A stretch of DNA of 64,000 bases, from positions 466,052 through 530,051 of the forward strand of contig FCOD02000001.1 of the NCBI GenBank assembly GCA_001544655.2, in the 5' to 3' direction. The DNA is from Caballeronia turbans (GTDB lineage: Bacteria; Pseudomonadota; Gammaproteobacteria; Burkholderiales; Burkholderiaceae). Positions within the stretch are counted from its first letter, which is position 1; each line of letters begins with the position of its first letter. The notes under the pieces were generated by a model, which saw only the letters and a list, made by a program, of their open reading frames with translations, had not been told where the DNA came from and searched no databases. The position numbers and the translations under genes are program-made. This document shows, piece after piece, positions 1-64,000 of this stretch.

Positions 1-1068
1 TCGTCGCTCAATATCAGCGTGAACGATGGCTTCGTGCAGTCGCTGCGCATTCCGGCGGTGTCGACATCGACGTTCGATCTCGGCCAGTATTTCAGCCGCG
101 TGCTGCCCGACAAGACCGTCGCCGCGCGCCGCGACATCTATCTGCCGCCGCTGCTCATCACGCCGCGTGCGCAACTGCGCCTGCACTTCTACTACGACAT
201 CCCGAAGACCGGCGAATGCCAGGGGCGCGTGCTGGATAACGTCGTCGGCGCGGTGGATCCGAATTCGACCATCGATCTGTCCGGCTTCCCGCACTACATG
301 GCGCTGCCCGATCTCGCCGCGTTCGCGAACGGCGGCTTTCCGTTCACGCGCCTCGCCGATCTCTCGCAGACGGCGGTCGTGCTGCCGAACGAGCCGAACT
401 CGGCCGATTACAGCCTGTATCTGCTGGAGATGGGCCGCATGGGCGCATCGACGGGCTATCCGGTGACGGGCGTCACCGTGACGAGCGCGAACGACGTCGA
501 CCGTTTCGCCGACAAGGATCTGCTGATCCTCGGCTCGCCGGGACGCCAGCCGCTCCTGCAGCGCTGGGCCAGGCAGATGCCGTTTTCCGGTGACGGCGAC
601 GCGCGCACCTTCCAGCTTTCCGATGTCGCGTTCAAGCTCGTCGACTGGTGGCATGGCGAGCAAGGCCCGGAACGCTCGCCCGCGCGCGCGGATCTCTCGC
701 TCGTGAGTTCCAACGGCGACGCGCTCCTGACCGGCTTCGAATCGCCCCTGAAAAGCGGGCGCAGCGCGGTGGCGCTCATCAGCGCGGCCGGCCAGTCCGA
801 TGCCGATCTATCCGCGGCCCTGCTCGACAACGACCTGCTGCCTTCGATTCAGGGCGCGATGGCCGTGATCCACGGCCGCACGGTGACGGTCACGTCGAAC
901 GGCGAGGCGTACTACATCGGTCATCTCTCGCCGATGCACTACATGCGCTGGGCGTTGTCGTCGCATCCGCTTTTGCTGGTGCTCGGCGGGCTGTTGGCCG
1001 CGCTCATCATCGCCGCCCTGTTCTACCGTGCGTTGCGCTCGATCGCCGCACGGCGCCTGAGGGATTGA
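1..1068 (+). CDS. bcsB: Cellulose synthase regulatory subunit BcsB, C-terminal part (5' end outside window)
   Basis: The reading frame is open from the first base and ends at TGA 1066-1068, leaving 355 residues of a protein whose start lies upstream. BcsB is the periplasmic, membrane-anchored partner of the BcsA cellulose synthase and guides the nascent glucan through the periplasm. The visible part has beta-rich carbohydrate-binding-like sequence, then one hydrophobic segment (about residues 320-342 of the fragment) followed by a short Arg-rich cytoplasmic tail, which is the usual BcsB C-terminal anchor. The next gene starts one base after the stop, and BcsZ and BcsC follow, giving the typical bcsB-bcsZ-bcsC order. 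The GTG at 19 is an internal codon, not a start. Identification rests on the anchor and on the neighbours. Confidence 0.88.
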   Translation, partial: SSLNISVNDGFVQSLRIPAVSTSTFDLGQYFSRVLPDKTVAARRDIYLPPLLITPRAQLRLHFYYDIPKTGECQGRVLDNVVGAVDPNSTIDLSGFPHYMALPDLAAFANGGFPFTRLADLSQTAVVLPNEPNSADYSLYLLEMGRMGASTGYPVTGVTVTSANDVDRFADKDLLILGSPGRQPLLQRWARQMPFSGDGDARTFQLSDVAFKLVDWWHGEQGPERSPARADLSLVSSNGDALLTGFESPLKSGRSAVALISAAGQSDADLSAALLDNDLLPSIQGAMAVIHGRTVTVTSNGEAYYIGHLSPMHYMRWALSSHPLLLVLGGLLAALIIAALFYRALRSIAARRLRD

Positions 1069-1069
1069 T

Positions 1070-2212
1070 ATGCGGGTATCCACCGCCAGGTTCTTCGCTG
1101 GTGCAGTCATCGCCGCGTCCGCGGCAAGCACGCAGGCGGCGCAGCAATGCGGCTGGCCCGCGTATCGCCTCTTCGTCGAGCGTGTCGTGCAGGCCGATGG
1201 CCGCGTGATCGACCGCTCGACCGGTGCGCTGCAAACCACGTCCGAAGGCCAGTCGTATGCGATGTTCTTCGCGCTCGTCGCGAACGACCGCGCGACCTTC
1301 GACCGTCTGCTCGGCTGGACGCGCACGAATCTGTCGGCCAATCAGTTCGATTCCAACAGCCTGCGCCTGCCCGCCTGGCAATGGGGCAAGAAACAGGACG
1401 GCTCGTTCGGCGTGATGGATCCGAACCCGGCCTCCGACTCGGATCTGTGGATCGCCTACGACCTCTTCCAGGCCGGCCGGCTGTGGAAGGAGCCGATGTA
1501 CACGAAGCTCGCCTATGCGCTCGCGACGCAGATCGTGAAGCAGGAGATCGTCGATCTGCCCGGCCTCGGCCCGATGCTCCTGCCGGGGCCGCAAGGCTTT
1601 CGCACCGGCGATGTCACGCGCCTGAATCCGAGCTATCTGCCGCTGCCGCTCTTGCGCGGCCTCGCGCATGAAATGCCCGACGGCCCGTGGACGAAGCTCG
1701 CGCAAAACGCCGCGAAGATGATCAGGGTCACGTCGCCGCGGGGCTACGCGCCGGACTGGGCGGCTTACCAGAACGGCCAGTTCGTCGTCGATCCGAAGAA
1801 CGGCGATGTCGGCAGCTACGACGCGATCCGCGTCTATCTGTGGGCCGGCATGGCGTCGGCGAGCGATCCGCTTGCGCGCCCATGGCTCGATGCGCTTGGC
1901 GGCATGCGCCAGAGCGTCGCGCAGACGGGTTTCCCGCCGGAGAAAGTATCGACCATCAGCGGCGCGGCGAGCGACGAAGGTCCGCTGTCGTACTGGGGCG
2001 CGCTCGCGCCTTACTTCAAGGCATTGAACGACGAGCGCGGTCTGGGCCTCGCGCGCACTCATCTCGACGCGCTGGTCGCGCCGCCGGGTGCGGGACGCGA
2101 ACCGGTCTATTACGACCGCGTGCTCGGTCTGTTCGGCGGCGGGTTCATCGACGGGCGCTACCGCTTCGATGAAAACGGCCGTCTCTTGCCGAACTGGAGA
2201 AGCGCATGCTGA
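1070..2212 (+). CDS. bcsZ: Periplasmic endo-beta-1,4-glucanase BcsZ (GH8)
   Basis: This 380-residue protein has a Sec signal peptide ending near residue 24. It matches glycoside hydrolase family 8. The catalytic acid is expected at Glu59 in TSEGQSY, the substrate-site ASDSDLW motif sits near residues 121-127, and the catalytic base is expected at Asp251 in SYDAIRVYLW, as in E. coli BcsZ. It cleaves cellulose in the periplasm during synthesis and export and modulates fibre assembly. The start ATG is one base after the bcsB stop and the gene overlaps bcsC by 7 bases, so translation is probably coupled. All expected motifs are intact. Confidence 0.95.
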   Translation: MRVSTARFFAGAVIAASAASTQAAQQCGWPAYRLFVERVVQADGRVIDRSTGALQTTSEGQSYAMFFALVANDRATFDRLLGWTRTNLSANQFDSNSLRLPAWQWGKKQDGSFGVMDPNPASDSDLWIAYDLFQAGRLWKEPMYTKLAYALATQIVKQEIVDLPGLGPMLLPGPQGFRTGDVTRLNPSYLPLPLLRGLAHEMPDGPWTKLAQNAAKMIRVTSPRGYAPDWAAYQNGQFVVDPKNGDVGSYDAIRVYLWAGMASASDPLARPWLDALGGMRQSVAQTGFPPEKVSTISGAASDEGPLSYWGALAPYFKALNDERGLGLARTHLDALVAPPGAGREPVYYDRVLGLFGGGFIDGRYRFDENGRLLPNWRSAC

Positions 2213-5200
2213 TCCGGGCTCGAAAACGCGTCATCGCGGCGCTGCTTTGCGCCGCGCCGTCGATGGCCTTCGCGCAGGCCGCCGCGACCGATCCGCTCAC
2301 GGTGCTCATCGATCAGGGCAAATACTGGCAGGCGCACCGGCGCGGCGACCTCGCGGAGCAGGCGTGGCAGAAGGTGCTGCGCATCAATCCCAAACAGCCC
2401 GACGCGCTCTTCGGCATGGGCATGGTGCTCGCCGACCGCAAGGACGGCAGCGGCGCGCAACAGTATCTCGCGCAGTTGCGCCAGGTCGCGCCGAACTATC
2501 CGAACATCGACGAGCTCGGCCGACGTCTGGGCGAAACCAGCTCGCGCGATCAGACCGTCAACGACGCGCGGCGTCTCGCGCAGAGCGGACAGAGCGCATC
2601 GGCCGTGCAGGAATACAAGCGCGCGATCGAAGGCAAGCCCGCGACGCCCGAGCTTCAGCTCGAGTACTACCAGGCGCTCGCCGCCACGCCGCAAGGCTGG
2701 GACGAAGCGCGCCGCGGCCTCGAACAACTGGCGCGCCAGAATCCCGACGATCCGCGCTATCAGCTCGCGTATGCGCAGCATCTGACTTATCGCGATTCGA
2801 CGCGGCGCGACGGCATCGCACGGCTCGCGAAGCTGTCGGGCGATAGCGCCGTCGGCGCGGAGGCGAAAAAGAGCTGGCGGCAGGCGCTCCTGTGGCTCGG
2901 CGCGCGCGCATCGGATGCACCGCTTTATCAGGCTTATCTGCAAGTCTCGCCGGACGACGCCGCCGTGAAAGCGCGCTTCGATTCGATGGTTCAGCAGGAC
3001 AAGTCCGCCCGCGAGCGCGCGCAGGCGGGCGCCGCGGTCGATGCGCGCGGGCGCACCGTCGCGGAGGGCTTTACCGCGCTCGATCGCGGCGATCTCGTGA
3101 CGGCGCGCGCACGCTTTTCGTCGGTGCTCGCGAGCGACCCGAACGATGCCGACGCGCTAGGCGGCATGGGCGTCGCGGCCCTGAAGCAGGAACGTTTCGC
3201 GCAAGCGCGCACGTATCTCGAACGTGCGTCGCGGGCCGGCAATCCGGCGCGCTGGAAGGACGCGCTCACGAGCGCGACCTACTGGACCTATACGAGCGAT
3301 GCGATCGGCGCGCGCAGCAACGGCCAGATCGCGCAGGCGAAGGCGCTCTTCGAGCGCGCGATCGCGGCCGATCCATCCGATGTCACCGCACAGGTGCTGC
3401 TCGGCGAAATGCTGCTCGCAAACGGCGATCCGCGTGGCGCGGAACAGGCGTATCGCATGGCGCTGCGCCGTCAGGCCGACAATCCCGATGCGATCCGCGG
3501 GCTCGTCGGCGCACTGGCCGCGCAAGGTCGAGGCGATGAGGCGCTCGAATTCGCCAATCGCCTGAACGCGGAGCAGCAGGCCAAGGCCGGCGGCATCAAC
3601 AAGCTGCGCGGTGAAGCGCAGGCCGCGCAGGCGCGCGCCGCCGAAGCGCGTGGCGATCTCGGGGCGGCGCGCAGCCTCTTCGAAGACGCACTGCTCAACA
3701 ATCCCGACGATCCTTGGCTGCGGCTCGACCTCGCGCGCATCTATGTGCGTCAGGGCGCGCTCGGCAATGCGCGCAGCATGATGGACGGCCTGCTCGCCAC
3801 GCATCCCGACATGACCGACGCGCTCTACGCGAGCGCGTTGCTCTCCGCCGAAACGCAGGACTGGTCGGCCGGGCTCGCTCAACTCGACCGCATTCCCGTC
3901 GCGCAGCGCACGCCCGCGATGACCGCGTTGCAGCATCGCCTGTGGGTGCAACAGCAAGCCGAACTCGCGACGCGCACCGCCGCCGCGGGCCAGCGCCAGC
4001 AGGCCTTCGCGATCCTGCGCCATGCCGAGCCGGTCGCGGCGGGCAACGCCGAACTGATGGGCGCGGTGGCATCGGCGTATGTCAAGACGGGCGATCCGGG
4101 GCGGGCGCTTTCGCTCGTGCGCGGGGCAATGGCCAGTGCGCCGAACGACACCGGCCTGTTGCTGCAATACGCGGGGATCCTGTCGGCGACGCAGCAGCAA
4201 GCCGAACTCGGCTCCGTGATGCGCCGGCTTCAGTCGATGCCGCTCACCACGCAGCAGCGCGCGGACTTCAACAATCTGAACGTGGGGATCGTCGTGGCGC
4301 AAGCGGATGCCGTGCGCAGGCAAGGCGATCTCGCCGCCGCCTACGACGTGATCGCGCCGTGGCTCGCCGCGATGCCCGACAACGCCGATCTGCAAGCGGC
4401 GCTCGGACGCATGTACACGTCGGCGGGCGATGACCGCAACGCGCTCTCCTGTTATCAGAATGCGCTGTCGCGCCGTCCCGAGGATATCGGCCTGCAGACG
4501 GCCGCGATGTCCGCCGCGAGCGGCGTGCGCGATTTCAAGCTGGCCGAGACCTACGCGAACCAGGCGTATCAGGCCGCGCCGAACGATCCGGGCGTGCTCG
4601 CCGCGATCGGCCGGATGTATCGCGCGCAAGGCAAGCTCGATCTCGCCGCGCAGTTCCTGCAGCGTTCGCTCATCGCCGCCAATACGCCGGCGCCGGTCGC
4701 GTCCGCTCAGGGTCGCGGCAATGTTCCGCCCGGCTGGGAAACCGCGATGAGCCGCATCGGCTCGAATCCGCTGCCCGGCACCAACCCGTTCGAAGGCAAG
4801 ACGGCCGTCGATACGGCGTCGAATCCGGCGCTCGCATCGGGCGCGTCTTATCGTCAGGCCCTTCCTCAGAGTTATTCGCAGCCCGTGCCGACCTATCTGC
4901 CGCCTCCTCAGCCCGCGCCTTATACGACACCTTATATGGCACCTTCCTCCGCTCCGGCGACGATGCCCAATGCCGTGCCGCGTTCGGCGCCGAGCGGCGG
5001 ATACGGCCCGGACATGTACGGCTCGGGGCAATCGGGCGCGCCGTTGCAGCCTTATCCGGGACAGGATGCGGGGACGCCCGGTGCGTATCCGGCGCAGGGG
5101 TATCAGGAGCGGCCTGCGTATCAGCCGTATCCGCAGCAGCCGTATCAACAGCCGGGGTATTCGCAGCAGCAGCCTTATCCGCAGCAGGCGCCCTACGCCG

Positions 5201-6777
5201 CCCAGGACCCGTACACGGCGCCCTGGCCGATGTCGCCCGGCGCGCGCGAGGCGCAGTCGAACGCCTACGCGCCGCCGGCCGCAGCCGGCACGACGAAGAA
5301 GAAGCAGACGTCATCGCGCAAGACGACGCCCGCGCGTCCCGCCGATCCCTACGCATACGGCGCGCCGCCGCAGCCGCAACAGTACGCGCAGGCGCCATAT
5401 GGCCAGCAGCCCTATTACGCGCCGCCGCCGCAACAGTACGCGCAGCAGCCGTATATCCCGCAGCCGCCGGCAGGCTACGCGCAGCCGTATTACCCGTCGC
5501 AGGCGCAGCCCGCACAGCGCGCCGCCGCCGCCGCGACGATGAGCGCGGGCGGCGTTCCCGTGCCGCTCGCGAATTCGCAGACGGCGGGCGTCGCCGAAGA
5601 ACTCGCGCAGATCAACCGCGAGCAGGCGAGCACGGTCTCGGGCGGTCTCATCTTCCGCAGCCGCGACGGCGAGGACGGCCTCTCCAATCTGACCGATATC
5701 GAAGCGCCCATCGAAGGCCGCATCAAGGCGGGCAACGGACACGTGATCGTGCGCGCAACGCCCGTCACGCTGGATGCCGGCACCGCGAGCAGCCAGCCGA
5801 ACACCCTCGCGCGCTTCGGATCGGGTCTGGGCGCGACAGCCAATCCGCCGACGAACAACTACGGATCGCAGACGGCGACGGGCGTCGGCCTCTCGCTCGG
5901 CTATGAGAATCGCAACTTCAAGGGCGATGTGGGCACGACGCCGCTCGGCTTTCGCGAGACCAATGTCGTCGGCGGACTGCAGTATCAGAACGCGATTAGC
6001 GACAAGGTGTCGTACTCGCTCGCCGTCGCCCGCCGCGCCGTGACCGACAGCCTGCTCTCCTACGCGGGCGCGCGCGATCAGGGCGCCGGCCTCGAATGGG
6101 GCGGCGTGACATCGACGGGCGCACGCGCCGACCTCGGCTGGGACGACGGCACGAGCGGCGTCTATCTGAACGCGGCGTATCAGTTTCTCGACGGCAACCA
6201 GGTCGCGACCAACAACGCGGTGAAAGGCGGCGGCGGCATCTATACGCGCCTTTTGAAGGACGCGGACCAGACGCTGACCGTCGGCGCGAACACGACGCTC
6301 ATGCATTACGACAAGAACCTGTCGTACTTCACGTATGGGCAAGGCGGCTACTTCAGCCCGCAGCAGTACGTGATCCTGAACTTCCCGGTCGAATACGCGG
6401 GGCGTACGGGGCTCTTCACCTACGATCTGAAGGGCTCGATCGGCGTGCAGCATTATCGTCAGGACGAGTCGAACTATTTTCCGACGAACGCGACGTATCA
6501 GGCGCGCGCCGCAAGCTCGGGCGCCACGCCGGACGCGCTCGCGGTCTATCCCGGCCAGAGCAAGACGGGCGTGTCGTACTCGCTCAGTGCGACGGGCGAA
6601 TACCAGCTTGCGCCGCAACTCGCTTTCGGGGCGACGGCATCGTTCGGCAACGCCTATCAGTATCGCGAGTGGCTCGCCGCGGTGTATGTGCGCTACAGCT
6701 TCACGCGTCAGAGCGTCGCGCAGCCGGCGTTCCCGCCGCAGGCGTTCAGCTCGCCGTATCTGTCGCTGTCGAACTGA
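2206..6777 (+). CDS. bcsC: Cellulose export protein BcsC (TPR domain plus outer-membrane barrel)
   Basis: This 1523-residue protein has a signal peptide (cleavage near residue 23), tandem TPR repeats to about residue 840, and a C-terminal BCSC domain from about residue 1135 that forms the outer-membrane barrel. The TPRs span the periplasm and bring cellulose and partner proteins to the pore. Between them lies an unusual stretch of about 270 residues (roughly 840-1105) very rich in Pro, Gln and Tyr, with a short basic patch (KKK near 1027-1029). E. coli BcsC is about 1150 residues, so this linker accounts for most of the extra length. The start overlaps the bcsZ stop by 7 bases. The stop TGA shares a base with an ATG of the following LysR frame. 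Confidence 0.94.
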   Translation: MLIRARKRVIAALLCAAPSMAFAQAAATDPLTVLIDQGKYWQAHRRGDLAEQAWQKVLRINPKQPDALFGMGMVLADRKDGSGAQQYLAQLRQVAPNYPNIDELGRRLGETSSRDQTVNDARRLAQSGQSASAVQEYKRAIEGKPATPELQLEYYQALAATPQGWDEARRGLEQLARQNPDDPRYQLAYAQHLTYRDSTRRDGIARLAKLSGDSAVGAEAKKSWRQALLWLGARASDAPLYQAYLQVSPDDAAVKARFDSMVQQDKSARERAQAGAAVDARGRTVAEGFTALDRGDLVTARARFSSVLASDPNDADALGGMGVAALKQERFAQARTYLERASRAGNPARWKDALTSATYWTYTSDAIGARSNGQIAQAKALFERAIAADPSDVTAQVLLGEMLLANGDPRGAEQAYRMALRRQADNPDAIRGLVGALAAQGRGDEALEFANRLNAEQQAKAGGINKLRGEAQAAQARAAEARGDLGAARSLFEDALLNNPDDPWLRLDLARIYVRQGALGNARSMMDGLLATHPDMTDALYASALLSAETQDWSAGLAQLDRIPVAQRTPAMTALQHRLWVQQQAELATRTAAAGQRQQAFAILRHAEPVAAGNAELMGAVASAYVKTGDPGRALSLVRGAMASAPNDTGLLLQYAGILSATQQQAELGSVMRRLQSMPLTTQQRADFNNLNVGIVVAQADAVRRQGDLAAAYDVIAPWLAAMPDNADLQAALGRMYTSAGDDRNALSCYQNALSRRPEDIGLQTAAMSAASGVRDFKLAETYANQAYQAAPNDPGVLAAIGRMYRAQGKLDLAAQFLQRSLIAANTPAPVASAQGRGNVPPGWETAMSRIGSNPLPGTNPFEGKTAVDTASNPALASGASYRQALPQSYSQPVPTYLPPPQPAPYTTPYMAPSSAPATMPNAVPRSAPSGGYGPDMYGSGQSGAPLQPYPGQDAGTPGAYPAQGYQERPAYQPYPQQPYQQPGYSQQQPYPQQAPYAAQDPYTAPWPMSPGAREAQSNAYAPPAAAGTTKKKQTSSRKTTPARPADPYAYGAPPQPQQYAQAPYGQQPYYAPPPQQYAQQPYIPQPPAGYAQPYYPSQAQPAQRAAAAATMSAGGVPVPLANSQTAGVAEELAQINREQASTVSGGLIFRSRDGEDGLSNLTDIEAPIEGRIKAGNGHVIVRATPVTLDAGTASSQPNTLARFGSGLGATANPPTNNYGSQTATGVGLSLGYENRNFKGDVGTTPLGFRETNVVGGLQYQNAISDKVSYSLAVARRAVTDSLLSYAGARDQGAGLEWGGVTSTGARADLGWDDGTSGVYLNAAYQFLDGNQVATNNAVKGGGGIYTRLLKDADQTLTVGANTTLMHYDKNLSYFTYGQGGYFSPQQYVILNFPVEYAGRTGLFTYDLKGSIGVQHYRQDESNYFPTNATYQARAASSGATPDALAVYPGQSKTGVSYSLSATGEYQLAPQLAFGATASFGNAYQYREWLAAVYVRYSFTRQSVAQPAFPPQAFSSPYLSLSN

Positions 6778-6854
6778 TGTTCTTGCGCGCGCTGCGCTTG
6801 CGTCCAGGCGTGAACCTGCTGCCGCAAGCGCAGCGCGCCAGCGGAATCAGCCGA

Positions 6855-7841
6855 ATGAAAACACAAAGCGCCCTCATCGCGAACAACGACCAGTTTCTGC
6901 GCGACCTGCAGTTGTTCTGCATCGTCGCGCGCCGCTCGAGTTTCATCGCCGCGGCCACCGAGACCGGCATCTCGCCCGCGCACGTCAGCAAGCGCATCGC
7001 GATGCTGGAGACGAGCCTCGGCGTCAGGCTCCTCACGCGCACGACGCGCCGCGTCTCGATCACGAGCGACGGCGAAGCGGCCTTTCAATGGGCGCAAAAG
7101 ATCATCGACGACGTGCAAGGCATGGCCGATGCCTTCGCCGGATTCGACGATCCGCGCGGCCTGCTGCGCATCGGCACGAGTCTGCGGCTCGGACGCGAGC
7201 ACGTATCGCCTGCGCTTACGTTGCTCAGGCAGCGTCATCCGGGGCTGGAGATCTGGCTGGAACTGCTCGACCGGCGCGTCGATCTCATCGGCGAGAGCTT
7301 CGATATCGACATTCGCGTCGGCGAGGTCGTGGAGCCGCATCTCATCGCGCACAAGATCGTCGACAGCTTTCGCGTGCTCGCCGCCGCGCCCGCGTACCTC
7401 GAACGGCGCGGCGCGCCGAAGACGCTCGCCGAGCTCGCGCAGCACGACTGCCTGCTGTTTCGCGGACGCGATCAGCGCTTCGGCGTCTGGCGTCTTTCCG
7501 GACCCAATGGCGAAGAAAGCGTGAAGGTGACCGGGCCGATCGCCTCGAACCACAGCGACATCGTGCGGCAATGGGCCAAGGACGGCTTCGGCATCGTGAT
7601 GGGTTCGATCTGGGACGTCGCCGCCAGCCTGCAGGACGGCAGGCTCGTGCCCGTCCTGCCGGCTTACCGGCAGCGCGCGGATGTGTGGGCGGTGACGTCG
7701 GCGCGCTCGTCGCATTCCGCGAAGATCCGCGTGTGCATCGACTTCCTGAAGCAGCAATTGACGCATGGTCCTTACGCGCTCGTCACATCCGCCGTCGCCG
7801 GGGTTCTGACGCTTACGCGAATCGCCTTGTCGATGCATTAA
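6855..7841 (+). CDS. LysR-family transcriptional regulator, DmlR-like
   Basis: This 328-residue LysR regulator has an N-terminal winged HTH (about residues 12-70, with ISPAHVSKRIAMLE as the recognition region) and a substrate-binding effector domain. The sequence follows E. coli DmlR closely, for example LLxRTTRRVxIT, FGVWxL and VKVTGPxxSNH, so it belongs to the DmlR/TtdR branch. I chose ATG 6855 because it places the HTH at the usual distance from the N-terminus. An in-frame ATG at 6777 overlaps the bcsC stop as TGATG and would add 26 basic residues. The gene runs in the same direction as bcsC without a terminator, so co-transcription is possible. Its target is unknown. Confidence 0.88.
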   Translation: MKTQSALIANNDQFLRDLQLFCIVARRSSFIAAATETGISPAHVSKRIAMLETSLGVRLLTRTTRRVSITSDGEAAFQWAQKIIDDVQGMADAFAGFDDPRGLLRIGTSLRLGREHVSPALTLLRQRHPGLEIWLELLDRRVDLIGESFDIDIRVGEVVEPHLIAHKIVDSFRVLAAAPAYLERRGAPKTLAELAQHDCLLFRGRDQRFGVWRLSGPNGEESVKVTGPIASNHSDIVRQWAKDGFGIVMGSIWDVAASLQDGRLVPVLPAYRQRADVWAVTSARSSHSAKIRVCIDFLKQQLTHGPYALVTSAVAGVLTLTRIALSMH

Positions 7842-8282
7842 GCGTCGCGGCACGGTAAAAAAGCCACCGCCACTTTTACCCGCAACCGGGTTGGGTCGAA
7901 TCCGGCGCCATGCGCGCCCGCTTCTCTACTCGAAACCCTTATCCACCGGCGTTCGCAGGCTTATCACTCAACGCGAAAACCGGCATCTTCCACACATTTT
8001 TTCGTTGTCGGAACGTCACGGACGCCGGCAAAAAAGCCTGTTGTCTATAAGTGTTTCTTTCCAAATGTTTCTAAGACGTGTAATGATACTGATTCGCATT
8101 TAACCGAATCGCGATGTCCGGCACATTCAATGACGCCCGTCGCGACAGCGTTCACAGGGCGCGCCGGTCCTTGCCCGCCGGCCTCGCCGCTGCGCTTCGA
8201 TCTCGGTTCGATCGAACATCGGCACGCGAAAACCCGCTTCGCTGCCGATTCGGATATCACTAACAAGCATCGGGGAAACGAC
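7842..8282. other. Intergenic region upstream of the TonB receptor gene
   Basis: This gap of about 440 bases has no convincing gene. Open frames entering it from either side have no family-like sequence. It is AT-richer from about 7990 to 8105, where a candidate Fur box lies (8079-8097). A ribosome-binding site (GGGGAAA) immediately precedes ATG 8283. Confidence 0.6.
8079..8097 (+). promoter_or_regulatory. Candidate Fur box upstream of the siderophore receptor gene
   Basis: The 19 bases contain TAATGATA and match the E. coli consensus GATAATGATAATCATTATC at 13 of 19 positions by my count. The site lies in the AT-rich part of the gap, about 190 bases before the receptor start. Genes of the fiu/piuA type are classically repressed by Fur-Fe(II), which supports the reading. 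Site function is inferred. Confidence 0.45.
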
Positions 8283-10529
8283 ATGTTGAGAAAGACGCCG
8301 CTTGCCGCGGCATTGGTAACTATTGTCGCGGCGCCCATGGCCGCGCCGCTGTACGCCCAAACCGCACCGCAAGCCGCACCGCAGAACGCTCCGTCGTCGC
8401 AAGTCGCGCAAGCGGCACCGCCCCAAGACGCTTCGGCCGTCACCGCCCCTGAAACCGCTGCCCTGCCGGCCGTCAAAGTAACGGGCCAGGCCGACACGCC
8501 GGATTTTCAGCCGGAAATGTCGAGCGTCGGCGCCAAGGTGCCGACTGCGCTGCGCGACATTCCGCAGGACGTCGTCGTGGTGCCGAAGGCGGTGCTGAAC
8601 TCGCAGGCGGTCAGCTCGTTCTCCGATGCGCTGCGCAACGTGCCGGGCGTCACGCTCGGCGCGGCCGAAGGCGGTCAGATCGGCAACAACATCAATCTGC
8701 GCGGGTTCTCGGCGCGCACGGACATTTATCTCGACGGTTTCCGCGATCGCGGCCAGTACTATCGCGACACCTTCAACCTCGAATCGATCGACGTGCTGTA
8801 CGGCCCGTCGTCGCTGTACTTCGGGCGCGGCTCGACGGGCGGCGTGATCAATCAGGTCAGCAAGCAGCCGAACCTGAAACCGCGCGCCGATGTCTCGCTG
8901 CAAGCGGGCACGCATGATCGCTATCGCACGACGGTCGACATCAACCAGCCGATGACGGACACTTCCGCGTTCCGCGTCAACGCGTTCGGCCAGTCGCTCG
9001 GCTCGACGCGCGACGAGATGATCAACAAGGACTTCGGCATCGCGCCCGAGGTGAAGTTCGGTATCGGCACGCCGACGCAAGTGACGCTCTCCGCGCTGAT
9101 CCAGCACAACCGCGATCAGCCCGACTACGGCATTCCGCCGTTGAACGGCCACCCGGCGCCCGTCGACACGAAGACGTTCTACGGCTTCACCGACGACCGC
9201 ACCATCCAGGACGTGCAGACGGTGAACGCGCGCGTGGAGCATCGCTTCGACAACATGTTCACGCTGCGCAACCAGACACAGTTCAGCCACTACAGCACCG
9301 AGGCGCGCGCGACCAATCCCGCGGCCGTGCTGACGGGGCCGCTTGGCACATCGCCCGCGCTCTCGAACGGCAACTACACGACGCTGCCGCTGTCGTCGCT
9401 CTTCGTGCGATTGCAGGGCAAGGACCGCAACATCAACGATCACTCGGTCTACAACACGACCGACATCCAGGGCAAGTTCGCGACGGGCTTTCTCAAGCAC
9501 GACATGCTCGCGGGCGTCGATCTCAGCCACGAAACGTACAGCAACCAGAGCTTCACGGCGACCACGCCGGGCCTGCCGTCGAACACGCTCGCGATCGTGC
9601 CGCTCGTCGATCCCGCCTACGTGCCGCGTCCGTCGAACTATCGCGAGGTGGCGACCAATCTCGCGGAGTCGAGCGCGAACGGCATCGGCGTCTATTTGAA
9701 CGACACGATCTCGATCGGCGAGCACTGGAAGTGGATCGGCGGCGTGCGCTGGGACCGCTACGAAGCAGCCATCAACAACTCGATCAACGCGCCGGGCTAT
9801 GCGACCCAGACGAACTACTTCACGAGCGTGCGCACCGGCGTCGTGTGGCAGCCGACGGACTGGCAGTCGTACTACGTGTCGTACGGCACGTCGTTCAATC
9901 CGTCGCTGGAGGCGCTCACGCTCACCAACGGCCAGCAGAACACGCCGCCGGAACACAACCGCTCGTATGAAATCGGTTCGAAGTGGGATCTGTTGAACGG
10001 CGGACTGTCGATCACGCAATCGCTCTTCAACATCGACAAGACCAACGCGCGCACGCTGACATCGACCGGCGAATACACGCTCGACGGCGACGTGCGCGTG
10101 CGGGGTTATCAACTGGGCGTTGCGGGCCACATCACGCGTCAATGGCAGATGTTCGGCGGCTACACGTACATGGACGGCACGGTGCAGAAGGCCTTCGACG
10201 GCACCACGGGCAACCAGCTCGCCAACACGCCGCATCACATGCTCACGCTGTGGACCACGTATGATTTCACGCCCGCATGGCAGGTGGGCGGCGGGCCGTC
10301 GTATGTGTCGTCGCGCTATGCGGCAAACAACAATCTGGTCCAGGTGGGCGGCTACGTGCGCTGGGACGTGATGGCCGCGTATCATCAGAAGCGCTACGAT
10401 ATCCAGTTCAACGTGCAGAACATGTTCGACAAGAAGTACTACGACGCCCTGATTCCGTCCGACGGCGGACGCGCGGTGCCGGGTCTTGGCCGCACGTTCA
10501 TCGCGACGTTGAATTACCGCTTCCGTTGA
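8283..10529 (+). CDS. TonB-dependent catecholate siderophore receptor (Fiu/PiuA-like)
   Basis: This 748-residue outer-membrane receptor has a signal peptide (residues 1-26), then an Ala/Gln/Pro-rich segment. The plug follows (about 80-190), with LRDIPQDVVVVP, the NINLRGF element, and VLYGPSSLYFGRGSTGGVIN. A 22-strand type barrel ends in ATLNYRFR. It imports ferric siderophores using TonB energy. I chose ATG 8283 for the GGGGAAA ribosome-binding site and the signal peptide; the open frame extends further upstream without meaning. The next gene encodes a PiuC/YbiX hydroxylase, the same pairing as fiu-ybiX in E. coli and piuA-piuC in Pseudomonas. This supports a catecholate (or catecholate-mimic) substrate. 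Fur regulation is likely. Confidence 0.92.
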   Translation: MLRKTPLAAALVTIVAAPMAAPLYAQTAPQAAPQNAPSSQVAQAAPPQDASAVTAPETAALPAVKVTGQADTPDFQPEMSSVGAKVPTALRDIPQDVVVVPKAVLNSQAVSSFSDALRNVPGVTLGAAEGGQIGNNINLRGFSARTDIYLDGFRDRGQYYRDTFNLESIDVLYGPSSLYFGRGSTGGVINQVSKQPNLKPRADVSLQAGTHDRYRTTVDINQPMTDTSAFRVNAFGQSLGSTRDEMINKDFGIAPEVKFGIGTPTQVTLSALIQHNRDQPDYGIPPLNGHPAPVDTKTFYGFTDDRTIQDVQTVNARVEHRFDNMFTLRNQTQFSHYSTEARATNPAAVLTGPLGTSPALSNGNYTTLPLSSLFVRLQGKDRNINDHSVYNTTDIQGKFATGFLKHDMLAGVDLSHETYSNQSFTATTPGLPSNTLAIVPLVDPAYVPRPSNYREVATNLAESSANGIGVYLNDTISIGEHWKWIGGVRWDRYEAAINNSINAPGYATQTNYFTSVRTGVVWQPTDWQSYYVSYGTSFNPSLEALTLTNGQQNTPPEHNRSYEIGSKWDLLNGGLSITQSLFNIDKTNARTLTSTGEYTLDGDVRVRGYQLGVAGHITRQWQMFGGYTYMDGTVQKAFDGTTGNQLANTPHHMLTLWTTYDFTPAWQVGGGPSYVSSRYAANNNLVQVGGYVRWDVMAAYHQKRYDIQFNVQNMFDKKYYDALIPSDGGRAVPGLGRTFIATLNYRFR

Positions 10530-10582
10530 TGTGAATGCGAGCGCGCCGTGATACGCGGCGCGCGTTCGCGAAGGCAATAACA

Positions 10583-11266
10583 ATGATCCTCTCGATACCG
10601 AACGTGCTGAGCCCTGAAGACGCGGCCACGATGCGCGCGCGCCTCGAAGTCAGCGACGCATGGGTCGATGGCCGCGCGACCGCGGGCTATCAGGGCGCGC
10701 CGGTCAAGCGCAACATGCAGATTGCGGAAGGCTCGCCGATCGCACTCGAAATGGGCGATGCGATCGTCGGCGCGCTCGAACGCCATCCGCTTTTCATCAG
10801 CGCGGTGCTGCCCAATCGCGTTTATCCGCCGCTCTTCAATCGCTATGAAGGCGGCATGCATTTCGGCAGTCATGTCGATGGCGCGATCCGCATCGTGCCC
10901 GGCCATGGCGCGCGCGTGCGCACCGATGTGTCCGTCACGCTGTTTCTCACGCCGCCCGACGAGTATGACGGCGGCGAGCTCATCATCGAAGATACCTATG
11001 GCGTTCAGGAAGTGAAGCTGCCCGCGGGCCATGCGATCGTCTATCCCGCGACGAGTCTTCATCAGGTGCGGCCCGTCACGCGGGGCGCGCGGGTATCGAG
11101 CTTCTTCTGGGCGCAAAGCCTCGTGCGCGACGACGCTCAACGCGCGCTGCTCTTCGATCTCGACAATTCCATTCAACGCCTGAACGCGACCAACGGCGAC
11201 GAAGCCGCCAAGCGCTCGCTCGTCGGCTGCTATCACAACCTGCTGCGCATGTGGAGCGATACGTGA
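10583..11266 (+). CDS. piuC: PKHD-type Fe(II)/2-oxoglutarate hydroxylase, PiuC/YbiX family
   Basis: This 227-residue protein is almost the same length as E. coli YbiX. The double-stranded beta-helix iron ligands are visible at His97 and Asp99 (SHVDG) and His160 (SLHQV), with the 2-oxoglutarate-binding Arg170. [14 protein letters not shown] is the family signature. It lies 53 bases after the TonB receptor gene and is probably co-transcribed with it. The substrate of the family is not firmly known; its constant linkage to catecholate receptors suggests a role in siderophore handling. The start is ATG 10583, preceded by AAGG. The gene converges on the next LysR gene with one base between the stops. 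Confidence 0.93.
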
Positions 11267-11267
11267 A

Positions 11268-12227
11268 TCACGCCACGCGCAGCACGTTCGAAGACGTCCG
11301 CCCGACCTCCGCGAGCAAGGCTTCGTCGCGCGCGATCACGTCCGGCAGATGCGCGCGCAGAAACTCGACCCACGTGCGCGTCTTCGCATCGACGAACTTG
11401 CGCGACGCATAGAGCGCATAGAGATTCGTGCGCTGCAACGTGTGATGCGGCAACACGCGCACGAGCGAGCCATCGCGCAGGCCCTCGATCGCCGCATAGA
11501 GCGGCAACATGCCGATGCCCATGCCTTCGCGGATCGCGACCACGAGCGATTCCGCGATGTTCACCTGCACCGTGCCGCTGATCTGCAACGTCTCGCGGCC
11601 CTCGGGCCCTTCGAGCGTCCATTCGCGCGCGGGAAACGCGGGCGTCTGCAAGGTGAGGCAATCGTGCTGCGCGAGATCGGCCGATACCTGCGGCGCGCCA
11701 CGCGAGGCGATATAGCCGGGCGACGCGCACAGAATGCTGAAGGTCGCGCCCAGCTTGTGCGAGATGACTTCCGAGTCCGACAACGCACCCGCCGACACGA
11801 CGGCCACGTCGCTGCTGCCTTCGAAGAGATCAGGCATGCGCTGCGACAGCGTGAGCTCGACTTTCACGTCGGGATACAGCGCGCGATATCGGGCGATGGC
11901 AGGCAGGATGTAATGCTGTCCGACGCTCGCGAAGCTGAACATGCGCAGCGTGCCCGACGGATGTTCATGCGCGCAGCTCGCTTCTTCTTCGGCGCCGTCG
12001 ATGTCCGCGAGAATCTGCCGCACGCGCTTCAGATAGCGCTCGCCCGCCGACGTGAGCGCGAGACGCCGCGTCGAGCGGTTCATGAGGCGCGTGCGCAAAT
12101 GGTCTTCGAGTTCGGAGACGGCGCGTGACATTGCGCCCGTTGTCGAGTTCATCGACTGTGCGGCAGCCGTAAAGCTGCCGGCTTCGATCACGCGGGTGAA
12201 GACCCGCATGTTCTGTAGGGTATCCAT
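11268..12227 (-). CDS. LysR-family transcriptional regulator (divergent from FUSC transporter)
   Basis: This 319-residue LysR protein has its HTH in residues 1-60 (FTRVIEAGSFTAAAQ, then LMNRSTRRLALT) and a periplasmic-binding-like effector domain after about residue 90. I start it at ATG 12227; a TTG codon just upstream would add one residue. It is divergent from the FUSC exporter gene across about 160 bases that hold two palindromes. This arrangement resembles AaeR-AaeB in enterobacteria, where the LysR protein activates an aromatic-acid exporter. Control of the FUSC gene is therefore a reasonable inference. Confidence 0.88.
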   Translation of the reverse strand: MDTLQNMRVFTRVIEAGSFTAAAQSMNSTTGAMSRAVSELEDHLRTRLMNRSTRRLALTSAGERYLKRVRQILADIDGAEEEASCAHEHPSGTLRMFSFASVGQHYILPAIARYRALYPDVKVELTLSQRMPDLFEGSSDVAVVSAGALSDSEVISHKLGATFSILCASPGYIASRGAPQVSADLAQHDCLTLQTPAFPAREWTLEGPEGRETLQISGTVQVNIAESLVVAIREGMGIGMLPLYAAIEGLRDGSLVRVLPHHTLQRTNLYALYASRKFVDAKTRTWVEFLRAHLPDVIARDEALLAEVGRTSSNVLRVA

Positions 12228-12289
12228 CAAACCGTAACAATGACATCGAAGGCGCTATTGTCCGCCTTCGCGCGCGAACGATTGTTGTC

Positions 12290-12316
12290 GAATCAGGAAA
12301 GAATGTTCCCTGATTC
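12290..12316. promoter_or_regulatory. Interrupted palindrome, candidate LysR-type operator
   Basis: The arms GAATCAGG (12290-12297) and CCTGATTC (12309-12316) are perfect inverted repeats separated by 11 bases. The site sits between the divergent LysR and FUSC starts. LysR proteins bind interrupted dyads, often with a T-N11-A core, so this is the best candidate binding site here. Function is inferred. Confidence 0.45.
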
Positions 12317-12328
12317 CCACATTAATCC

Positions 12329-12350
12329 GGCAAGGCACCTTGCCTACAAT
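12329..12350 (+). promoter_or_regulatory. Short palindrome abutting a putative -10 box for the FUSC gene
   Basis: GGCAAGG and CCTTGCC (12329-12344) form perfect 7-base arms around CA. TACAAT (12345-12350) follows directly and resembles a -10 box, with a weak TTAATC 17 bases upstream. If this promoter is used, transcription starts near 12357, which favours the ATG at 12388 over the one at 12361. Confidence 0.4.
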
Positions 12351-12387
12351 CGGCGCCTTCATGAGCAGGGGCATATCGGCGGACCGC

Positions 12388-14502
12388 ATGTCGTTTCTGG
12401 AAGCACGCTTGTCGACGCGCGACTGGTTCGCTACGGATGGACATGTCTGGCTGCATCTCGCGAAGACGCTGCTTGCCGCGTTCATTGCGATGGGCATCGC
12501 AATGCGTCTGGAATTGGCGCAGCCGCGCGTCGCGATGACGACTACCTTCGTGTTGATGCAGCCCTTCTCCGGCATGGTGCTCGCAAAGAGCGTCTATCGT
12601 TTCGCGGGCACGATGCTCGGCATGCTCGCCGCACTCGTTCTGGGCGCGGTGTTCGTGCAACAGGCGGAACTCTATGCGCTCGCGCTGACGATATGGGCCG
12701 CGTCCTGCACCGCGCTCGCGGTGCGCTACCGCCAGTTCCGCTGGTACGGCTTCGTGCTCGCGGGCTATACCGCCGCGCTGATCGGCGTTCCCGCCGTCAC
12801 CGATCCGAACGGCCTGCTGATCGCGACGCTCACGCGCGGCGCGGAAGTCATGCTCGGCATCGTGTGTTCGAGCGTGGTGAGCGCGCTCGTCTTTCCGCGC
12901 CATGCCAGCGCAACGCTCATGCGCTCGCTCGATGCGCGTCACGCGCAGTTCGCTCGATTCGCGGCCGACGTACTGTGCGGCCGTCTCTCGCGCCGCGCGC
13001 GAGATCGCCGTTTCGCGGATTTCGTCGATGAGATCGTAGGCTTCGAAGCGACGCGCGGCTTCGCTGCATACGAGTCGCCTACGATGCGCCAGCACAACGG
13101 CAAGCTCGCGCGACTGAACAGCGCCTTCATGGATGCGTGCGCGCGCCTGCATGCACTCGATCAGTCGATCAGGCGCCTGCACGCCAACGACGATACGCGA
13201 TGCGCACACGACGCACTCATGCCCTTCCTCGAAGAACTCGCGCGCCTCTTCGAACGCGCATCGCCGGACGTGCATCTGCAACGCTACAAGACGACGCTGC
13301 CGACGCGCCTGCGCGATGCGCAGCGCCGCCTTGCACACACCGACGATGCGACACAACTCGACTTCACGACGTCGGCGGAGCTTTTGTACCGCTTCATCGC
13401 CGATACGATCCGTTATGTATCGATCGCAAACGGCGAGCGCCTGAAAGATCGCTCCGCCTCGCGATATGAAGCAAAAACCAACGGCTTCGTACTTGCCGCG
13501 ACGTTCATGCGCACCGGCATCGTGATCGCCGCGACCGCGTGGTTCTGGATCGTCACGGCGTGGCCGAGCGGCGGCTATGCCGTGATCGGTGCGACGCTGG
13601 CCTGCGCATTGTCGTCGGCATCGGCGCGGCCGTCGAAGTTCATCGCGCAGATGGCCGCTGGCGTGGCGCTCGCGATGGTCACGGGCTACGTGTATCTATG
13701 TCACGTGTACCCCGCCATCGATGGCTTCCCGCTTCTGTGCGCGATGCTTGCGGCGCCGCTCGCGGCAGGCGCATTTCTCGCGATGCGCGCCGCCACCGCC
13801 GGATACGGCATCGGCTTTTGCGTGTTCTTCTGCCTGCTCGCCGCGCCCGACAACCGCATCGTCTACGATCCGGCACTACTGCTCAACAACGGCCTCGCGG
13901 TGCTCGTCGCGATGCTCGCGGCGGCCATCGCATGCGCGATCATCGTGCCGCCGCGCACGCCGTGGCTCGTCGGCAAGACGCTCGCGGAGCTGCGTGCGCA
14001 GGCCGCGCTCGCGTGCGAAGGCAAGCTCGCGGGGCTCGCCGAGCGCTTTCACTCGGGCACGCACGATCTGATGTCGCAGTTGCGCGGCGTGCTCACGCGG
14101 CGCTCGCGCGAGCATCGACATGCGCTCTCATGGATGCTCGTCACGCTCGAAGTCGGGCAAGCGACGATCGACTTGCGGCACGAAGCGCGTGCGCTGCATG
14201 CACAGCGTTTTCCCGATGCACTGCGCATCGCGTGGATCACCTCGCTCGCGCGCGTGTTGCGCGATATCGCCGTGCTGTTTCGCACGCCCGACAGCGCGAC
14301 GCTGCGTCGCGCGATCGGTTCGGTCGCAGCGTCGATCCTGATCGCGCAGAGCATGCTCGAATTCGCGCGCGCCGACCGCGATGCGCGCAACGGCATGCAG
14401 CGCGTGCTCGCGTGCCTGCACTTCATCCGCACCGCGCTTGTCGATTCCGATGCGCCTTTCGTTCCATCGCATGAAAAGGTGCCTTCCTGGCGAAGCGATT
14501 AA
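12388..14502 (+). CDS. FUSC-family membrane transporter (AaeB-like aromatic acid or toxic compound exporter)
   Basis: This protein of about 704 residues has the duplicated FUSC layout: an N-terminal block of about six membrane helices (starting LAKTLLAAFIAMGIAM), a long soluble region (about residues 180-370), a second block of helices (from about 375, TFMRTGIVIAATAWFW), and a C-terminal cytoplasmic domain. Members such as E. coli AaeB export hydroxylated aromatic acids; other relatives give resistance to fusaric acid. A divergent LysR gene and two palindromes in the gap suggest inducer-dependent control. The start is uncertain: ATG 12361 would add 9 residues. No separate AaeA/HlyD-type adaptor gene is adjacent. 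Confidence 0.85.
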   Translation: MSFLEARLSTRDWFATDGHVWLHLAKTLLAAFIAMGIAMRLELAQPRVAMTTTFVLMQPFSGMVLAKSVYRFAGTMLGMLAALVLGAVFVQQAELYALALTIWAASCTALAVRYRQFRWYGFVLAGYTAALIGVPAVTDPNGLLIATLTRGAEVMLGIVCSSVVSALVFPRHASATLMRSLDARHAQFARFAADVLCGRLSRRARDRRFADFVDEIVGFEATRGFAAYESPTMRQHNGKLARLNSAFMDACARLHALDQSIRRLHANDDTRCAHDALMPFLEELARLFERASPDVHLQRYKTTLPTRLRDAQRRLAHTDDATQLDFTTSAELLYRFIADTIRYVSIANGERLKDRSASRYEAKTNGFVLAATFMRTGIVIAATAWFWIVTAWPSGGYAVIGATLACALSSASARPSKFIAQMAAGVALAMVTGYVYLCHVYPAIDGFPLLCAMLAAPLAAGAFLAMRAATAGYGIGFCVFFCLLAAPDNRIVYDPALLLNNGLAVLVAMLAAAIACAIIVPPRTPWLVGKTLAELRAQAALACEGKLAGLAERFHSGTHDLMSQLRGVLTRRSREHRHALSWMLVTLEVGQATIDLRHEARALHAQRFPDALRIAWITSLARVLRDIAVLFRTPDSATLRRAIGSVAASILIAQSMLEFARADRDARNGMQRVLACLHFIRTALVDSDAPFVPSHEKVPSWRSD

Positions 14503-14655
14503 TTCACGGCATCGCGCGCCCTATAGTGGAGTCGGTTCAACGTCGGCGCGCTGATTTGCCGCACCGCTACGGCGGGTTGAAACGCTCGTACGTGCATCCG
14601 ACTAGACCAAGCGCAAAGTGACACGGCATTGGAACAATGTCTTTCAACGTTGCGA

Positions 14656-14684
14656 TTTCAACAGTAAAGCGCGCTACCTATAAT
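14656..14684 (+). promoter_or_regulatory. Putative sigma-70 promoter for the CoA-transferase gene
   Basis: A perfect TATAAT (14679-14684) lies 17 bases after TTTCAA (14656-14661), a weak -35 element. It is about 40 bases before ATG 14723 and there is no other gene between, so it most likely drives the CoA-transferase gene. Confidence 0.5.
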
Positions 14685-14722
14685 CGCCTTCGGTTAAACG
14701 AAGCTCTGGAAGATAGACGTCG

Positions 14723-16219
14723 ATGTACGAAGACCGTATTCGCTGTGCCGCATTGCGCGGGAAGATCACCTCGGCCGCCGAAGCGGCCCGACTCGTGCGC
14801 GACGGCATGATCGTCGGCGCAAGCGGCTTCACGCGCGCAGGCGACGCGAAGGCCGTGCCGCTCGAAATCGCGCGGCGCGCGCGCGAGGACAATGAACCGT
14901 TGCGCATCACGCTCATGACGGGCGCGTCGCTCGGACATGACACCGATCGCATCCTCACCGAAGCCGGCGTGCTCGCGCGCCGCCTGCCGTTTCAGGTCGA
15001 TACCACGTTGCGCCGCGCGATCAACCGCGGCGAGGTGATGTTCGTCGACCAGCACCTGTCCGAAACGGTCGAGCTGCTTCGCGCGAATCGCCTCGGCAAG
15101 CTCGATCTCGCGATCATCGAAGCCGCCGCGATCACGGAGACGGGCGGCATCGTGCCGACGACTTCCGTCGGCAATTCCGCGAGCTTCGCAATTCTTGCCG
15201 AACGCGTGATCGTCGAGATCAATCTGGCGCAGCCGGCCGCGCTCGAAGGCCTGCACGACATCTGGATTCCCGAGCGCCGGCCGCAGCGCGAGCCGCTTCC
15301 GATCGTAAGCCCGCAGGACAGAATCGGCGCCGCGGCCATCGAGATTCCACTCGACAAGATCGCCGCCATCGTCATCACCGACACGCCCGACAGCGCGTCC
15401 ACCGTATTGCCCGCCGACGAAGACACCGCTTTGATCGCCGGGCATCTGATCGAGTTCGTCCAGCATGAAGTCTCGCGCGGGCGCTTGCCGAAACAATTGC
15501 CGCCATTGCAGGCGGGCATCGGCACGATCGCGAATGCGGTGCTGTCGGGATTCGCGGCGTCGCCGTTCGAAGCATTGACGATCTATTCCGAAGTGCTGCA
15601 GGACTCGACCTTCGATCTGCTCGATTCCGGCAAGGCCGCGTTTGCATCGGGCGCGTCGGTCACGCTGTCCGCAGAGCGGCAGAAAAAGGTGTTCGGCGAT
15701 ATCGAACGCTATCGCGAACGGCTCGTGTTGCGGCCGCAGGAAGTGAGCAATCATCCTGAAGTCATCCGGCGTCTCGGTCTCATCGCGATCAACACGGCGC
15801 TCGAAGCCGACATCTACGGCAACGTGAATTCGACGCACGTCGGCGGCACGCACATGATGAACGGCATCGGCGGCTCGGGCGATTTCGCGCGCAATGCGGC
15901 CTACGCCGTGTTCGCAACGAAATCCGTCGCGAAGGACGGACGCATTTCGAGCATCGTGCCGATGGTGCCCCATTGCGATCACAACGAGCACGATGTCGAT
16001 ATCGTCGTGACCGAGCGCGGGCTTGCCAATCTCACCGGCCTCGCGCCACGCGAACGCGCCATGAGCGTGATCCAGAACTGCGCGCACCCGCTTTATCGCG
16101 AGCTGTTGCGCGACTATTACCGCGATGCAGCAGCGCTCGGTGGGCACACGCCGCATCGTCTCGACCAGGCATTTTCGTTTCACTCGCGCTTTGCGGCGAG
16201 CGGTTCGATGCTGCGCTGA
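14723..16219 (+). CDS. Succinyl-CoA:acetate CoA-transferase / acetyl-CoA hydrolase family protein
   Basis: This 498-residue enzyme belongs to the Cat1/AarC branch of CoA-transferases. The catalytic Glu is expected at residue 290 in TIYSEVLQDS, and the oxyanion/CoA loop GIGGSGDFARN is present in the C-terminal half. It exchanges CoA between succinyl-CoA or acetyl-CoA and acetate or succinate, helping with acetate detoxification or a modified TCA cycle. The length is normal for the family, and ATG 14723 follows a GGAAGA-type ribosome site. The gene appears monocistronic with its own promoter. Some family members are called acetyl-CoA hydrolases, and sequence alone does not exclude that activity. 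Confidence 0.9.
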   Translation: MYEDRIRCAALRGKITSAAEAARLVRDGMIVGASGFTRAGDAKAVPLEIARRAREDNEPLRITLMTGASLGHDTDRILTEAGVLARRLPFQVDTTLRRAINRGEVMFVDQHLSETVELLRANRLGKLDLAIIEAAAITETGGIVPTTSVGNSASFAILAERVIVEINLAQPAALEGLHDIWIPERRPQREPLPIVSPQDRIGAAAIEIPLDKIAAIVITDTPDSASTVLPADEDTALIAGHLIEFVQHEVSRGRLPKQLPPLQAGIGTIANAVLSGFAASPFEALTIYSEVLQDSTFDLLDSGKAAFASGASVTLSAERQKKVFGDIERYRERLVLRPQEVSNHPEVIRRLGLIAINTALEADIYGNVNSTHVGGTHMMNGIGGSGDFARNAAYAVFATKSVAKDGRISSIVPMVPHCDHNEHDVDIVVTERGLANLTGLAPRERAMSVIQNCAHPLYRELLRDYYRDAAALGGHTPHRLDQAFSFHSRFAASGSMLR

Positions 16220-16342
16220 AGCGTAGTCGCGCACGTTATGCTGCGCCGCGAAAGCGAATGCGGCGCGAGAACGAAGCCGTTACACGGCGTTTAGGCGCAC
16301 AATGGCGGGAGCCTGCTTGGGCTGGCGAACAGGAGGAGCATC

Positions 16343-16699
16343 ATGACCGCCATCACCTGGGTTCTTGCCGCCGATGGCAGCCGGGCCCGGATCTTCGAGA
16401 CGCAAGGATTGAAGCTGGACCTGCGGCAAGTCGAGGACCTCCGGAATACGGCTGCGCGCGTGGCGGAAACGGCAGAAAGCGACCGGGAAAAATTCGCGAG
16501 GACCGTCGCAGAGTATCTCGAACGAAGCCGCCTGCATCAACGATTCGATCGCCTGCGCCTCGCGGTCGAGCCGAGGTTTCTCGGCTTGTTGCGAAACCAT
16601 CTGAGCGGCGAAACGCTCAAGCTCGTCTACGAGGAAGTCAATAGCGACGTGTCGGGCACGGACACGCGCGGTATCGGCCGTCATCTGGACCGGCCCTGA
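16343..16699 (+). CDS. Host attachment family protein (Host_attach, baeRF-like)
   Basis: This 118-residue protein begins with TWVLAADGSRARIFE, the signature of the family annotated as 'protein required for attachment to host cells'. The fold is related to archaeal/eukaryotic release factor domain 2. The start ATG 16343 follows AGGAGGA. The family name comes from a plant-attachment phenotype in Agrobacterium; the biochemical role is unknown. The C-terminal part (LLRNHLSGETLKLVYEEVNSD) also fits. The gene stands alone and converges on the FAD oxidoreductase. Confidence 0.85.
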   Translation: MTAITWVLAADGSRARIFETQGLKLDLRQVEDLRNTAARVAETAESDREKFARTVAEYLERSRLHQRFDRLRLAVEPRFLGLLRNHLSGETLKLVYEEVNSDVSGTDTRGIGRHLDRP

Positions 16700-16714
16700 A
16701 CATTGCTCGTGGCA

Positions 16715-16739
16715 CGCCGTTTCCCGCAAAGAAACGGCG
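16715..16739. terminator. Hairpin between convergent genes, possible bidirectional terminator
   Basis: CGCCGTTTC (16715-16723) and GAAACGGCG (16731-16739) form a perfect 9-base stem with a 7-base loop in the 49-base gap between convergent stops. There is no following T-run on either strand, so it is only a weak intrinsic terminator candidate. Confidence 0.35.
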
Positions 16740-16748
16740 CGCCGCGCG

Positions 16749-18137
16749 TCACGCCGCGGGCATGATGTTCTGATTGCTGCGGAACACGTTGTCCGGATCG
16801 TAACGGCGCTTCACTTCAGCAAGCCGCTCGTAGTTCGGGCCATACGCCGCCTTTACACGATCGCCTTCTTCGCCCGTCATGAAATTCACGTAGACGCTGC
16901 CGAGTGCGTGCGGCGTCATCGCCGCGAACATGTCGCGCGCCCATTTCGTGCACTTCTCGTCGTCGGCGGCATCGCTCCAGCGCCCGTGAATGTTGATGGT
17001 ATAGATCGAATCGCGATTCGCGTACGCCGTTGCATCGACGGGAACGCGGTTCGTCTGTCCGCCCATCGCACCGATGAAAACCTCGCATTGCCCCGACGGA
17101 AGCGATTTCACCGCATTCGTCAGGATGTCGAACGTTTCATCGTTCAGGCTCGCGAAGTTGTGTGACTTCCAGTAGTTGCGCTCGCCGGGCGTCAGCAGCG
17201 GATCGAAGGCCTTCTGCCATGCGGCGAACGGCATGACCCCGAGATGCTCGCCGTAGGGCGTGCCGAAGCTGCGCACGGGCGCGAGCGCCCTTTCACCGTT
17301 TTCGACCGGCCCGACATAGCAACTCGCCAGCACGACGACCGGTTTGCCATGCGCGTCTTCGGGCAGGAACGGCAACGGCGGCGCGAGACGCAGCACGGCC
17401 CACACGGTCAGGTCGTCGGGGCTCTGCGCCACGAACTCGCGATACTTCGGCAGCACTTGATCCGCCTGTTCGAGCGGATACACGACGAGGCCGCCGTAAA
17501 TCTGCGGACCGACTTCGTGCAACTGATATTCGAACAGCGTCACGACGCCGAAGTTGCCGCCGCCGCCGCGCAATGCCCAGAAGAGATCGGGATCGCTGTC
17601 CGCGCTCACGCGCCGCCATGTGCCGTCCGCCGTGACGATCTCCGCCGCGACGAGATTGTCGACCGTCACGCCGAACTTGCGGCTGATCCAGCCGAAGCCG
17701 CCACCGAGCGTGAGACCCGCGACGCCCGTCGTCGAGTTGATGCCGAGCGGCGTCGCGAGACCGAATGCCTGTGCTTCGTGATCGAAGTCGGAGAGCAGCG
17801 CGCCCGGCTCGACATACGCGCGTTTCGCTTGCGGATCGATACGCACGGATTTCAGCGCGGAGAGATCGATCATCAAGGCGTCGTCGCTGACTGCGCTGCC
17901 CGCGATGTTGTGCGATCCGCCGCGAATCGAGACCAGCAGGCCGTTGTCGCGCGCGAACGAGAGTGCGGCGATCACGTCGGCCGTGCCCGCGCAACGCATG
18001 ATGAGCGCGGGACGCCTGTCGATCGTTGCATTCCAGACCTTGCGTGCTTCGTCGTAGTCGGCTTCGGCCGGTGAGATGATCCTGCCTCTCACCGACGCCT
18101 TCAAGGTATCGATCGCTTCGCCTGAGATGTTGACCAT
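16749..18137 (-). CDS. FAD-binding oxidoreductase of the BBE (berberine bridge enzyme-like) family
   Basis: The protein has 462 residues from ATG 18137, which is preceded by GAGG. An upstream extension of 52 residues is unlikely. The PCMH-type FAD-binding domain covers about residues 35-215, with RGGSHNIAG holding the flavin-linking His76. A BBE C-terminal segment ends in YDPDNVFRSNQNI. In bicovalent members the second flavin link is a Cys in GxCPTVG; here the region reads GINSTTGVAG with Asn134, so only the histidyl link is expected. Such enzymes oxidise sugars, alcohols or secondary metabolites with oxygen as acceptor. The substrate is not identifiable and neighbouring genes give no clue. 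Confidence 0.88.
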   Translation of the reverse strand: MVNISGEAIDTLKASVRGRIISPAEADYDEARKVWNATIDRRPALIMRCAGTADVIAALSFARDNGLLVSIRGGSHNIAGSAVSDDALMIDLSALKSVRIDPQAKRAYVEPGALLSDFDHEAQAFGLATPLGINSTTGVAGLTLGGGFGWISRKFGVTVDNLVAAEIVTADGTWRRVSADSDPDLFWALRGGGGNFGVVTLFEYQLHEVGPQIYGGLVVYPLEQADQVLPKYREFVAQSPDDLTVWAVLRLAPPLPFLPEDAHGKPVVVLASCYVGPVENGERALAPVRSFGTPYGEHLGVMPFAAWQKAFDPLLTPGERNYWKSHNFASLNDETFDILTNAVKSLPSGQCEVFIGAMGGQTNRVPVDATAYANRDSIYTINIHGRWSDAADDEKCTKWARDMFAAMTPHALGSVYVNFMTGEEGDRVKAAYGPNYERLAEVKRRYDPDNVFRSNQNIMPAA

Positions 18138-18539
18138 TGTGAGACCTCGCTGCTGAGTAAAGCGCTGCGACGTTTCCGACCCTGCCAGTTGGTACGCGAA
18201 AGCGCAAGAAACCCGCCATCGGATCGCGCGTGGCGTGTCGATCGGTTGCACACCGGTGACCACGAGAACGGGAATGGATCGCGGCAAGCGCACGCTTCGA
18301 CCGCTCGTTGATTTAATGCCTCGGGTTACGCAATGTAAAGTGCCCGACCAGTGAATTCATGCATGCGATCTAGCATGTATCGGACAAAGTTGCCGATCAG
18401 ATCGAAGAGCGAATGCAGCGCTTCATTCGTTTTATGTGTATTCCTTATTTAAGGATATTTTTAAGGAAGCCACGGTTTAACAGCCCAAAAAAAACGCGCC
18501 GACGAATCGGCGCGTTTTCGCTCATCCATTACGTGTCGA
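18138..18539. other. Intergenic region between FAD oxidoreductase and DUF799 operon
   Basis: About 400 bases without a plausible gene. The first part serves as leader for the minus-strand oxidoreductase. From about 18310 the composition becomes AT-rich, with short repeats such as CCTTATTTAAGG near 18443-18454. The far end holds the terminator of the lipoprotein operon (18486-18518). No known RNA family was recognised. Confidence 0.5.
18486..18518 (-). terminator. Rho-independent terminator of the CsgG-DUF4810-DUF799 operon
   Basis: AAAACGCGCCGA (18491-18502) and TCGGCGCGTTTT (18507-18518) form a perfect 12-base stem with a CGAA loop. On the minus strand the hairpin is followed by an uninterrupted T-run (A-run on plus from 18487). 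It lies about 20 bases after the DUF799 stop. This is a textbook intrinsic terminator. Confidence 0.9.
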
Positions 18540-19214
18540 TCAGTTCGAATCGTACTTCGGCGAGCGCGGGCCATACAGCATGCCGTTCGTTCCGCCCGTT
18601 GCCAGCAGGCGCTGGCTGGTCAGTCCCGCGACGCTCCATGCCTTGTCGGTGGTGACATTGACGACGTGCTTGACGGCGTTCTGCACGAGCGCGCCGACGA
18701 GGCCCGAGCCTACGCTGAAGTCGCCGCCGACCTCGCTGCCGTTCGCCGTCGCCGAGCCGCTCCAGAGCAGGTCGCCCGAGCGCAGATCGACCAGTTTGGC
18801 TTGCGCCGCGACCACGGTCCTGTTCGCGATGACCCGATAGGACGAGCCGTAATCGGTGATCTTCGTGTACAACGCCGCGTCCGCGCCGAAGATACTGCGC
18901 AACTTCTCGGGCGCGACATTCTGAATGTCGTTGGCAGTCGTCAGGCCGTTGCGCCTGAAGGTTTCCTCCATTTCGGCGACCGGCACCACGTAGTAACCGC
19001 CTTCGGCGAGCGGCATCGTCATCTGGGACAACATGCCGTATGTCGCGTTGACGTCGTTCGTATCGTTGAGCGGCGGCAGAACGAGAACCGAGCGCGGCTT
19101 GTTGCTGCGAAATGCCGCGTGGTCGGTCTGGCTCGGAGAATGTGAAGCGCACGCGGACAGCATCAGCAATACCGATACGACCGCGACGAGTTTGCGGGAA
19201 ATAAGGAAGGTCAT
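18540..19214 (-). CDS. DUF799 (GNA1162-like) outer-membrane lipoprotein
   Basis: This 224-residue protein has a lipoprotein signal with lipobox LSAC near residue 21. The mature part has RSVLVLPPLNDTNDVNATYG, characteristic of DUF799/GNA1162. In Neisseria the homologous genes NMB1164-1163-1162 encode CsgG-like, DUF4810 and DUF799 proteins in the same order. This is the last gene of the three-gene operon, 9 bases after DUF4810. The family is suspected of forming an envelope-spanning trafficking or assembly complex, but the function is unproven. A strong terminator follows directly. Confidence 0.88.
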   Translation of the reverse strand: MTFLISRKLVAVVSVLLMLSACASHSPSQTDHAAFRSNKPRSVLVLPPLNDTNDVNATYGMLSQMTMPLAEGGYYVVPVAEMEETFRRNGLTTANDIQNVAPEKLRSIFGADAALYTKITDYGSSYRVIANRTVVAAQAKLVDLRSGDLLWSGSATANGSEVGGDFSVGSGLVGALVQNAVKHVVNVTTDKAWSVAGLTSQRLLATGGTNGMLYGPRSPKYDSN

Positions 19215-19223
19215 AGTGGGCGC

Positions 19224-19586
19224 TTACTGAAGTTTGCTCAACAGGAAATCCATGTACGCGGAGGATTCGGGGAAGCGTTCCTTTTCTTCCGTCAATTGCT
19301 GGCGAGCCTCGGCGCCTTTGCCGACGCTCGCGTACAGCATGCCCAGGTGGGCGCGAAAGCCGGGCGGCAACGCTTTGTTCTGCGCCAGGGTTTTCTCGCG
19401 CGAAGCCTCGAGCGCCGCGATCTGTTCGGCCGCGCCCTTTTGCCCCTTGAAGTATTCGTAGACTTGAGGCTGATAGCCGTCCCATTGATAGAGCGGCGCG
19501 GTCTGCGTTGCGCACCCCGTCAGCAGCGCGCACGCCGCCGCGACCGGCAGCGCGAGCGCGGTCAGTTTGTTGTTCTTCGAGATCAT
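19224..19586 (-). CDS. DUF4810 small lipoprotein
   Basis: This 120-residue protein has a lipobox LTGC at about residue 25. The mature part begins PLYQWDGYQPQVYEYFKGQ, the DUF4810 signature, followed by a predicted TPR-like helical region. It is the middle gene of the operon: 24 bases after the CsgG-like gene and 9 bases before DUF799. The constant triple arrangement across proteobacteria suggests a single complex at the outer membrane. The role is unknown. Confidence 0.87.
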   Translation of the reverse strand: MISKNNKLTALALPVAAACALLTGCATQTAPLYQWDGYQPQVYEYFKGQKGAAEQIAALEASREKTLAQNKALPPGFRAHLGMLYASVGKGAEARQQLTEEKERFPESSAYMDFLLSKLQ

Positions 19587-19610
19587 GTTCTTCGGATATG
19601 AGTGAGGAGA

Positions 19611-20288
19611 TTACTTCGCGGTTTGCAGCGCGCCCGCATCGACTTGCTCGGCCAGACGATTGACCGCCTCGCCGATGGCGAGATCGAGCACCTTGCCGCT
19701 CAGCGTGGAGTCGTAACTCGAGGTTCCGCCGAAGCCGATCACTTCACGGGTCGACAGGCTGTACTCGCCCGCGCCCTGGCTCGACGTCACCACCTCGGAG
19801 GTGGCCGTATCGACGATATTCAGACTGACCTTCGCATAGGCCACCTGCGTTTTTCCTTGTCCGAGAAGACCGAACAACTCGCGATCGCCGACTTCCTTGC
19901 GGCCGAACTCCGTCACGTTGCCGGTGATGACATAGTTCGCGCCCCGGATCGACTGGGCCTTGTTTGCGAAGCCGGCTTCCAGTTTCGTTTCGGCGAGATT
20001 GTCGCGATCCAGCACGGCAAAGCGGCGGCTGCGCTGCAAGGAAGTGACGAGAATGGTCTTCGCCTGACCCCCGAGGCGATCGACGCCGTCCGAGAACACG
20101 CCGCGCATGTAGCTCGATTGATTGTCGAACTTGCCGATGGACACCGGAACGGCTTTGCCTGCGAAAGGCTTCTGGGCGCTCGCCAGTTCGGGTACCGCCA
20201 GCGTGCGCGACGCTTCGTTCGCGCATCCGCCCAATATCGCCGCAACGGACGCGATGACGATCGTCAATTGTCCTTTTGTGAAATTCAT
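19611..20288 (-). CDS. CsgG/HfaB-family lipoprotein
   Basis: This 225-residue protein has a lipobox LGGC near residue 22. The mature part has VSIGKFDNQSS and GQAKTILVTSLQRSRRFAVLDRDNL, typical of the CsgG fold, which forms oligomeric outer-membrane pores in curli secretion and holdfast anchoring. I chose ATG 20288, which has AAAAGG upstream; an in-frame start 15 bases earlier is less likely. First gene of the operon. No curli subunit genes (csgA, csgB, csgE, csgF) are in the window, so this is the Neisseria-type CsgG-DUF4810-DUF799 set and not a curli system. Confidence 0.88.
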   Translation of the reverse strand: MNFTKGQLTIVIASVAAILGGCANEASRTLAVPELASAQKPFAGKAVPVSIGKFDNQSSYMRGVFSDGVDRLGGQAKTILVTSLQRSRRFAVLDRDNLAETKLEAGFANKAQSIRGANYVITGNVTEFGRKEVGDRELFGLLGQGKTQVAYAKVSLNIVDTATSEVVTSSQGAGEYSLSTREVIGFGGTSSYDSTLSGKVLDLAIGEAVNRLAEQVDAGALQTAK

Positions 20289-20417
20289 TAATTGCCTTTT
20301 CAACGTCGGAAATCGAAATCGCCTGTCTTTGATCAGGCGATTTCAAAAACCGGTGATTATTTGGCAATTCCGGACATTCGAAAAGAAAGAGAATTCCTAA
20401 AACTGAGCGGCGATGGC

Positions 20418-20447
20418 GGCGATGGCGGCGATTGCGCCGCCATCGCC
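20418..20447 (-). terminator. Strong hairpin after the glutamate dehydrogenase gene
   Basis: GGCGATGGCGGCG (20418-20430) and CGCCGCCATCGCC (20435-20447) form a perfect 13-base stem with a 4-base loop, 17 bases past the dehydrogenase stop. On the minus strand a short TTTT follows about a dozen bases later. It may terminate or attenuate transcription into the CsgG operon. Confidence 0.5.
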
Positions 20448-20464
20448 GTCGTGCCTGCCATGGG

Positions 20465-23400
20465 TCAGGCCCGCTCCAGCACCGCCATCTCCCGCACCAC
20501 CACCAGCAACATCGAAAGACTCGCCCCGCCGCTCGCGCGCAGTTCCGCCAGCAGCCGCGTATAGCGATCCAGCGCGTCCTGCCGCTTCGCACGCCAGCTC
20601 TCGACGATCACATCGGGCGCATCGATGCCGCGCGATTGTTCGAGCGCGCTCACGGTCAGCGCGCGCTTCAGGCGCGCGAGCTCTTCCAGCGCCGCCGCGC
20701 GCGCGAGCAGGTCCCAGTGCGTCGCGATCGGCAACGCCATCGCCCGTTCGGCGATGCCGCGATAGTCGAGCAGCGTGCCGATGCCGAAGTACACGCTCGC
20801 GACGAGTTCGAGACTGCGCTCCGAGCACGCCGCCACTTCGGCGCTGTCGAGCACCGCCGTCGCGATCTCGCCGCTCGCCACGCGCGCCGCGAGGCTGCTC
20901 TCGACGCCCGCATCTTCCAGTTCGCGCCGGCGCGCATACCACGCGTCGAGCTGCGGCGCGGGCAGGAGCGCGGGCAGTTGCGGTGCGAGCCGCTGCGCCG
21001 CCTCCCGGCAGCGCGCGAGCAGGCCTCGCGCTTCGTGGGCGCCCGACCCGTTGTGCTTCAGATGCCGCAGGAACCAGAGCGACGTATCGTCGAGCAGACG
21101 CACGACATCCACGAACATGCGTGCCTGCACTTCGTCCGCGACGATATTGTCGAGCCCGTCGATGCTGCGCCACAGATCGTCGAGATCGAATACGTCACGC
21201 ACCATCAATGCCGCGCGCACGATATCGCTCGGGCACGCATCGGTCTCCTCCATCAGCCGATGCACGAACGTGCAGCCCACGCGATTGACGAGCGCATTGG
21301 TCAGATGCGTCGCGAGGATTTCGCGCTTCAACGGATGGCGCTGCATCGTCTCGCTATAGCGCTGCTGCAGGGGCTTCGGGAAATAATCGGGCAGCATGTC
21401 CGCGACGAGCGCGTCTTCCGGCACGCTCGATTCGAGCAGTTCGTCGTAGAGCCACATCTTTCCGTATGCGAGCAGCACCGCGCGCTCGGGCGATGTCAGT
21501 CCCGACTTCGCCGCAGCGCGCTCGGCGATTTCGTCATCCGAAGGCAGGAACTCGATCCTGCGCTTCAGGCGGCCCGCGCGTTCGAGGAAGCGCATCATGC
21601 GCGCCTCGGCATCGAGCGTCTCGGCTTCGTGACGCTTCGCGATCGAGAGCGCCTGCGTCTGCGCGTAGTTGTCCTTCAGCACGAGCAGGCCGACTTCATC
21701 GGTCATCTCGGCGAGCAGCGCGTTGCGTTGCTTCTCGGTCATCTCGCCATCCGCGACGACGAGGCCGAGCAGGATCTTGATGTTGACCTCGTGATCCGAG
21801 CAATCGACGCCGGCGGAATTGTCGATCGCATCCGTGTTGATGCGCCCGCCGCGCTGCGCGAATTCGATGCGCCCCAGTTGCGTGAGTCCGAGATTGCCGC
21901 CTTCCGCGACGACCTTCACGCGCAGCTCCGCGCCGTTCACGCGCACGGCGTCATTGGTGCGGTCGCCGACTTGCTGATGCGTCTCCGCGCTCGATTTCAC
22001 ATACGTGCCCACGCCGCCGTTGTAGAGCAGATCCGCTTCGGCAAGCAGGATCGCGCGGATGAGTTCGTTCGGCGCGAGCACCGATGCGCTGATGCCGAGC
22101 GCCGCCTGCACTTGCGGCGAGATCGGAATCGACTTCGCCGTGCGCGGATAGACGCCGCCGCCCGTCGAGATCAGCGCGGCATCGTAATCGGCCCAACTGG
22201 AACGCGGCAGCGCGAAAAGACGCGCGCGCTCCTCGAAGCTCGTCGCCGCATCGGGCGTCGGATCGAGAAACACATGCCGATGATCGAACGCCGCGATCAA
22301 TCTGATATGACGCGACAGCAGCATGCCGTTGCCGAACACGTCGCCGGACATGTCGCCGACGCCGACCACGGTGAAATCCGTCGACTGGGTATCGAAGTTC
22401 ATCTCGCGGAAATGGCGCTTCACCGATTCCCACGCGCCGCGCGCGGTGATGCCCATTTTCTTGTGGTCGTAACCGACCGAGCCGCCGGACGCGAACGCGT
22501 CGTCGAGCCAGAAGCCGTATTCTCGCGCGATCGCGTTCGCGTAGTCCGAGAACGTCGCCGTGCCCTTGTCCGCGGCGACGACGAGATACGGATCGTCGGG
22601 ATCGTGGCGCACGACGTCCGGCGGCGGCACGACGCCATCGGGCGTGCGGTTGTCGGTCACATCGAGCAGGCCGCGCAGGAACATCTGATAGCACGCGACG
22701 CCCTCGTTCAGAAACGCTTCGCGGTCCGTCGCGGGCGGCGGATTCTTCACGACGAAGCCGCCTTTCGATCCGACCGGCACGATCACCGTGTTCTTCACCA
22801 TCTGCGCTTTCATGAGGCCCAGCACTTCTGTGCGGAAGTCCTCACGCCTGTCCGACCAGCGCAGCCCGCCACGCGCGACGCGTCCGCCGCGCAGATGCAC
22901 GCCCTCGACGCGCGGCGCATAGACCCAGATCTCGAACATCGGCTTGGGCTCGGGCAGGCCCGGCACCTTCGACGGATCGAGCTTGAACGACACATACGGA
23001 CGCGGCTGGCCGTTCGAATCGCGATGGAAGTGGTTCGTGCGCACCGTCGCCGTGATGACGCCGAGGAACTGACGCAGGATGCGGTCTTCATCGAGGTTCG
23101 GCACCTGGTCGAGCGCCGCCTCGATATCGGCGAGCACGCGTTGCGCGGCCTTGTCGCGATCCTCGGCCGACCCGCCGCGCGCAGGATCGAAACGCACCAT
23201 GAAAAGTTGCAGCAGCTTCTTCGCGATCAACGGATTGCCGATCAGCGCGCGCTCGATATACGCATCGCTGAAAGTCGAGCCGACTTGCCGCAGATACTTC
23301 GCATACGCCCGCATGATGGTCACGTCGCGCGCGCCGAACTGCGCGCGCAGCACGAGACGGTTGTAGTCGTCGTTCTCGATCTCGCCCGACCACACACTCG

Positions 23401-25330
23401 CGAACGCGTTTTCGAAGAGCGGCTTCACACGGTCGATATCGAACTCGACGTCGTCCTGCAATTCGAGCCCGAAATCGTGGACCCATGCGTGGGGCGCACC
23501 GGTCGGCTCGATCAGATACGGACGCTCTTCATCGACACGCACGCCGAGATGTTCGAGCATCGGCAGGCTGTGCGACAGCGCGATCGGGTCGCCTACGCGA
23601 TAGACCTTGAAACGGAATGCGCGGCGCCCGGCTTCGATCGGCCGGTACAGACTCATCGACAAGCCGCCGGGCCGCGTGTGCGTCGCCTCGATCAGTTCGA
23701 TGTCGCGCACCGCCGTGCGCGCCGGATAGTCCTCGCGATAACCGGCGGGAAACGAATCGGCATAGCGCTGCAACAGACGATTGCCCGCCTCCTCGCCGTG
23801 ACTGTCGATGAGCGCATCGGCGAGATCGTCCTGCCAGCGGCGCGCGACCTGCACGATGCGTGCTTCGAGTTCGCGCGTATCGACTTCCGGCATCGCGCCC
23901 CGGTCGGCGCGCACGACGATATGAATCCGCGCGAGCGGCGATTCGGACAGAAGCGGCGTGAACTCGATGCTCTTGCCATTGAACGCCTCCAGCAGCACTT
24001 TGCTGATGCGGCGGCGCAAGTCGGTGTTGAACTTGTCGCGCGGCACGAAGACGAGGCACGACACGAAACGGTCGAAGCGGTCGCGCCGCACGAATAGGCG
24101 CGTGCGCTGATGTTCCTGCAAACGCAGCACGCCGATCGCGATATCGAAGAGCACGTCTTCATCGGCCTGGAAAAGCTCGTCGCGCGGATACTGCTCCAGC
24201 ACGGAAATGAGCGACTTCGCCAGATGACCTTTCTCGAGGAAGCCCGCGCGCCGCACGATGTTCGCGCATTTGCGGCGCACGATCGGGATTTCGGACGTCG
24301 GCACGAGATACGCGGTCGACGTATACAAACCGAGAAACCGCCGCTCGCCGGTCACCTTGCCATCGGGCGACGTGCGCTTCACGCCGACATAGTCGAGATA
24401 GCCCGGGCGATGCACCGTCGCGCGCGAATTGGCCTTTGTCAGAAAGATCGGCGCCGCGCCTTCGATGATCGCGGCCGCGCCCGGCGGCAGCGGCGTCACG
24501 TCGCCCGCCGAAGGCTCGCGCAAGGTCTCGCGCAGTATGCCCAGGCCGGAGCCCGCCACGCCGCGCAACGCGGGACCGCCTTCGTGCTCGACAAGCTCGT
24601 AATCGCGGCAGCCGAGGAAGGTGAAATGATCCGCGACCATCCATTCGAGGAATGCGCGGGACTCGATGCCGTCCGGCGTCGTGTCGCGCATCTTCAGATC
24701 GCCGATCGCGACGCGCGCCGCATCGACCACCTTCGGCCAGTCCTCGACCGCCGCGCGCACATCGCCCAGCACGCGCGCGATGTTGTCGCGCACTTCCTCG
24801 AGACGCTCGCCGTCGCCGCAGCGGTCCACTTCGAAATGGATGAACGATTCGAGCTCGGAATTGCCATCGCCCGCTTCGGCGTGGCCCTGGCCGATGCGCT
24901 CGATATCGCCCGCATGCGCGCCCTTGCCGGAGCGCCAGACGCGAAACACCGGATGAATCGCCGAATGCAGCGCGAGACCGAGGCGGTTGAGCTCCATCGT
25001 CACCGAGTCGACGAGAAACGGCATGTCGTCGTTGACGATCTCGACGACCGTGTGGTCCGAGTGCCAGCCGTGCTGTTCCAGATTCGGGTTGTAGACGCGC
25101 AGCACCTCGCGCCCGGGCACGAACTTCTGCGCCGTCTGCCAGTGCGCCATCGCCGCGCCGTAGAGATCGGCGACGTCGCGGCTCGCGATATCCTCGACAT
25201 CGACCTGCTCGTAGTAATAGCGAAGCAGCGGCTCGATGACCTTGAAGGACGACTCCGGCAATCGTCCTCGCGCGAAGTCCAGAAGATCGTTGATGAGCTG
25301 TTCGACCCGCGCTTCGTTCTTGACCAGCAT
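20465..25330 (-). CDS. NAD-specific glutamate dehydrogenase, large (180-kDa type)
   Basis: This 1621-residue enzyme has the L-180 GDH layout: long N-terminal ACT-like regulatory regions, a central catalytic domain and a C-terminal helical region. The glutamate-binding Lys lies in PVGSKGGFVVK near residue 850. GVGDMSGDVFGNGML near residue 1000 belongs to the dinucleotide part. It deaminates glutamate to 2-oxoglutarate with NAD+, mainly for catabolism of amino acids. I start it at ATG 25330, preceded by GGGAGGA; the open frame continues 20 codons upstream without a ribosome site. The length matches the family. It is divergent from a cupin gene. Confidence 0.95.
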   Translation of the reverse strand: MLVKNEARVEQLINDLLDFARGRLPESSFKVIEPLLRYYYEQVDVEDIASRDVADLYGAAMAHWQTAQKFVPGREVLRVYNPNLEQHGWHSDHTVVEIVNDDMPFLVDSVTMELNRLGLALHSAIHPVFRVWRSGKGAHAGDIERIGQGHAEAGDGNSELESFIHFEVDRCGDGERLEEVRDNIARVLGDVRAAVEDWPKVVDAARVAIGDLKMRDTTPDGIESRAFLEWMVADHFTFLGCRDYELVEHEGGPALRGVAGSGLGILRETLREPSAGDVTPLPPGAAAIIEGAAPIFLTKANSRATVHRPGYLDYVGVKRTSPDGKVTGERRFLGLYTSTAYLVPTSEIPIVRRKCANIVRRAGFLEKGHLAKSLISVLEQYPRDELFQADEDVLFDIAIGVLRLQEHQRTRLFVRRDRFDRFVSCLVFVPRDKFNTDLRRRISKVLLEAFNGKSIEFTPLLSESPLARIHIVVRADRGAMPEVDTRELEARIVQVARRWQDDLADALIDSHGEEAGNRLLQRYADSFPAGYREDYPARTAVRDIELIEATHTRPGGLSMSLYRPIEAGRRAFRFKVYRVGDPIALSHSLPMLEHLGVRVDEERPYLIEPTGAPHAWVHDFGLELQDDVEFDIDRVKPLFENAFASVWSGEIENDDYNRLVLRAQFGARDVTIMRAYAKYLRQVGSTFSDAYIERALIGNPLIAKKLLQLFMVRFDPARGGSAEDRDKAAQRVLADIEAALDQVPNLDEDRILRQFLGVITATVRTNHFHRDSNGQPRPYVSFKLDPSKVPGLPEPKPMFEIWVYAPRVEGVHLRGGRVARGGLRWSDRREDFRTEVLGLMKAQMVKNTVIVPVGSKGGFVVKNPPPATDREAFLNEGVACYQMFLRGLLDVTDNRTPDGVVPPPDVVRHDPDDPYLVVAADKGTATFSDYANAIAREYGFWLDDAFASGGSVGYDHKKMGITARGAWESVKRHFREMNFDTQSTDFTVVGVGDMSGDVFGNGMLLSRHIRLIAAFDHRHVFLDPTPDAATSFEERARLFALPRSSWADYDAALISTGGGVYPRTAKSIPISPQVQAALGISASVLAPNELIRAILLAEADLLYNGGVGTYVKSSAETHQQVGDRTNDAVRVNGAELRVKVVAEGGNLGLTQLGRIEFAQRGGRINTDAIDNSAGVDCSDHEVNIKILLGLVVADGEMTEKQRNALLAEMTDEVGLLVLKDNYAQTQALSIAKRHEAETLDAEARMMRFLERAGRLKRRIEFLPSDDEIAERAAAKSGLTSPERAVLLAYGKMWLYDELLESSVPEDALVADMLPDYFPKPLQQRYSETMQRHPLKREILATHLTNALVNRVGCTFVHRLMEETDACPSDIVRAALMVRDVFDLDDLWRSIDGLDNIVADEVQARMFVDVVRLLDDTSLWFLRHLKHNGSGAHEARGLLARCREAAQRLAPQLPALLPAPQLDAWYARRRELEDAGVESSLAARVASGEIATAVLDSAEVAACSERSLELVASVYFGIGTLLDYRGIAERAMALPIATHWDLLARAAALEELARLKRALTVSALEQSRGIDAPDVIVESWRAKRQDALDRYTRLLAELRASGGASLSMLLVVVREMAVLERA

Positions 25331-25512
25331 GGTGTCCTCCCGAGGCTTTCGGTTGCGATGCGGTTGCGGCACGCTCTTCGAATCAATCAAGGAGATTATG
25401 CGCCGCCCGGCGCCTTTGGCCCCGGGTCGGGCATGTGCGGTTGCACAAAGACGGTGCGCGCATGGCCGTACCTTAGCCGCGCCGCATGATCTTTGCGCGA
25501 CAGCGGCTTTCG

Positions 25513-25527
25513 GCTATCGTCGATAGC
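25513..25527. promoter_or_regulatory. Small palindrome before the cupin gene
   Basis: GCTATCG and CGATAGC (25513-25519, 25521-25527) form a perfect dyad around one T. It lies 27 bases before the cupin start and could be an operator or a leader hairpin. No known motif was matched. Confidence 0.3.
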
Positions 25528-25554
25528 GGCGCATCAGCCGACGGAGGAATCGCC

Positions 25555-25980
25555 ATGCAGGTCACGAGGCAAGAGACAGCACAGCAAACGGTCGTCACGG
25601 TGCGGCCGCAGGAAAAGCTCGCGACGGTTCAGCATCTGCCTTATTTCATCGGATTGTCGGCGGCGACGGCCGGCACGCGCGGCCTCGCGATGCATCTCGT
25701 CGTCGTACCGCCGGGCGGCCGTGGCGAGCCGCATGTCCACGTGGGCTACGAGACGGGCATCTACATACTGGAAGGACGCATCGAGACGCGCTATGGGCCG
25801 GGACTGGCGGAATCGGTCATCAACGAGCCGGGCGACTTCGTGTTCATTCCGCCGGGCGTGCCGCATCAGCCGGTCAATCTGAGTGCGACCGAGCCTGCTC
25901 GCGCCGTGATCGCCCGCAACGATGCCAGCGAGGCGGATCGCGTCGTGCCCTACGATCCGCGGGAAGCGCAGGCGTCCTAG
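25555..25980 (+). CDS. Cupin domain protein
   Basis: This 141-residue single-domain cupin has motif 1 GEPHVHVGYETGIYILEG (metal ligands His, His, Glu expected) and motif 2 PGDFVFIPPGVPHQPVN. The start ATG 25555 follows GGAGGA. Cupins of this size are often mannose-6-phosphate isomerase-like or small-molecule-binding proteins, and no specific substrate can be read. The stop overlaps the stop of the convergent LEA-type lipoprotein gene by 4 bases. Confidence 0.88.
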   Translation: MQVTRQETAQQTVVTVRPQEKLATVQHLPYFIGLSAATAGTRGLAMHLVVVPPGGRGEPHVHVGYETGIYILEGRIETRYGPGLAESVINEPGDFVFIPPGVPHQPVNLSATEPARAVIARNDASEADRVVPYDPREAQAS

Positions 25981-26471
25981 TAGCCGGACGCGCCCAGTCC
26001 CGGAAGATCGACGTAGCCGCTGTCGGCGAAGCGCGCGCCGCCGAACGCGCCGCCCGCGAGCTTGCCGCGCACCGCATACGAAACCTTGCTGACCGTGTCG
26101 CCGTTCGCGAAGCCGAACGCCTGGCGCGCGACCGAAAACGCCGAAACGGTCACCGGCACAGACACGATCGTCTCGCCGAAACGCGGCACCGTTCCGCGCT
26201 GATCGCTCACGCCGCTCGCGAACGCGCGGCCGTTGAGGTCGAGATCGAGCGCGACGCCGTCGAAGTCGATCGGCGCATCGTTCGGGTTCTGCACGCGCAG
26301 CTTCACGGCGAAGCGCATTTCGAGTCCCTGGCCTTCGAGCGGCTCGATGCCCGCGACGGAGACGCGCATCGCGTCGCGGTTGAAAAAGCCCGCGCAGCCG
26401 TCGAGCGCGAGCATCGCGATCAACGCAACGAAGAAGAGAAAGAAGCGATTGCGCGTGTATTTCGATTGCAT
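25977..26471 (-). CDS. LEA type 2 (WHy domain) lipoprotein
   Basis: This 164-residue protein has a lipoprotein signal with lipobox LDGC near residue 26. The mature part fits the LEA14/WHy fold, with GIEPLEGQGLEMRFAVKLRVQNPN and DFDGVALDLDLNGRAFASGVSD. Related bacterial proteins are periplasmic or outer-membrane lipoproteins linked to desiccation and stress, without a defined biochemical role. It is followed upstream, 27 bases away, by the DUF457 gene on the same strand, so the two may be co-transcribed. The 3' end overlaps the cupin gene by 4 bases. Confidence 0.85.
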   Translation of the reverse strand: MQSKYTRNRFFLFFVALIAMLALDGCAGFFNRDAMRVSVAGIEPLEGQGLEMRFAVKLRVQNPNDAPIDFDGVALDLDLNGRAFASGVSDQRGTVPRFGETIVSVPVTVSAFSVARQAFGFANGDTVSKVSYAVRGKLAGGAFGGARFADSGYVDLPGLGASGY

Positions 26472-26498
26472 GGGAATGTGACTCCTCGCGATGTCGTG

Positions 26499-27038
26499 TC
26501 AGGTATGCAGCGCATTCAGCAGCATGCGGCCATAGTCCAACAGCATGCGCCCATAGACATGATCAAACCAGACATCGTCGACGACAAAAAGCGCCGCAGC
26601 CCACGCACCCGCCACGATGATCAGATCGCAATGCCCGCTCGTCCACAGATTGAGCGAATGGCGCGCGACGATCCACGGCACGCCGAGTGGATTCGGCCAG
26701 TCCGCGAAGAGGTGCATGAGGCCGCCGCACGCGAAGCCGAACGCGATGGGCGCGGCCGGATGCCGCCCGAGAAAGTGATAGGACAGCACGAGAAGCGCGG
26801 CCCAGCCGACGCCCCAGTGCGTGAGCGTGCGATGCGTGATCCAGAGTTTGCGCGCGCGCGTCCACCATGCGACTTCGAGCCAGTCGGGCGCAGTGGCGCC
26901 GACGACACCGGCCAGCAGCGCAAGCACGCCCGACACCATATGCGCGCCCGCTGCCGCTCTTGCCGGATGCAGCACGACCGCCGCCGCGATGATGCCCGCC
27001 GCCCATCCGGTCGCGTGATGCGCCTTGCTCGATGCCAT
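26499..27038 (-). CDS. DUF457 (YdjM-like) inner-membrane metal-dependent hydrolase family protein
   Basis: This 179-residue protein has about four membrane helices and the conserved His/Asp pattern of the YdjM family: SSKAHHATGWAAG near the N-terminus, APDWLE, THRTLTHW and GGLMHLFADWPNP. These are the predicted metal ligands. In E. coli, YdjM is LexA-regulated; no SOS box is evident here. I chose ATG 27038 because conservation begins there. The C-terminus contains two copies of YGRMLL, the product of a 21-base tandem duplication (26520-26558). The function is unproven. Confidence 0.82.
   Translation of the reverse strand: MASSKAHHATGWAAGIIAAAVVLHPARAAAGAHMVSGVLALLAGVVGATAPDWLEVAWWTRARKLWITHRTLTHWGVGWAALLVLSYHFLGRHPAAPIAFGFACGGLMHLFADWPNPLGVPWIVARHSLNLWTSGHCDLIIVAGAWAAALFVVDDVWFDHVYGRMLLDYGRMLLNALHT
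26520..26558. repeat. 21-base tandem duplication in the 3' end of the DUF457 gene
   Basis: CAGCATGCGGCCATAGTC (26520-26537) is repeated at 26541-26558 with two differences (16 of 18 identical). It encodes repeated YGRMLL(D/N) at the C-terminus. It looks like a recent in-frame duplication. Confidence 0.75.
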
Positions 27039-27298
27039 GAAAAAAGCCTGCCTTTGTCGCCCGTACCGAAAGAGCGCGCATGTTCGCACGGCGGGCGCAT
27101 CCGGAGCCGGGCTGAAACATAAACTTACGGAATTGCGCGCGTCGAAACACGGTTGTGATCACATCGGCGGCGAGGCGGCGCCGGGTTGACTAAAATGATT
27201 GCTAGATTGCTGCGCAATCACGCTGCGGACGGTGCCCCAGGCGTCCCACGCCCGCCTGCGCATCAGGCATTGAACGTATCTATTCCAATCCGGCCGTC

Positions 27299-27805
27299 AT
27301 GCAACACCTGAAATACCTGAGCGCCTACCCGAACACGCTACAGGACAAGGTGCGCCGACTGATCGCCCAGCAACAACTGGGCGCTTATCTCGATGCGCGC
27401 TATCCGAACAAGCACGCGGTGCAGTCCGATCGCGCGCTGTATGAGTATTGCTCGGGCCTGAAGCAGGAATTTCTGCGCGTCGCGCCCGCGATCGACAAGG
27501 TCTTCTACGACAGCAAGCTCGACGTGCTCCGTCACGCGCTCGGCCTGCACACCGCGATCTCGCGTGTGCAGGGCACGAAGCTCAAGGCGAAAAAGGAAAT
27601 CCGCATCGCATCGCTCTTCAGGGACACCGCGCCCGAGTTTCTTCGGATGATCGTCGTGCATGAACTCGCGCATCTGAAGGAAAGCGATCACAACAAGGCC
27701 TTCTACCGGCTGTGCGAGCTGATGCAGCCGGGCTACCATCAGATTGAATTCGACTTGCGGCTCTATCTCACCCATCGCGACCTCGCGCGCGCCAGAGTGG
27801 CGTGA
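27299..27805 (+). CDS. YgjP-like (DUF45) zinc metallopeptidase
   Basis: This 168-residue protein carries the zinc motif HELAH (His121, Glu122, His125) followed by KESDHNKAFY, with a third ligand expected at His131, the pattern of the YgjP/WLM superfamily. The N-terminal two thirds is helical with many basic residues. Proteins of this group are predicted metalloproteases acting in the cytoplasm, some linked to repair or modification systems. The upstream 260 bases hold short repeats (GATTGC three times, one inverted, 27197-27219). ATG 27299 gives the full domain. The gene converges on the phosphopantetheinyl transferase gene. Confidence 0.85.
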   Translation: MQHLKYLSAYPNTLQDKVRRLIAQQQLGAYLDARYPNKHAVQSDRALYEYCSGLKQEFLRVAPAIDKVFYDSKLDVLRHALGLHTAISRVQGTKLKAKKEIRIASLFRDTAPEFLRMIVVHELAHLKESDHNKAFYRLCELMQPGYHQIEFDLRLYLTHRDLARARVA

Positions 27806-27821
27806 GCATCGCTGCATCGCA

Positions 27822-28523
27822 TCAATATGACCAGGCGAGCGCGGCGGCGTACCCGGCAGGCGCATGCAGCGCAACCGCTTCGAACACGCCCGCATCGCGC
27901 GTGAGCGCATAGCGAACGCCATCGCGCGGCAGCACCGGGAAACGGTCCATCGCGATCGCCCCGCCGCCGATGCCGTCGCCGTGCGCCTTCAGCACCGCCT
28001 CCTTGGCCGTCCAGCAGTCGAAGAAGGCAGCGCTTCGGGCGGACTCGTCGGGCAGTGCGTCGATTTCGCGGCGATCCGAATCCGCCAGCACGGCGGGCGC
28101 CAGCTCGCGCCATTGAAACGTCGCGCGGGCTTCTTCGATGTCGGTGCCCACCCGCCTTGCCCGCGATACCGCGATCAGGCCATACGCGCCCGAGTGCGAC
28201 ACGTTGAAATCCGGTGCGTCCGGTTGCGCGAGAAACGGGCGGCCCCGGTCGTCGGCGTCGAACACGAGGCCTGCGGCATCCCCGCCCGTTGCGGCGGCGA
28301 GTACATGCCGCAACGCGCAGCGCACCGCGCCGAAACGCGCGGCATCCGCATGACGCAAAAAGCGCGCGGCGCGAGCGCGCTCGCTCGCGTTCATCACGGC
28401 GTAGGGCGCGCCGTCGATCGGCACCGAGAAGTCGATCTGAACCCGCCACACGTGCACGTCCGCGGGCGTGTCGGCGGGAAGCGGCACCGGCGCAATGCCG
28501 AAGGGAATCGTCGCTTCGGTCAT
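27822..28523 (-). CDS. 4'-phosphopantetheinyl transferase, Sfp type
   Basis: This 233-residue protein has all Sfp signatures: GRPFL (94-98), FNVSHSG (106-112), VGTDIEE with metal ligands Asp128 and Glu130, and FFDCWTAKEAVLKAHG with Lys174, Glu175 and Lys179. It transfers phosphopantetheine from CoA to carrier domains of polyketide, peptide or fatty acid synthases. The start ATG overlaps the tautomerase stop as ATGA, so it is translationally coupled to the nitrile hydratase operon. No carrier-protein gene is in the window. Its place in this operon is unusual. Confidence 0.92.
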   Translation of the reverse strand: MTEATIPFGIAPVPLPADTPADVHVWRVQIDFSVPIDGAPYAVMNASERARAARFLRHADAARFGAVRCALRHVLAAATGGDAAGLVFDADDRGRPFLAQPDAPDFNVSHSGAYGLIAVSRARRVGTDIEEARATFQWRELAPAVLADSDRREIDALPDESARSAAFFDCWTAKEAVLKAHGDGIGGGAIAMDRFPVLPRDGVRYALTRDAGVFEAVALHAPAGYAAALAWSY

Positions 28524-28906
28524 TTCGGTGCGTACTGCGCCTCGCCGTTGCCGAAGGACCAGTTCTCCTTCTTCACCTCGACGAGACTGATGAATACGTC
28601 CTCGCGCCGAAGTTTCAGGCGTTCGTGCAGGCCATCGGCGACGGCCTTGTAAAACGCGCTTTTCTTCACGACATCGCGCCCTTCGTTGAGCGTGACCTGA
28701 ATCACGACGCAATCATCGGTGCGGCTGATGCCGAGATACGTGCGATCGACGATGAAATCCCCCGCACCATGCTCGGCGACGATCTGAAAGCGATCGTTCT
28801 CGGGCACGTCGAGCGTCGTGCGCATCGCGTCGTACACCACGTCGCCGATGGCGGTGCGATACGCGCTGTCCTTGCCTTTTTGCAGATCGATGCGAACGAG
28901 CGGCAT
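28520..28906 (-). CDS. Tautomerase family protein
   Basis: This 128-residue protein starts MPLVRIDLQKGK, which leaves the catalytic Pro1 of the tautomerase superfamily after Met removal. It is longer than the 62-residue 4-oxalocrotonate tautomerases and fits the fused, about 125-residue class (GDVVYDAMRTTLDVPENDRFQIV, RTDDCVVIQVTLNEGR). ATG 28906 is preceded by AGGAGA. It lies 23 bases after the nitrile hydratase activator gene and overlaps the phosphopantetheinyl transferase start, so it is part of that operon. The substrate is unknown. Confidence 0.88.
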   Translation of the reverse strand: MPLVRIDLQKGKDSAYRTAIGDVVYDAMRTTLDVPENDRFQIVAEHGAGDFIVDRTYLGISRTDDCVVIQVTLNEGRDVVKKSAFYKAVADGLHERLKLRREDVFISLVEVKKENWSFGNGEAQYAPK

Positions 28907-28929
28907 GAGTTTCTCCTCGTGGATGGGTT

Positions 28930-29727
28930 TCAGCGAAAGTACGGATGCAGCAGCAATTGCGGCAGGCCCGCGCGATCGACGTACACGACGGCGTTTTGCG
29001 CGAACTCGGTCATCAGCGCATCGGCGGTCTCGTGCGTCGCGCCGAGCACGAAGAGGCTCGATTCGGCCACCCACTCGTTCGTCGGATCGATGCCTTCGCC
29101 CGGCAGCGCGCGCAACCTCGACTGCCCGACGCGCTCGATCAGCCTGCGCTGGCGCGCCGCGTTTTCTTCGGGCGCGAGCACCTGGCCGAACGGATTGGAC
29201 GCCGTGACGAACACCGCGCTCGCGACATCATGTTTCGCCAGCAACGACGCCGCCCCTGCATTCGCGACACCGACTTTCATGTCGATGCCCGGCTGCACTG
29301 CGATGCGATAGATCGCCGCGCGATACGCGTCGAGCGTCGCGGGCGGCAGTCCCTGCGTGCGCTTCAGAACGATCGGCTGGCCGTGCGGCGTCGCGCGCGC
29401 GGCCTCGTCCCATTCGACACGCCGGCGTGCGAGCGTCTCCTCGCTCACGCAGCCCTTCTCGGCCGTGAGGCGTTCGAGCGCGCTCAGCCAGTGCGTGTAG
29501 TAGGTATCGCCGTGGTCGGGATCGCCCGCCGCCTGCGCGTCCCTGATCGCGACACTCAACGCGTGCGCCCACTCCTTCCACGTGAACACGCCGCGCTCGT
29601 ACAGCGCGAGCGTCATCGCGAAGGCCTGCGCTTCCCACGGTGCGCGAAACACCGGGCCGTTGTCATCGAAAGGCAATTCGGGCAAAACGGCGCGCAACGC
29701 CTGCAGCTTGGGTTCGTTCGAGGTCAT
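28930..29727 (-). CDS. Nitrile hydratase activator fused to a DUF3293-like domain
   Basis: This 265-residue protein has two parts. Residues 1-120 match nitrile hydratase accessory proteins, which resemble the beta-subunit N-terminus and deliver metal: PVFRAPWEAQAFAMTLALYE, FTWKEWAHAL, YYTHWLSALERL. Residues from about 140 fit DUF3293: VFVTASNPFGQ, then ENAARQRRL, and EWVAESSLFVLG. The two are in one uninterrupted frame. Cobalt-type activators are usually only about 100-150 residues. The gene begins one base after the beta-subunit stop. The metal-chaperone role for the first part follows the family; a role for the second part is unknown. Confidence 0.8.
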   Translation of the reverse strand: MTSNEPKLQALRAVLPELPFDDNGPVFRAPWEAQAFAMTLALYERGVFTWKEWAHALSVAIRDAQAAGDPDHGDTYYTHWLSALERLTAEKGCVSEETLARRRVEWDEAARATPHGQPIVLKRTQGLPPATLDAYRAAIYRIAVQPGIDMKVGVANAGAASLLAKHDVASAVFVTASNPFGQVLAPEENAARQRRLIERVGQSRLRALPGEGIDPTNEWVAESSLFVLGATHETADALMTEFAQNAVVYVDRAGLPQLLLHPYFR

Positions 29728-29728
29728 G

Positions 29729-30403
29729 TCACGCGCGCGCGGCATCGAGATAAGGTTCCCAGCAATCGACACACACCGAGGACGCAGTCGTGTCCGGTCC
29801 CCACAATGCTTTCGCATCGAAACGCACGGTATAGAGCCACTGCGGATGCTCGCCGTGGCCGAGCGCGTTTTCATCGGGAAAGACGTGCGTGCCGCGCACC
29901 GCGACGATGCGCCCGGGCTTGCCCCGGCAATAGCGCGGCAGACGCGTGTGCGTCGGCGGATTCATCAGCTTCGTGCGAACTTCATCGCCGACGGCAAAGC
30001 GCGCGGGCGATGTCGCCGGCCGCTCGACCGGCGCGCCGCGCAACAGCGCCGCGCTCACGTCCGCGGCCTTCAGCACGCGCACGTTCGGCTTCGCGGCACA
30101 GTGCGAACGGCCGCTCGCGATTTCGTCCGCGCTCGCGAGTCCTTTTGCCATCAGCAGCTTCTTCAAGCCCTCGAACCAGATTTCGTAATAGCTGCTGCCG
30201 AGATATTGCGCGGGCGGAAGGCTTTCGCGCGCGGCCCGCGACGTGTCGATGTTCCATTGGCCCGTTGCGCCCATCGCGAGCGTGACGGCCAGAACCCGCC
30301 GCTCCCACTCCGCATGAAAAGGCGATGCGCCCGGCGCGTCGCAGGCATCGATTTCAACAGGACCGAACGCCTGCATGCCGCCCATATCGTGCGCCGCGTT
30401 CAT
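29729..30403 (-). CDS. nthB: Nitrile hydratase beta subunit
   Basis: This 224-residue protein begins [16 protein letters not shown], the classic beta-subunit start, and ends with the SH3-like C-terminal domain: [23 protein letters not shown], then [17 protein letters not shown], and [13 protein letters not shown]. With the alpha subunit it forms the enzyme that hydrates nitriles to amides. Its ATG overlaps the alpha-subunit stop (ATGA), and the activator follows after one base. The order alpha, beta, activator is the usual one for cobalt-type enzymes. Confidence 0.95.
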
Positions 30404-31047
30404 GCCGATGCTCCCGTTGCCCGCGATGGCGCAAGCGCGAGGCCCGTGCCGATCATCGAATCGCGCGTGACGAGATCGGCGAGCGCGTCTTCGTCGAGAT
30501 CATCCGTGCCGGCGGGTTGCATCGGCACGACGAGATAGCGCACTTCGGCGGTCGAATCCCACACGCGCAACTCGACATGTTCAGGCAATTCGACGCCGAA
30601 ATCCTTCAGCACGCCGCGCGGATCGATCACCGCGCGCGAGCGATATGGCGCCGACTTGTACCAGACAGGCGGCAGCCCGAGCACGGACCACGGATAGCAC
30701 GAGCACAGCGTGCAAACCACCATGTTATGTACGTTCTCCGTGTTCTCGAGCGCGACCATGTGCTCGCCTTGCCGCCCGGTGTAGCCAAGCGACGCGATGG
30801 CGGCGGTGGCGTCGTCGAGCAGCCACGTGCGAAACGCCGGATCGCGCCACGCCTTCGCAACGACGCGCGCGCCGTTGCGCGGGCCGACCTTGTGCTCGTA
30901 AGTCTCGACGAAGACGTCGAGCGCCTGCGGATCGACATAGCCCTTCTCGACCAGCAGCGATTCGAGCGCGCGCACGCGCAAGTCCATCTCCGGCAACGCG
31001 CTGCCGTGGGGTTCGTGTTCGTGATGATGAGGATGATCGTGGCTCAT
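30400..31047 (-). CDS. nthA: Nitrile hydratase alpha subunit, cobalt type
   Basis: This 215-residue catalytic subunit has the metal-binding loop [10 protein letters not shown] with Cys112, Cys115, Ser116 and Cys117. The Thr after the first Cys and the Tyr after the last mark the cobalt-type; iron-type enzymes have CSLCSCT. The N-terminus is His-rich (seven His within residues 3-14), which could bind metal. I start it at ATG 31047; ten codons upstream are open but not family-like. It is the first gene of a five-gene minus-strand operon. No amidase or aldoxime dehydratase gene is in the window. Confidence 0.95.
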
Positions 31048-31158
31048 GCGCGGTCTCGCGAGTGGCACAGACGTCACACGTTACCGGAGTGCGCGCGCGC
31101 GTGCAAACGCCGGCACGCCGCCTATACTTTGATCAGCGTCTCATGCGAGGAGGATGCC

Positions 31159-31353
31159 ATGACACGCAAGTACATCGATTGCCGCGAATGCCCGAGCGAT
31201 GTGAAGTGCAGCATCGCTCTTTCCGCCGACTCCGAGGAGGAACTGATGGAAGCGGCCGTGCAGCACGCGGTCGCCGTGCATCAGCACACCGACTCGCCCG
31301 AGCTGCGTTCGCAGTTGAAGACCTTCTTCCACGAGGGCACGCCGCCTGCCTGA
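31159..31353 (+). CDS. DUF1059 small protein
   Basis: This 64-residue protein has YIDCRECPSDVKCS, then EEELMEAAVQHAVAVHQHT. This is the Cys-containing N-terminal motif plus the EEE...HAxxxH helix of DUF1059. ATG 31159 follows AGGAGGA. The gene is divergent from the nitrile hydratase operon, 111 bases away. The function is unknown; the Cys and His residues suggest metal binding. Confidence 0.82.
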   Translation: MTRKYIDCRECPSDVKCSIALSADSEEELMEAAVQHAVAVHQHTDSPELRSQLKTFFHEGTPPA

Positions 31354-31370
31354 TCGCGGTCGTCGGGTTT

Positions 31371-32264
31371 TCAGCCGAGTTCGAAAGTCGTCACGCCGAA
31401 AACATTCGCAAGCGGCACGCTCGGGGCCGCGCGCGTGTACATGCGCGCCGTTTCGAAGACGCTCTTCATGTCGTGCTCGACGGCGAGCGCAACCGCCGCA
31501 GGATTGCTCTCGGGCACGTCGAGAAACACGGTTTCGCCCGGCAGCGCGGACACGAGTGCGCGATAGAGCGCGCGCGCAGTCGTGAGATCGTCGGCGAAGA
31601 GCGGACCGATCTTGTGCCCCGCGCCGCAACGCCGTATCACGGCGAGCCCGCATATCGCGTCGCCATCGAGCGCGACGAGAGCGCGTGCGTCTTTTTTCGG
31701 CTGGGACAGCCACGCGCGCAGGAACGCCGCACGCTCGCACGCAAACATGCGCGTGTCGTAGTCGAGCAGGCTATCGAAAGGCACGGCGGGCGCGTCGACG
31801 ATCGTCACGCCATCGACCGGCTCTTCATGCGCCGGCGCGACGCCCTCGTAGCGCACGTTGCGATACGCGAGCACGAAGCCTGATTTGCGATAGTTCGGCT
31901 GCTGCGCGAGCACGCCATCGAGCCCGATGTTGCGCGCGCCGAGATAGCGCATGCCTTCGTTCCACAAGCGCATGCCGAAGCCCTTGCCGCGCCATTGCGG
32001 ACACACGATATACAGGCCGATGAAACCGAAGGCATCGCCGTATGCGACCGCGGAGATGCAGCCGACCGGCACGCCGTCCCATGTGCCCACGAAGAAGCCC
32101 TGCGGGTCGGCGGCGAAGAAAGCGCGGGCGTCGTCGAGGCCCGGATTCCATCCTTCGGTCGCGGCCCAGTCGAGTGCGATGGCGGCATGGCGCGCTGTCA
32201 TGCGGCGTATGGCGAAGCGAGGATCGTCAGGCGTGGCGTGAGACGGACAGGGAACGGACGACAT
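31371..32264 (-). CDS. GNAT-family N-acetyltransferase with C-terminal acetyltransferase_18-like domain
   Basis: This 297-residue protein has a first GNAT domain (about residues 15-145), with FIGLYIVCPQWRGKGFGMRLW forming the beta4-acetyl-CoA loop, and a second GNAT-like domain (about 160-295), with RALVALDGDAICGLAVIRRCGAGHKIGPLFAD. This two-domain form is seen in YitH/HolE-like acetyltransferases. I prefer ATG 32264, with GAGAAG upstream; an in-frame ATG 30 bases earlier has a poorer site. The substrate is unknown. Confidence 0.85.
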   Translation of the reverse strand: MSSVPCPSHATPDDPRFAIRRMTARHAAIALDWAATEGWNPGLDDARAFFAADPQGFFVGTWDGVPVGCISAVAYGDAFGFIGLYIVCPQWRGKGFGMRLWNEGMRYLGARNIGLDGVLAQQPNYRKSGFVLAYRNVRYEGVAPAHEEPVDGVTIVDAPAVPFDSLLDYDTRMFACERAAFLRAWLSQPKKDARALVALDGDAICGLAVIRRCGAGHKIGPLFADDLTTARALYRALVSALPGETVFLDVPESNPAAVALAVEHDMKSVFETARMYTRAAPSVPLANVFGVTTFELG

Positions 32265-32402
32265 ATGGCACGTCTTCTCGAAATGCAGGTGCATTCAGTG
32301 TCGCGCGTTTCTGATGCAGGGGAAAGATGCAGCGAGGGATGGATACAACGTGGGATGGACAGAACGGCGGGGGAACATCGAGGCGAACGTGTTTCGCCCC
32401 GA

Positions 32403-32642
32403 TCAGGTACACCCTTGACGCCGTTCGCTACGGCTGAAACTCTGGCGCGAACGCCAGTCTTCCGAGCGCAAGACGTGCTCGCCGTCCTCGCGCGCTGCTT
32501 CCTCGGAATCGAAGCCTTCGTCGCTATACGCAACGACCTTCATTCCGCCTCCCGCCGCCCGTTCGACGGTGATGCCCCAATGCCACCCGCCTTCCTGTTG
32601 GAAGATATGCAGAGTCGGTTTCGACGATGTGGTCAGTTCCAT
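32403..32642 (-). CDS. Small conserved-looking hypothetical protein
   Basis: This is a 79-residue protein of unrecognised family. It starts at ATG 32642, preceded by AAGGAG at good spacing. The sequence has HIFQQEGGWHWGITVERA and then a run of acidic residues (DEGFDSEEAAREDGE), and ends in a basic tail. Similar short proteins with a WHWG core occur in Burkholderiaceae, as far as I recall, without known function. The open frame upstream of 32642 is not convincing. No operon partner. Confidence 0.6.
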   Translation of the reverse strand: MELTTSSKPTLHIFQQEGGWHWGITVERAAGGGMKVVAYSDEGFDSEEAAREDGEHVLRSEDWRSRQSFSRSERRQGCT

Positions 32643-32922
32643 ATGTGCGGCTCCTTCAGGCGGAGATCCGTAATGCTTACCGGTCCTGCCCGATGAACGC
32701 TCTGTGTTTTCCGGCGTTTGATTGTTCGTGTCGATGTCTCGATGAAAGCGGAGACTCATGCCCCCGCCAGGAACAGCATACGCAATGCGATGCTGCGTTG
32801 CAACACGAGCTTTCCCTAAGCGTGGCCGGAATCGCACATGCTTTAGAGGCAGTAACGGGATTTAGCGCGGAAGTGCCGATCGTTGCGTGCAGTACTCATC
32901 GAGGAGGCGGCGTATGCGGCAT

Positions 32923-33429
32923 TCACTCGCCGTCCCAGTAACCGAGCGAATCGCTGGCGCGAAAAACCGCGCGCAGGCCTTTCACGCCGGGTTCATCCGC
33001 GACCAGCACGGCCTGGCGGCCCGTGTCCGGATATTCGACCACTTCGGGCGATTGCATCGTGCTGATCGCAAGGTAGCGCAACGCCTGCGCGCCCGTGTTG
33101 ACGATCTGATGCGCCGTTTCGGAATCGCCCGGCGGACAGGCGATGACATCGCCCGCGCGAATCGCATGCGTCTCTTGGCCGACACGCACTTCGCCCTCGC
33201 CTTCGATGACGAAAAACATCTCCTCGTTCACGCGATGATGATGCAACGGAAACGCACGCTTGCCCGGTTCGAGCACGATGAGGCTATAGCCGAGCTTCCT
33301 CGCGCCGAGCATGCCGCCGATACGCGCGATGCGCGGCGCATAGCGTTCGGCGGCGGCGCCGGTCGGCGCGAACTCGGGCGGCAGCGGTTGAGGATCGAGC
33401 GTATCGAGATTGACGATGGGCGGTTTCAT
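32923..33429 (-). CDS. Cupin domain protein, third gene of the M14 peptidase operon
   Basis: This 168-residue cupin has motif 1 FPLHHHRVNEEMFFVIEGEGE, with the HH...H/E metal ligands, and motif 2 AGDVIACPPGDSETAHQIVN. The start ATG 33429 lies 19 bases after the alpha/beta hydrolase stop, so it is probably co-transcribed. The C-terminal ASDSLGYWDGE suggests the sugar or small-molecule-binding type. No specific activity can be assigned. Confidence 0.85.
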   Translation of the reverse strand: MKPPIVNLDTLDPQPLPPEFAPTGAAAERYAPRIARIGGMLGARKLGYSLIVLEPGKRAFPLHHHRVNEEMFFVIEGEGEVRVGQETHAIRAGDVIACPPGDSETAHQIVNTGAQALRYLAISTMQSPEVVEYPDTGRQAVLVADEPGVKGLRAVFRASDSLGYWDGE

Positions 33430-33448
33430 GGGGTCTTGATTGTCGAAA

Positions 33449-34243
33449 TCATGCGCTTGCCGCGCGAATGTCACGCGTGCGTTCATGCTCGCCGAGCCAT
33501 ACGGCGATCGCGTTGCACGTCCAGTCGGCATCGTCGTGCGGCAGGTCGTGGCCGGCCCACGGATGCACCCGGTGCGGCGCGCGCCATTGTTTCGCGATGC
33601 GCGCAGAGCATACCGGATCGACGAGCCGGTCAGCCGCCGACGACAGCAGCAGCACCGGACATCGCGGCCGTTCGTCACCCGCGCGAAATCGCGCAGCCGC
33701 CGCAAGTTGACGCAGCGCGCCGGCCGCGCTCGCGCCATGCGTGCGCCGCAGCCATGCCCAGCGCGCGATATCCGCGTCGCGCATGTCGTTGCGATTGCAT
33801 GTGAGCACGAGAATCATCGCCTCGCATCGTTCGGGCTGCGTCCATGTGATCGCGATGCGGGCGAGCATCGGCCATGCGGCGGGACGCAGGCGTTCGGGCA
33901 GGCGCGCGAACGGGCGCATGCTGGTGTTGATGAGCACGAGCCGCTCGATCTCGTCCGCATGTCGTTCGGCCCACGCGGTCGCGACCATCCCGCCGAGCGA
34001 CATCGCGAGCACGCGGCACGGCAGGCGCACCTTCAGCGCCACGGCGCGCTCGCGCACGAAGTCCATCATCGCGACGACGGAAACCGGCGCCGTATGTGCA
34101 TGTTCGGCGCCATTGCCCGGCAAATCGACACACACGACACGCTCGCCCGCGCCGACGACCCCATGTGCGACGAGCGCTTCATCGAACGCGCCCCAGTGAC
34201 GCGCTTCGCGCGTGAGACCGCGCAGGAGCACCCAATCGCTCAT
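33449..34243 (-). CDS. Alpha/beta hydrolase
   Basis: This 264-residue protein has the fold from residue 1: MSDWVLLRGLTREARHWG, then VVCVDLPGNG (oxyanion area). The nucleophile elbow LAMSLGGM has Ser82; the usual first Gly of GxSxG is Ala. The Asp is in SSAADRLVDP and the His in HPWAGHDLPHDD. The substrate is unknown. The ATG overlaps the M14 peptidase stop (ATGA), so translation is coupled, and the cupin gene follows after 19 bases. Confidence 0.88.
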   Translation of the reverse strand: MSDWVLLRGLTREARHWGAFDEALVAHGVVGAGERVVCVDLPGNGAEHAHTAPVSVVAMMDFVRERAVALKVRLPCRVLAMSLGGMVATAWAERHADEIERLVLINTSMRPFARLPERLRPAAWPMLARIAITWTQPERCEAMILVLTCNRNDMRDADIARWAWLRRTHGASAAGALRQLAAAARFRAGDERPRCPVLLLSSAADRLVDPVCSARIAKQWRAPHRVHPWAGHDLPHDDADWTCNAIAVWLGEHERTRDIRAASA

Positions 34244-35277
34244 GATGCGCCCGTGCGCTGCCAGTGCTCGCGCGCGCGCCGCAGCACGTCCTCGCGGCAT
34301 TCGCCGCTCGGCAGCCACCGCCGCGACGAGAACGCGGCGCGCGTGAGGAAATCGAAGAAGTTCGGATGGCGCCGCAGCACGCGCCGCGTGCGATGCGCCT
34401 TGATCGGATTGAAGATGCCGAGGCGCGAGAACAGCTGCATCGGATTCTTGCGAATCCAGCGCCACGAGCCGAGTTCGAGCGTCATCGGCAGAAAAATGCT
34501 GGGCGCGCGGGAGCGGTCATACGCGAAATCCCACAGGTCGCCGTGCAACAGGTATTGATGGCTCTGCGGCTCGAATGCGTAGCCGTGATGCGGATACGAC
34601 GCCTCGAACATCGTCTTCAGCAGGAACATTTCCGGCAGATGCGCCATCTGGCGCTCGGTGCGCGCGTAGGGAAACCAGATGCTGTCGTCCCAGCCGAAAC
34701 CCGAATGACAATCGAGCGCGAAACTGAGCGGCCGCGACATCAGTTGCTCCTCGACGACGGAAAGCAGCGCCGCGCTCTCCACTTCCATGCGACCGTCGAG
34801 AGGCCCGCGATACCACGGCAGCCACGGCCCGATGCGCTGGCCGCCCGCGAGAAACGGCACGCGTCCCTCGGCGCTTTGCGGCGCGTTGCGCATCAGGTCG
34901 ACGCCGTTCGGATTCGCGCGCGTGCGCGCGAACATGCCGCCGGGATTGACGATCGGCATGAAGACGAGACGGATCGCGCGCAACTGATGATGCAGCGTCT
35001 CATCCCATTCGAGGCGGCGCAAAAGCGCACGCATGTATTCGAGGACGAGCTGCGTGCCGATGCATTCCAGCCCGTGCACGCCGCCGAAAAAGCCGATCGC
35101 GGGCGCTTGCGGATCGTCCGAGCCGATCGACGCGGTCAAAATTGGAAACGATTGACGGCGCGCCTGCACTTCGCCGATCGTGCGCCACGCGAAGCGCGCG
35201 CCGCCCGCGATGCGAATCGCCTTCAGTTCATCCATCTCCGGAAAACTGCTGGTCACGGCGACGCTCGAAGTGCTCAT
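34240..35277 (-). CDS. M14-family zinc carboxypeptidase-like protein
   Basis: This 345-residue protein has the M14 ligands His68 and Glu71 in GGVHGLECIG and His191 in LDCHSGFG. ANPNGVDLMRN is the substrate-binding Asn/Arg motif, and the catalytic Glu is probably Glu268 in LELGSW. There is no signal peptide, so it is likely cytoplasmic. The basic C-terminal region (from about residue 290) is not part of the core domain. It may act on small peptides, cell-wall fragments or amidated substrates, and could be a succinylglutamate desuccinylase-like member. First gene of a three-gene operon. Confidence 0.87.
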   Translation of the reverse strand: MSTSSVAVTSSFPEMDELKAIRIAGGARFAWRTIGEVQARRQSFPILTASIGSDDPQAPAIGFFGGVHGLECIGTQLVLEYMRALLRRLEWDETLHHQLRAIRLVFMPIVNPGGMFARTRANPNGVDLMRNAPQSAEGRVPFLAGGQRIGPWLPWYRGPLDGRMEVESAALLSVVEEQLMSRPLSFALDCHSGFGWDDSIWFPYARTERQMAHLPEMFLLKTMFEASYPHHGYAFEPQSHQYLLHGDLWDFAYDRSRAPSIFLPMTLELGSWRWIRKNPMQLFSRLGIFNPIKAHRTRRVLRRHPNFFDFLTRAAFSSRRWLPSGECREDVLRRAREHWQRTGAS

Positions 35278-35514
35278 GACTGCGGCCTTGTCGTCTTGTA
35301 TTAATCGGCTCGGGCGGCGGCTCGGTTTTTGCGCCGGGAAGTCCGTGCCCGGAAAGATCGAGTATAGGGCGCATCGTCAATACACGACATATCGGATATC
35401 ACGCAGCCGTACGCGAACCGTCATGTATGGGGCGTCACCAGAACGGTGCCCTGCACGTTAGCGTCGTGTCACCTAGAATGAAATCGCCGTGTCATGCGGT
35501 GTGAGGGTTCTGTC

Positions 35515-35766
35515 ATGTCATCCATCCCCCGTTTCATCGTCGGCGCGCTAGCGTTGTGCTGCGCGGCCTCCGCGCTCGCGCAACCGCAGGCGCAAACCAG
35601 TGATCCGAACGCGCCGAAAACCCGCGCGCAGGTCCAGCAGGATTTCCTGCTCTGGCGCTCGGCCGGCTACGATCCGAATGACTGGCTGAATTATCCCGAC
35701 AATGCGTTGCGCGCGAGCCGCATCATCGCGCAGCGCCAGGCTCGCGGCGAAAACACGGTGCAGTGA
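35515..35766 (+). CDS. DUF4148-type small exported protein
   Basis: This 83-residue protein has a signal peptide ending near residue 22 (ALAQ). The mature part, KTRAQVQQDFLLWRSAGYDPNDWLNYPDNALRASRII, resembles DUF4148, a family of short exported proteins abundant in Burkholderia. ATG 35515 follows GAGGG. The function is unknown. The gene stands alone between the M14 operon and the acyl-CoA dehydrogenase. Confidence 0.75.
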   Translation: MSSIPRFIVGALALCCAASALAQPQAQTSDPNAPKTRAQVQQDFLLWRSAGYDPNDWLNYPDNALRASRIIAQRQARGENTVQ

Positions 35767-35776
35767 GCCGCATTCG

Positions 35777-36958
35777 TCAGGCGGATTCGGGGCGCGGCTT
35801 TTGCCCGCGCAGAATGCGCCGCGCGATGCTCCAGCGATGCACTTCCGACGGACCGTCGTAGATCCGGAACGCGCGCATGTCCGCGAAAATCCGCGCGACG
35901 ACGGTTTCATGCGTGACGCCCTGACCGCCGAGCACCTGCACCGAGCGGTCGACGACGCGCCACAGCGCCTCCGATGACACCACCTTCGCGATGCTCGACT
36001 CGTGCTTGCCGAGCACGCCCTGATCGAGCACCCATGCGCAGTGCCAGATGGCGAGGCGCGTCACGTGCAGATCCATTTCGTTGTCCGCGAGCATGAAGCC
36101 GACGCCTTCGTGCTCGCCCAACACACGGCCGAACGCCTGACGCTGCCGCGCATACGCCGTCGCGACATCGTGCGCGCGCCGCGCGGCGCCGAGCCAGCGC
36201 ATGCAGTGCGTGAGACGCGCGGGCGAGAGCCGCACTTGCGCATAACGAAACCCTTCACCCGGCTCGCCCAGTACGTTCGCTTTCGGCACGCGCAAGCCCT
36301 CGAAGCGCACGACGCCGTGGCCACCGGGAAAGCACGTGTCGAGCGAATCCATCGCACGTTCGATGACGATGCCCGGGCTCGACATATCGGCGAGGAACAT
36401 CGTCGCTGGGCCGTCGGCGAATTTCGCCATGATGATCGCGACCGCCGCGCCTTCTGCGCCCGTGATGAACCACTTTCGTCCATCGATCACGTATTCGTCG
36501 CCGTCCTGCGCCGCCGTGGTCTGCAGCATCGCGGGATCGGCGCCCGCGCCCGGCGGCGGTTCGGTCATGCAGAAACACGAGCGGATCTCGCCCGCAGCCA
36601 GCGGACGCAGCCAGCGTTCCTTCTGCTGCGGCGTGGCGATAGCCTCGAGCAGATGCATGTTCCCTTCGTCGGGCGCAGCAATGTTCAGTGCGACAGGGCC
36701 GAGCGGCGAATAACCCGCTTCTTCGAACAGAATGGCCTTGGCGACGTGATTCAGGCCGAGGCCGCCGAATTCAGGCGAAACGTGACTCGACAACAGCCCC
36801 GCCTTGCGCCCTTTCGCGACCAGCTCGGCGCGCAGCGCCTCGTTCGGGCCATGCGGCGTGCAACGCGGATCGCGCTCGAAGGGCATGATTTCTTCCGCGA
36901 TGAAAGCGCGCACGCGCGCCTGCAGATCGATGAGTTCGGGCGAGAGCGAAAAGTCCAT
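35777..36958 (-). CDS. Acyl-CoA dehydrogenase (ACAD10/11-like)
   Basis: This 393-residue flavoprotein has the three-domain ACAD fold: a helical N-domain, a beta middle domain with FCMTEPPPGAGADP and the KWFITGAEGA motif, and a C-terminal helical domain with RQAFGRVLGEHEGV. The catalytic base position reads RIYDGPSEVH with Asp368 instead of the usual Glu, as in ACAD10/11-like members. It probably acts on unusual or branched acyl-CoAs. The start ATG 36958 follows GGAGG. No other beta-oxidation genes are adjacent. Confidence 0.9.
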   Translation of the reverse strand: MDFSLSPELIDLQARVRAFIAEEIMPFERDPRCTPHGPNEALRAELVAKGRKAGLLSSHVSPEFGGLGLNHVAKAILFEEAGYSPLGPVALNIAAPDEGNMHLLEAIATPQQKERWLRPLAAGEIRSCFCMTEPPPGAGADPAMLQTTAAQDGDEYVIDGRKWFITGAEGAAVAIIMAKFADGPATMFLADMSSPGIVIERAMDSLDTCFPGGHGVVRFEGLRVPKANVLGEPGEGFRYAQVRLSPARLTHCMRWLGAARRAHDVATAYARQRQAFGRVLGEHEGVGFMLADNEMDLHVTRLAIWHCAWVLDQGVLGKHESSIAKVVSSEALWRVVDRSVQVLGGQGVTHETVVARIFADMRAFRIYDGPSEVHRWSIARRILRGQKPRPESA

Positions 36959-37040
36959 CAACAATCCTCCAGGGGAACGGGGCGAACCCAAGCTTAACCG
37001 CCCGGGCGCGTTGCGCGCCAGAAGCTTTCGCGAAGGCCGC

Positions 37041-37421
37041 TCACTCGTCGTACTCGGTGTATTTGCGCGCGTCGCCCTTTACTTTGTGTACCGGATACTT
37101 CGACCGGTTCAGCGCCATTTTCTCGATCAGCGCCCGATGCAAATCGACATCGAGCGAGTCCGCGAGCATCACGAGATAAGCGAGCACGTCCGCCATTTCG
37201 TGACGGATCGCTCGTAGCTTCGCTTCGTCGAGCTCGGCCTTGTCGCCGCTGGCGAGCCACGTGAACGGTTCAAGCAATTCGCTCGCCTCGACGGACAACG
37301 CCGCCGCGAGGTTTTTCGGCGAGTGAAAGCGGCTCCAGTCCCGCTCGCTGACGAACTCGCGCAGCATGTCGCGCATCCGGACGAGTTCGCTTGTGCCTTC
37401 TTGCTGGTCGTGCTGATCCAT
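37041..37421 (-). CDS. MazG-like nucleotide pyrophosphohydrolase (dCTPase type)
   Basis: This 126-residue all-alpha pyrophosphohydrolase has the metal-binding pattern E45-A-S-E48 and E75-M-A-D78 (VEASELLE, HEMADVLAYL). It is close in form to RS21-C6/DCTPP1, which hydrolyse dCTP and modified deoxynucleotides. The length is normal. It sanitises the nucleotide pool. The gene runs on the minus strand upstream of the acyl-CoA dehydrogenase, with 82 bases between. Confidence 0.9.
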   Translation of the reverse strand: MDQHDQQEGTSELVRMRDMLREFVSERDWSRFHSPKNLAAALSVEASELLEPFTWLASGDKAELDEAKLRAIRHEMADVLAYLVMLADSLDVDLHRALIEKMALNRSKYPVHKVKGDARKYTEYDE

Positions 37422-37617
37422 GACCTTCCTCTGACGTTTCGTTGCGTGCCTTTAGCTTAGCGCGACGGCGGACTCCTTCGGCTTTCGCGGCTTTTCCGCT
37501 TTCCAACTGCGCCTTGCCTTGTCCCAGATCAACGTTCTGATGTCTGGAACTCGCTTACCTCGAATTCCGATCCTCTAACCTGAGACATTTTGACACGCGC
37601 CGGAAAATTTTCTTGCC

Positions 37618-37654
37618 TCGATTAACTACGACTCATAAAATCGCAGTTAATCGA
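37618..37654. promoter_or_regulatory. Inverted repeat upstream of the NDH-2-like gene
   Basis: TCGATTAACT (37618-37627) and AGTTAATCGA (37645-37654) are perfect 10-base inverted arms separated by 17 bases. A TTGACA (37590-37595) lies just upstream and the start codon is 58 bases downstream. It could be an operator for an unidentified regulator or a leader hairpin. Confidence 0.5.
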
Positions 37655-37711
37655 TGACGACGATAACCGTCCGTCGAACGACCCCAATATCGAAATCCAC
37701 GGAGCATCGAA

Positions 37712-38917
37712 ATGTCCAAGCGCATTCTGGTAGTCGGAGCCGGCTTCGCCGGCATGTGGAGCGCCCTGTCCGCCGCGCGCCTTATCGATCAGCACGGCCG
37801 CACAGATATCGAAGTCGTGCTGGTCGCGCCGGAGCCGCATCTGCACGTGCGTCCGCGTCTGTATGAAGAAAATGCAGCGGGCATGAAGGCGCCGCTTCTG
37901 GACATTTTCGCGTCCACGGGCGTGAGATTCATTCAGGGTACGGTGGAGCGCATTCACGTCGAGCGCTCCGAAGTCGACGTGCTCGGCGCGCACGGCACGC
38001 CGTCGTCGATAAACTACGACCGACTCGTTCTGGCGACGGGCAGCCGCCTGTTCCGCCCGCAGATTCCGGGGCTTGCAAAGCACGCGTTCAGCGTCGATCA
38101 GGTCGATGAAGCCGCCGCGCTCGAAGCGCATATCAAGGCCCTCGCGACGCAGCCCGACACGCTCGCGCGCAACACGGTGGTCGTCGCCGGCGGCGGCTTC
38201 ACGGGCATCGAAACGGCGGCGGAAATGCCCGCGCGCCTGCGCGCGGCGCTCGGCGAGAACGCGAAGGTGCGGGTCATCATTGTCGAGCGCGACAAGGAAA
38301 TCGGTCCGGACCTGGGCGCGGGTCCGCGTCCGGTCATCGTCGAGGCGCTCGAGGCGCTCGGCGTGCAGTGGCGGCTCGGCGCGGCGGTGACATCGGTCGA
38401 TGCGGACGGCCTCATCACGTCCGAAGGCGAGCGCATCGAAGCGAGCACGGTGATCTGGACCGCCGGCGTGCGCGCGAGCGCGCTGACCGCGCACATTCCC
38501 GCCGAGCGCGACGCGCTGGGGCGTCTGCATGTGGATCGCAATCTGCGCGTGCTGGGTGTCGACACGGTCTATGCCACGGGCGACGTCGCCTACGCCGCCA
38601 CCGACGACGACGGCAATCACGCGATGATGTCCTGTCAGCACGCGATGAACCTCGGCCGATCGGCGGGCCACAATGTTGCAGCGGACCTGCTGGGCGAAGC
38701 GCCGATCCCCTACAGCCAGCCGAAATACGTGACGTGTCTCGATCTGGGACCGTGGGGCGCGGTCTATACGGAAGGCTGGGAGCGTGAAGTGAAGATGTCT
38801 GGCGCGCAGGCAAAGGAACTGAAGACGCGCATCAACACCGAGTGGATTTATCCGCCGAGCGCGGAGCGGGCCGAAGCGTTCGCGGCCGCGGACCCGCTGC
38901 GTATCGTCGTGGCGTAA
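37712..38917 (+). CDS. Type II NADH dehydrogenase-like FAD-dependent oxidoreductase
   Basis: This 401-residue protein has two dinucleotide-binding folds: GAGFAG (9-14) for FAD and VVAGGGFTGIETAAE (about 157-171) for NAD(P)H. YATGDVAY (about 288-295) closes the FAD site. No Cys pair for disulfide chemistry is visible, so it fits the NDH-2 group that passes electrons to quinone, peripherally bound to the membrane. It could also be a carotenoid- or nitrite-reductase-like pyridine nucleotide oxidoreductase. Its upstream region has an inverted repeat. It converges on panE with four bases between the stops. Confidence 0.82.
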   Translation: MSKRILVVGAGFAGMWSALSAARLIDQHGRTDIEVVLVAPEPHLHVRPRLYEENAAGMKAPLLDIFASTGVRFIQGTVERIHVERSEVDVLGAHGTPSSINYDRLVLATGSRLFRPQIPGLAKHAFSVDQVDEAAALEAHIKALATQPDTLARNTVVVAGGGFTGIETAAEMPARLRAALGENAKVRVIIVERDKEIGPDLGAGPRPVIVEALEALGVQWRLGAAVTSVDADGLITSEGERIEASTVIWTAGVRASALTAHIPAERDALGRLHVDRNLRVLGVDTVYATGDVAYAATDDDGNHAMMSCQHAMNLGRSAGHNVAADLLGEAPIPYSQPKYVTCLDLGPWGAVYTEGWEREVKMSGAQAKELKTRINTEWIYPPSAERAEAFAAADPLRIVVA

Positions 38918-38921
38918 AGGC

Positions 38922-39905
38922 TCACGCCGCCGGATAGAGGCCCAGCGTGCGCGCGTGCAGGCGCGCGAGGCCCAGCAGGGCATCGGTGAACGGCGTCTGC
39001 ACGCCGGTTATCGCGCCCAGCTCGCGCACCGAGGCGACAAGCGCATCGAGCTCGACCGCCTTGCCTGCCTCGACGTCCTGCAACATCGACGTTTTCATCG
39101 CGCCGAGCTTGAGCGTGACGGCGTGACGATCTTCCGGATCCTGGTCGATGGGAATGCCGAAGCGCGCGCCGATCTCCTTCGCTTCGAGCATGACGTTCGT
39201 CACGAAGCCGCGCACGAGATCGTCGCTCAGGATGCGGTCGGTGGTCGCGCCGGTGATCGCGCTGATGGGGTTCATCGTCATGTTGCCCCACAGCTTGAAC
39301 CAGACGTCGCGTTGAATCTGCGTGGAGAGCGTGGCGTCGAAGCCGGCCTTCGAGAAGAGCGACACGAGCGATTCGGTGCGTGCGGTGGGCGCGCCCGTCG
39401 CTTCGCCGAGAATCAGGCCTCTGCCCTGACGATGCCGGATGACGCCCGGCGCTTCGACGAAGCAGCTAGCATGCACGACGCAGCCGACCGTCTGCGCGCC
39501 TGGAATCGCCGCGGCGATCGTGCCGTGCGGATCGACCGACGAGAGGCGCTTGCCCGCGAAAGGCTCGCCGAGACCGTCGCAGAACCACCAGGGCACGCCG
39601 TTCATCGCGGTCAGCACGGTCGTGTCGCTTGAAAGCAGCGGCGCGATATGCATGGCGACGGATTCCATCGCGGGCGCCTTCACCGCCACGATGACGAGAT
39701 CCTGCGCGCCGAGATCCGTGGGTTCGGCGCTTGCCGCGACCTTCACCGTATGCGTCGCATCGGTCTCGACGAGCCGCAGCCCTTCTTTCTTCAACGCGTC
39801 GAGCGTCGCGCCGCGTGCGACCACGCCGACATCGCAGCCCGCCTGCGCGAGCTTCACGCCGATCCATCCACCGATGGCGCCCGCGCCATATACGCATACT
39901 TTCAT
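38922..39905 (-). CDS. panE: 2-dehydropantoate 2-reductase (PanE/ApbA family)
   Basis: This 327-residue protein has the N-terminal Rossmann motif GAGAIG (7-12) and the catalytic region RDVWFKLWGNMTMNPIS, whose Lys is the expected proton donor. The C-terminal domain is helical. It reduces ketopantoate to pantoate with NADPH in pantothenate synthesis. PanE-like paralogues of other function are common in Burkholderia, so the exact substrate is less certain than the fold. No other pan genes are nearby. Confidence 0.85.
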   Translation of the reverse strand: MKVCVYGAGAIGGWIGVKLAQAGCDVGVVARGATLDALKKEGLRLVETDATHTVKVAASAEPTDLGAQDLVIVAVKAPAMESVAMHIAPLLSSDTTVLTAMNGVPWWFCDGLGEPFAGKRLSSVDPHGTIAAAIPGAQTVGCVVHASCFVEAPGVIRHRQGRGLILGEATGAPTARTESLVSLFSKAGFDATLSTQIQRDVWFKLWGNMTMNPISAITGATTDRILSDDLVRGFVTNVMLEAKEIGARFGIPIDQDPEDRHAVTLKLGAMKTSMLQDVEAGKAVELDALVASVRELGAITGVQTPFTDALLGLARLHARTLGLYPAA

Positions 39906-39976
39906 GGTCCCGATCCTCGCTCATGGCAATCATCCGATCGCCATTGTAAGAGCGGGACGCGCTGCGCGCCGCGCAA

Positions 39977-40165
39977 TCAGTGCGCGATGCCCGTGGCGAG
40001 CTTCGCGACCGTCAGCAGCGTCAAACCGAACGCGCCCGCGAGCATCACGGCGATGACCGGCAAGAGCGGCAGCTTCACATGCGCGAAATCGGCGTTGTGC
40101 GACGCGCGCTTGCGCACGCCGAAAAAGCTCCAAAACACGATGCGCATCATCTTCAAGAGTTCCAT
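39977..40165 (-). CDS. DUF2970 small membrane protein
   Basis: This 62-residue protein starts at ATG 40165 after AAGGAG. The N-terminal MRIVFWSFFGVRKRASHN is the DUF2970 signature, and one membrane helix (about residues 32-55) follows. The family is small and uncharacterised, common in Burkholderiales. It is located between panE and the sulfite reductase gene, which is divergent. Confidence 0.82.
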   Translation of the reverse strand: MELLKMMRIVFWSFFGVRKRASHNADFAHVKLPLLPVIAVMLAGAFGLTLLTVAKLATGIAH

Positions 40166-40377
40166 GAGCGGCTCCTTCACGTGGGTCCGAATCGATCTTT
40201 CATGCATCGATGTTGCGCGCCGCGTCATGTGAAAAACAGCAGCAGATGCGGTGTATTCGGCGGTAGCAGAACGGCGCGTGGCATTGACTGCTACCGTCGA
40301 ATTCATCGCAACTGCTGCTTTCGGAATGCGGCGACGCCCTCTATCGTTGGCCTTCTTTCCGCCATGCCGCTGCTTCC

Positions 40378-42135
40378 ATGTACCAATACACCGAGTTCGA
40401 CAAATCCTTCGTGAGGAGCCGCGCCTCGCAGTTCCGCGATCAGCTCGAGCGCTGGCAGGACGGCCGTCTGAGCGAAGATGCGTTCCGTCCGCTGCGCCTG
40501 CAAAACGGATGGTACGTGCAGCGCCATGCGCCGATGCTGCGCGTGGCCGTGCCCTACGGCGAGCTGTCGAGCGCGCAATTGCGGATGCTCGCGCGCATCG
40601 CCCGCGAATACGACAATCCCGATCCCGAAGTCTATCGCGCCGCCAGCGAGGCTCAGCGCAAGCTCGGGACCGAACGCCTGCCGACGCATTGCGCGCACTT
40701 CACGACGCGCACCAACGTGCAATTCAACTGGATCCCGCTCGACAAATCCGCCGACGTGATGGACCTGCTCGCCACCGTCGACATGCACGGTATTCAGACG
40801 AGCGGTAATTGCATTCGCAACATTTCCTGCGATGAACGCGCGGGCGTCGCGCCCGACGAAGTGGCCGATCCGCGTCCGTTCGCCGAGATCATGCGGCAAT
40901 GGACGACGCTGCATCCCGAATTCGCCTTTCTGCCGCGCAAGTTCAAGATTGCGATCACGGGTGCGAGCGAGGATCGTGCGGCGACCGCGTGGCACGACGT
41001 CGGCCTGCAACTCGTGCGCAACGATAGCGGCGAGCTCGGCTTTCGCGTGAGCGCGGGCGGCGGCATGGGGCGCACGCCGGTCATCGCCACGTTGATGCGG
41101 GAGTTTCTGCCGTGGCGGCACATCATGAACTACATCGAGGCGATCGTGCGCGTGTATAACCGCTACGGACGCCGCGATAACAAGTACAAGGCGCGGATCA
41201 AGATTCTGATGAAAGCCGAGGGCCAGCGCTATATCGACGATGTCGACGAAGAGTTCCGGCAGATCGTCGAGCACGACGGCGCGCCGCATCTCATCTCGCA
41301 GACGGAACTCGACCGCGTGAGTGCGTCGTTCGTGCCGCCCGCGTTGAATGCGCCGCTTACAACGTTCGATGACATCGACCCGGACGCCCATCCGCTCTTC
41401 GCGCGCTGGCTGCAACGCAACGTGGCGCGGCATAAGGACCCCGCGCTGCGCATCGTGACGCTGTCGTTCAAGCGGCTGTTGCAAGCACCGGGCGATGCGA
41501 GCGCGGACCAGCTCGACATCGTCGCGAATCTCGCCGATCGCTTCTCGGCAGGCGAAGCGCGCGTCACGCACACGCAGAATGTCGTGCTGCCTTGGGTGCG
41601 TGCAAACGAGCTATTCGCGCTATGGCAAGCCGCGCGCGAAGCGGGCTTGGCGAGCGCGAACGTGCAGCTTCTCACCGACATGATCGCGTGTCCCGGCGGC
41701 GACTTCTGCGCGCTCGCGAATGCTCGTTCACTGCCGATCGCGCAGGCGATTACCGAGCGCTATGAAGATCTCGACGAGCTCGACGATATCGGCGAAATCG
41801 ATCTGCATATCAGCGGCTGCATCAACTCGTGCGGGCATCATCACAGCGGGCATATCGGCGTGCTCGGCGTCGACAAGGACGGACGCGAGTGGTATCAGCT
41901 CACCCTCGGCGGATCGGACGGCAGCGCGGCGAGCGGCACGGCGCAGCCCGGCAAGGTGATCGGCCCGTCGTTCAGCGCAGCCGAAGTGCCGGATGTGATC
42001 GAGGCGATTCTCACGACTTATCGCGACACGCGCGAGCGCCATGAGCGCTTCATCGACACCGTGCGCCGAGTAGGCCTCGAACCCTTCAAGGCCGCAGCCC
42101 ATGCAGCCCGAACGAACGACGAGGAGACGGCATGA
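40378..42135 (+). CDS. cysI: Nitrite/sulfite reductase hemoprotein (CysI type)
   Basis: This 585-residue siroheme/4Fe-4S reductase has the cofactor cysteines at 438 and 444 (ACPGGDFC) and 481 and 485 (GCINSC). The substrate-binding Arg/Lys-rich motifs are in HFTTRTNVQFNW and NCIRNISCDE. It reduces sulfite to sulfide (or nitrite to ammonia) in six electrons. The next gene, DUF934, overlaps its stop by ATGA; the same pair occurs in Burkholderia cysteine synthesis clusters. The other usual partners (cysH, cysD, cysN, cysG) are absent, so this could be a second copy. Confidence 0.88.
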   Translation: MYQYTEFDKSFVRSRASQFRDQLERWQDGRLSEDAFRPLRLQNGWYVQRHAPMLRVAVPYGELSSAQLRMLARIAREYDNPDPEVYRAASEAQRKLGTERLPTHCAHFTTRTNVQFNWIPLDKSADVMDLLATVDMHGIQTSGNCIRNISCDERAGVAPDEVADPRPFAEIMRQWTTLHPEFAFLPRKFKIAITGASEDRAATAWHDVGLQLVRNDSGELGFRVSAGGGMGRTPVIATLMREFLPWRHIMNYIEAIVRVYNRYGRRDNKYKARIKILMKAEGQRYIDDVDEEFRQIVEHDGAPHLISQTELDRVSASFVPPALNAPLTTFDDIDPDAHPLFARWLQRNVARHKDPALRIVTLSFKRLLQAPGDASADQLDIVANLADRFSAGEARVTHTQNVVLPWVRANELFALWQAAREAGLASANVQLLTDMIACPGGDFCALANARSLPIAQAITERYEDLDELDDIGEIDLHISGCINSCGHHHSGHIGVLGVDKDGREWYQLTLGGSDGSAASGTAQPGKVIGPSFSAAEVPDVIEAILTTYRDTRERHERFIDTVRRVGLEPFKAAAHAARTNDEETA

Positions 42136-42509
42136 ACGACATTCGACGCATGCGCATTCTCGCGCATCAGGATCGCGACGCGGATACGAACGAACGTGTC
42201 GCGATCCTCGCAAACGACGACGATCCCCGATCGCTGAAAGATCGTTTCGCGGAGATAGATCGCATCGAACTGCACTTTCCGCACTTCACCGACGGGCGCG
42301 CTTATAGCCAGGCTTATCTGCTGCGTCGGCGTCTGGGTTTCGAAGGGGACTTGCGCGCAACCGGCGACGTGTTGATCGATCAACTCGTGCAAATGGAGCG
42401 GACGGGGTTTTCGAGCGCGGTGCTCAAGGAAGGGGTGGATATCACTGATGCCGAACGACAGTTCGCACGTTTCGCCGGCTACTACCAGGGCGATCTGGCG
42501 TCAAACTGA
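42132..42509 (+). CDS. DUF934 protein coupled to the sulfite reductase
   Basis: This 125-residue protein has the DUF934 motif DRIELHFPHFTDGRAYSQAYLLRRRLGFEGDLRATGDVLIDQ, where the acidic and Arg residues are highly conserved. It overlaps the CysI stop by four bases. DUF934 proteins are consistently found beside siroheme sulfite reductases in proteobacteria that lack CysJ, and may provide a link to the electron donor. The function is unproven. Confidence 0.88.
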   Translation: MNDIRRMRILAHQDRDADTNERVAILANDDDPRSLKDRFAEIDRIELHFPHFTDGRAYSQAYLLRRRLGFEGDLRATGDVLIDQLVQMERTGFSSAVLKEGVDITDAERQFARFAGYYQGDLASN

Positions 42510-42711
42510 AGCGCGCATTCGGATCGAAATAAGAACACTTCGACGCCTTTCAAGAGCCGCCACGCGAAAAAAAATTGCACTGGAAACATAGCGCTCCGGT
42601 ATTGAAACGATAGCCTTCGCTCCTACTTTGAATGCACAGGCAGCGATAACCGCGCTGTCGTTTCAACTTCCTGCTGCCGGCCACGTTGGGCCGCATATCG
42701 GAGACTGGACC

Positions 42712-43146
42712 ATGAGTGACTTTTATTTTGGCGGCGACGTTTTTTCGGAGCTGGATCGCATGCAACGGCAGGTGTCCTCGCTCTTCGGCAATCTTCCTTC
42801 CAGCATTCGTTCGAGCCGTGCGGATGCTTTCCCTCGTCTGAACATCGGCAGCACGGATGATGCGATTCACATCGTCGCGTTTGCGCCGGGCGTCGAGCCC
42901 GCTTCGCTCGATGTGACCGTCGACAAAGGCACGCTCACCATCAGTGGCGAGCGCAAGGCGCAAGCAACAGTGGAAGGCGCCCGCACTTATGCAAAAGAAC
43001 GCTTCAACGGCAGTTTCCGCCGCGTGATCGAGTTGCCGCAAAATGCGGACGCCGACAAGGTCGAAGCGCGCTATGAGAACGGCACGCTGTCCATCACCAT
43101 CGGCAAGCGCGAAGCGTCGAAGCCGCGCGCGATCACCATTCAGTAA
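42712..43146 (+). CDS. Small heat-shock protein, Hsp20 family (first copy)
   Basis: This 144-residue protein has an N-terminal Phe-rich arm, then an alpha-crystallin domain (about 42-140) with FAPGVEPASLDVTVDKGTLTISGER and GSFRRVIELP, and the C-terminal I-x-I motif ITIQ. It holds unfolding proteins in large oligomers. It starts at ATG 42712, preceded by GGAG. The second Hsp20 gene follows after 13 bases. A weak heat-shock-type element ATTGAAA (42601-42607) lies upstream. Confidence 0.92.
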   Translation: MSDFYFGGDVFSELDRMQRQVSSLFGNLPSSIRSSRADAFPRLNIGSTDDAIHIVAFAPGVEPASLDVTVDKGTLTISGERKAQATVEGARTYAKERFNGSFRRVIELPQNADADKVEARYENGTLSITIGKREASKPRAITIQ

Positions 43147-43159
43147 GAGGGAAAACATC

Positions 43160-43564
43160 ATGACCGATAATACGCAAGTCGCCCCGCAAGGCACGAACGA
43201 AGTGGCGCGCAAGAACGAAGACGCGGTGCGCCGCGCAACGGTGACGCCGGCGGTCGATATCGTCGAGGATAGCCACGGCATCACGCTCTGGGCCGATCTT
43301 CCCGGCGTGTCGCGCGAGAAGCTCGACGTCAAGGTGCACGATGCCCGCCTCACCATCGAAGCCGAAGCGGAGCTGCCCGTGCAAGGCGCGGTGCGTGTGC
43401 ATCATGCTGAATTGCGCGCACCGCGTTTCGCACGCGCCTTCACGGTGAGCGACGACTTCGACACGACGAAGATCGACGCGAGTCTCACCAACGGCGTCCT
43501 CAGGCTGACGATTCCGCGTCGCGAGGAAGCCCGTCCGCGCCGCGTCGAAGTGCGTGCAGGATAA
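43160..43564 (+). CDS. Small heat-shock protein, Hsp20 family (second copy)
   Basis: This 134-residue protein has an alpha-crystallin domain with WADLPGVSREKLDVKVHDARLTIEAEAE and FARAFTVSDDFDTTKIDASLTNGVLRLTIPR. It starts at ATG 43160, 13 bases after the first Hsp20. The N-terminal arm is more polar than the partner's, so the two may form hetero-oligomers, as IbpA/IbpB do. A strong terminator follows (43598-43633). Confidence 0.92.
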   Translation: MTDNTQVAPQGTNEVARKNEDAVRRATVTPAVDIVEDSHGITLWADLPGVSREKLDVKVHDARLTIEAEAELPVQGAVRVHHAELRAPRFARAFTVSDDFDTTKIDASLTNGVLRLTIPRREEARPRRVEVRAG

Positions 43565-43597
43565 GCGCTGACAACAACGCTATAACTTTCGCTTCGA

Positions 43598-43633
43598 ACG
43601 GCCGCGACCTCTTCGCGGCCGTTTTTCTTTTTT
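43598..43633 (+). terminator. Rho-independent terminator after the Hsp20 pair
   Basis: ACGGCCGCG (43598-43606) and CGCGGCCGT (43614-43622) form a perfect 9-base stem with a 7-base loop, followed by a T-run with one C. It lies about 35 bases after the second Hsp20 stop. Confidence 0.9.
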
Positions 43634-43715
43634 GCGCTGCACGCACGCCTCTATAATCGTCAGCGGCGGCTTAAAGCCGCCTCCGCTCAAATACTCATGG
43701 AAAGAAGGGACTATC

Positions 43716-44495
43716 GTGAAGAGGCTGTTGACGGTGTTGTTGGGTTCGATGCTGGCCGTGTCGATCGGAGTGCATGCAAAAGAATGGTCGACTATCCGCT
43801 TCGGTGTCGATGCAAGTTATCCGCCTTTCGAATCGAAAGCACCAGACGGCACGCTGGTCGGCTTCGACATCGATGTCGGCAATGAACTCTGCCGGCGTCT
43901 CAACGCGAAATGCGTGTGGGTCGAAAATGCATTCGACGGCATGATTCCCGGCCTCAAATCGCGCAAGTTCGACGGCGTGCTCTCCACGATGTCGATGACA
44001 CCCGCGCGCGTCAAGCAGATCGCGTTCTCCAGCAAGCTCTTTCATGTGCCCACGCGCCTCGTCGCCAGACGCGATTCGAACATCCAGCCGACGGCGGATT
44101 CGCTTGCGGGCAAGACGGTCGGCGTCGAGCAAGGCTCGATGCAGGAAACGTACGCGAAGGCGCATTGGGGCGCGAAGGGCGTGAAGGTCGTGTCCTATGC
44201 GGATCAGGATCAGGTCTATCAGGATCTGCTCGCCGGCCGCCTCGACGCGTCGCTGCAAAATGCCGTACAGGCCGAACGCGGCTTTCTCGAGACGCCGCGC
44301 GGCAAGCCCTACGGCTTCGCGGGCGGCGCACTGGAAGACAGCGCGATCTTCGGGCCCGGCACGGCCATCGGCTTGCGCAAGGAAGACACCGACCTGAAGG
44401 AAAAGCTCGACGGCGCCATCGCCGCGATGATCAAGGACGGCACCTACAAGCGCATCGAGCGGAAGTACTTCGACTTCGATATCTACGGCGAATAA
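43716..44495 (+). CDS. Amino acid ABC transporter substrate-binding protein (Lys/Arg/Orn type)
   Basis: This 259-residue protein starts with GTG 43716 after AGAAGGG. It has a signal peptide ending at about residue 20, then IRFGVDASYPPFESKAPDGTLVGFDIDVGNELCRRL, the SBP_bac_3 signature, and FDGMIPGLKSRKFDGVLSTMSMTPAR. It resembles ArgT/HisJ-type periplasmic proteins for basic amino acids. No permease or ATPase gene is adjacent, so it is an orphan binding protein. A methyltransferase gene follows after 15 bases. Confidence 0.9.
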   Translation: MKRLLTVLLGSMLAVSIGVHAKEWSTIRFGVDASYPPFESKAPDGTLVGFDIDVGNELCRRLNAKCVWVENAFDGMIPGLKSRKFDGVLSTMSMTPARVKQIAFSSKLFHVPTRLVARRDSNIQPTADSLAGKTVGVEQGSMQETYAKAHWGAKGVKVVSYADQDQVYQDLLAGRLDASLQNAVQAERGFLETPRGKPYGFAGGALEDSAIFGPGTAIGLRKEDTDLKEKLDGAIAAMIKDGTYKRIERKYFDFDIYGE

Positions 44496-44510
44496 CGTGA
44501 GTTAACGACG

Positions 44511-45299
44511 ATGACGCAGCCCGCGAACGATCGATCGACTGTGCATCGCGCAGCCGTGCAAGGCTATACGGCCAACGCGGATAGCTACGTGCTCGGGCGG
44601 CCCGACTATCCGCCGGCACTCGCGGGCTGGCTCACCGATACGCTCGGGCTGAAACCCGGCGCGAGCGTCGTCGATCTCGGCGCGGGCACCGGAAAGTTCA
44701 CGCCGCGTCTCCTGCAGACGGGCGCGCGCGTGATCGCGGTCGAACCGGTCGATTCGATGCGCGTCAGGCTCGCGGCCGCGCTGCCCGATGTCGAGGCGCT
44801 TGCCGGCACCGCGCAATCGATGCCGCTCGGGAACGCATCGGTCGATGCGGTCGTGTGTGCGCAGTCGTTTCACTGGTTTGCAAGCCGCGCCGCGCTCGAC
44901 GAAATTCATCGCGTGCTGAAGCCGGGCGGCCGCCTCGGCCTCGTGTGGAATCTGCGCGATGCGCGCGTGCCGTGGGTCGCGAAGCTCGATGCCATCGTCA
45001 ACCGATACGAAGGCGACGCCCCGCGCTATTACACGGGCGCATGGCGCAACGCATTTCCGCATGAAGGCTTCGGTCCGCTCGTCGATACGCATTTCTCGCT
45101 CGGCCATACGGGTTCGCCCGAAGATGTGATCGTGCATCGCGTCCGCTCGACGAGCTTCATTGCGTCACTGCCTGAAGCAGCGCGCGCCGAAATCGATGCA
45201 GCGGTGCGCAAGCTGATCGAATCTCAACCCGAGCTCAGCGGCAAGCATGAAGTCACCGTGCCTTACGAGACCGCCGCGTTCGTTGCGATCAAGTTATGA
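44511..45299 (+). CDS. Class I SAM-dependent methyltransferase
   Basis: This 262-residue protein has motif I VVDLGAGTGKFT (about 53-64), then VEPVDSMRVRL and the HRVLKPGGRLGLVWNLRD post-I motif. It falls in the Methyltransf_11-like small-molecule group. It begins 15 bases after the binding-protein stop and may be co-transcribed. The substrate is unknown. Confidence 0.88.
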   Translation: MTQPANDRSTVHRAAVQGYTANADSYVLGRPDYPPALAGWLTDTLGLKPGASVVDLGAGTGKFTPRLLQTGARVIAVEPVDSMRVRLAAALPDVEALAGTAQSMPLGNASVDAVVCAQSFHWFASRAALDEIHRVLKPGGRLGLVWNLRDARVPWVAKLDAIVNRYEGDAPRYYTGAWRNAFPHEGFGPLVDTHFSLGHTGSPEDVIVHRVRSTSFIASLPEAARAEIDAAVRKLIESQPELSGKHEVTVPYETAAFVAIKL

Positions 45300-45471
45300 G
45301 CATCGGCACGCAAGCGAGCACTGCGCACGAGCCGACAGTAGAATGAATACCGCCTTCGCATTCCTTTTCCGAAGGCTGAGAATGGAACAACGGCCCCAAC
45401 ACCGACAACGAGGCCGCGCCCGAATGGAGATGTGATCCGCACGATGTGATTCGTTCCCGCGAGGAGAGTCC

Positions 45472-47010
45472 ATGAAAGTGCTCGCCGTTCATCCCAGCGG
45501 CCTGATGTACACCCGCGTGTTCCTCCGACTCGAGCCGCTCGGACTCGAAACCGTGGCGGCGGCCGTGCGTCAGGCAGGACACGATGTGCGCCTGATCGAT
45601 CTGCAAGTCGAAACGCACCGCGACTTCGACCGCCTCGTGCGCGCATGGCGCCCCGACGCGCTCTGCTTCTCCGGCAACTATCTCGCCAACATCCCCGAAA
45701 TCATCGATCTCGCCAGGACGGTGAAGACGCTGCTGCCCGATTGTTTCGTGTTCGTCGGGGGACATAGCGCATCGTTCACCGCAAGCGACATCCTGCGTCA
45801 TGCCGAAGGCGCGATCGATTGCGTGCTCAAGGGCGAAGGCGAGGCATCGGTGAATGCTCTGCTTCAGGCGGCCGCGACGAAGAGCGACCTGCTCGCGGTT
45901 CCCGGCGCGGTCACGACCGACGGCTCGGGGCCGCCGCCGCGCTTCGTCGAAAGCCTCGACGACGTGCTGCCCGCGCGCGATCTGCTGCGGCATCGGCGCA
46001 AATATTTCATCGGCACGCTGGACCCGTGCGCATCGATTGAATTCGCACGCGGCTGTCCGTGGGACTGCACCTTCTGCAGCGCGTGGACTTTCTATGGCCG
46101 AAGTTATCGTTCGCGCAGTCCCGAGATCATTGCAAAGGAACTTGCGTCGATACGCGAGCCGGGCGTGTTCATCGTCGACGATGTCGCGTTCGTGCACGCG
46201 GAGCACGGCATGGAGATCGGCCGTGCAATCGAGCGGCACGGCATCCGCAAGAAGTACTACCTCGAAACGCGCGGCGACGTGCTCCTGCGCAACAAGGACG
46301 TCTTCCGTTTCTGGCGCACGCTCGGTTTGCAGTACATGTTTATCGGCATGGAAGCGATCGACGCCGAAGGACTGAAAGCGTTTCGCAAGCGCATCACGCT
46401 CGACAAGAATTTCGAAGCGCTCGAATTCGCGCGCTCGCTGGGCATTACCGTCGCGCTCAATCTCATCGCCGATCCCGAATGGGACCGTGAACGCTTCGAA
46501 ACCGTGCGGCAATGGTGCCTCGATATTCCTGAGATCGTGAACATCAGCGTCAACACGCCCTACCCCGGCACGGAGATCTGGCTGCGCGAACAGCGGCGTC
46601 TCACCAGCCTCGATTACCGGCTCTACGACATTCAGCATTCGGTCTTGCCGACGCGCCTGCCATTGCCCGAGTTCTATGCGGAGCTCGTGCGCACGCAGCA
46701 AGTACTCAATCGCAAGCACATGGGCTGGGCCGCATTGCGCGGCGCGGCGGGTCAGGCCATGCACTTGCTGATGCATGGACAGACGAATTTCGTGCGCATG
46801 CTGTGGCGCTTCAACTCGGTATTCGATCCGCGCCTGCAACTGGCCGATCATGCGCGCGAGGCTCGCTACCTGATGACGCCGCCGCCCGCGCCGGACGCAT
46901 CCGCGAACGTCAAGGCCGTTTATGTTCACGGTCCTGCGGGACGCAGGTCGCGCCGCATCGACGATGCAACCGAGAAGTTCGTCGACGAAACGAGAATGGG
47001 CGCCGATTAG
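45472..47010 (+). CDS. hpnR: B12-binding radical SAM protein, probable hopanoid C-3 methylase HpnR
   Basis: This 512-residue protein has a B12-binding domain (residues 1-130: VHPSGLMYTRVFLRLEPLGLE, CFSGNYLAN, FVGGHSAS). The radical SAM core has the cluster motif Cx3Cx2C at Cys195, Cys199 and Cys202 (CPWDCTFC). The C-terminal region is rich in aromatic and basic residues. The overall pattern matches HpnR, which methylates hopanoids at C-3; hpnR is known in Burkholderia. ATG 45472 follows GAGGAGAG. No other hpn genes are in the window. A different B12-radical SAM methylase cannot be excluded. Confidence 0.72.
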   Translation: MKVLAVHPSGLMYTRVFLRLEPLGLETVAAAVRQAGHDVRLIDLQVETHRDFDRLVRAWRPDALCFSGNYLANIPEIIDLARTVKTLLPDCFVFVGGHSASFTASDILRHAEGAIDCVLKGEGEASVNALLQAAATKSDLLAVPGAVTTDGSGPPPRFVESLDDVLPARDLLRHRRKYFIGTLDPCASIEFARGCPWDCTFCSAWTFYGRSYRSRSPEIIAKELASIREPGVFIVDDVAFVHAEHGMEIGRAIERHGIRKKYYLETRGDVLLRNKDVFRFWRTLGLQYMFIGMEAIDAEGLKAFRKRITLDKNFEALEFARSLGITVALNLIADPEWDRERFETVRQWCLDIPEIVNISVNTPYPGTEIWLREQRRLTSLDYRLYDIQHSVLPTRLPLPEFYAELVRTQQVLNRKHMGWAALRGAAGQAMHLLMHGQTNFVRMLWRFNSVFDPRLQLADHAREARYLMTPPPAPDASANVKAVYVHGPAGRRSRRIDDATEKFVDETRMGAD

Positions 47011-47052
47011 CGCCTCCCCAACAACCCACAAGCAACGAAAGAGGAGACAGCG

Positions 47053-47685
47053 ATGGCGACACTCAAGCAGATGCAGGCGAAACTGAAGAAGCTGCAGGCG
47101 CAGGCCGAGCAATTGATCGCGAAGCGCGCGCAAGCCGTGCTCGACGATATTCGCGCGATGATGGACAGGCACGGCCTCACGACCGCGGATATCGACCGGC
47201 ACGGCAGGAAGGTCAAACGCGCCGCGAAGCCGCACGTGGCCTTACCCGCGCCGGCGGGTCGCCACGAAGCGATGACGAAGCTCGCAAAGAAAGGCAAGCT
47301 GCCCGCGAAGTACCGCAATCCGAAGACGGGCGAAACATGGAGCGGCTGGGCGCGCCCGCCTGCGTGGATAGCCGGCGTGAAGGATCGCAGCAAGTTTCTG
47401 ATCGACGCGGAAGGCGCGGAGAAGCCGGTCAAACCCGAGGCGGCCAGCAAGAAAGCGGCGGTTAAAAAGCCTGCGAAGAAAGCCACGACAGCGCAAACGA
47501 GCACGCCGGCGGCGAAGAAAAAAACTGCGGCGCCTGCTGCGAAAAAAGCGTCTGCGGCCAACGCGGACGCGAAGCGCAGCGCGCCGCGCAAACGCGCTGC
47601 GAAAGCGGCACCGAGTGCCGCGACCGTGCCTGAGCAGGACAATGCGGACGCGGCGCCGGCGTCGGGCGTCTCGTCATCGGTTTGA
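47053..47685 (+). CDS. H-NS family nucleoid protein with a histone H1-like Lys/Ala tail
   Basis: This 210-residue protein has a coiled-coil oligomerisation segment (about 1-40) and the H-NS DNA-binding motif YRNPKTGETWSGWARPPAW (87-105). A long tail of about 85 residues follows (from about 125), dominated by Lys, Ala and Pro, with the look of eukaryotic histone H1 or AlgP tails. It probably binds AT-rich DNA and condenses or silences it. Burkholderia carries several H-NS paralogues; those with such tails are a subgroup. It starts at ATG 47053 after GAGGAGA. Confidence 0.9.
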   Translation: MATLKQMQAKLKKLQAQAEQLIAKRAQAVLDDIRAMMDRHGLTTADIDRHGRKVKRAAKPHVALPAPAGRHEAMTKLAKKGKLPAKYRNPKTGETWSGWARPPAWIAGVKDRSKFLIDAEGAEKPVKPEAASKKAAVKKPAKKATTAQTSTPAAKKKTAAPAAKKASAANADAKRSAPRKRAAKAAPSAATVPEQDNADAAPASGVSSSV

Positions 47686-47812
47686 GCTTTATTCAGGAAC
47701 GAGCGGAAGAATCGAAGGATGCGCGGCAAGCGCCGCGCGCCCATAAAGTTTCTGGCGTCGGCATGGTGCTTGCGTCTATCCAGATACACACGCCGACAAT
47801 GCCGAGGACGCC

Positions 47813-48088
47813 ATGCATCAGTCGATCGAATCGCACGAACTGACGAAGATCGATATAGCGCGCTTTCAGGTCGTGCAAGTCTCGGATGGCACTTTCACGG
47901 TCGTACTGTGGGAAGCCCCCGACACCGACGCGGATGATCCGCCCGCGCTGCGTCCGCAGGCGTCGACACTCACCATTCGACTGTGCGATCCGCTCAATGC
48001 AGTGCGCCGAAAAGATGTCTGCGAACATTTGCGGGCGCAGCTTGCGGCGTCGCGGGCCAGGCAAATGCATAGCTTGGCCGCCGCGTAA
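47813..48088 (+). CDS. Hypothetical small protein
   Basis: This 91-residue protein has no recognised family. It has a plausible start (ATG 47813) and an acidic middle (WEAPDTDADDPPALRP), with a basic C-terminal helix. Codon use is like that of its neighbours. It may be a real small gene because the frame is clean and it sits alone in a gap, but I cannot name a function. Confidence 0.5.
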   Translation: MHQSIESHELTKIDIARFQVVQVSDGTFTVVLWEAPDTDADDPPALRPQASTLTIRLCDPLNAVRRKDVCEHLRAQLAASRARQMHSLAAA

Positions 48089-48263
48089 TCCCATTGTTTG
48101 AGATCGGCGAAAACTCAATTGGCTTTTCGTGCGATTAAAAAACAGCTCAGTCCTTCTACACTCCGTTCGCATGTCGGGAGCGTTTTGTAGCGAACAACGC
48201 GCCTCTCCGATTGCAGTTGTTACTGTCAGACAACTGCATCCTTATTTTCGACGGAGCAATCTC

Positions 48264-48524
48264 GTGAACAAGCGACTCGTAGTGGGCTTTGCTATTGCAT
48301 TGAGTTCTCTTTTCGCCGGTTCGGCATTCGCAAGCGGCTATGGCCCGGCGCCGCATTATCGTCCCGATACCGGCGCGCCTGCTTCACAGCGTGGCGTCAG
48401 CGCGCAAACGTTCGCGGCGGAAGAAGCCGCGCAAGGTCGCAGTGATTTCGGCAATACGGAACGCACCGCACAGATTCAACGGGGACAGGTTTCCGCATCG
48501 GCTTCTTCTCAAGCCGCGCAATAA
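48264..48524 (+). CDS. Small exported protein
   Basis: This 86-residue protein starts with GTG 48264 after GGAG. It has a signal peptide (KRLVVGFAIALSSLFAGSAFA), then a short mature part rich in Ala, Gln and Ser. It resembles the many short exported Burkholderia proteins of unknown function. No other feature is visible. Confidence 0.65.
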   Translation: MNKRLVVGFAIALSSLFAGSAFASGYGPAPHYRPDTGAPASQRGVSAQTFAAEEAAQGRSDFGNTERTAQIQRGQVSASASSQAAQ

Positions 48525-48568
48525 GATCAATCGGGCGGACATGATGATTCGATTCGCCGTGTCCGCTT

Positions 48569-49984
48569 CTAAAAACCCTTAATCGCTTTATCCAGAAAAG
48601 TCCAAAGCGCATCATCCAGAGAATACGGGACGTTGAAACGAAAGCACGCGCTTTCTGCATCATCGGGACGGAAATAAGAACCGGGCGCGAGCCATATGCC
48701 GTGCTGCAACGCGCGCGTTGCGACTGCGCTTCCGTCTGCGGGATCGATCGGCAACGCACCCCACACGAAAAGTCCCGCACGCGGACGCCGGAACAGCTCG
48801 ACGCCCAATGCGTCCATGCGCTCCTCCACGAGCGCATGCGCGTCTTTCAGCTTTTCCACGACGAATTCCACATGCCGCGCATAGCGCCCTTCCGTCAGCA
48901 CTTTCTCGACGATGCGCTCCGTCGCCTCCGATGACGTCAGGCCCACGGCCATCTTCGTGCGCGCCAGTTCGCGCAACACATCGCGTTCAGCGACGACATA
49001 GCCGCAGCGCAGCGCGGGCGTGATCGTTTTCGCGAAACCGCCGACGTACAGCACGCGGCTCAGCCCTTCCATCGCCGCGAGCAAGGGCGCGCCGGGCGGC
49101 GCGAGCTCGCGGTTCACATCGTCCTCGACGACCCACAGGCCGTGGCGTTCCGCGATCTGCATCAGACGAAACGCCGACGCCATGCCGAACGTCGCGCCCG
49201 TCGGATTCTGCAAGGTCGTGTTGAGGAACACCGCTTTCGGCCGATGCTCGACGACGATGCGCTCGAACACGTCTGTATCGATGCCCGCGGCCGTGCGCGG
49301 CACGCCATGCACCTTAAGACCGGCGAGCCGCAGAATCTGCAGCAGATTGCAGTAGCCCGGATCTTCGACGACGACCGCATCGCCCGGACGCAATAACGTG
49401 CGCACGATGAGATCGAGCGCCTGCGTCGCGCCCGCCGTCAACAGCACGTTCGTCGCGGCATCGACCGGCAGGCCGTGACGGTCCATCTGCTCCGCGATCC
49501 GCTCGCGCAGCGGTGCGAAGCCATACGGATGCCCGTAATCCGCGATGCGCGCCGCCGGCACGCGACTCACCGCGCGCAGCGCATGTTGCAGGCCGCTCTC
49601 GTTGACCCATTCGTTAGGCAGCCAGCCGCAGCCTGATTTGATCGGCACCGAATGATCGGCGAATACGTCCGAGAGAAGCCACGTCGCGGTGAGGCTCGGC
49701 GGCTGCCAGGCGACCGCCTGCACGCGTTCGCTGCGCCCGCGCGCGGCCACGCGATAGCCCGAGCCGCGCCGCGCGGTGACGAGGCCCATCGATACGAGCC
49801 TGCCGTACGCCTCCGTCACCGTGAACGTGCTGAGGCTTTCAGCCTCGGCGAGACGCCGCACCGACGGCAGGAGCGCGCCCGCGCGCAGCGTCTGCTCTTC
49901 GATCGCCGTGGAAAACGCGTGCACAAGTTGTTCGACGAGCGTCGGCGCCTGCCGCGTGCCGCGCTCCAGCTTGAGTTCGATCAT
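48569..49984 (-). CDS. MocR/PdxR-family transcriptional regulator (GntR HTH plus aminotransferase domain)
   Basis: This 471-residue protein has a GntR-type winged HTH (about 10-80: LRAGALLPSVRRLAEAESLSTFTVTEAYGRLVSMGLV). A fold-type I aminotransferase domain follows, with the PLP lysine expected near residue 317 in GGFAKTITPALRCGY. Such regulators sense amino compounds through PLP. I start it at ATG 49984. It is divergent from a transaminase gene across 155 bases that hold repeated ACAGT elements. Regulation of that gene is therefore likely. Confidence 0.92.
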   Translation of the reverse strand: MIELKLERGTRQAPTLVEQLVHAFSTAIEEQTLRAGALLPSVRRLAEAESLSTFTVTEAYGRLVSMGLVTARRGSGYRVAARGRSERVQAVAWQPPSLTATWLLSDVFADHSVPIKSGCGWLPNEWVNESGLQHALRAVSRVPAARIADYGHPYGFAPLRERIAEQMDRHGLPVDAATNVLLTAGATQALDLIVRTLLRPGDAVVVEDPGYCNLLQILRLAGLKVHGVPRTAAGIDTDVFERIVVEHRPKAVFLNTTLQNPTGATFGMASAFRLMQIAERHGLWVVEDDVNRELAPPGAPLLAAMEGLSRVLYVGGFAKTITPALRCGYVVAERDVLRELARTKMAVGLTSSEATERIVEKVLTEGRYARHVEFVVEKLKDAHALVEERMDALGVELFRRPRAGLFVWGALPIDPADGSAVATRALQHGIWLAPGSYFRPDDAESACFRFNVPYSLDDALWTFLDKAIKGF

Positions 49985-50019
49985 GGATTCGAGAATAGCG
50001 CGGCCGACGCGCGCCAACC

Positions 50020-50105
50020 AATACAGTCCGCAGCATTTTGCCAGCACAGTTGGCAGCGCAGTGATTCAACTGTCTATGCCGTGCAATTTTGCCGAGGAAT
50101 ACAGT
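50020..50105. promoter_or_regulatory. ACAGT repeats between MocR and transaminase genes, candidate MocR operator
   Basis: AATACAGT occurs at 50020-50027 and again at 50098-50105. ACAGTTG (50046-50052) and its inverse CAACTGT (50067-50073) lie between them. The ACAGT cores begin at 50023, 50046, 50069 (inverted) and 50101, so the first gaps are both 23 bases. MocR proteins such as GabR bind paired direct repeats plus an inverted half. Function is inferred. Confidence 0.45.
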
Positions 50106-50139
50106 GCAGTGACCGTTCTTTCCGAGGAGGAGACCCGCC

Positions 50140-51468
50140 ATGAATGCTCGCCCCGTCATCGATGACCTTTCGTCGTTCTGGATGCCGTTCACCGCCAATC
50201 GCCAGTTCAAGGCCGCGCCGCGCCTGCTCGAAAGTGCGAAGGGCATGTATTACCGCTCGACCGACGGCCGCGAAGTGCTCGACGGCACGGCGGGCCTCTG
50301 GTGCGTGAACGCAGGCCATTGCCGGGACGAGATCGTCGATGCGGTGCATAAGGCGCTTTCGACGCTCGACTTCGCGCCGACCTTCCAGATGGGTCACCCG
50401 CTCGCATTCGAAGCCGCGACCAGGGTTGCCGATCTGATGCCCGAAGGACTCGACCGCATCTTCTTCACCAACTCGGGCTCGGAGTCGGTCGATACGGCGC
50501 TCAAGATCGCGCTCGCCTATCATCGCGCGCGCGGCGAAGGCCAGCGCACGCGACTCATCGGCCGGGAACGCGGCTATCACGGCGTCGGCTTCGGGGGGAT
50601 TTCGGTCGGCGGCATCGCGCCGAATCGCAAGACGTTCTCGGGCGCGCTGTTGCCGTCGGTCGATCATCTGCCGCATACACACGATCTCGCGCACAACGCG
50701 TTCACGAAAGGGCAGCCCACATGGGGCGAGCATCTTGCCGAGGATCTGGAACGCATCGTCGCGCTGCACGATCCGTCGACGATCGCGGCCGTGATCGTCG
50801 AGCCGCTCGCCGGTTCCACGGGCGTGCTCGTGCCGCCGCAGGGCTACTTGCAGAAGCTGCGCGAGATCTGCACGAAATACGGCATTCTTCTGATTTTCGA
50901 TGAGGTCATCACCGGCTTCGGGCGTCTGGGCAAGGCGACGGCGAGCGAGTACTTCGGCGTGACGCCCGATCTCATCACGATGGCCAAGGCGATCAACAAC
51001 GCGACCATTCCGATGGGCGCTGTGGCCGCGCATCGCAACGTGCACGACACGGTCGTCAACGCGGGCGCCGCTAACGCCATCGAACTGTTCCACGGCTATA
51101 CGTATTCAGCGCACCCGGTTGCGACTGCCGCGGCCATCGCGACGCTCGATCTGTATCGGCGCGACAAGCTGTTCGAGCGCGCGGCGTCGAAGGCCGAAAA
51201 GTTCGAAAGCGCCGCGCACGCGTTGCGCGATGCGCCCTTCGTGAAGGACATCCGCAATCTCGGGCTCGTCGCGGGCATCGAGCTCGATTCCCGCGACGGC
51301 GCGCCGGGCGCGCGTGCGTATGAAGTCTTCGTCAAGTGCTTCGAGGCGGGCGTGCTCGTGCGCTATACGGGCGATATCCTCGCGTTCTCGCCGCCGCTCA
51401 TCATCGAAGACGATCAGATCGACCAGATCTTCGGCACGGTGAGGAAGGCGCTGGAAAGCGTGAAATAA
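50140..51468 (+). CDS. Class III omega-amino acid:pyruvate aminotransferase
   Basis: This 442-residue PLP enzyme has the class III motifs: FTNSGSESVDTALKIA, GYHGVGFGGISVGG, LIFDEVITGFGRLG (with the PLP-binding Asp) and MAKAINNA with Lys283 as the Schiff-base lysine. It matches beta-alanine:pyruvate transaminases. It converts beta-alanine or related omega-amino acids to the semialdehyde. It starts at ATG 50140, preceded by GAGGAGGAG. Expression is probably induced through the divergent MocR regulator. A terminator follows the gene. Confidence 0.9.
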   Translation: MNARPVIDDLSSFWMPFTANRQFKAAPRLLESAKGMYYRSTDGREVLDGTAGLWCVNAGHCRDEIVDAVHKALSTLDFAPTFQMGHPLAFEAATRVADLMPEGLDRIFFTNSGSESVDTALKIALAYHRARGEGQRTRLIGRERGYHGVGFGGISVGGIAPNRKTFSGALLPSVDHLPHTHDLAHNAFTKGQPTWGEHLAEDLERIVALHDPSTIAAVIVEPLAGSTGVLVPPQGYLQKLREICTKYGILLIFDEVITGFGRLGKATASEYFGVTPDLITMAKAINNATIPMGAVAAHRNVHDTVVNAGAANAIELFHGYTYSAHPVATAAAIATLDLYRRDKLFERAASKAEKFESAAHALRDAPFVKDIRNLGLVAGIELDSRDGAPGARAYEVFVKCFEAGVLVRYTGDILAFSPPLIIEDDQIDQIFGTVRKALESVK

Positions 51469-51490
51469 GCGGCTTTCTCGTCGAGCCGAC

Positions 51491-51530
51491 AGCCCGGTTC
51501 CTCGCGACGAGGCACCGGGCTTTTTTCTTT
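51491..51530 (+). terminator. Rho-independent terminator after the transaminase gene
   Basis: AGCCCGGT (51491-51498) pairs with ACCGGGCT (51514-51521), and the inner CCTCG pairs with CGAGG, giving a long hairpin followed by TTTTTT. It lies about 20 bases after the stop and before the convergent thioesterase gene. Confidence 0.9.
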
Positions 51531-51979
51531 CATCGCTCCATGACGAGCAACGTCGATGTCGCCGATGCGAACAATCTGCCGCTCGCATCCCTCAAGGTCG
51601 CTTCGGCGAACGCGGCGCGGCGTCCGATCGACAGCACGCGACCCTCCGCGCGCAGCAAACCCGTATCGCGCGTGAGCGCCTTGTGATACGCGACCTTCAA
51701 CTCGAGCGTCGTATAGGCTTGCGTCGCGGTCAGGCACGAATGCACCGAGCAGCCGCACGCGGAATCGAGCAGCGTCGCCGCATAGCCGCCGTGCACGGTG
51801 CCGATCGGGTTATACGCGTGATCGCCGGGCACGCCCACGAACACCGCCCTGCCCGCCTCCACTTCGATGAACTCGAAATCCAGCGACACCATGATGCCCG
51901 GCTTGCGTGCGCACGCGATCAGCTTGCGCAGTTGCGCGAGGCCGTCGAGGCCGGCGGCGGTTTCTTCGATCAGGCTCAT
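51530..51979 (-). CDS. PaaI-family thioesterase (hotdog fold)
   Basis: This 149-residue protein has the hotdog motif HGGYAATLLDSACGCSVHS (about 64-82), with the catalytic Asp in LLDS, and ELKVAYHKAL. It hydrolyses acyl-CoA thioesters; aromatic acyl-CoAs are common substrates. Its ATG overlaps the stop of the outer-membrane factor gene (ATGA), so it is coupled to the efflux operon as the last gene. A link between the efflux system and an aromatic acid substrate is an inference. Confidence 0.88.
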   Translation of the reverse strand: MSLIEETAAGLDGLAQLRKLIACARKPGIMVSLDFEFIEVEAGRAVFVGVPGDHAYNPIGTVHGGYAATLLDSACGCSVHSCLTATQAYTTLELKVAYHKALTRDTGLLRAEGRVLSIGRRAAFAEATLRDASGRLFASATSTLLVMER

Positions 51980-53439
51980 TTCGTCGTCTCCGTTTTTTCG
52001 CTGGCGGTCTTGATTACGTCGTCGTCGCCGGTCACGCTCCAGCCGCCGCCCAGCGAGCGATAAAGCGCCACCGCCGCGAGCGCGTGTTCGCGTTTCGATT
52101 GATTCAGCGCATCGGCGTCGCGCAGATAGGATTGCTGGGCGTCGAGCACATCGAGAAAACTGGCCGCGCCGCCCTTGTACAACTGCGTCGAGAGCGTCAG
52201 CGACTGGCCCGATGCAGAGAGCGCATCGGTCAGGCGCGCGGTCGATTCGGTCGTGCTGACGAGATCGCTGCGCGTATCCTCGACATCCTTCAGGGCTTCG
52301 AGCATCGTCTGACGCAGACGCAGTTCCGATTCACGCATCTTGCTCTGGTTCTGCTCGATCTGCGCCGTGATGCGCCCGGCGTTGAAGATCGGGCTCGTCG
52401 CGTTGAGCGCGGCCGAGAACAGGTTGTCAGTCAGCGTCGGCAAGCCGAGATACGACGATGCGAGCAAGCCATCCGACAGTCGAAGCGAAAACTTCGGATA
52501 GCGCTCCGCACGCGCGACCCCGACTTCCGCCGCGCGCTGCTGCACGGTCGCGTACGCGACGAGCACATCGGGACGGCGCAACAACGCTTCGGACGGCAAC
52601 ATCTGCGGCGCGCCGCTCGCGGGCACCGGAATGACGGGCGCCGCGCCCGGATTCGCGAGCATCAGCTTGTCGATGGATTCCGGCGTGCGTCCCGAATACA
52701 CCGCGATCAGGCTCAACTGATGCTGAATCGTCGCCTGCGTGCGCGGTACGCGCGATTGCAGATCGCTCAACTGATTCTGCGCCCGCGCGACATCGAGCTT
52801 CGTCGAGAGACCGTATTGCAGACGACGTTGCGTGAGCTTCAACGCGCGCTCGCGAATCTCCAGGTTGTCTTGCAGGATCTTCAGTTCGGCTTGCGCCCAG
52901 CGCAGATCGACATACGCGGCGGCCGTGTCGGCGGCGAGCGCGAGCCTGATGTGATCGGCCGCGTGTTCACGCCCGACGAGCTGCGCCTGCGATGCGAGCA
53001 ATTCCAGGCGCTCGCCGCCGAACACATCGGGCGTCCAGCTCAACGTCAGGCCGAAGCCCGCCTGCTTCACATAGCCGAGCGGCGGCGGCGTGTTCTGGCG
53101 CGAGTACGATCCGCCCGCGCCCGCATCCAGTTGCGGCAGCAAGGCCGCGCGCCGTTGCGTCGTGAGCGCCTCCGCCTGCTTCACGCGCTCGACCGCCGCC
53201 TGAACATCGAGGTTGTCGTTCAACACCGACGCGACCAGTTCATGCATGACCGGATCGTTGAACTGATTCCACCATGTAGCGGGATCGACGGCCTGTTTCG
53301 GCACATCGACACTCCAGTCCGCGGGCGCGGTCGCGTTCACGGTCGCGGGAAGATCGGCGTGCGTCTCGGGCTGCACGGCGCACGCGGCGAGCGTCAGACA
53401 TGTCACGCCTGCAAGTATGTGGGCGAGAAGTTTCTTCAT
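51976..53439 (-). CDS. Outer-membrane factor lipoprotein (NodT/OprM family) of an efflux system
   Basis: This 487-residue protein has a lipobox LAAC near residue 20. The alpha-barrel OMF repeats follow: DWSVDVPKQAVDPATWW, NDPVMHELVASVLNDNLDV, then LLRRPDVLVAYATVQQRAAEVGVARAERYP in the second repeat, and GGAASFLDVLDAQQSYL. It forms the outer-membrane tunnel. It lies 16 bases after the MFS gene, and the thioesterase overlaps its end. I start it at ATG 53439. The full set is an EmrAB-TolC-type tripartite pump. Confidence 0.92.
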   Translation of the reverse strand: MKKLLAHILAGVTCLTLAACAVQPETHADLPATVNATAPADWSVDVPKQAVDPATWWNQFNDPVMHELVASVLNDNLDVQAAVERVKQAEALTTQRRAALLPQLDAGAGGSYSRQNTPPPLGYVKQAGFGLTLSWTPDVFGGERLELLASQAQLVGREHAADHIRLALAADTAAAYVDLRWAQAELKILQDNLEIRERALKLTQRRLQYGLSTKLDVARAQNQLSDLQSRVPRTQATIQHQLSLIAVYSGRTPESIDKLMLANPGAAPVIPVPASGAPQMLPSEALLRRPDVLVAYATVQQRAAEVGVARAERYPKFSLRLSDGLLASSYLGLPTLTDNLFSAALNATSPIFNAGRITAQIEQNQSKMRESELRLRQTMLEALKDVEDTRSDLVSTTESTARLTDALSASGQSLTLSTQLYKGGAASFLDVLDAQQSYLRDADALNQSKREHALAAVALYRSLGGGWSVTGDDDVIKTASEKTETTK

Positions 53440-53455
53440 GATCGAAGCATCCGGT

Positions 53456-55030
53456 TCAATGCGCATCCGAGGAAGGCGGCGCGCTCGTGATCGGCTTGGC
53501 GAACATCACCGTCATCAGGCCGAAAAGAAAGCACAGGGCGAGCACGTAGAAGCAATCGGCGAAGGTCAGCACGAGGGCTTCGCGCATCACGAGCGCATGC
53601 AGCGATGCCAGACCCGCCTGCGACGCATTCAGCGCATCGCCCGCGACGGATGCCAGATGCGCGGAGCTGCGCGAGAGCAGATCGTCGATGACAGGCCTGC
53701 CGATCGTCACGTTCTCATTCAGGCGCAGGTAATGCAGGTTGAGGCGATCGTTGAGCATCGTCGCGCTCACCGCGATGCCGATCGCGCCGCCGAGATTGCG
53801 CATCAGATTGAAGAGCCCGCTCGCCGACTTGAGCCGCGACGGCGGCAGCGAACCGAGGGCCATCGTCACGATGGGCGGCACCGCGAATTGCTGACCGATG
53901 CCGCGCAGTGCCTGAGGAAGAAGGAACTGTTGCCAGCCCCAGTCGTGCGTCAGCGGCGTATAGAAGTAACAGCCCGCGCCAAAGCAGAGCAGCCCGAATG
54001 CGAGCAGCACGCGCATGTCGATGAAACGCGACGCGAAACCGTACACGCCGATGGAAAGCAACTGGAAGCAGCCGACCGACAGCAGCGCGAGACCGGTATC
54101 CAGCGAATCGAAGCCCCGCACGCGGGCGAGAAACACCGGCGTCAGGAACACCGACACGAAGATGCCGATGCCCGTCACGAACGACAGCACACTGCCGATC
54201 GCGAAGTTGCGCACGGCGAGCGCACGCAGATCGACGATCGGGTCCTTCGCCGTGAATGCATGCACGAGGAACAGGAATCCGCAGATCGCCGAAATCCACG
54301 TACACGCGATGATCACCTCATCGCCGAACCAGTTCTTGCGCGGCCCTTCCTCGAGCACGTATTCCAGACAGCCGAGAAAGCCCGACATCAACACGATGCC
54401 GAGATAGTCGCCTTTTTTCAGCAGCGAAAGATCGGGCGCATCGACATGCACGTACTTCGGCACGAGCAGCGCGACGACGAGACCCGGCACGACGTTCAGA
54501 TAGAAGAGCCAGTGCCACGACCATTGATCGGTGATCCATCCGCCGATCACGGGTCCGATCGCGGGCGCGAGCGACGCCAGCGCGCCGATCGTGGTCGATG
54601 CAATCAATCGCTGCTTGCCGGGAAAGAGCACGAACGCGGTCGTGAACACGGTCGGGATCATCGCGGCGCCGAGCGCGCCTTGCAGGCCGCGAAAGAGGAT
54701 CATCGAGTTGATGTCCCAGGCCATGCCGCACAGCATGCTCGTGATCGTGAAGCCGACCGCCGAGGCAACGAAGAGCCAGCGCGTGGAGAACACTTTCGAG
54801 AGCCAGCCCGACATCGGAATGACGAGAATTTCCGCGATCAGATACGACGTCTGCACCCAGGACAGCTCATCCTGGCTCGCGGACAAGCCGCCGCCGATAT
54901 CCTTCAGCGACGAGGCCACGATCTGAATATCCAGCGTCGCCATGAAGAAGCCGAGGCACATCAGCGCGAACGCGAACACGCGCTGTTTTATCGGCTGGCT
55001 CGCGGGATCGGAGGGAATGGTGTGGGTCAT
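53456..55030 (-). CDS. emrB: DHA2-family MFS drug exporter, EmrB type
   Basis: This 524-residue protein has about 14 membrane helices. The DHA2 motifs are LDIQIVASSLKDIGGGLSAS (helix 1), YLIAEILVIPMSGWLSKVFSTRW (motif A) and LQGALGAAMIPT. It is the inner-membrane pump. It starts at ATG 55030; the reading frame is also open far upstream, but that part lies within the emrA gene in another frame. It is 11 bases after emrA. Its specificity is unknown; EmrB proteins export hydrophobic or aromatic toxic compounds. Confidence 0.93.
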   Translation of the reverse strand: MTHTIPSDPASQPIKQRVFAFALMCLGFFMATLDIQIVASSLKDIGGGLSASQDELSWVQTSYLIAEILVIPMSGWLSKVFSTRWLFVASAVGFTITSMLCGMAWDINSMILFRGLQGALGAAMIPTVFTTAFVLFPGKQRLIASTTIGALASLAPAIGPVIGGWITDQWSWHWLFYLNVVPGLVVALLVPKYVHVDAPDLSLLKKGDYLGIVLMSGFLGCLEYVLEEGPRKNWFGDEVIIACTWISAICGFLFLVHAFTAKDPIVDLRALAVRNFAIGSVLSFVTGIGIFVSVFLTPVFLARVRGFDSLDTGLALLSVGCFQLLSIGVYGFASRFIDMRVLLAFGLLCFGAGCYFYTPLTHDWGWQQFLLPQALRGIGQQFAVPPIVTMALGSLPPSRLKSASGLFNLMRNLGGAIGIAVSATMLNDRLNLHYLRLNENVTIGRPVIDDLLSRSSAHLASVAGDALNASQAGLASLHALVMREALVLTFADCFYVLALCFLFGLMTVMFAKPITSAPPSSDAH

Positions 55031-55041
55031 CGCCGCGCTCC

Positions 55042-56133
55042 TCAGCCGTTCGACTGCTTGCCGAGATGAACCTTGACGGTCGCCGAAAGGCCGGGACGCA
55101 GGACCGATTCCATGCCCTTCGGCACATCGAGACGGATGCGCACGGGCACGCGCTGCACGATCTTCGTGAAGTTGCCGGTTGCATTCTCCGCCGGCAACAC
55201 ACTGAAGGTGGCGCCCGTGGCAGGCGCGAGACTGTCGACGTGGCCGGTGAGCGGCACGCTCGATGCGTCCAGCTCGATGTCCGCTTCGTCGCCCGCGCGC
55301 ATCTTCTTCAGCTGGTCTTCCTTGAAGTTCGCATCGACCCAAAGGCCGCTGGAAGGCACGATGGTCAGGAGCGAAGTACCGACGTTCGCGAGCACGCCCA
55401 CGCGCGCCGTGCGATTGCCGACGTAGCCATCGACGGGCGAGCGGATCGTCGTGTACTCGACATTCAGTTGCGCGACGCGGCGTGCCGCTTCGGCCGTCGC
55501 AACGCGCGCCTGGGCATCCGCGATCTGCGCTTCGATCACGCTCGACTGGCGCTTGGCCGCCACCAGCGACGCGCCGCTTCGATCCACCGCCGCCTGCGCC
55601 TTCGTATAGTCGGCGTCCGCGCGTTCGACGATCTGGTTCGACACCGCATCGTCCTTCACGAGCTCGCGATAACGCGAGCGATCCTGTGCGCTGCGCGTGA
55701 GTTCCGCCGACGAAGCGCGCACTTCCGCCTGCTGCTGGTTGATGACGGCCGCCTGCAACGCATCCTTCGCCTGCAACTCGATCACCGCCGCACGCGCGCC
55801 CGCCAATTCGGCGTCGGCTTGCGCGAGGCGTGCGTCGTAGTCGCGCGCATCGAGGCGGATCAGCACCTGTCCGGCCTTCACGCGCTGGTTGTCCTGCACG
55901 AGCACATCGGTGACGAAGCCGTTGACCTTCGGCGCGAGCACCGTGACATCGCCGCCCACGTAGGCATCGTCGGTCGTCTGAACGAAGCGCAGCACGAGCG
56001 CCCACCAGGTCGCCGCGGCGATCAGCGCGAGCCCGACCAGCCCGAGCGCGAGCAGCATCCAGGGAATCTTGCGCGCCGGCCGCGCGAGGGCCGGCGCCGC
56101 GACCGATGGAATATTCGTCGTAGGTGTCGTCAT
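55042..56133 (-). CDS. emrA: HlyD/EmrA-type membrane fusion protein
   Basis: This 363-residue protein has one N-terminal membrane helix (about 25-45). The lipoyl/barrel-sandwich half is FVQTTDDAYVGGDVTVLAPKVNGFV, followed by a long alpha-helical hairpin with many Ala and Gln, and the second half with SPVDGYVGNRTARVGVLANVGTSLLTIVP. It connects the MFS pump to the outer-membrane factor. It is the first gene of the operon. Two identical palindromes lie just upstream and probably control it. Confidence 0.93.
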   Translation of the reverse strand: MTTPTTNIPSVAAPALARPARKIPWMLLALGLVGLALIAAATWWALVLRFVQTTDDAYVGGDVTVLAPKVNGFVTDVLVQDNQRVKAGQVLIRLDARDYDARLAQADAELAGARAAVIELQAKDALQAAVINQQQAEVRASSAELTRSAQDRSRYRELVKDDAVSNQIVERADADYTKAQAAVDRSGASLVAAKRQSSVIEAQIADAQARVATAEAARRVAQLNVEYTTIRSPVDGYVGNRTARVGVLANVGTSLLTIVPSSGLWVDANFKEDQLKKMRAGDEADIELDASSVPLTGHVDSLAPATGATFSVLPAENATGNFTKIVQRVPVRIRLDVPKGMESVLRPGLSATVKVHLGKQSNG

Positions 56134-56144
56134 TTGTGGTTATA

Positions 56145-56156
56145 GTGCATATGCAC
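56145..56156. promoter_or_regulatory. Palindrome GTGCATATGCAC, proximal operator candidate of the emr operon
   Basis: A perfect 12-base palindrome, 12 bases before the emrA start codon on the minus strand. A TATAAC element lies between it and the start. An identical copy lies at 56213. Twin identical sites before an efflux operon are typical of repressors of the MarR or TetR type. Confidence 0.6.
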
Positions 56157-56212
56157 AATCTGAATTGAAGAAAGGGCAAATCCGCTGCCCGTCATAGCCC
56201 GGAAGACTAGAT

Positions 56213-56224
56213 GTGCATATGCAC
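56213..56224. promoter_or_regulatory. Palindrome GTGCATATGCAC, distal operator candidate of the emr operon
   Basis: This is an exact copy of the palindrome at 56145-56156, 68 bases further from the emrA start and between it and the LysR stop. I saw no other copy in the parts of the window I checked. The cognate regulator is not evident nearby; the LysR at 56291 is only one possibility. Confidence 0.6.
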
Positions 56225-56290
56225 CACGTCAACCGTCACGGCGCGCACGAATGAATAACGCTGGCGGAAAGAATCGCGGCGAGCCTTGCG

Positions 56291-57229
56291 TCACAAGGCT
56301 TGCAGGCCAGTTTTTGGCTCGCCGGACAGCACGCCTTCGTCGGCGCAAAAGCGCACCGCATGCTCGACGAACGCGCGCACCTTGGCCGGCAGGAGCGCGC
56401 GCGTGCTGTAGGCGATGCGAATCTCGATGGCGGAATCGACGCGCTCATACGCGTCGAGCAGCGTGACGAGCCGCCCCGCCCCGACTTCCTGCGCGATGAG
56501 CGCCGTCGGCAACACGCCGATGCCGAATCCCTGCAGCACCATCTCGCGATTGAACACCGCGCTGTTCGACGCGATGTCGTGATCGAGCGGCACGCGCAAT
56601 TCCTCGCCGCCGATGCGAAACGTGAGCGCGGGCTTGCGGATCGACGGCGACATCGGCACGAACACATGATCGACGAGTTCGGACGGGTGACGCGGCGCGG
56701 GACGCTGCGCGAGATACGCGGGACTCGCGACGAGGACGAGCGGAATGGTTTCGAGCAGGCGCGTGACGGCCGTATCGGTGGAGAGCATGAACGGCAGCAC
56801 GATCGCGAGATCGTAGCCCTCGCCGACGAGATCGATGGGCCGCTCTGTCAGCGTCACGTCGAGGCGCACCTGCGGATGCGCGCGCCGGAAACTCGCGACG
56901 AGCGGCGCATAGCGGCTCGTCATCACCGTCGTGTGCGCCACGAGCCGCAACAGCCCCGTCGCCTCGCTCGCGCGGTTCGATGCGCGCTCTTCCATCGCCT
57001 GGAGTTCGTCGAGCAGGCGCGAGCAGTCGGAGAAGAAGCGTTCCGCGGTCTCGGTCAATGAAATCTGCCGCGTCGTGCGATTGAAAAGCCGGCTGCCGAG
57101 TCGCTCTTCGAGGCCCGCGATCGCGCGCGACACGACGGGCGGCGACAAGCCGAGTATGTCGGCCGCACGCGCGAAGCTCTTCGCTTCGACCACCGTGCAA
57201 AACACCTTCAGGCTCGTCAGATAGTCCAT
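56291..57229 (-). CDS. LysR-family transcriptional regulator (divergent from the AhpD-like gene)
   Basis: This 312-residue LysR has its HTH in residues 1-60 (LKVFCTVVEAKSFARAADILGLSPPVVSRAIAGLEE) and an effector domain after about 90. It belongs to the group with DmlR-like spacing (RLFNRTTRQISLTET). It is divergent from the carboxymuconolactone decarboxylase-like gene, with a 10-base-arm palindrome in between. It also ends about 160 bases before the emrA start, so either neighbour could be its target. Confidence 0.88.
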   Translation of the reverse strand: MDYLTSLKVFCTVVEAKSFARAADILGLSPPVVSRAIAGLEERLGSRLFNRTTRQISLTETAERFFSDCSRLLDELQAMEERASNRASEATGLLRLVAHTTVMTSRYAPLVASFRRAHPQVRLDVTLTERPIDLVGEGYDLAIVLPFMLSTDTAVTRLLETIPLVLVASPAYLAQRPAPRHPSELVDHVFVPMSPSIRKPALTFRIGGEELRVPLDHDIASNSAVFNREMVLQGFGIGVLPTALIAQEVGAGRLVTLLDAYERVDSAIEIRIAYSTRALLPAKVRAFVEHAVRFCADEGVLSGEPKTGLQAL

Positions 57230-57300
57230 GTGCGTGATCGTGATGCGCGCGCAGAGCCTCGATCATGGCATGAAGCGGCTGCCTTCGCACGATGAGACGA

Positions 57301-57325
57301 TCGCGCGGCTTAACGAGCCGCGCGA
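57301..57325. promoter_or_regulatory. Palindrome between LysR and AhpD-like genes
   Basis: TCGCGCGGCT (57301-57310) and AGCCGCGCGA (57316-57325) form perfect 10-base arms around TAACG. It lies between the divergent starts at 57229 and 57406. It may be a LysR operator or a leader hairpin. Confidence 0.45.
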
Positions 57326-57405
57326 GCATTCACGCGAAAGACGCATGCGCCTAAAGTTCGATCCATGCCATCGCGATGGCCAACCACTGAACGAAGGAGC
57401 ACACC

Positions 57406-57942
57406 ATGTCACGTCTATCCCAGATCAACGTCAACGAAGCAACGGGCGCTACCGCCGACCTTTTCGCCGCCATCAAGAAGGCCGCCGGCCGCGTGCCGAA
57501 TGCTTACGCGACCATCGGCACGCACAGCCCCGCCGCGCTCGGCGCCGCGCTCAACGGCGATGCGATTCTCGCGAAGAGCAGCCTCGACAAGGCCGACGTC
57601 GAAGCGATCAAGCTCGCCGTCAGCGAACTCGTGGGTTGTGACTACTGTGCCGCCGCGCACACTGTCGTCGGCAAGATGGTCGGGCTCTCGCAACGGGAAA
57701 CGCAGCAGATCCGCGCGGGCGAAGCGACCGGCAATGCGAAGCGCGACGCGCTCGTGCGCTTCGTGCGGCACGTCGCGGGTTCCACCGGCACGGTCGATGC
57801 GGCGCGTCTGAATGAAGTGCGCGAAGCGGGCTACACGGAGGCGCAAGTCATCGACACGCTGTTCGCGATGAGCGTCATCAACTTCACGAACCTCGTGAAT
57901 CGCGTGAACGACACGACGCTCGACTTCCCGGCGCTCGTCTGA
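57406..57942 (+). CDS. Carboxymuconolactone decarboxylase / AhpD-like peroxidase family protein
   Basis: This 178-residue protein has the AhpD-type active site VGCDYCAAAH with Cys78, Cys81 and His85 and the helix before it (DKADVEAIKLAVSEL). Such proteins act as peroxidase partners or detoxify electrophiles; the CMD name reflects the fold. It is divergent from a LysR gene, an arrangement common for LysR-induced AhpD-like genes. It starts at ATG 57406 after GGAG. The stop is one base from the convergent slipin stop. Confidence 0.9.
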   Translation: MSRLSQINVNEATGATADLFAAIKKAAGRVPNAYATIGTHSPAALGAALNGDAILAKSSLDKADVEAIKLAVSELVGCDYCAAAHTVVGKMVGLSQRETQQIRAGEATGNAKRDALVRFVRHVAGSTGTVDAARLNEVREAGYTEAQVIDTLFAMSVINFTNLVNRVNDTTLDFPALV

Positions 57943-57943
57943 G

Positions 57944-58711
57944 CTACGCCGAGCCCTTGGTCAACCGGTCGATGACGGAACTCACGAGATCGACCGGCAC
58001 CGGAAAGATGATCGTCGAGTTCTTGTCGCCGGCGATCGACGTCAGGGTTTGCAGATAGCGCAGTTGCATCGCCTGCGGCGCCTGCGCGAGCATCTGCGCG
58101 GCCTGCAAGAGCTTTTCGGACGCCTGCAACTCCCCTTCCGCATGAATGATCTTCGCGCGGCGCTCGCGCTCCGCTTCGGCCTGTCGGGCGATCGCGCGGA
58201 TCATCGTCTCGTTGATGTCGACGTCTTTGATCTCGACGTTCGATACCTTGATGCCCCACGCGTCGGTCTGCGAATCGAGCACACGCTGAATGTCGGCGTT
58301 GAGGCGCTCGCGCTCGGACAGCAGTTCGTCTAGCTCGTGCTTGCCGAGGATCGCGCGCAGCGTGGTCTGCGCGAGCTGGCTCGTCGCTTCGAGAAAGCGG
58401 GCGACCTGGATCACCGCCTTCTCCGGATCGACGACACGAAAGTACACGACCGCATTCACTTTCACCGAGACGTTGTCGCGCGTGATGACGTCCTGCGGCG
58501 GCACGTCGAACACGACGGTGCGCAAGTCCATGCGCACGACCTGCTGCACGACCGGAATGATCAGCACGAGCCCCGGTCCTTTCACTTTCCAGAAGCGGCC
58601 GAGCATGAACACGACGCCGCGCTCGTACTCGCGAAAGATGCGCACCGCCGATGCGACGATGAAGATGACGAACGCAATCAGGATGCCGCTGAAACCAAAG
58701 GTAAGCCCCAT
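57944..58711 (-). CDS. Slipin (SPFH/stomatin-family) membrane protein
   Basis: This 255-residue protein has an N-terminal membrane segment (about 5-25) and the SPFH/band 7 domain: [44 protein letters not shown], and then a coiled coil [23 protein letters not shown]. It forms large assemblies in lipid microdomains. The NfeD gene upstream (25 bases away) is its usual partner: NfeD proteases cleave or regulate the slipin. Confidence 0.93.
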
Positions 58712-58736
58712 TTTCCAAGCCTCTTCGTCGATGTGT

Positions 58737-60143
58737 TCAGGAGTGACCGGCCTCGCGTTCGCCGTCGATCGGCTCGACGGTCAGCGTCAGGCCTTGACGC
58801 GAGATCACGCGCACGCGCGCGCCTTCGTGCGGCAACGCCCGCGACGCGGCCGGCTGCACGCGCCATCGTTCGCCCCGCACGCGCGCCCAGCCGCTTTCGG
58901 ACTCGTGCGCCAGCATCACGCCGATGCTGCCGAGCATCGCTTCGCCGCCGCTCACGACAGGCCGCTTGCGCGCCCGCAACGCGACGCCCGACACGGTGAA
59001 AACGAACAGCGCCGTGAAAAGCGCGAGCCCGATGACGACGCCGATGGGAATGCCGAAGCCCGGCACGTCCGTATCGATCAGCATGAGCGCGCCGATCGCG
59101 AACGCGATGACGCCGCCGATGCCGAGCGAGCCGAACGTCGGCAGAAACATTTCCGCGACCAGAAAGCCCATGCCGAGCACGATCAAGCCGAGTCCGACGA
59201 AACTGATCGGCAATAGTTGCAGAGCAAACAATCCGACGAGCAGGCAGATCGCGCCCGCCACGCCCGGCAGCACCATGCCGGGATTCGCGAACTCGAAGAA
59301 GAGCCCGTACATGCCGATCATCATCAGAATCAGCGCGACGCTCGGGTCCGTGATCGTCGCGAGAAAGCGGCTGCGCCAGTCGGGTTGCACGACGACGAGC
59401 GGCGCGTGTTTCGTCGCGAGAACGTGATCGCCGCTCACGGTTTTGACACGACGGCCGTCGAGCTTGGCGAGCAGGTCGGGAACATCGTTGGCGGTGAGGT
59501 CGATGACGTTCTGCGCCAGCGCTTCCGTCGCCGACAGCGCGACCGCCTCGCGCACCGCGCGCTCCGCCCATTGCGCGTTGCGTCCGCGCAGTTGCGCGAG
59601 GCCGCGGATGTAGGCGGCGGCGTCCTGCATCTGCTTGCGGGTTTCGGTCGATTGCCCGGCGGGTTCGGCGCGTGCGCCCGATGCGGCCTTGCCCGTGCCC
59701 GCCGGCTCGCGCTCCGGTCCGCCCAAGCCGAGCTGCACCGGCGACGCCGCGCCGAGGTTCGTGCCCGGCGCCATCGCCGCGACGTGGCTCGCGTAGGTGA
59801 TGTACGTGCCGGCGCTCGCCGCACGCGCACCGCTCGGCGCAATGAACGCGGCCACCGGCACCGGGGACGCAAGGATCGCCTGGATGATCGAGCGCATCGA
59901 GAGATCGAGCCCGCCCGGCGTATCGAGTTCCAGCACGGCGAGCTGCGCGCGCTCGTCCGCTGCCCGGGCAAGCGCGCGCACGACGAAATCCGCGCTAGCC
60001 GGGCCGATCGCACCCTTCAGCGGAATCACGACGACCGGCGCGGTCGCGGCGGCGGGCGCGCTCATCGGCGCGAGTGCAAACCCGATCAGCAACAGCGCGC
60101 AGCGTGCGCAAGTCCACAGCCAGTCGGCGAGGTTCGTTCTCAT
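58737..60143 (-). CDS. NfeD-family long membrane serine protease, slipin partner
   Basis: This 468-residue protein has a signal or anchor peptide and a ClpP-like serine protease domain (about 35-230), with the nucleophile expected at Ser110 in [10 protein letters not shown]. Several membrane helices follow (about 255-390), and a C-terminal OB-fold NfeD domain (about 400-460). It is the full-length (NfeD1b) form. It acts with slipin in membrane protein quality control. A low-complexity Gly/Ala/Glu insertion ([19 protein letters not shown], about 145-163) lies in the protease domain. Operon with the slipin gene. Confidence 0.9.
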
Positions 60144-60217
60144 CGGCGAAAACCGGGCGCGCGCGTGCGCGGCGGTTCCTCGTTTGGTCTCTCTTTTAGC
60201 TTAGGTCAATTGCGAAA

Positions 60218-60694
60218 TCACGGCCGCCGTGTCGTGCGATCGATGACTTTTTCGACATCGGCCGTCTCACCGAGTGCCGACACGAAGCGCGCCGTGTCGA
60301 AATCGCGCGACACGCAGCCGTCGAGATAGATGAAGCGGCGCTGCAGCGTGAGCCAGAGGCTCGTCTTCTCGCGCCATTGCAGCGACGCGTTCAGCGAATT
60401 CAGGCGGCGCGTCACGCTTTCGGCGATCTCCTTGTCGTAGAGATAGCTGTTCGAAAGGCGGCAGCGGCCCGCGATCCAGCAGCTATTGCCGCGCTCGATC
60501 CGGTAATGCGCTTCCTCCAGCCATTCGTGCGGGGTTTCGAACGGGCCGCGCGGCGCGGCGCAATCGGCGATGGCGCTCGATACGTGCAGGAAGGGATCGT
60601 TGCCGCGATTCTCGCGTTCGTCGTCGGCGGCGCACGTGAGCGACGACGCCGCCAGCACGACGATGAACGCGAGCGTTTTTCTCTCTGAAAGCAT
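60218..60694 (-). CDS. Secreted BON-like hypothetical protein
   Basis: This 158-residue protein has a signal peptide (TLAFIVVLAASSLTCAA) and four Cys residues in the mature part (after the signal), two of them in the N-terminal CWIAGRC. The C-terminal half (DKEIAESVTRRLNSLN, then RRFIYLDGCVSRDFDTARF and DVEKVIDR) has the rhythm of a BON domain, which binds phospholipid or peptidoglycan. I start it at ATG 60694; ATGs at 60703, 60727 and 60748 are alternatives. The function is unknown. Confidence 0.7.
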   Translation of the reverse strand: MLSERKTLAFIVVLAASSLTCAADDERENRGNDPFLHVSSAIADCAAPRGPFETPHEWLEEAHYRIERGNSCWIAGRCRLSNSYLYDKEIAESVTRRLNSLNASLQWREKTSLWLTLQRRFIYLDGCVSRDFDTARFVSALGETADVEKVIDRTTRRP

Positions 60695-60828
60695 TCGGAC
60701 CATCGTGCGCGCCTTGCATCGAGCCATCGTCCAGACAGCATAGTTCATGGAATCGGAACGAACCGGCGCGCGGGAAGCCGGTAAACTCAGGAGGCGGCGC
60801 ATCGCCCATTTCTCGCACCGAGACCGAC

Positions 60829-61248
60829 ATGAAACAGGCACTCCACCATCTGACGGTCGCGACAGGCTCGCGCGGCCTGCACGAAGTCACCCGCGACATC
60901 GACCGCTGGATCGATCTTCAGGACATTCGCACCGGCCTGCTCACGCTGTTTTGCCGGCATACGTCGGCATCGCTGCTGATTCAGGAGAACGCCGATCCCG
61001 ACGTGCGCGCGGACCTCGAGCGCTACTTCGAGGCGGTGGCGCCCGAAGCGCCCGGCCGCTACGTGCACGACACCGAAGGCCCCGACGACATGCCCGCGCA
61101 CCTGCGCACCGCCCTCACCTCCGTGCAGCTTTCGATTCCCGTCGAGGCGGGCCGCATGGTGCTCGGCACGTGGCAAGGCATCTACATCTTCGAGCATCGG
61201 ACGGCGCAGCATCAGCGCGAGCTCGTCTTGCATCTGATCGGCGAGTGA
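60829..61248 (+). CDS. YjbQ-family protein (UPF0047, secondary thiamine-phosphate synthase)
   Basis: This 139-residue protein matches UPF0047: GLLTLFCRHTSASLLIQENADPDVRADLE, then HDTEGPDDMPAHLRTAL and GTWQGIYIFEHRT. E. coli YjbQ has weak thiamine-phosphate synthase activity, and the true role is uncertain. His residues of the signature form a metal site. The start is ATG 60829. The next gene, an aspartate carbamoyltransferase, begins 33 bases after its stop, with a palindrome in between. Confidence 0.92.
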   Translation: MKQALHHLTVATGSRGLHEVTRDIDRWIDLQDIRTGLLTLFCRHTSASLLIQENADPDVRADLERYFEAVAPEAPGRYVHDTEGPDDMPAHLRTALTSVQLSIPVEAGRMVLGTWQGIYIFEHRTAQHQRELVLHLIGE

Positions 61249-61251
61249 CCT

Positions 61252-61272
61252 AATATACGCACCGCGTATATT
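61252..61272. promoter_or_regulatory. 21-base palindrome before the HTH-carbamoyltransferase gene (site 1)
   Basis: AATATACGC (61252-61260) and GCGTATATT (61264-61272) are perfect arms around ACC. The site ends 9 bases before the GTG start and begins just after the yjbQ stop. A near-copy lies inside the following gene at 61500-61518. An operator for the encoded HTH is a natural hypothesis. Confidence 0.65.
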
Positions 61273-61281
61273 CAGGGAGCG

Positions 61282-62571
61282 GTGACGGTGACTCAGGACC
61301 TTCAGCAGCAGACGATTCTTCGTGACGCCATGCGGCGTCTGAACATGACCCGCGATGCCTTCGCGTCGCGCATCGGCGTGACACGGCGGGCGCTCGATAC
61401 GTGGCTGCTGCCGGACGAATCGCCGGAATCGCGGGCGATGCCGGAAATTGCGGCGCGCTATGTCGGCGAGATTCTGGGCGGCATGCCGGAAGCGGGTACA
61501 TATACGCAAAGCGCATATCAGACAATCGAATTCGAAGGCCGCCCGCAACTGCTCTCGATCGACCAGTTTTCGCGCGAATCCGCCGAGGCGCTGTTTCGCA
61601 CGGCCGACATGATGCAGCCCATCGCGCGCCGCAAGAAGATCACGCGCGTACTGGAAGGCGCGGTGCTGGCCAACCTGTTCTTCGAGGCCAGCACGCGCAC
61701 GCGAGTGAGTTTCGGCGCGGCGTTCGCGCGTCTCGGCGGCTCGGTCTGCGACACCACGGGATTCACGTTTTCGTCGATGGCCAAGGGCGAGTCGATTTAC
61801 GACACGAGCCGCGTCATCAGCGGTTACGCGGATGCGATCGTCGTGCGGCATCCCGAGCAAGGCTCCGTCGCGGAATTCGCGCGCGCGACGAACATTCCTG
61901 TCATCAACGCCGGCGACGGTCCGGGCGAGCATCCCAGCCAGGCGCTGCTCGATCTCTACACGATCCAGCGCGAGTTTTCGCGTCTCGGGAAGATCGTCGA
62001 TGGCGCGCATATCGCGATGGTCGGTGACCTGAAGTACGGCCGCACCGTGCATTCGCTCGCCAAGCTGCTCTCGCTTTACAAGGGGCTGAAGTTCACGCTC
62101 GTCTCGCCGCGTTCGCTCGAAATGCCGGCGCATATCGTCGAGCGCATCGCGCGTGGCGATCACGTGATCGAACAAACGAGCGACCTGCGCGCGGGGCTCG
62201 CGGGCGCGGACGTCGTGTACGCAACGCGCATTCAGAAAGAGCGTTTCGCCGACGAACCCATCGAAGGTTATACGCCCGATTTTCAGATCAACCAGGCGCT
62301 CGTCGATGATGCGTGCGGACGCGATACGCTCATCATGCATCCGCTGCCGCGCGACAGCCGCCCAGGGGCGAACGATCTCGCCACCGATCTGAATCACGAC
62401 TCGCGCCTCGCCATCTTTCGCCAGACCGACAACGGCATTGCCGTGCGCATGGCGATCTTCGCGGTGCTGCTGGGGGTCGAGCATCAGGTGCGTCATTCGA
62501 TGCGCGACGCGGCGTGGAAGTCGCCTGCTTCCATCGGCCCGGACGATGCCGTGTTCCCGGGTTTCGATTGA
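61282..62571 (+). CDS. pyrB: Aspartate carbamoyltransferase with an N-terminal HTH domain
   Basis: This 429-residue protein has two parts. Residues about 12-65 look like an XRE-type helix-turn-helix (LRDAMRRLNMTRDAF, GVTRRALDTWLLP). From about residue 80 it is a full aspartate carbamoyltransferase: STRTR (137-141), the 80s-loop Lys at 168 (SMAKGES), GDGPGEHPSQALLDLYTI, GDLKYGRTVHSL and HPLPRDSRPG. All catalytic motifs are intact. ATCase makes carbamoyl aspartate in pyrimidine synthesis; usual catalytic chains are about 310 residues. The GTG start has AGGGAG upstream. The palindromes before and inside the gene suggest autoregulation. It may be a second, non-canonical ATCase. Confidence 0.88.
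   Translation: MTVTQDLQQQTILRDAMRRLNMTRDAFASRIGVTRRALDTWLLPDESPESRAMPEIAARYVGEILGGMPEAGTYTQSAYQTIEFEGRPQLLSIDQFSRESAEALFRTADMMQPIARRKKITRVLEGAVLANLFFEASTRTRVSFGAAFARLGGSVCDTTGFTFSSMAKGESIYDTSRVISGYADAIVVRHPEQGSVAEFARATNIPVINAGDGPGEHPSQALLDLYTIQREFSRLGKIVDGAHIAMVGDLKYGRTVHSLAKLLSLYKGLKFTLVSPRSLEMPAHIVERIARGDHVIEQTSDLRAGLAGADVVYATRIQKERFADEPIEGYTPDFQINQALVDDACGRDTLIMHPLPRDSRPGANDLATDLNHDSRLAIFRQTDNGIAVRMAIFAVLLGVEHQVRHSMRDAAWKSPASIGPDDAVFPGFD
61500..61518. promoter_or_regulatory. Near-copy of the palindrome inside the pyrB coding region (site 2)
   Basis: ATATACGC (61500-61507), AAA, GCGCATAT (61511-61518) differs from site 1 in one arm base. It encodes residues 73-79, right at the junction between the HTH and the enzyme domain. 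The two sites start 247 bases apart. It may be a second operator, or the relic of an operator from before the HTH was fused. Confidence 0.5.
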
Positions 62572-62665
62572 TACGTTTTTTACACGCCGCGGCGCTCTCT
62601 TAGCGTGACGTTGACGAAACCCGACCTATGCTTCTACACAAGGAAAACGTGATGGAGCAACGGTC

Positions 62666-62998
62666 ATGGATATGTCGCTTGCGTGGGTTGCCAGCCGCGG
62701 AACATTACACGATGAAGGGTTCGGCACGTGCCAGCGAGTGCGCGTTCTGGCGCTGGCGCATTTCGCGGATAGCGAGGCGTCGCGGGAGCGCATACGCGCG
62801 CTGTTTCATTCGCCGCTTGGCATTTATGTGAGTCAGGCGCAGCGAGAAGGCTGCGAATTGCGACTCGAATTCGATACGGCGAGTGAAGATCTCGCCTTTA
62901 CGTTGCGCACGCTGAAACGCGTGCTGCCGGAAGCGCGTGTCGAGGGAATCGCGCCGCGCGTGTTCGCGCATCGGGCATGCGCGCGCGGCGGGAGCTGA
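62666..62998 (+). CDS. Hypothetical protein
   Basis: This 110-residue protein has no recognised family. It starts at ATG 62666, 94 bases after pyrB. The middle (GCELRLEFDTASEDLAFTLRTLKRVLPEARVEGIAPRVF) reads like an alpha/beta fold with a helix of Arg/Leu spacing, and resembles small ACT-like proteins of unknown role. The function is unknown. Confidence 0.55.
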   Translation: MDMSLAWVASRGTLHDEGFGTCQRVRVLALAHFADSEASRERIRALFHSPLGIYVSQAQREGCELRLEFDTASEDLAFTLRTLKRVLPEARVEGIAPRVFAHRACARGGS

Positions 62999-63135
62999 CC
63001 ACTCATGTTTTCAATCGCTCGATCAGATCAGGATGATCCAAAGTAGACGTGACAAGGCACGAGAGTTCTGATTTGTGGATCGTCTTTTAATCCGAACTCC
63101 GAATCATTCGCGTCACTTCATTCTTCTGCAAAGCC

Positions 63136-63900
63136 TCAAGGCTTTTCTATAGAACGATTAGCCAGCGCGCACGTGTGATCCTGAAGCTCCTCGGACGACG
63201 CCCAGTCGCCTGGTTGAACGTGATCGTTGAGCAGAAAGAACGCCGGTGCGCCATCGCTGCGCACAGCGCCCGCGAGCAGCAGCGTCTGTTCGCCCATCGT
63301 CTGACCGCGACTGGCGGCGTAGGGCGCGAGCAGCTTGAAGGGATCGACGTGGGTGAGATCGGCATCGTCGATGCGCATCGCGCTGTAGACATGACCGCGC
63401 AGTCTCACCGGCAGCGGCTTCCACTCTGTGCCGATGCCCGGCCCCACTTCGCGCAGCGTCTGCGCGACATCGGACGCGAGGCAATCGATATGAATGTGGA
63501 ACTGATTCTGCGTGCGCCCGCTCGCGGAATTGATTGCAAGCGAAACTTCATCGCGCGGCAACGTCCGGCGCAATGCGCGATCCACATAGCCGCGCGCGTG
63601 CCACGCGTCGCGGAAATAGTTCGGCGCATCGGGTTCGAGCAGCGCGGGACTTTCGATGCCGCTCACGCGCGCAGTCGGAATCAGCAGATACTGCGCGACG
63701 CCGACGATATCTTTCAACACCGCATAGCCGCCCGCGAGATTTACATCCGCGCATTTCTGCTGAACGTGCGCGCCTTCGGCCGCCGGCTCGCAATAGTCAT
63801 GGACGATCTCCCACAGCGCGTTCGGGTTCGCCGCGCATGCGAGCGGCAAGCAGAGGACGCCGATTGCGGCGAGACGGCGAAGTCTGATCGTGATTTTCAT
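63136..63900 (-). CDS. cdh: CDP-diacylglycerol pyrophosphatase
   Basis: This 254-residue protein has a signal peptide or anchor (LRRLAAIGVLCLPLACAA) and the HIT-like motif FHIHIDCL with His135, His137 and Asp139. DAPNYFRDAWHARGYVDRALRR and LPRDEVSLAINSASGRTQNQ are typical of Cdh. It hydrolyses CDP-diacylglycerol to CMP and phosphatidate. I start it at ATG 63900; a start 6 bases upstream is possible. It is near the window edge, where the sequence becomes AT-rich. Confidence 0.9.
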   Translation of the reverse strand: MKITIRLRRLAAIGVLCLPLACAANPNALWEIVHDYCEPAAEGAHVQQKCADVNLAGGYAVLKDIVGVAQYLLIPTARVSGIESPALLEPDAPNYFRDAWHARGYVDRALRRTLPRDEVSLAINSASGRTQNQFHIHIDCLASDVAQTLREVGPGIGTEWKPLPVRLRGHVYSAMRIDDADLTHVDPFKLLAPYAASRGQTMGEQTLLLAGAVRSDGAPAFFLLNDHVQPGDWASSEELQDHTCALANRSIEKP

Positions 63901-64000
63901 CGGCATGATCCGGCTGCGCATAACTAGTGTGCTGAGTTAGAAGTTCGTTGAATCAAGTTTTTGGTCGCTCAGGAATGACGAAGTGTTGGTTAAAGAGCCG
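63901..64000. other. Window-edge region with changed composition
   Basis: The last 100 bases are clearly less GC-rich than the rest. No gene or known RNA was recognised. The stretch could be the leader of an RNA or gene beyond the window. Confidence 0.3.

Follow-up and report, generated by a model that had tools for sequence, protein, structure and literature searches.

The window, a stretch of 64,000 nucleotides of the Caballeronia turbans genome, contains a gene for aspartate carbamoyltransferase (ATCase) with a helix-turn-helix (HTH) domain at its N terminus (61282..62571, forward strand), which starts with GTG and encodes 429 amino acids. A second GTG is located at 61288, and by reading, the AGGGAG at 61274-61279 is better spaced for this codon than for 61282. 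The product belongs to the ATCase family PRK11891 of NCBIfam, the model of which (NF008853) matches residues 7-429 with 795.9 bits against a curated cut-off of 560. The catalytic part (residues 89-429, 61546..62568, forward strand) matches Pfam OTCace_N and OTCace, both above cut-off and together spanning residues 90-395, and carries the motifs FFEASTR (FxExSTR, residues 133-139), RIQKER (RxQxER, residues 316-321) and HPLP. The first two, named as ATCase motifs in PMC4581275, are invariant across 32 aligned sequences. The best matches in the PDB are ATCase chains, with those of E. coli ATCase at E about 1e-57. Domains and motifs thus indicate that the 429-residue protein is a complete aspartate carbamoyltransferase. 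An open reading frame of 110 residues located 3' of the gene (62666-62998, forward strand) has no Pfam match above cut-off and no NCBIfam match, and a gene pair coding for SPFH (Band 7) and NfeD proteins lies in the near region on the reverse strand (57944-60143).

The N-terminal HTH domain (residues 9-66, 61306..61479, forward strand) is predicted to comprise helices 3-20, 24-31, 35-41 and 55-66. Structure prediction of the N terminus, proposed in an earlier note on this DNA, gave for residues 1-73 an XRE-like four-helix domain of moderate confidence (pLDDT 70), with Aca1, HipB, C.AhdI and phage 434 Cro as structural neighbours, none of them at a Foldseek E value of 0.001 or lower; a model of the full-length protein was rejected as too poor (pLDDT 49). 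The resemblance to Aca1, HipB and C-proteins (PDB 7c0g, 4pu4, 1y7y) is one of fold only, with about 10-20% identity and middling Z scores, and the HTH profile matched nothing below E 0.08 among PDB sequences. The Pfam family HTH_3 (XRE) matched weakly all 26 family members with which it was compared (best E 0.00069). The earlier description of an HTH at about residues 12-65 joined to a complete ATCase is borne out for the enzyme by domains and motifs and favoured for the HTH by the predicted four-helix fold and the existence of stand-alone homologues, although the domain of this protein scores 15.6 bits with HTH_3, below the gathering cut-off of 23. The third helix (35-41), which includes T40, is the predicted recognition helix; residue 40 presumably corresponds to Gln33 of 434 repressor. 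The interdomain linker (residues 67-88, 61480..61545, forward strand) is variable in an alignment of 81 genes, except for the codons that spell the second of two palindromes, O2.

Both palindromes are putative operators. O1 (ATATACGC-ACC-GCGTATAT, 61253..61271) is a perfect 8+3+8 palindrome located before the gene, over promoter-like elements; its extended arms (61252-61272) end 9 bases before 61282, as claimed in the earlier note, and 15 bases before 61288. O2 (ATATACGC-AAA-GCGCATAT, 61500..61518) has one mismatch and lies inside the gene, where it covers the last base of codon 73 and the whole of codons 74-79 in the linker, and the near-copy described at codons 73-79 between the HTH and the enzyme is confirmed. 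Scanning of the window with up to three mismatches to the palindrome revealed three matches, against a mean of 0.15 and a largest value of 1 in 100 shuffles. In the suggested search of the whole 7.35 Mb genome, O1 and O2 were the only places within two mismatches of ATATACGCNNNGCGTATAT; with up to three mismatches there are 15 places (one with none, which is O1, one with a single mismatch, which is O2, none with two and 13 with three), and the reversed-pattern control gives 9 with up to three and 0 with up to two. A regulon beyond the own gene was rejected, the genome containing no other site within two mismatches. A sigma-70 consensus scan found one promoter (mean of 0.1 in shuffles), GTGACC-16-TATATT (61245..61272, forward strand), a consensus match only, with the -10 element mostly within O1. 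An alternative promoter found by eye, also by consensus only, consists of TTGCAT (61228-61233) and TAATAT (61251-61256) separated by 17 bases, and O1 overlaps the -10 element of this reading as well. An operator-like site at the own promoter, characteristic of trigger enzymes, is represented by O1, which is conserved together with the HTH.

Conservation was analysed in the best 80 of 561 named relatives, two of which (L064 and L065) come from one genome; the nearest named neighbour is C. novacaledonica (98%). Upstream, the best site of these 80 loci differs at 0-4 of 16 positions, with at most two mismatches in 78 loci (the exceptions being L063 with three and L091 with four), and inside the gene the best site differs at 0-5, with at most three mismatches in 74, which shows the conservation of the palindromes in fusion-bearing orthologues that the earlier note had made a test of its proposal. 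All 61 unique left arms of ATCase O1 have G7, and 57 of the 61 right arms have the C that pairs with it. The spacing between O1 and O2 ranges from 235 to 281 bp across the named loci; fixed phasing of the two sites was rejected, and this variation argues against a rigidly phased loop. The upstream neighbour is yjbQ in 40 of the 80 named loci and, within the fetched flank, in none of 20 loci from the order (L123-L142) and none of 28 loci of family f4 (L166-L193). O1 is kept also where the neighbour is not yjbQ.

In a survey of the order comprising 399 genomes (E <= 1e-80), 26 contain a relative, 22 with the N-terminal domain (the own genome included) and 4 without it; the HTH-bearing relatives occur in several families of Burkholderiales. 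Among 369 genomes of the class, nine other matches were found, all beginning at residue 79 or later. One family was sampled deeper: 161 of its 250 genomes have a match, and 62 of these loci were examined, the best 28 first, then mostly one per genus, then small genomes. With 28 of the loci L123-L155, after removal of three duplicates, they make up a set of 90, in which sites were scored with a matrix derived from O1 of the named loci and counted at a score of at least 10. Of the 73 loci with an intact HTH, 71 have a site; none of 7 with a degenerate HTH and none of 10 where the HTH is absent has one, and a site is missing also from five more HTH-less loci (L143, L147, L148, L150 and L152). The palindromes go with the HTH (71/73 intact, 0/17 degenerate or absent), a check that the earlier note had proposed. 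In a phylogeny of the catalytic part, the distribution of the HTH needs two changes, which corresponds to one or two independent contrasts; the HTH was gained about once, and the counts over the 95 loci are therefore not independent observations.

The two loci with an intact HTH and no site, L218 and L228, are the only ones of the 73 with LDAW, carrying Ala at residue 40, rather than LDTW or LDSW. Both come from draft genomes of one genus (g454; 83% and 86% complete), and a third genome of this genus (L212), with LDSW, has the site. A coding stretch at -204 that mimics a site via FASRI codons was left out; otherwise L218 would be rescued with a score of 23.3. Three HTH-bearing genomes (G187, G213 and G285) have no site with up to two mismatches and weaker sites scoring at least 14; at this mismatch threshold the control matches as many places as the real pattern in some other genomes. 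The plasmid-collection ATCases of Comamonas, Variovorax and B. cenocepacia all have sites. An unfused HTH beside an HTH-less ATCase was found in none of 13 fetched loci (L143-L155). The degenerate HTHs keep 14-22 of 58 residues and belong to genomes of 0.8 Mb, judging by this size probably those of endosymbionts; the loss of HTH and site in such reduced genomes could be parallel drift. In genomes of 0.7-0.9 Mb (L141, L222-L227, L229 and L230) the catalytic part is kept, the HTH is degenerate (7) or gone (2), and there is no operator.

A profile search for the HTH in 61 genomes (E <= 0.01) revealed, besides the own gene with its copies and fragments and one weak match, stand-alone homologues in G031 and G008, the former a 74-residue protein encoded directly before a Fic gene. 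Searching plasmid records by tblastn gave 48 with the G031 protein and 46 with the HTH of the window; among the latter, the nine best matches (70-84% identity) are taken as ATCases, one being annotated so and two (L281 and L282) having been read. The stand-alone regulators comprise about 65-85 residues, occur on plasmids of Burkholderiales and Pseudomonas and in two Caballeronia genomes, and have Fic/Doc toxin, rep and par genes among their neighbours; those fetched from plasmids share 44-60% identity with the HTH of the ATCase. The regulator of L254 has no homologue at E <= 0.01 in the phage collection.

Twenty-four stand-alone loci, picked for variety, were examined (L254, L255, L258-L263 and L265-L280). 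By a strict criterion (at least 7 of 8 pairs, a 3-base spacer and TA in an arm), a palindrome of the 8+3+8 geometry is located near the gene in 12 of the 24. Seven others (L254, L255, L259, L263, L265, L267 and L274) have imperfect-looking palindromes, of which only that of L274 beats the best of 30 shuffles, with a template chosen after the fact; the one in L254 has long arms and a different spacer. Five of the 24 (L268, L273, L278, L279 and L280) contain no defensible palindrome. A palindrome lies between the HTH regulator and a Fic gene in L254 (2252-3330, reverse strand) and a Doc-type gene in L270 (683-1510); L280 has a Doc gene and no palindrome, and in L255 a gene that looks Fic-like by eye is on the other side. 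The stand-alone HTH and Fic/Doc may form a regulated module.

Although the stand-alone regulators are free-standing and share the operator geometry of the ATCases in these 12 of 24 loci, the bases of their half-sites differ, and they do so along with the residue that precedes the Trp of the recognition helix. With Lys before Trp (9 loci) the half-site is ATACCCCC or ATATCCCC, reading CCCC, with C at positions 5 and 7; with Asn (3 loci) it is ATATACTC, reading ACTC, with T7 and A5 in 11 of 12 arms; and with Thr or Ser, as in the ATCases, it is ATATACGC, reading ACGC. Lys-G and Asn-A contacts are common in protein-DNA recognition. The half-site bases go with residue 40, which may amount to a small natural recognition code; the site sets were chosen by likeness to a consensus, and their uniformity is therefore inflated.

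The places of the sites are shared as well. Measured from the Trp codon in the best 80 of 561 ATCases, O2 starts at +98 in 75 and at 95-104 in the rest, and O1 is found at -137 to -183. In 7 of the 24 stand-alone loci the palindrome corresponding to O2 lies at +99 to +101, close behind the stop codon, and in three the one corresponding to O1 at -149 to -153; both places are occupied by strict sites in L269 and L270, only that of O2 in five more and only that of O1 in L266. An arrangement of HTH gene and flanking 8+3+8 palindromes near -150 and +99 relative to the Trp codon, O1-hth-O2, is thus present among the stand-alone relatives. Other strict sites are located at +139 (L271) and at -278 to -304 (L262, L272 and L277). 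An ATCase of the E. coli type probably acquired such a cassette by fusion and retained both operators.

The earlier note had left open whether O2 is a working operator or a relic of the time before fusion, and the two readings merge: O2 looks inherited, because an operator stands at the same place, behind the stop codon, in 7 of 24 stand-alone relatives, yet codon use shows selection. All of 81 aligned genes (80 named loci and the gene of the window) have T at the end of codon 74, whichever of six amino acids it encodes (Tyr, Ser, Ala, His, Arg or Asn). At codon 78, Val is encoded by GTA in 59 of 59 cases and Ala by GCA in 22 of 22, while elsewhere in these genes GTA accounts for 5.1% of the codons for Val and GCA for 8.0% of those for Ala. 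When the genes are compared in 40 disjoint pairs, the codon is shared where the residue is the same in 31/31 cases at position 74, 37/39 at 75, 25/37 at 76, 35/36 at 77 and 34/34 at 78, against 0.74 gene-wide; the free third base is that of codon 76, which falls within the spacer of the palindrome. Ranked by synonymous codon identity, the six codons from residue 73 come second among 429 such stretches. The first place, and most of those that follow, belong to stretches starting at residues 169-176 (61786-61824, residues 169-181, GESIYDTSRV), which are level with O2. O2 is thus under selection as DNA, beyond the constraint on the protein, and codon use constrained beyond the amino acids indicates that this selection still operates. 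That O2 is merely a relic without present function, O1 alone working, is unlikely: its position agrees with that of the operator in the seven stand-alone relatives, and 25 of 73 loci do without an internal site scoring at least 9 (48 of 73 have one, and 52 have two such sites anywhere), but the rare codons and third bases that spell it are fixed in 81 genes while the amino acids vary, and six loci without an internal site (L137-L140, L142 and L264) have a second site upstream instead. O2 is weak or lost in some of the families.

The best reading, which we regard as very probable on these comparisons and as real, conserved and coherent, is an autorepressing ATCase with an inherited O1-hth-O2 cassette. 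In an ancestor within Burkholderiales, the autoregulatory cassette would have been joined, in the same reading frame, to an ATCase gene of the E. coli type, and O2 would have turned into the interdomain linker after the fusion. The HTHs would pair via the oligomeric enzyme and then bind O1, over the -10 element, and O2; the bound enzyme would repress its own transcription, the amount of ATCase, and perhaps its ligand state, setting expression. That the fused HTH reads its own two palindromes, the central proposal of the earlier note, is supported by the predicted fold, conservation in orthologues and co-occurrence with the HTH, and binding of the enzyme to these sites can be predicted with high confidence. 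Catalytic chains of ATCase form trimers and the operators are two-fold, and the HTHs should therefore pair between or within trimers. An effector and a loop between O1 and O2 belong to the conjectural part of the mechanism: one ATCase particle might bridge both sites via HTH dimers, with substrates or pyrimidine nucleotides opening or closing the loop, which is conceivable and rather doubtful. If such bridging takes place, the linker would be dual-coded, an operator as DNA and a hinge as protein.

Repression rather than activation is the likely outcome of binding, since O1 covers the -10 element of both promoter readings. It is quite improbable that the enzyme binds and acts as an activator of its own transcription, or that its main targets are other genes: a site at a promoter is compatible with either sign of regulation, and the stand-alone cassettes stand before other genes, but the overlap of O1 with both -10 elements favours repression and the own genome offers no further site within two mismatches.

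A lower probability still is assigned to the explanation that the sites belong to a separate regulator encoded elsewhere, with the HTH serving the enzyme only in its structure or in contacts between proteins. In its favour are the small number of phylogenetic contrasts and an O1-like motif before an IclR-like regulator in four f4 genomes. Against this explanation, the sites are missing where the HTH is lost or degenerate (0/17 and 0/5) and where residue 40 is Ala; the stand-alone homologues carry sister palindromes whose bases track the recognition helix and some of which lie equally far from the gene; and the own genome has no other site within two mismatches. The four f4 places belong to ten extra-site places that were fetched from other genomes; no shared context was seen for the remaining six. 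In each of the four (L156 3283, L157 3235, L158 3234 and L159 3318), an O1-like palindrome, AATTACGC or ATTTACGC with GCGTATAT, separates the gene of the IclR-like regulator from a Bug receptor/P450 locus (both named by eye from the translations), and another TTTACGC half lies close by. These sites are taken as those of another regulator and not as part of a regulon of the HTH-ATCase. The reading of the palindromes as RNA hairpins (attenuation, translation control or the end of the yjbQ mRNA), for which each could give a stem of 8-10 bp with a 3-base loop and 23 changes in O1 and 7 in O2 are wobble-compatible, was rejected and is barely credible, since one-sided changes that break pairs dominate (54 against 3 compensated in O1, 68 against 9 in O2), no terminator-like site was found, the sites shift between upstream and internal places, and half of the named loci, as well as all of 48 others within the fetched flank, have a neighbour other than yjbQ.

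ATCase is a textbook allosteric enzyme. That of E. coli shares the PyrB-type catalytic chain with the HTH-ATCase and has PyrI; the own genome lacks PyrI, and the HTH occupies the N terminus instead (no match to PF01948 in this genome, which is 99% complete, the control search being positive in 7 of 14). An ATCase with a repressor domain and no PyrI would solve the same problem of control in a different way. NadR is a further autorepressing enzyme alongside PutA and BirA. The latter two, trigger or moonlighting enzymes in PMC6978683, are likewise metabolic enzymes that repress genes of their own pathways, a kind to which the HTH-ATCase probably belongs; it differs from them in the enzyme, in the origin of the HTH, in the putative operator inside the coding sequence of the linker and in the mobile-element-like cassette. 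A self-regulating ATCase would thus belong to a known kind, enzymes that also repress transcription, and would be a new case of it as far as the open-access literature searched goes, where no report of an HTH-bearing ATCase or its operators was found; pyrB is absent from the accessible part of PMC5343134. The name of the PRK11891 model speaks of no regulatory domain; the present analysis adds the HTH, the putative operators and the genomes in which no other ATCase was found. The case would also show a path by which a regulator of mobile elements becomes a domain of a housekeeping enzyme, operators included.

Older biochemistry reportedly exists on the ATCase of Burkholderia cepacia. PMC4581275 describes an ATCase of Burkholderia of about 430 residues with the HPLP motif and leaves open a catabolic role of one of two ATCases; the present results bear on the role of the enzyme of about 430 residues. 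The search for a second pyrB proposed in the earlier note revealed a canonical PyrB on contig C68 of the own genome. In 9 of 24 HTH-bearing genomes tested (G033, G036, G134, G229, G242, G302, G360, G387 and G413), two of which (G033 and G036) were included with a prior result already pointing to a missing canonical PyrB, a match to canonical PyrB is lacking, which leaves the HTH-ATCase as the only ATCase found. For G033, completeness is 98% and contamination 6%, and in G413 the HTH is degenerate. The sole other match in these nine genomes is weak, with 25-28% identity, as for ornithine carbamoyltransferases. Being the only ATCase found there, the HTH-ATCase is therefore probably biosynthetic in these genomes.
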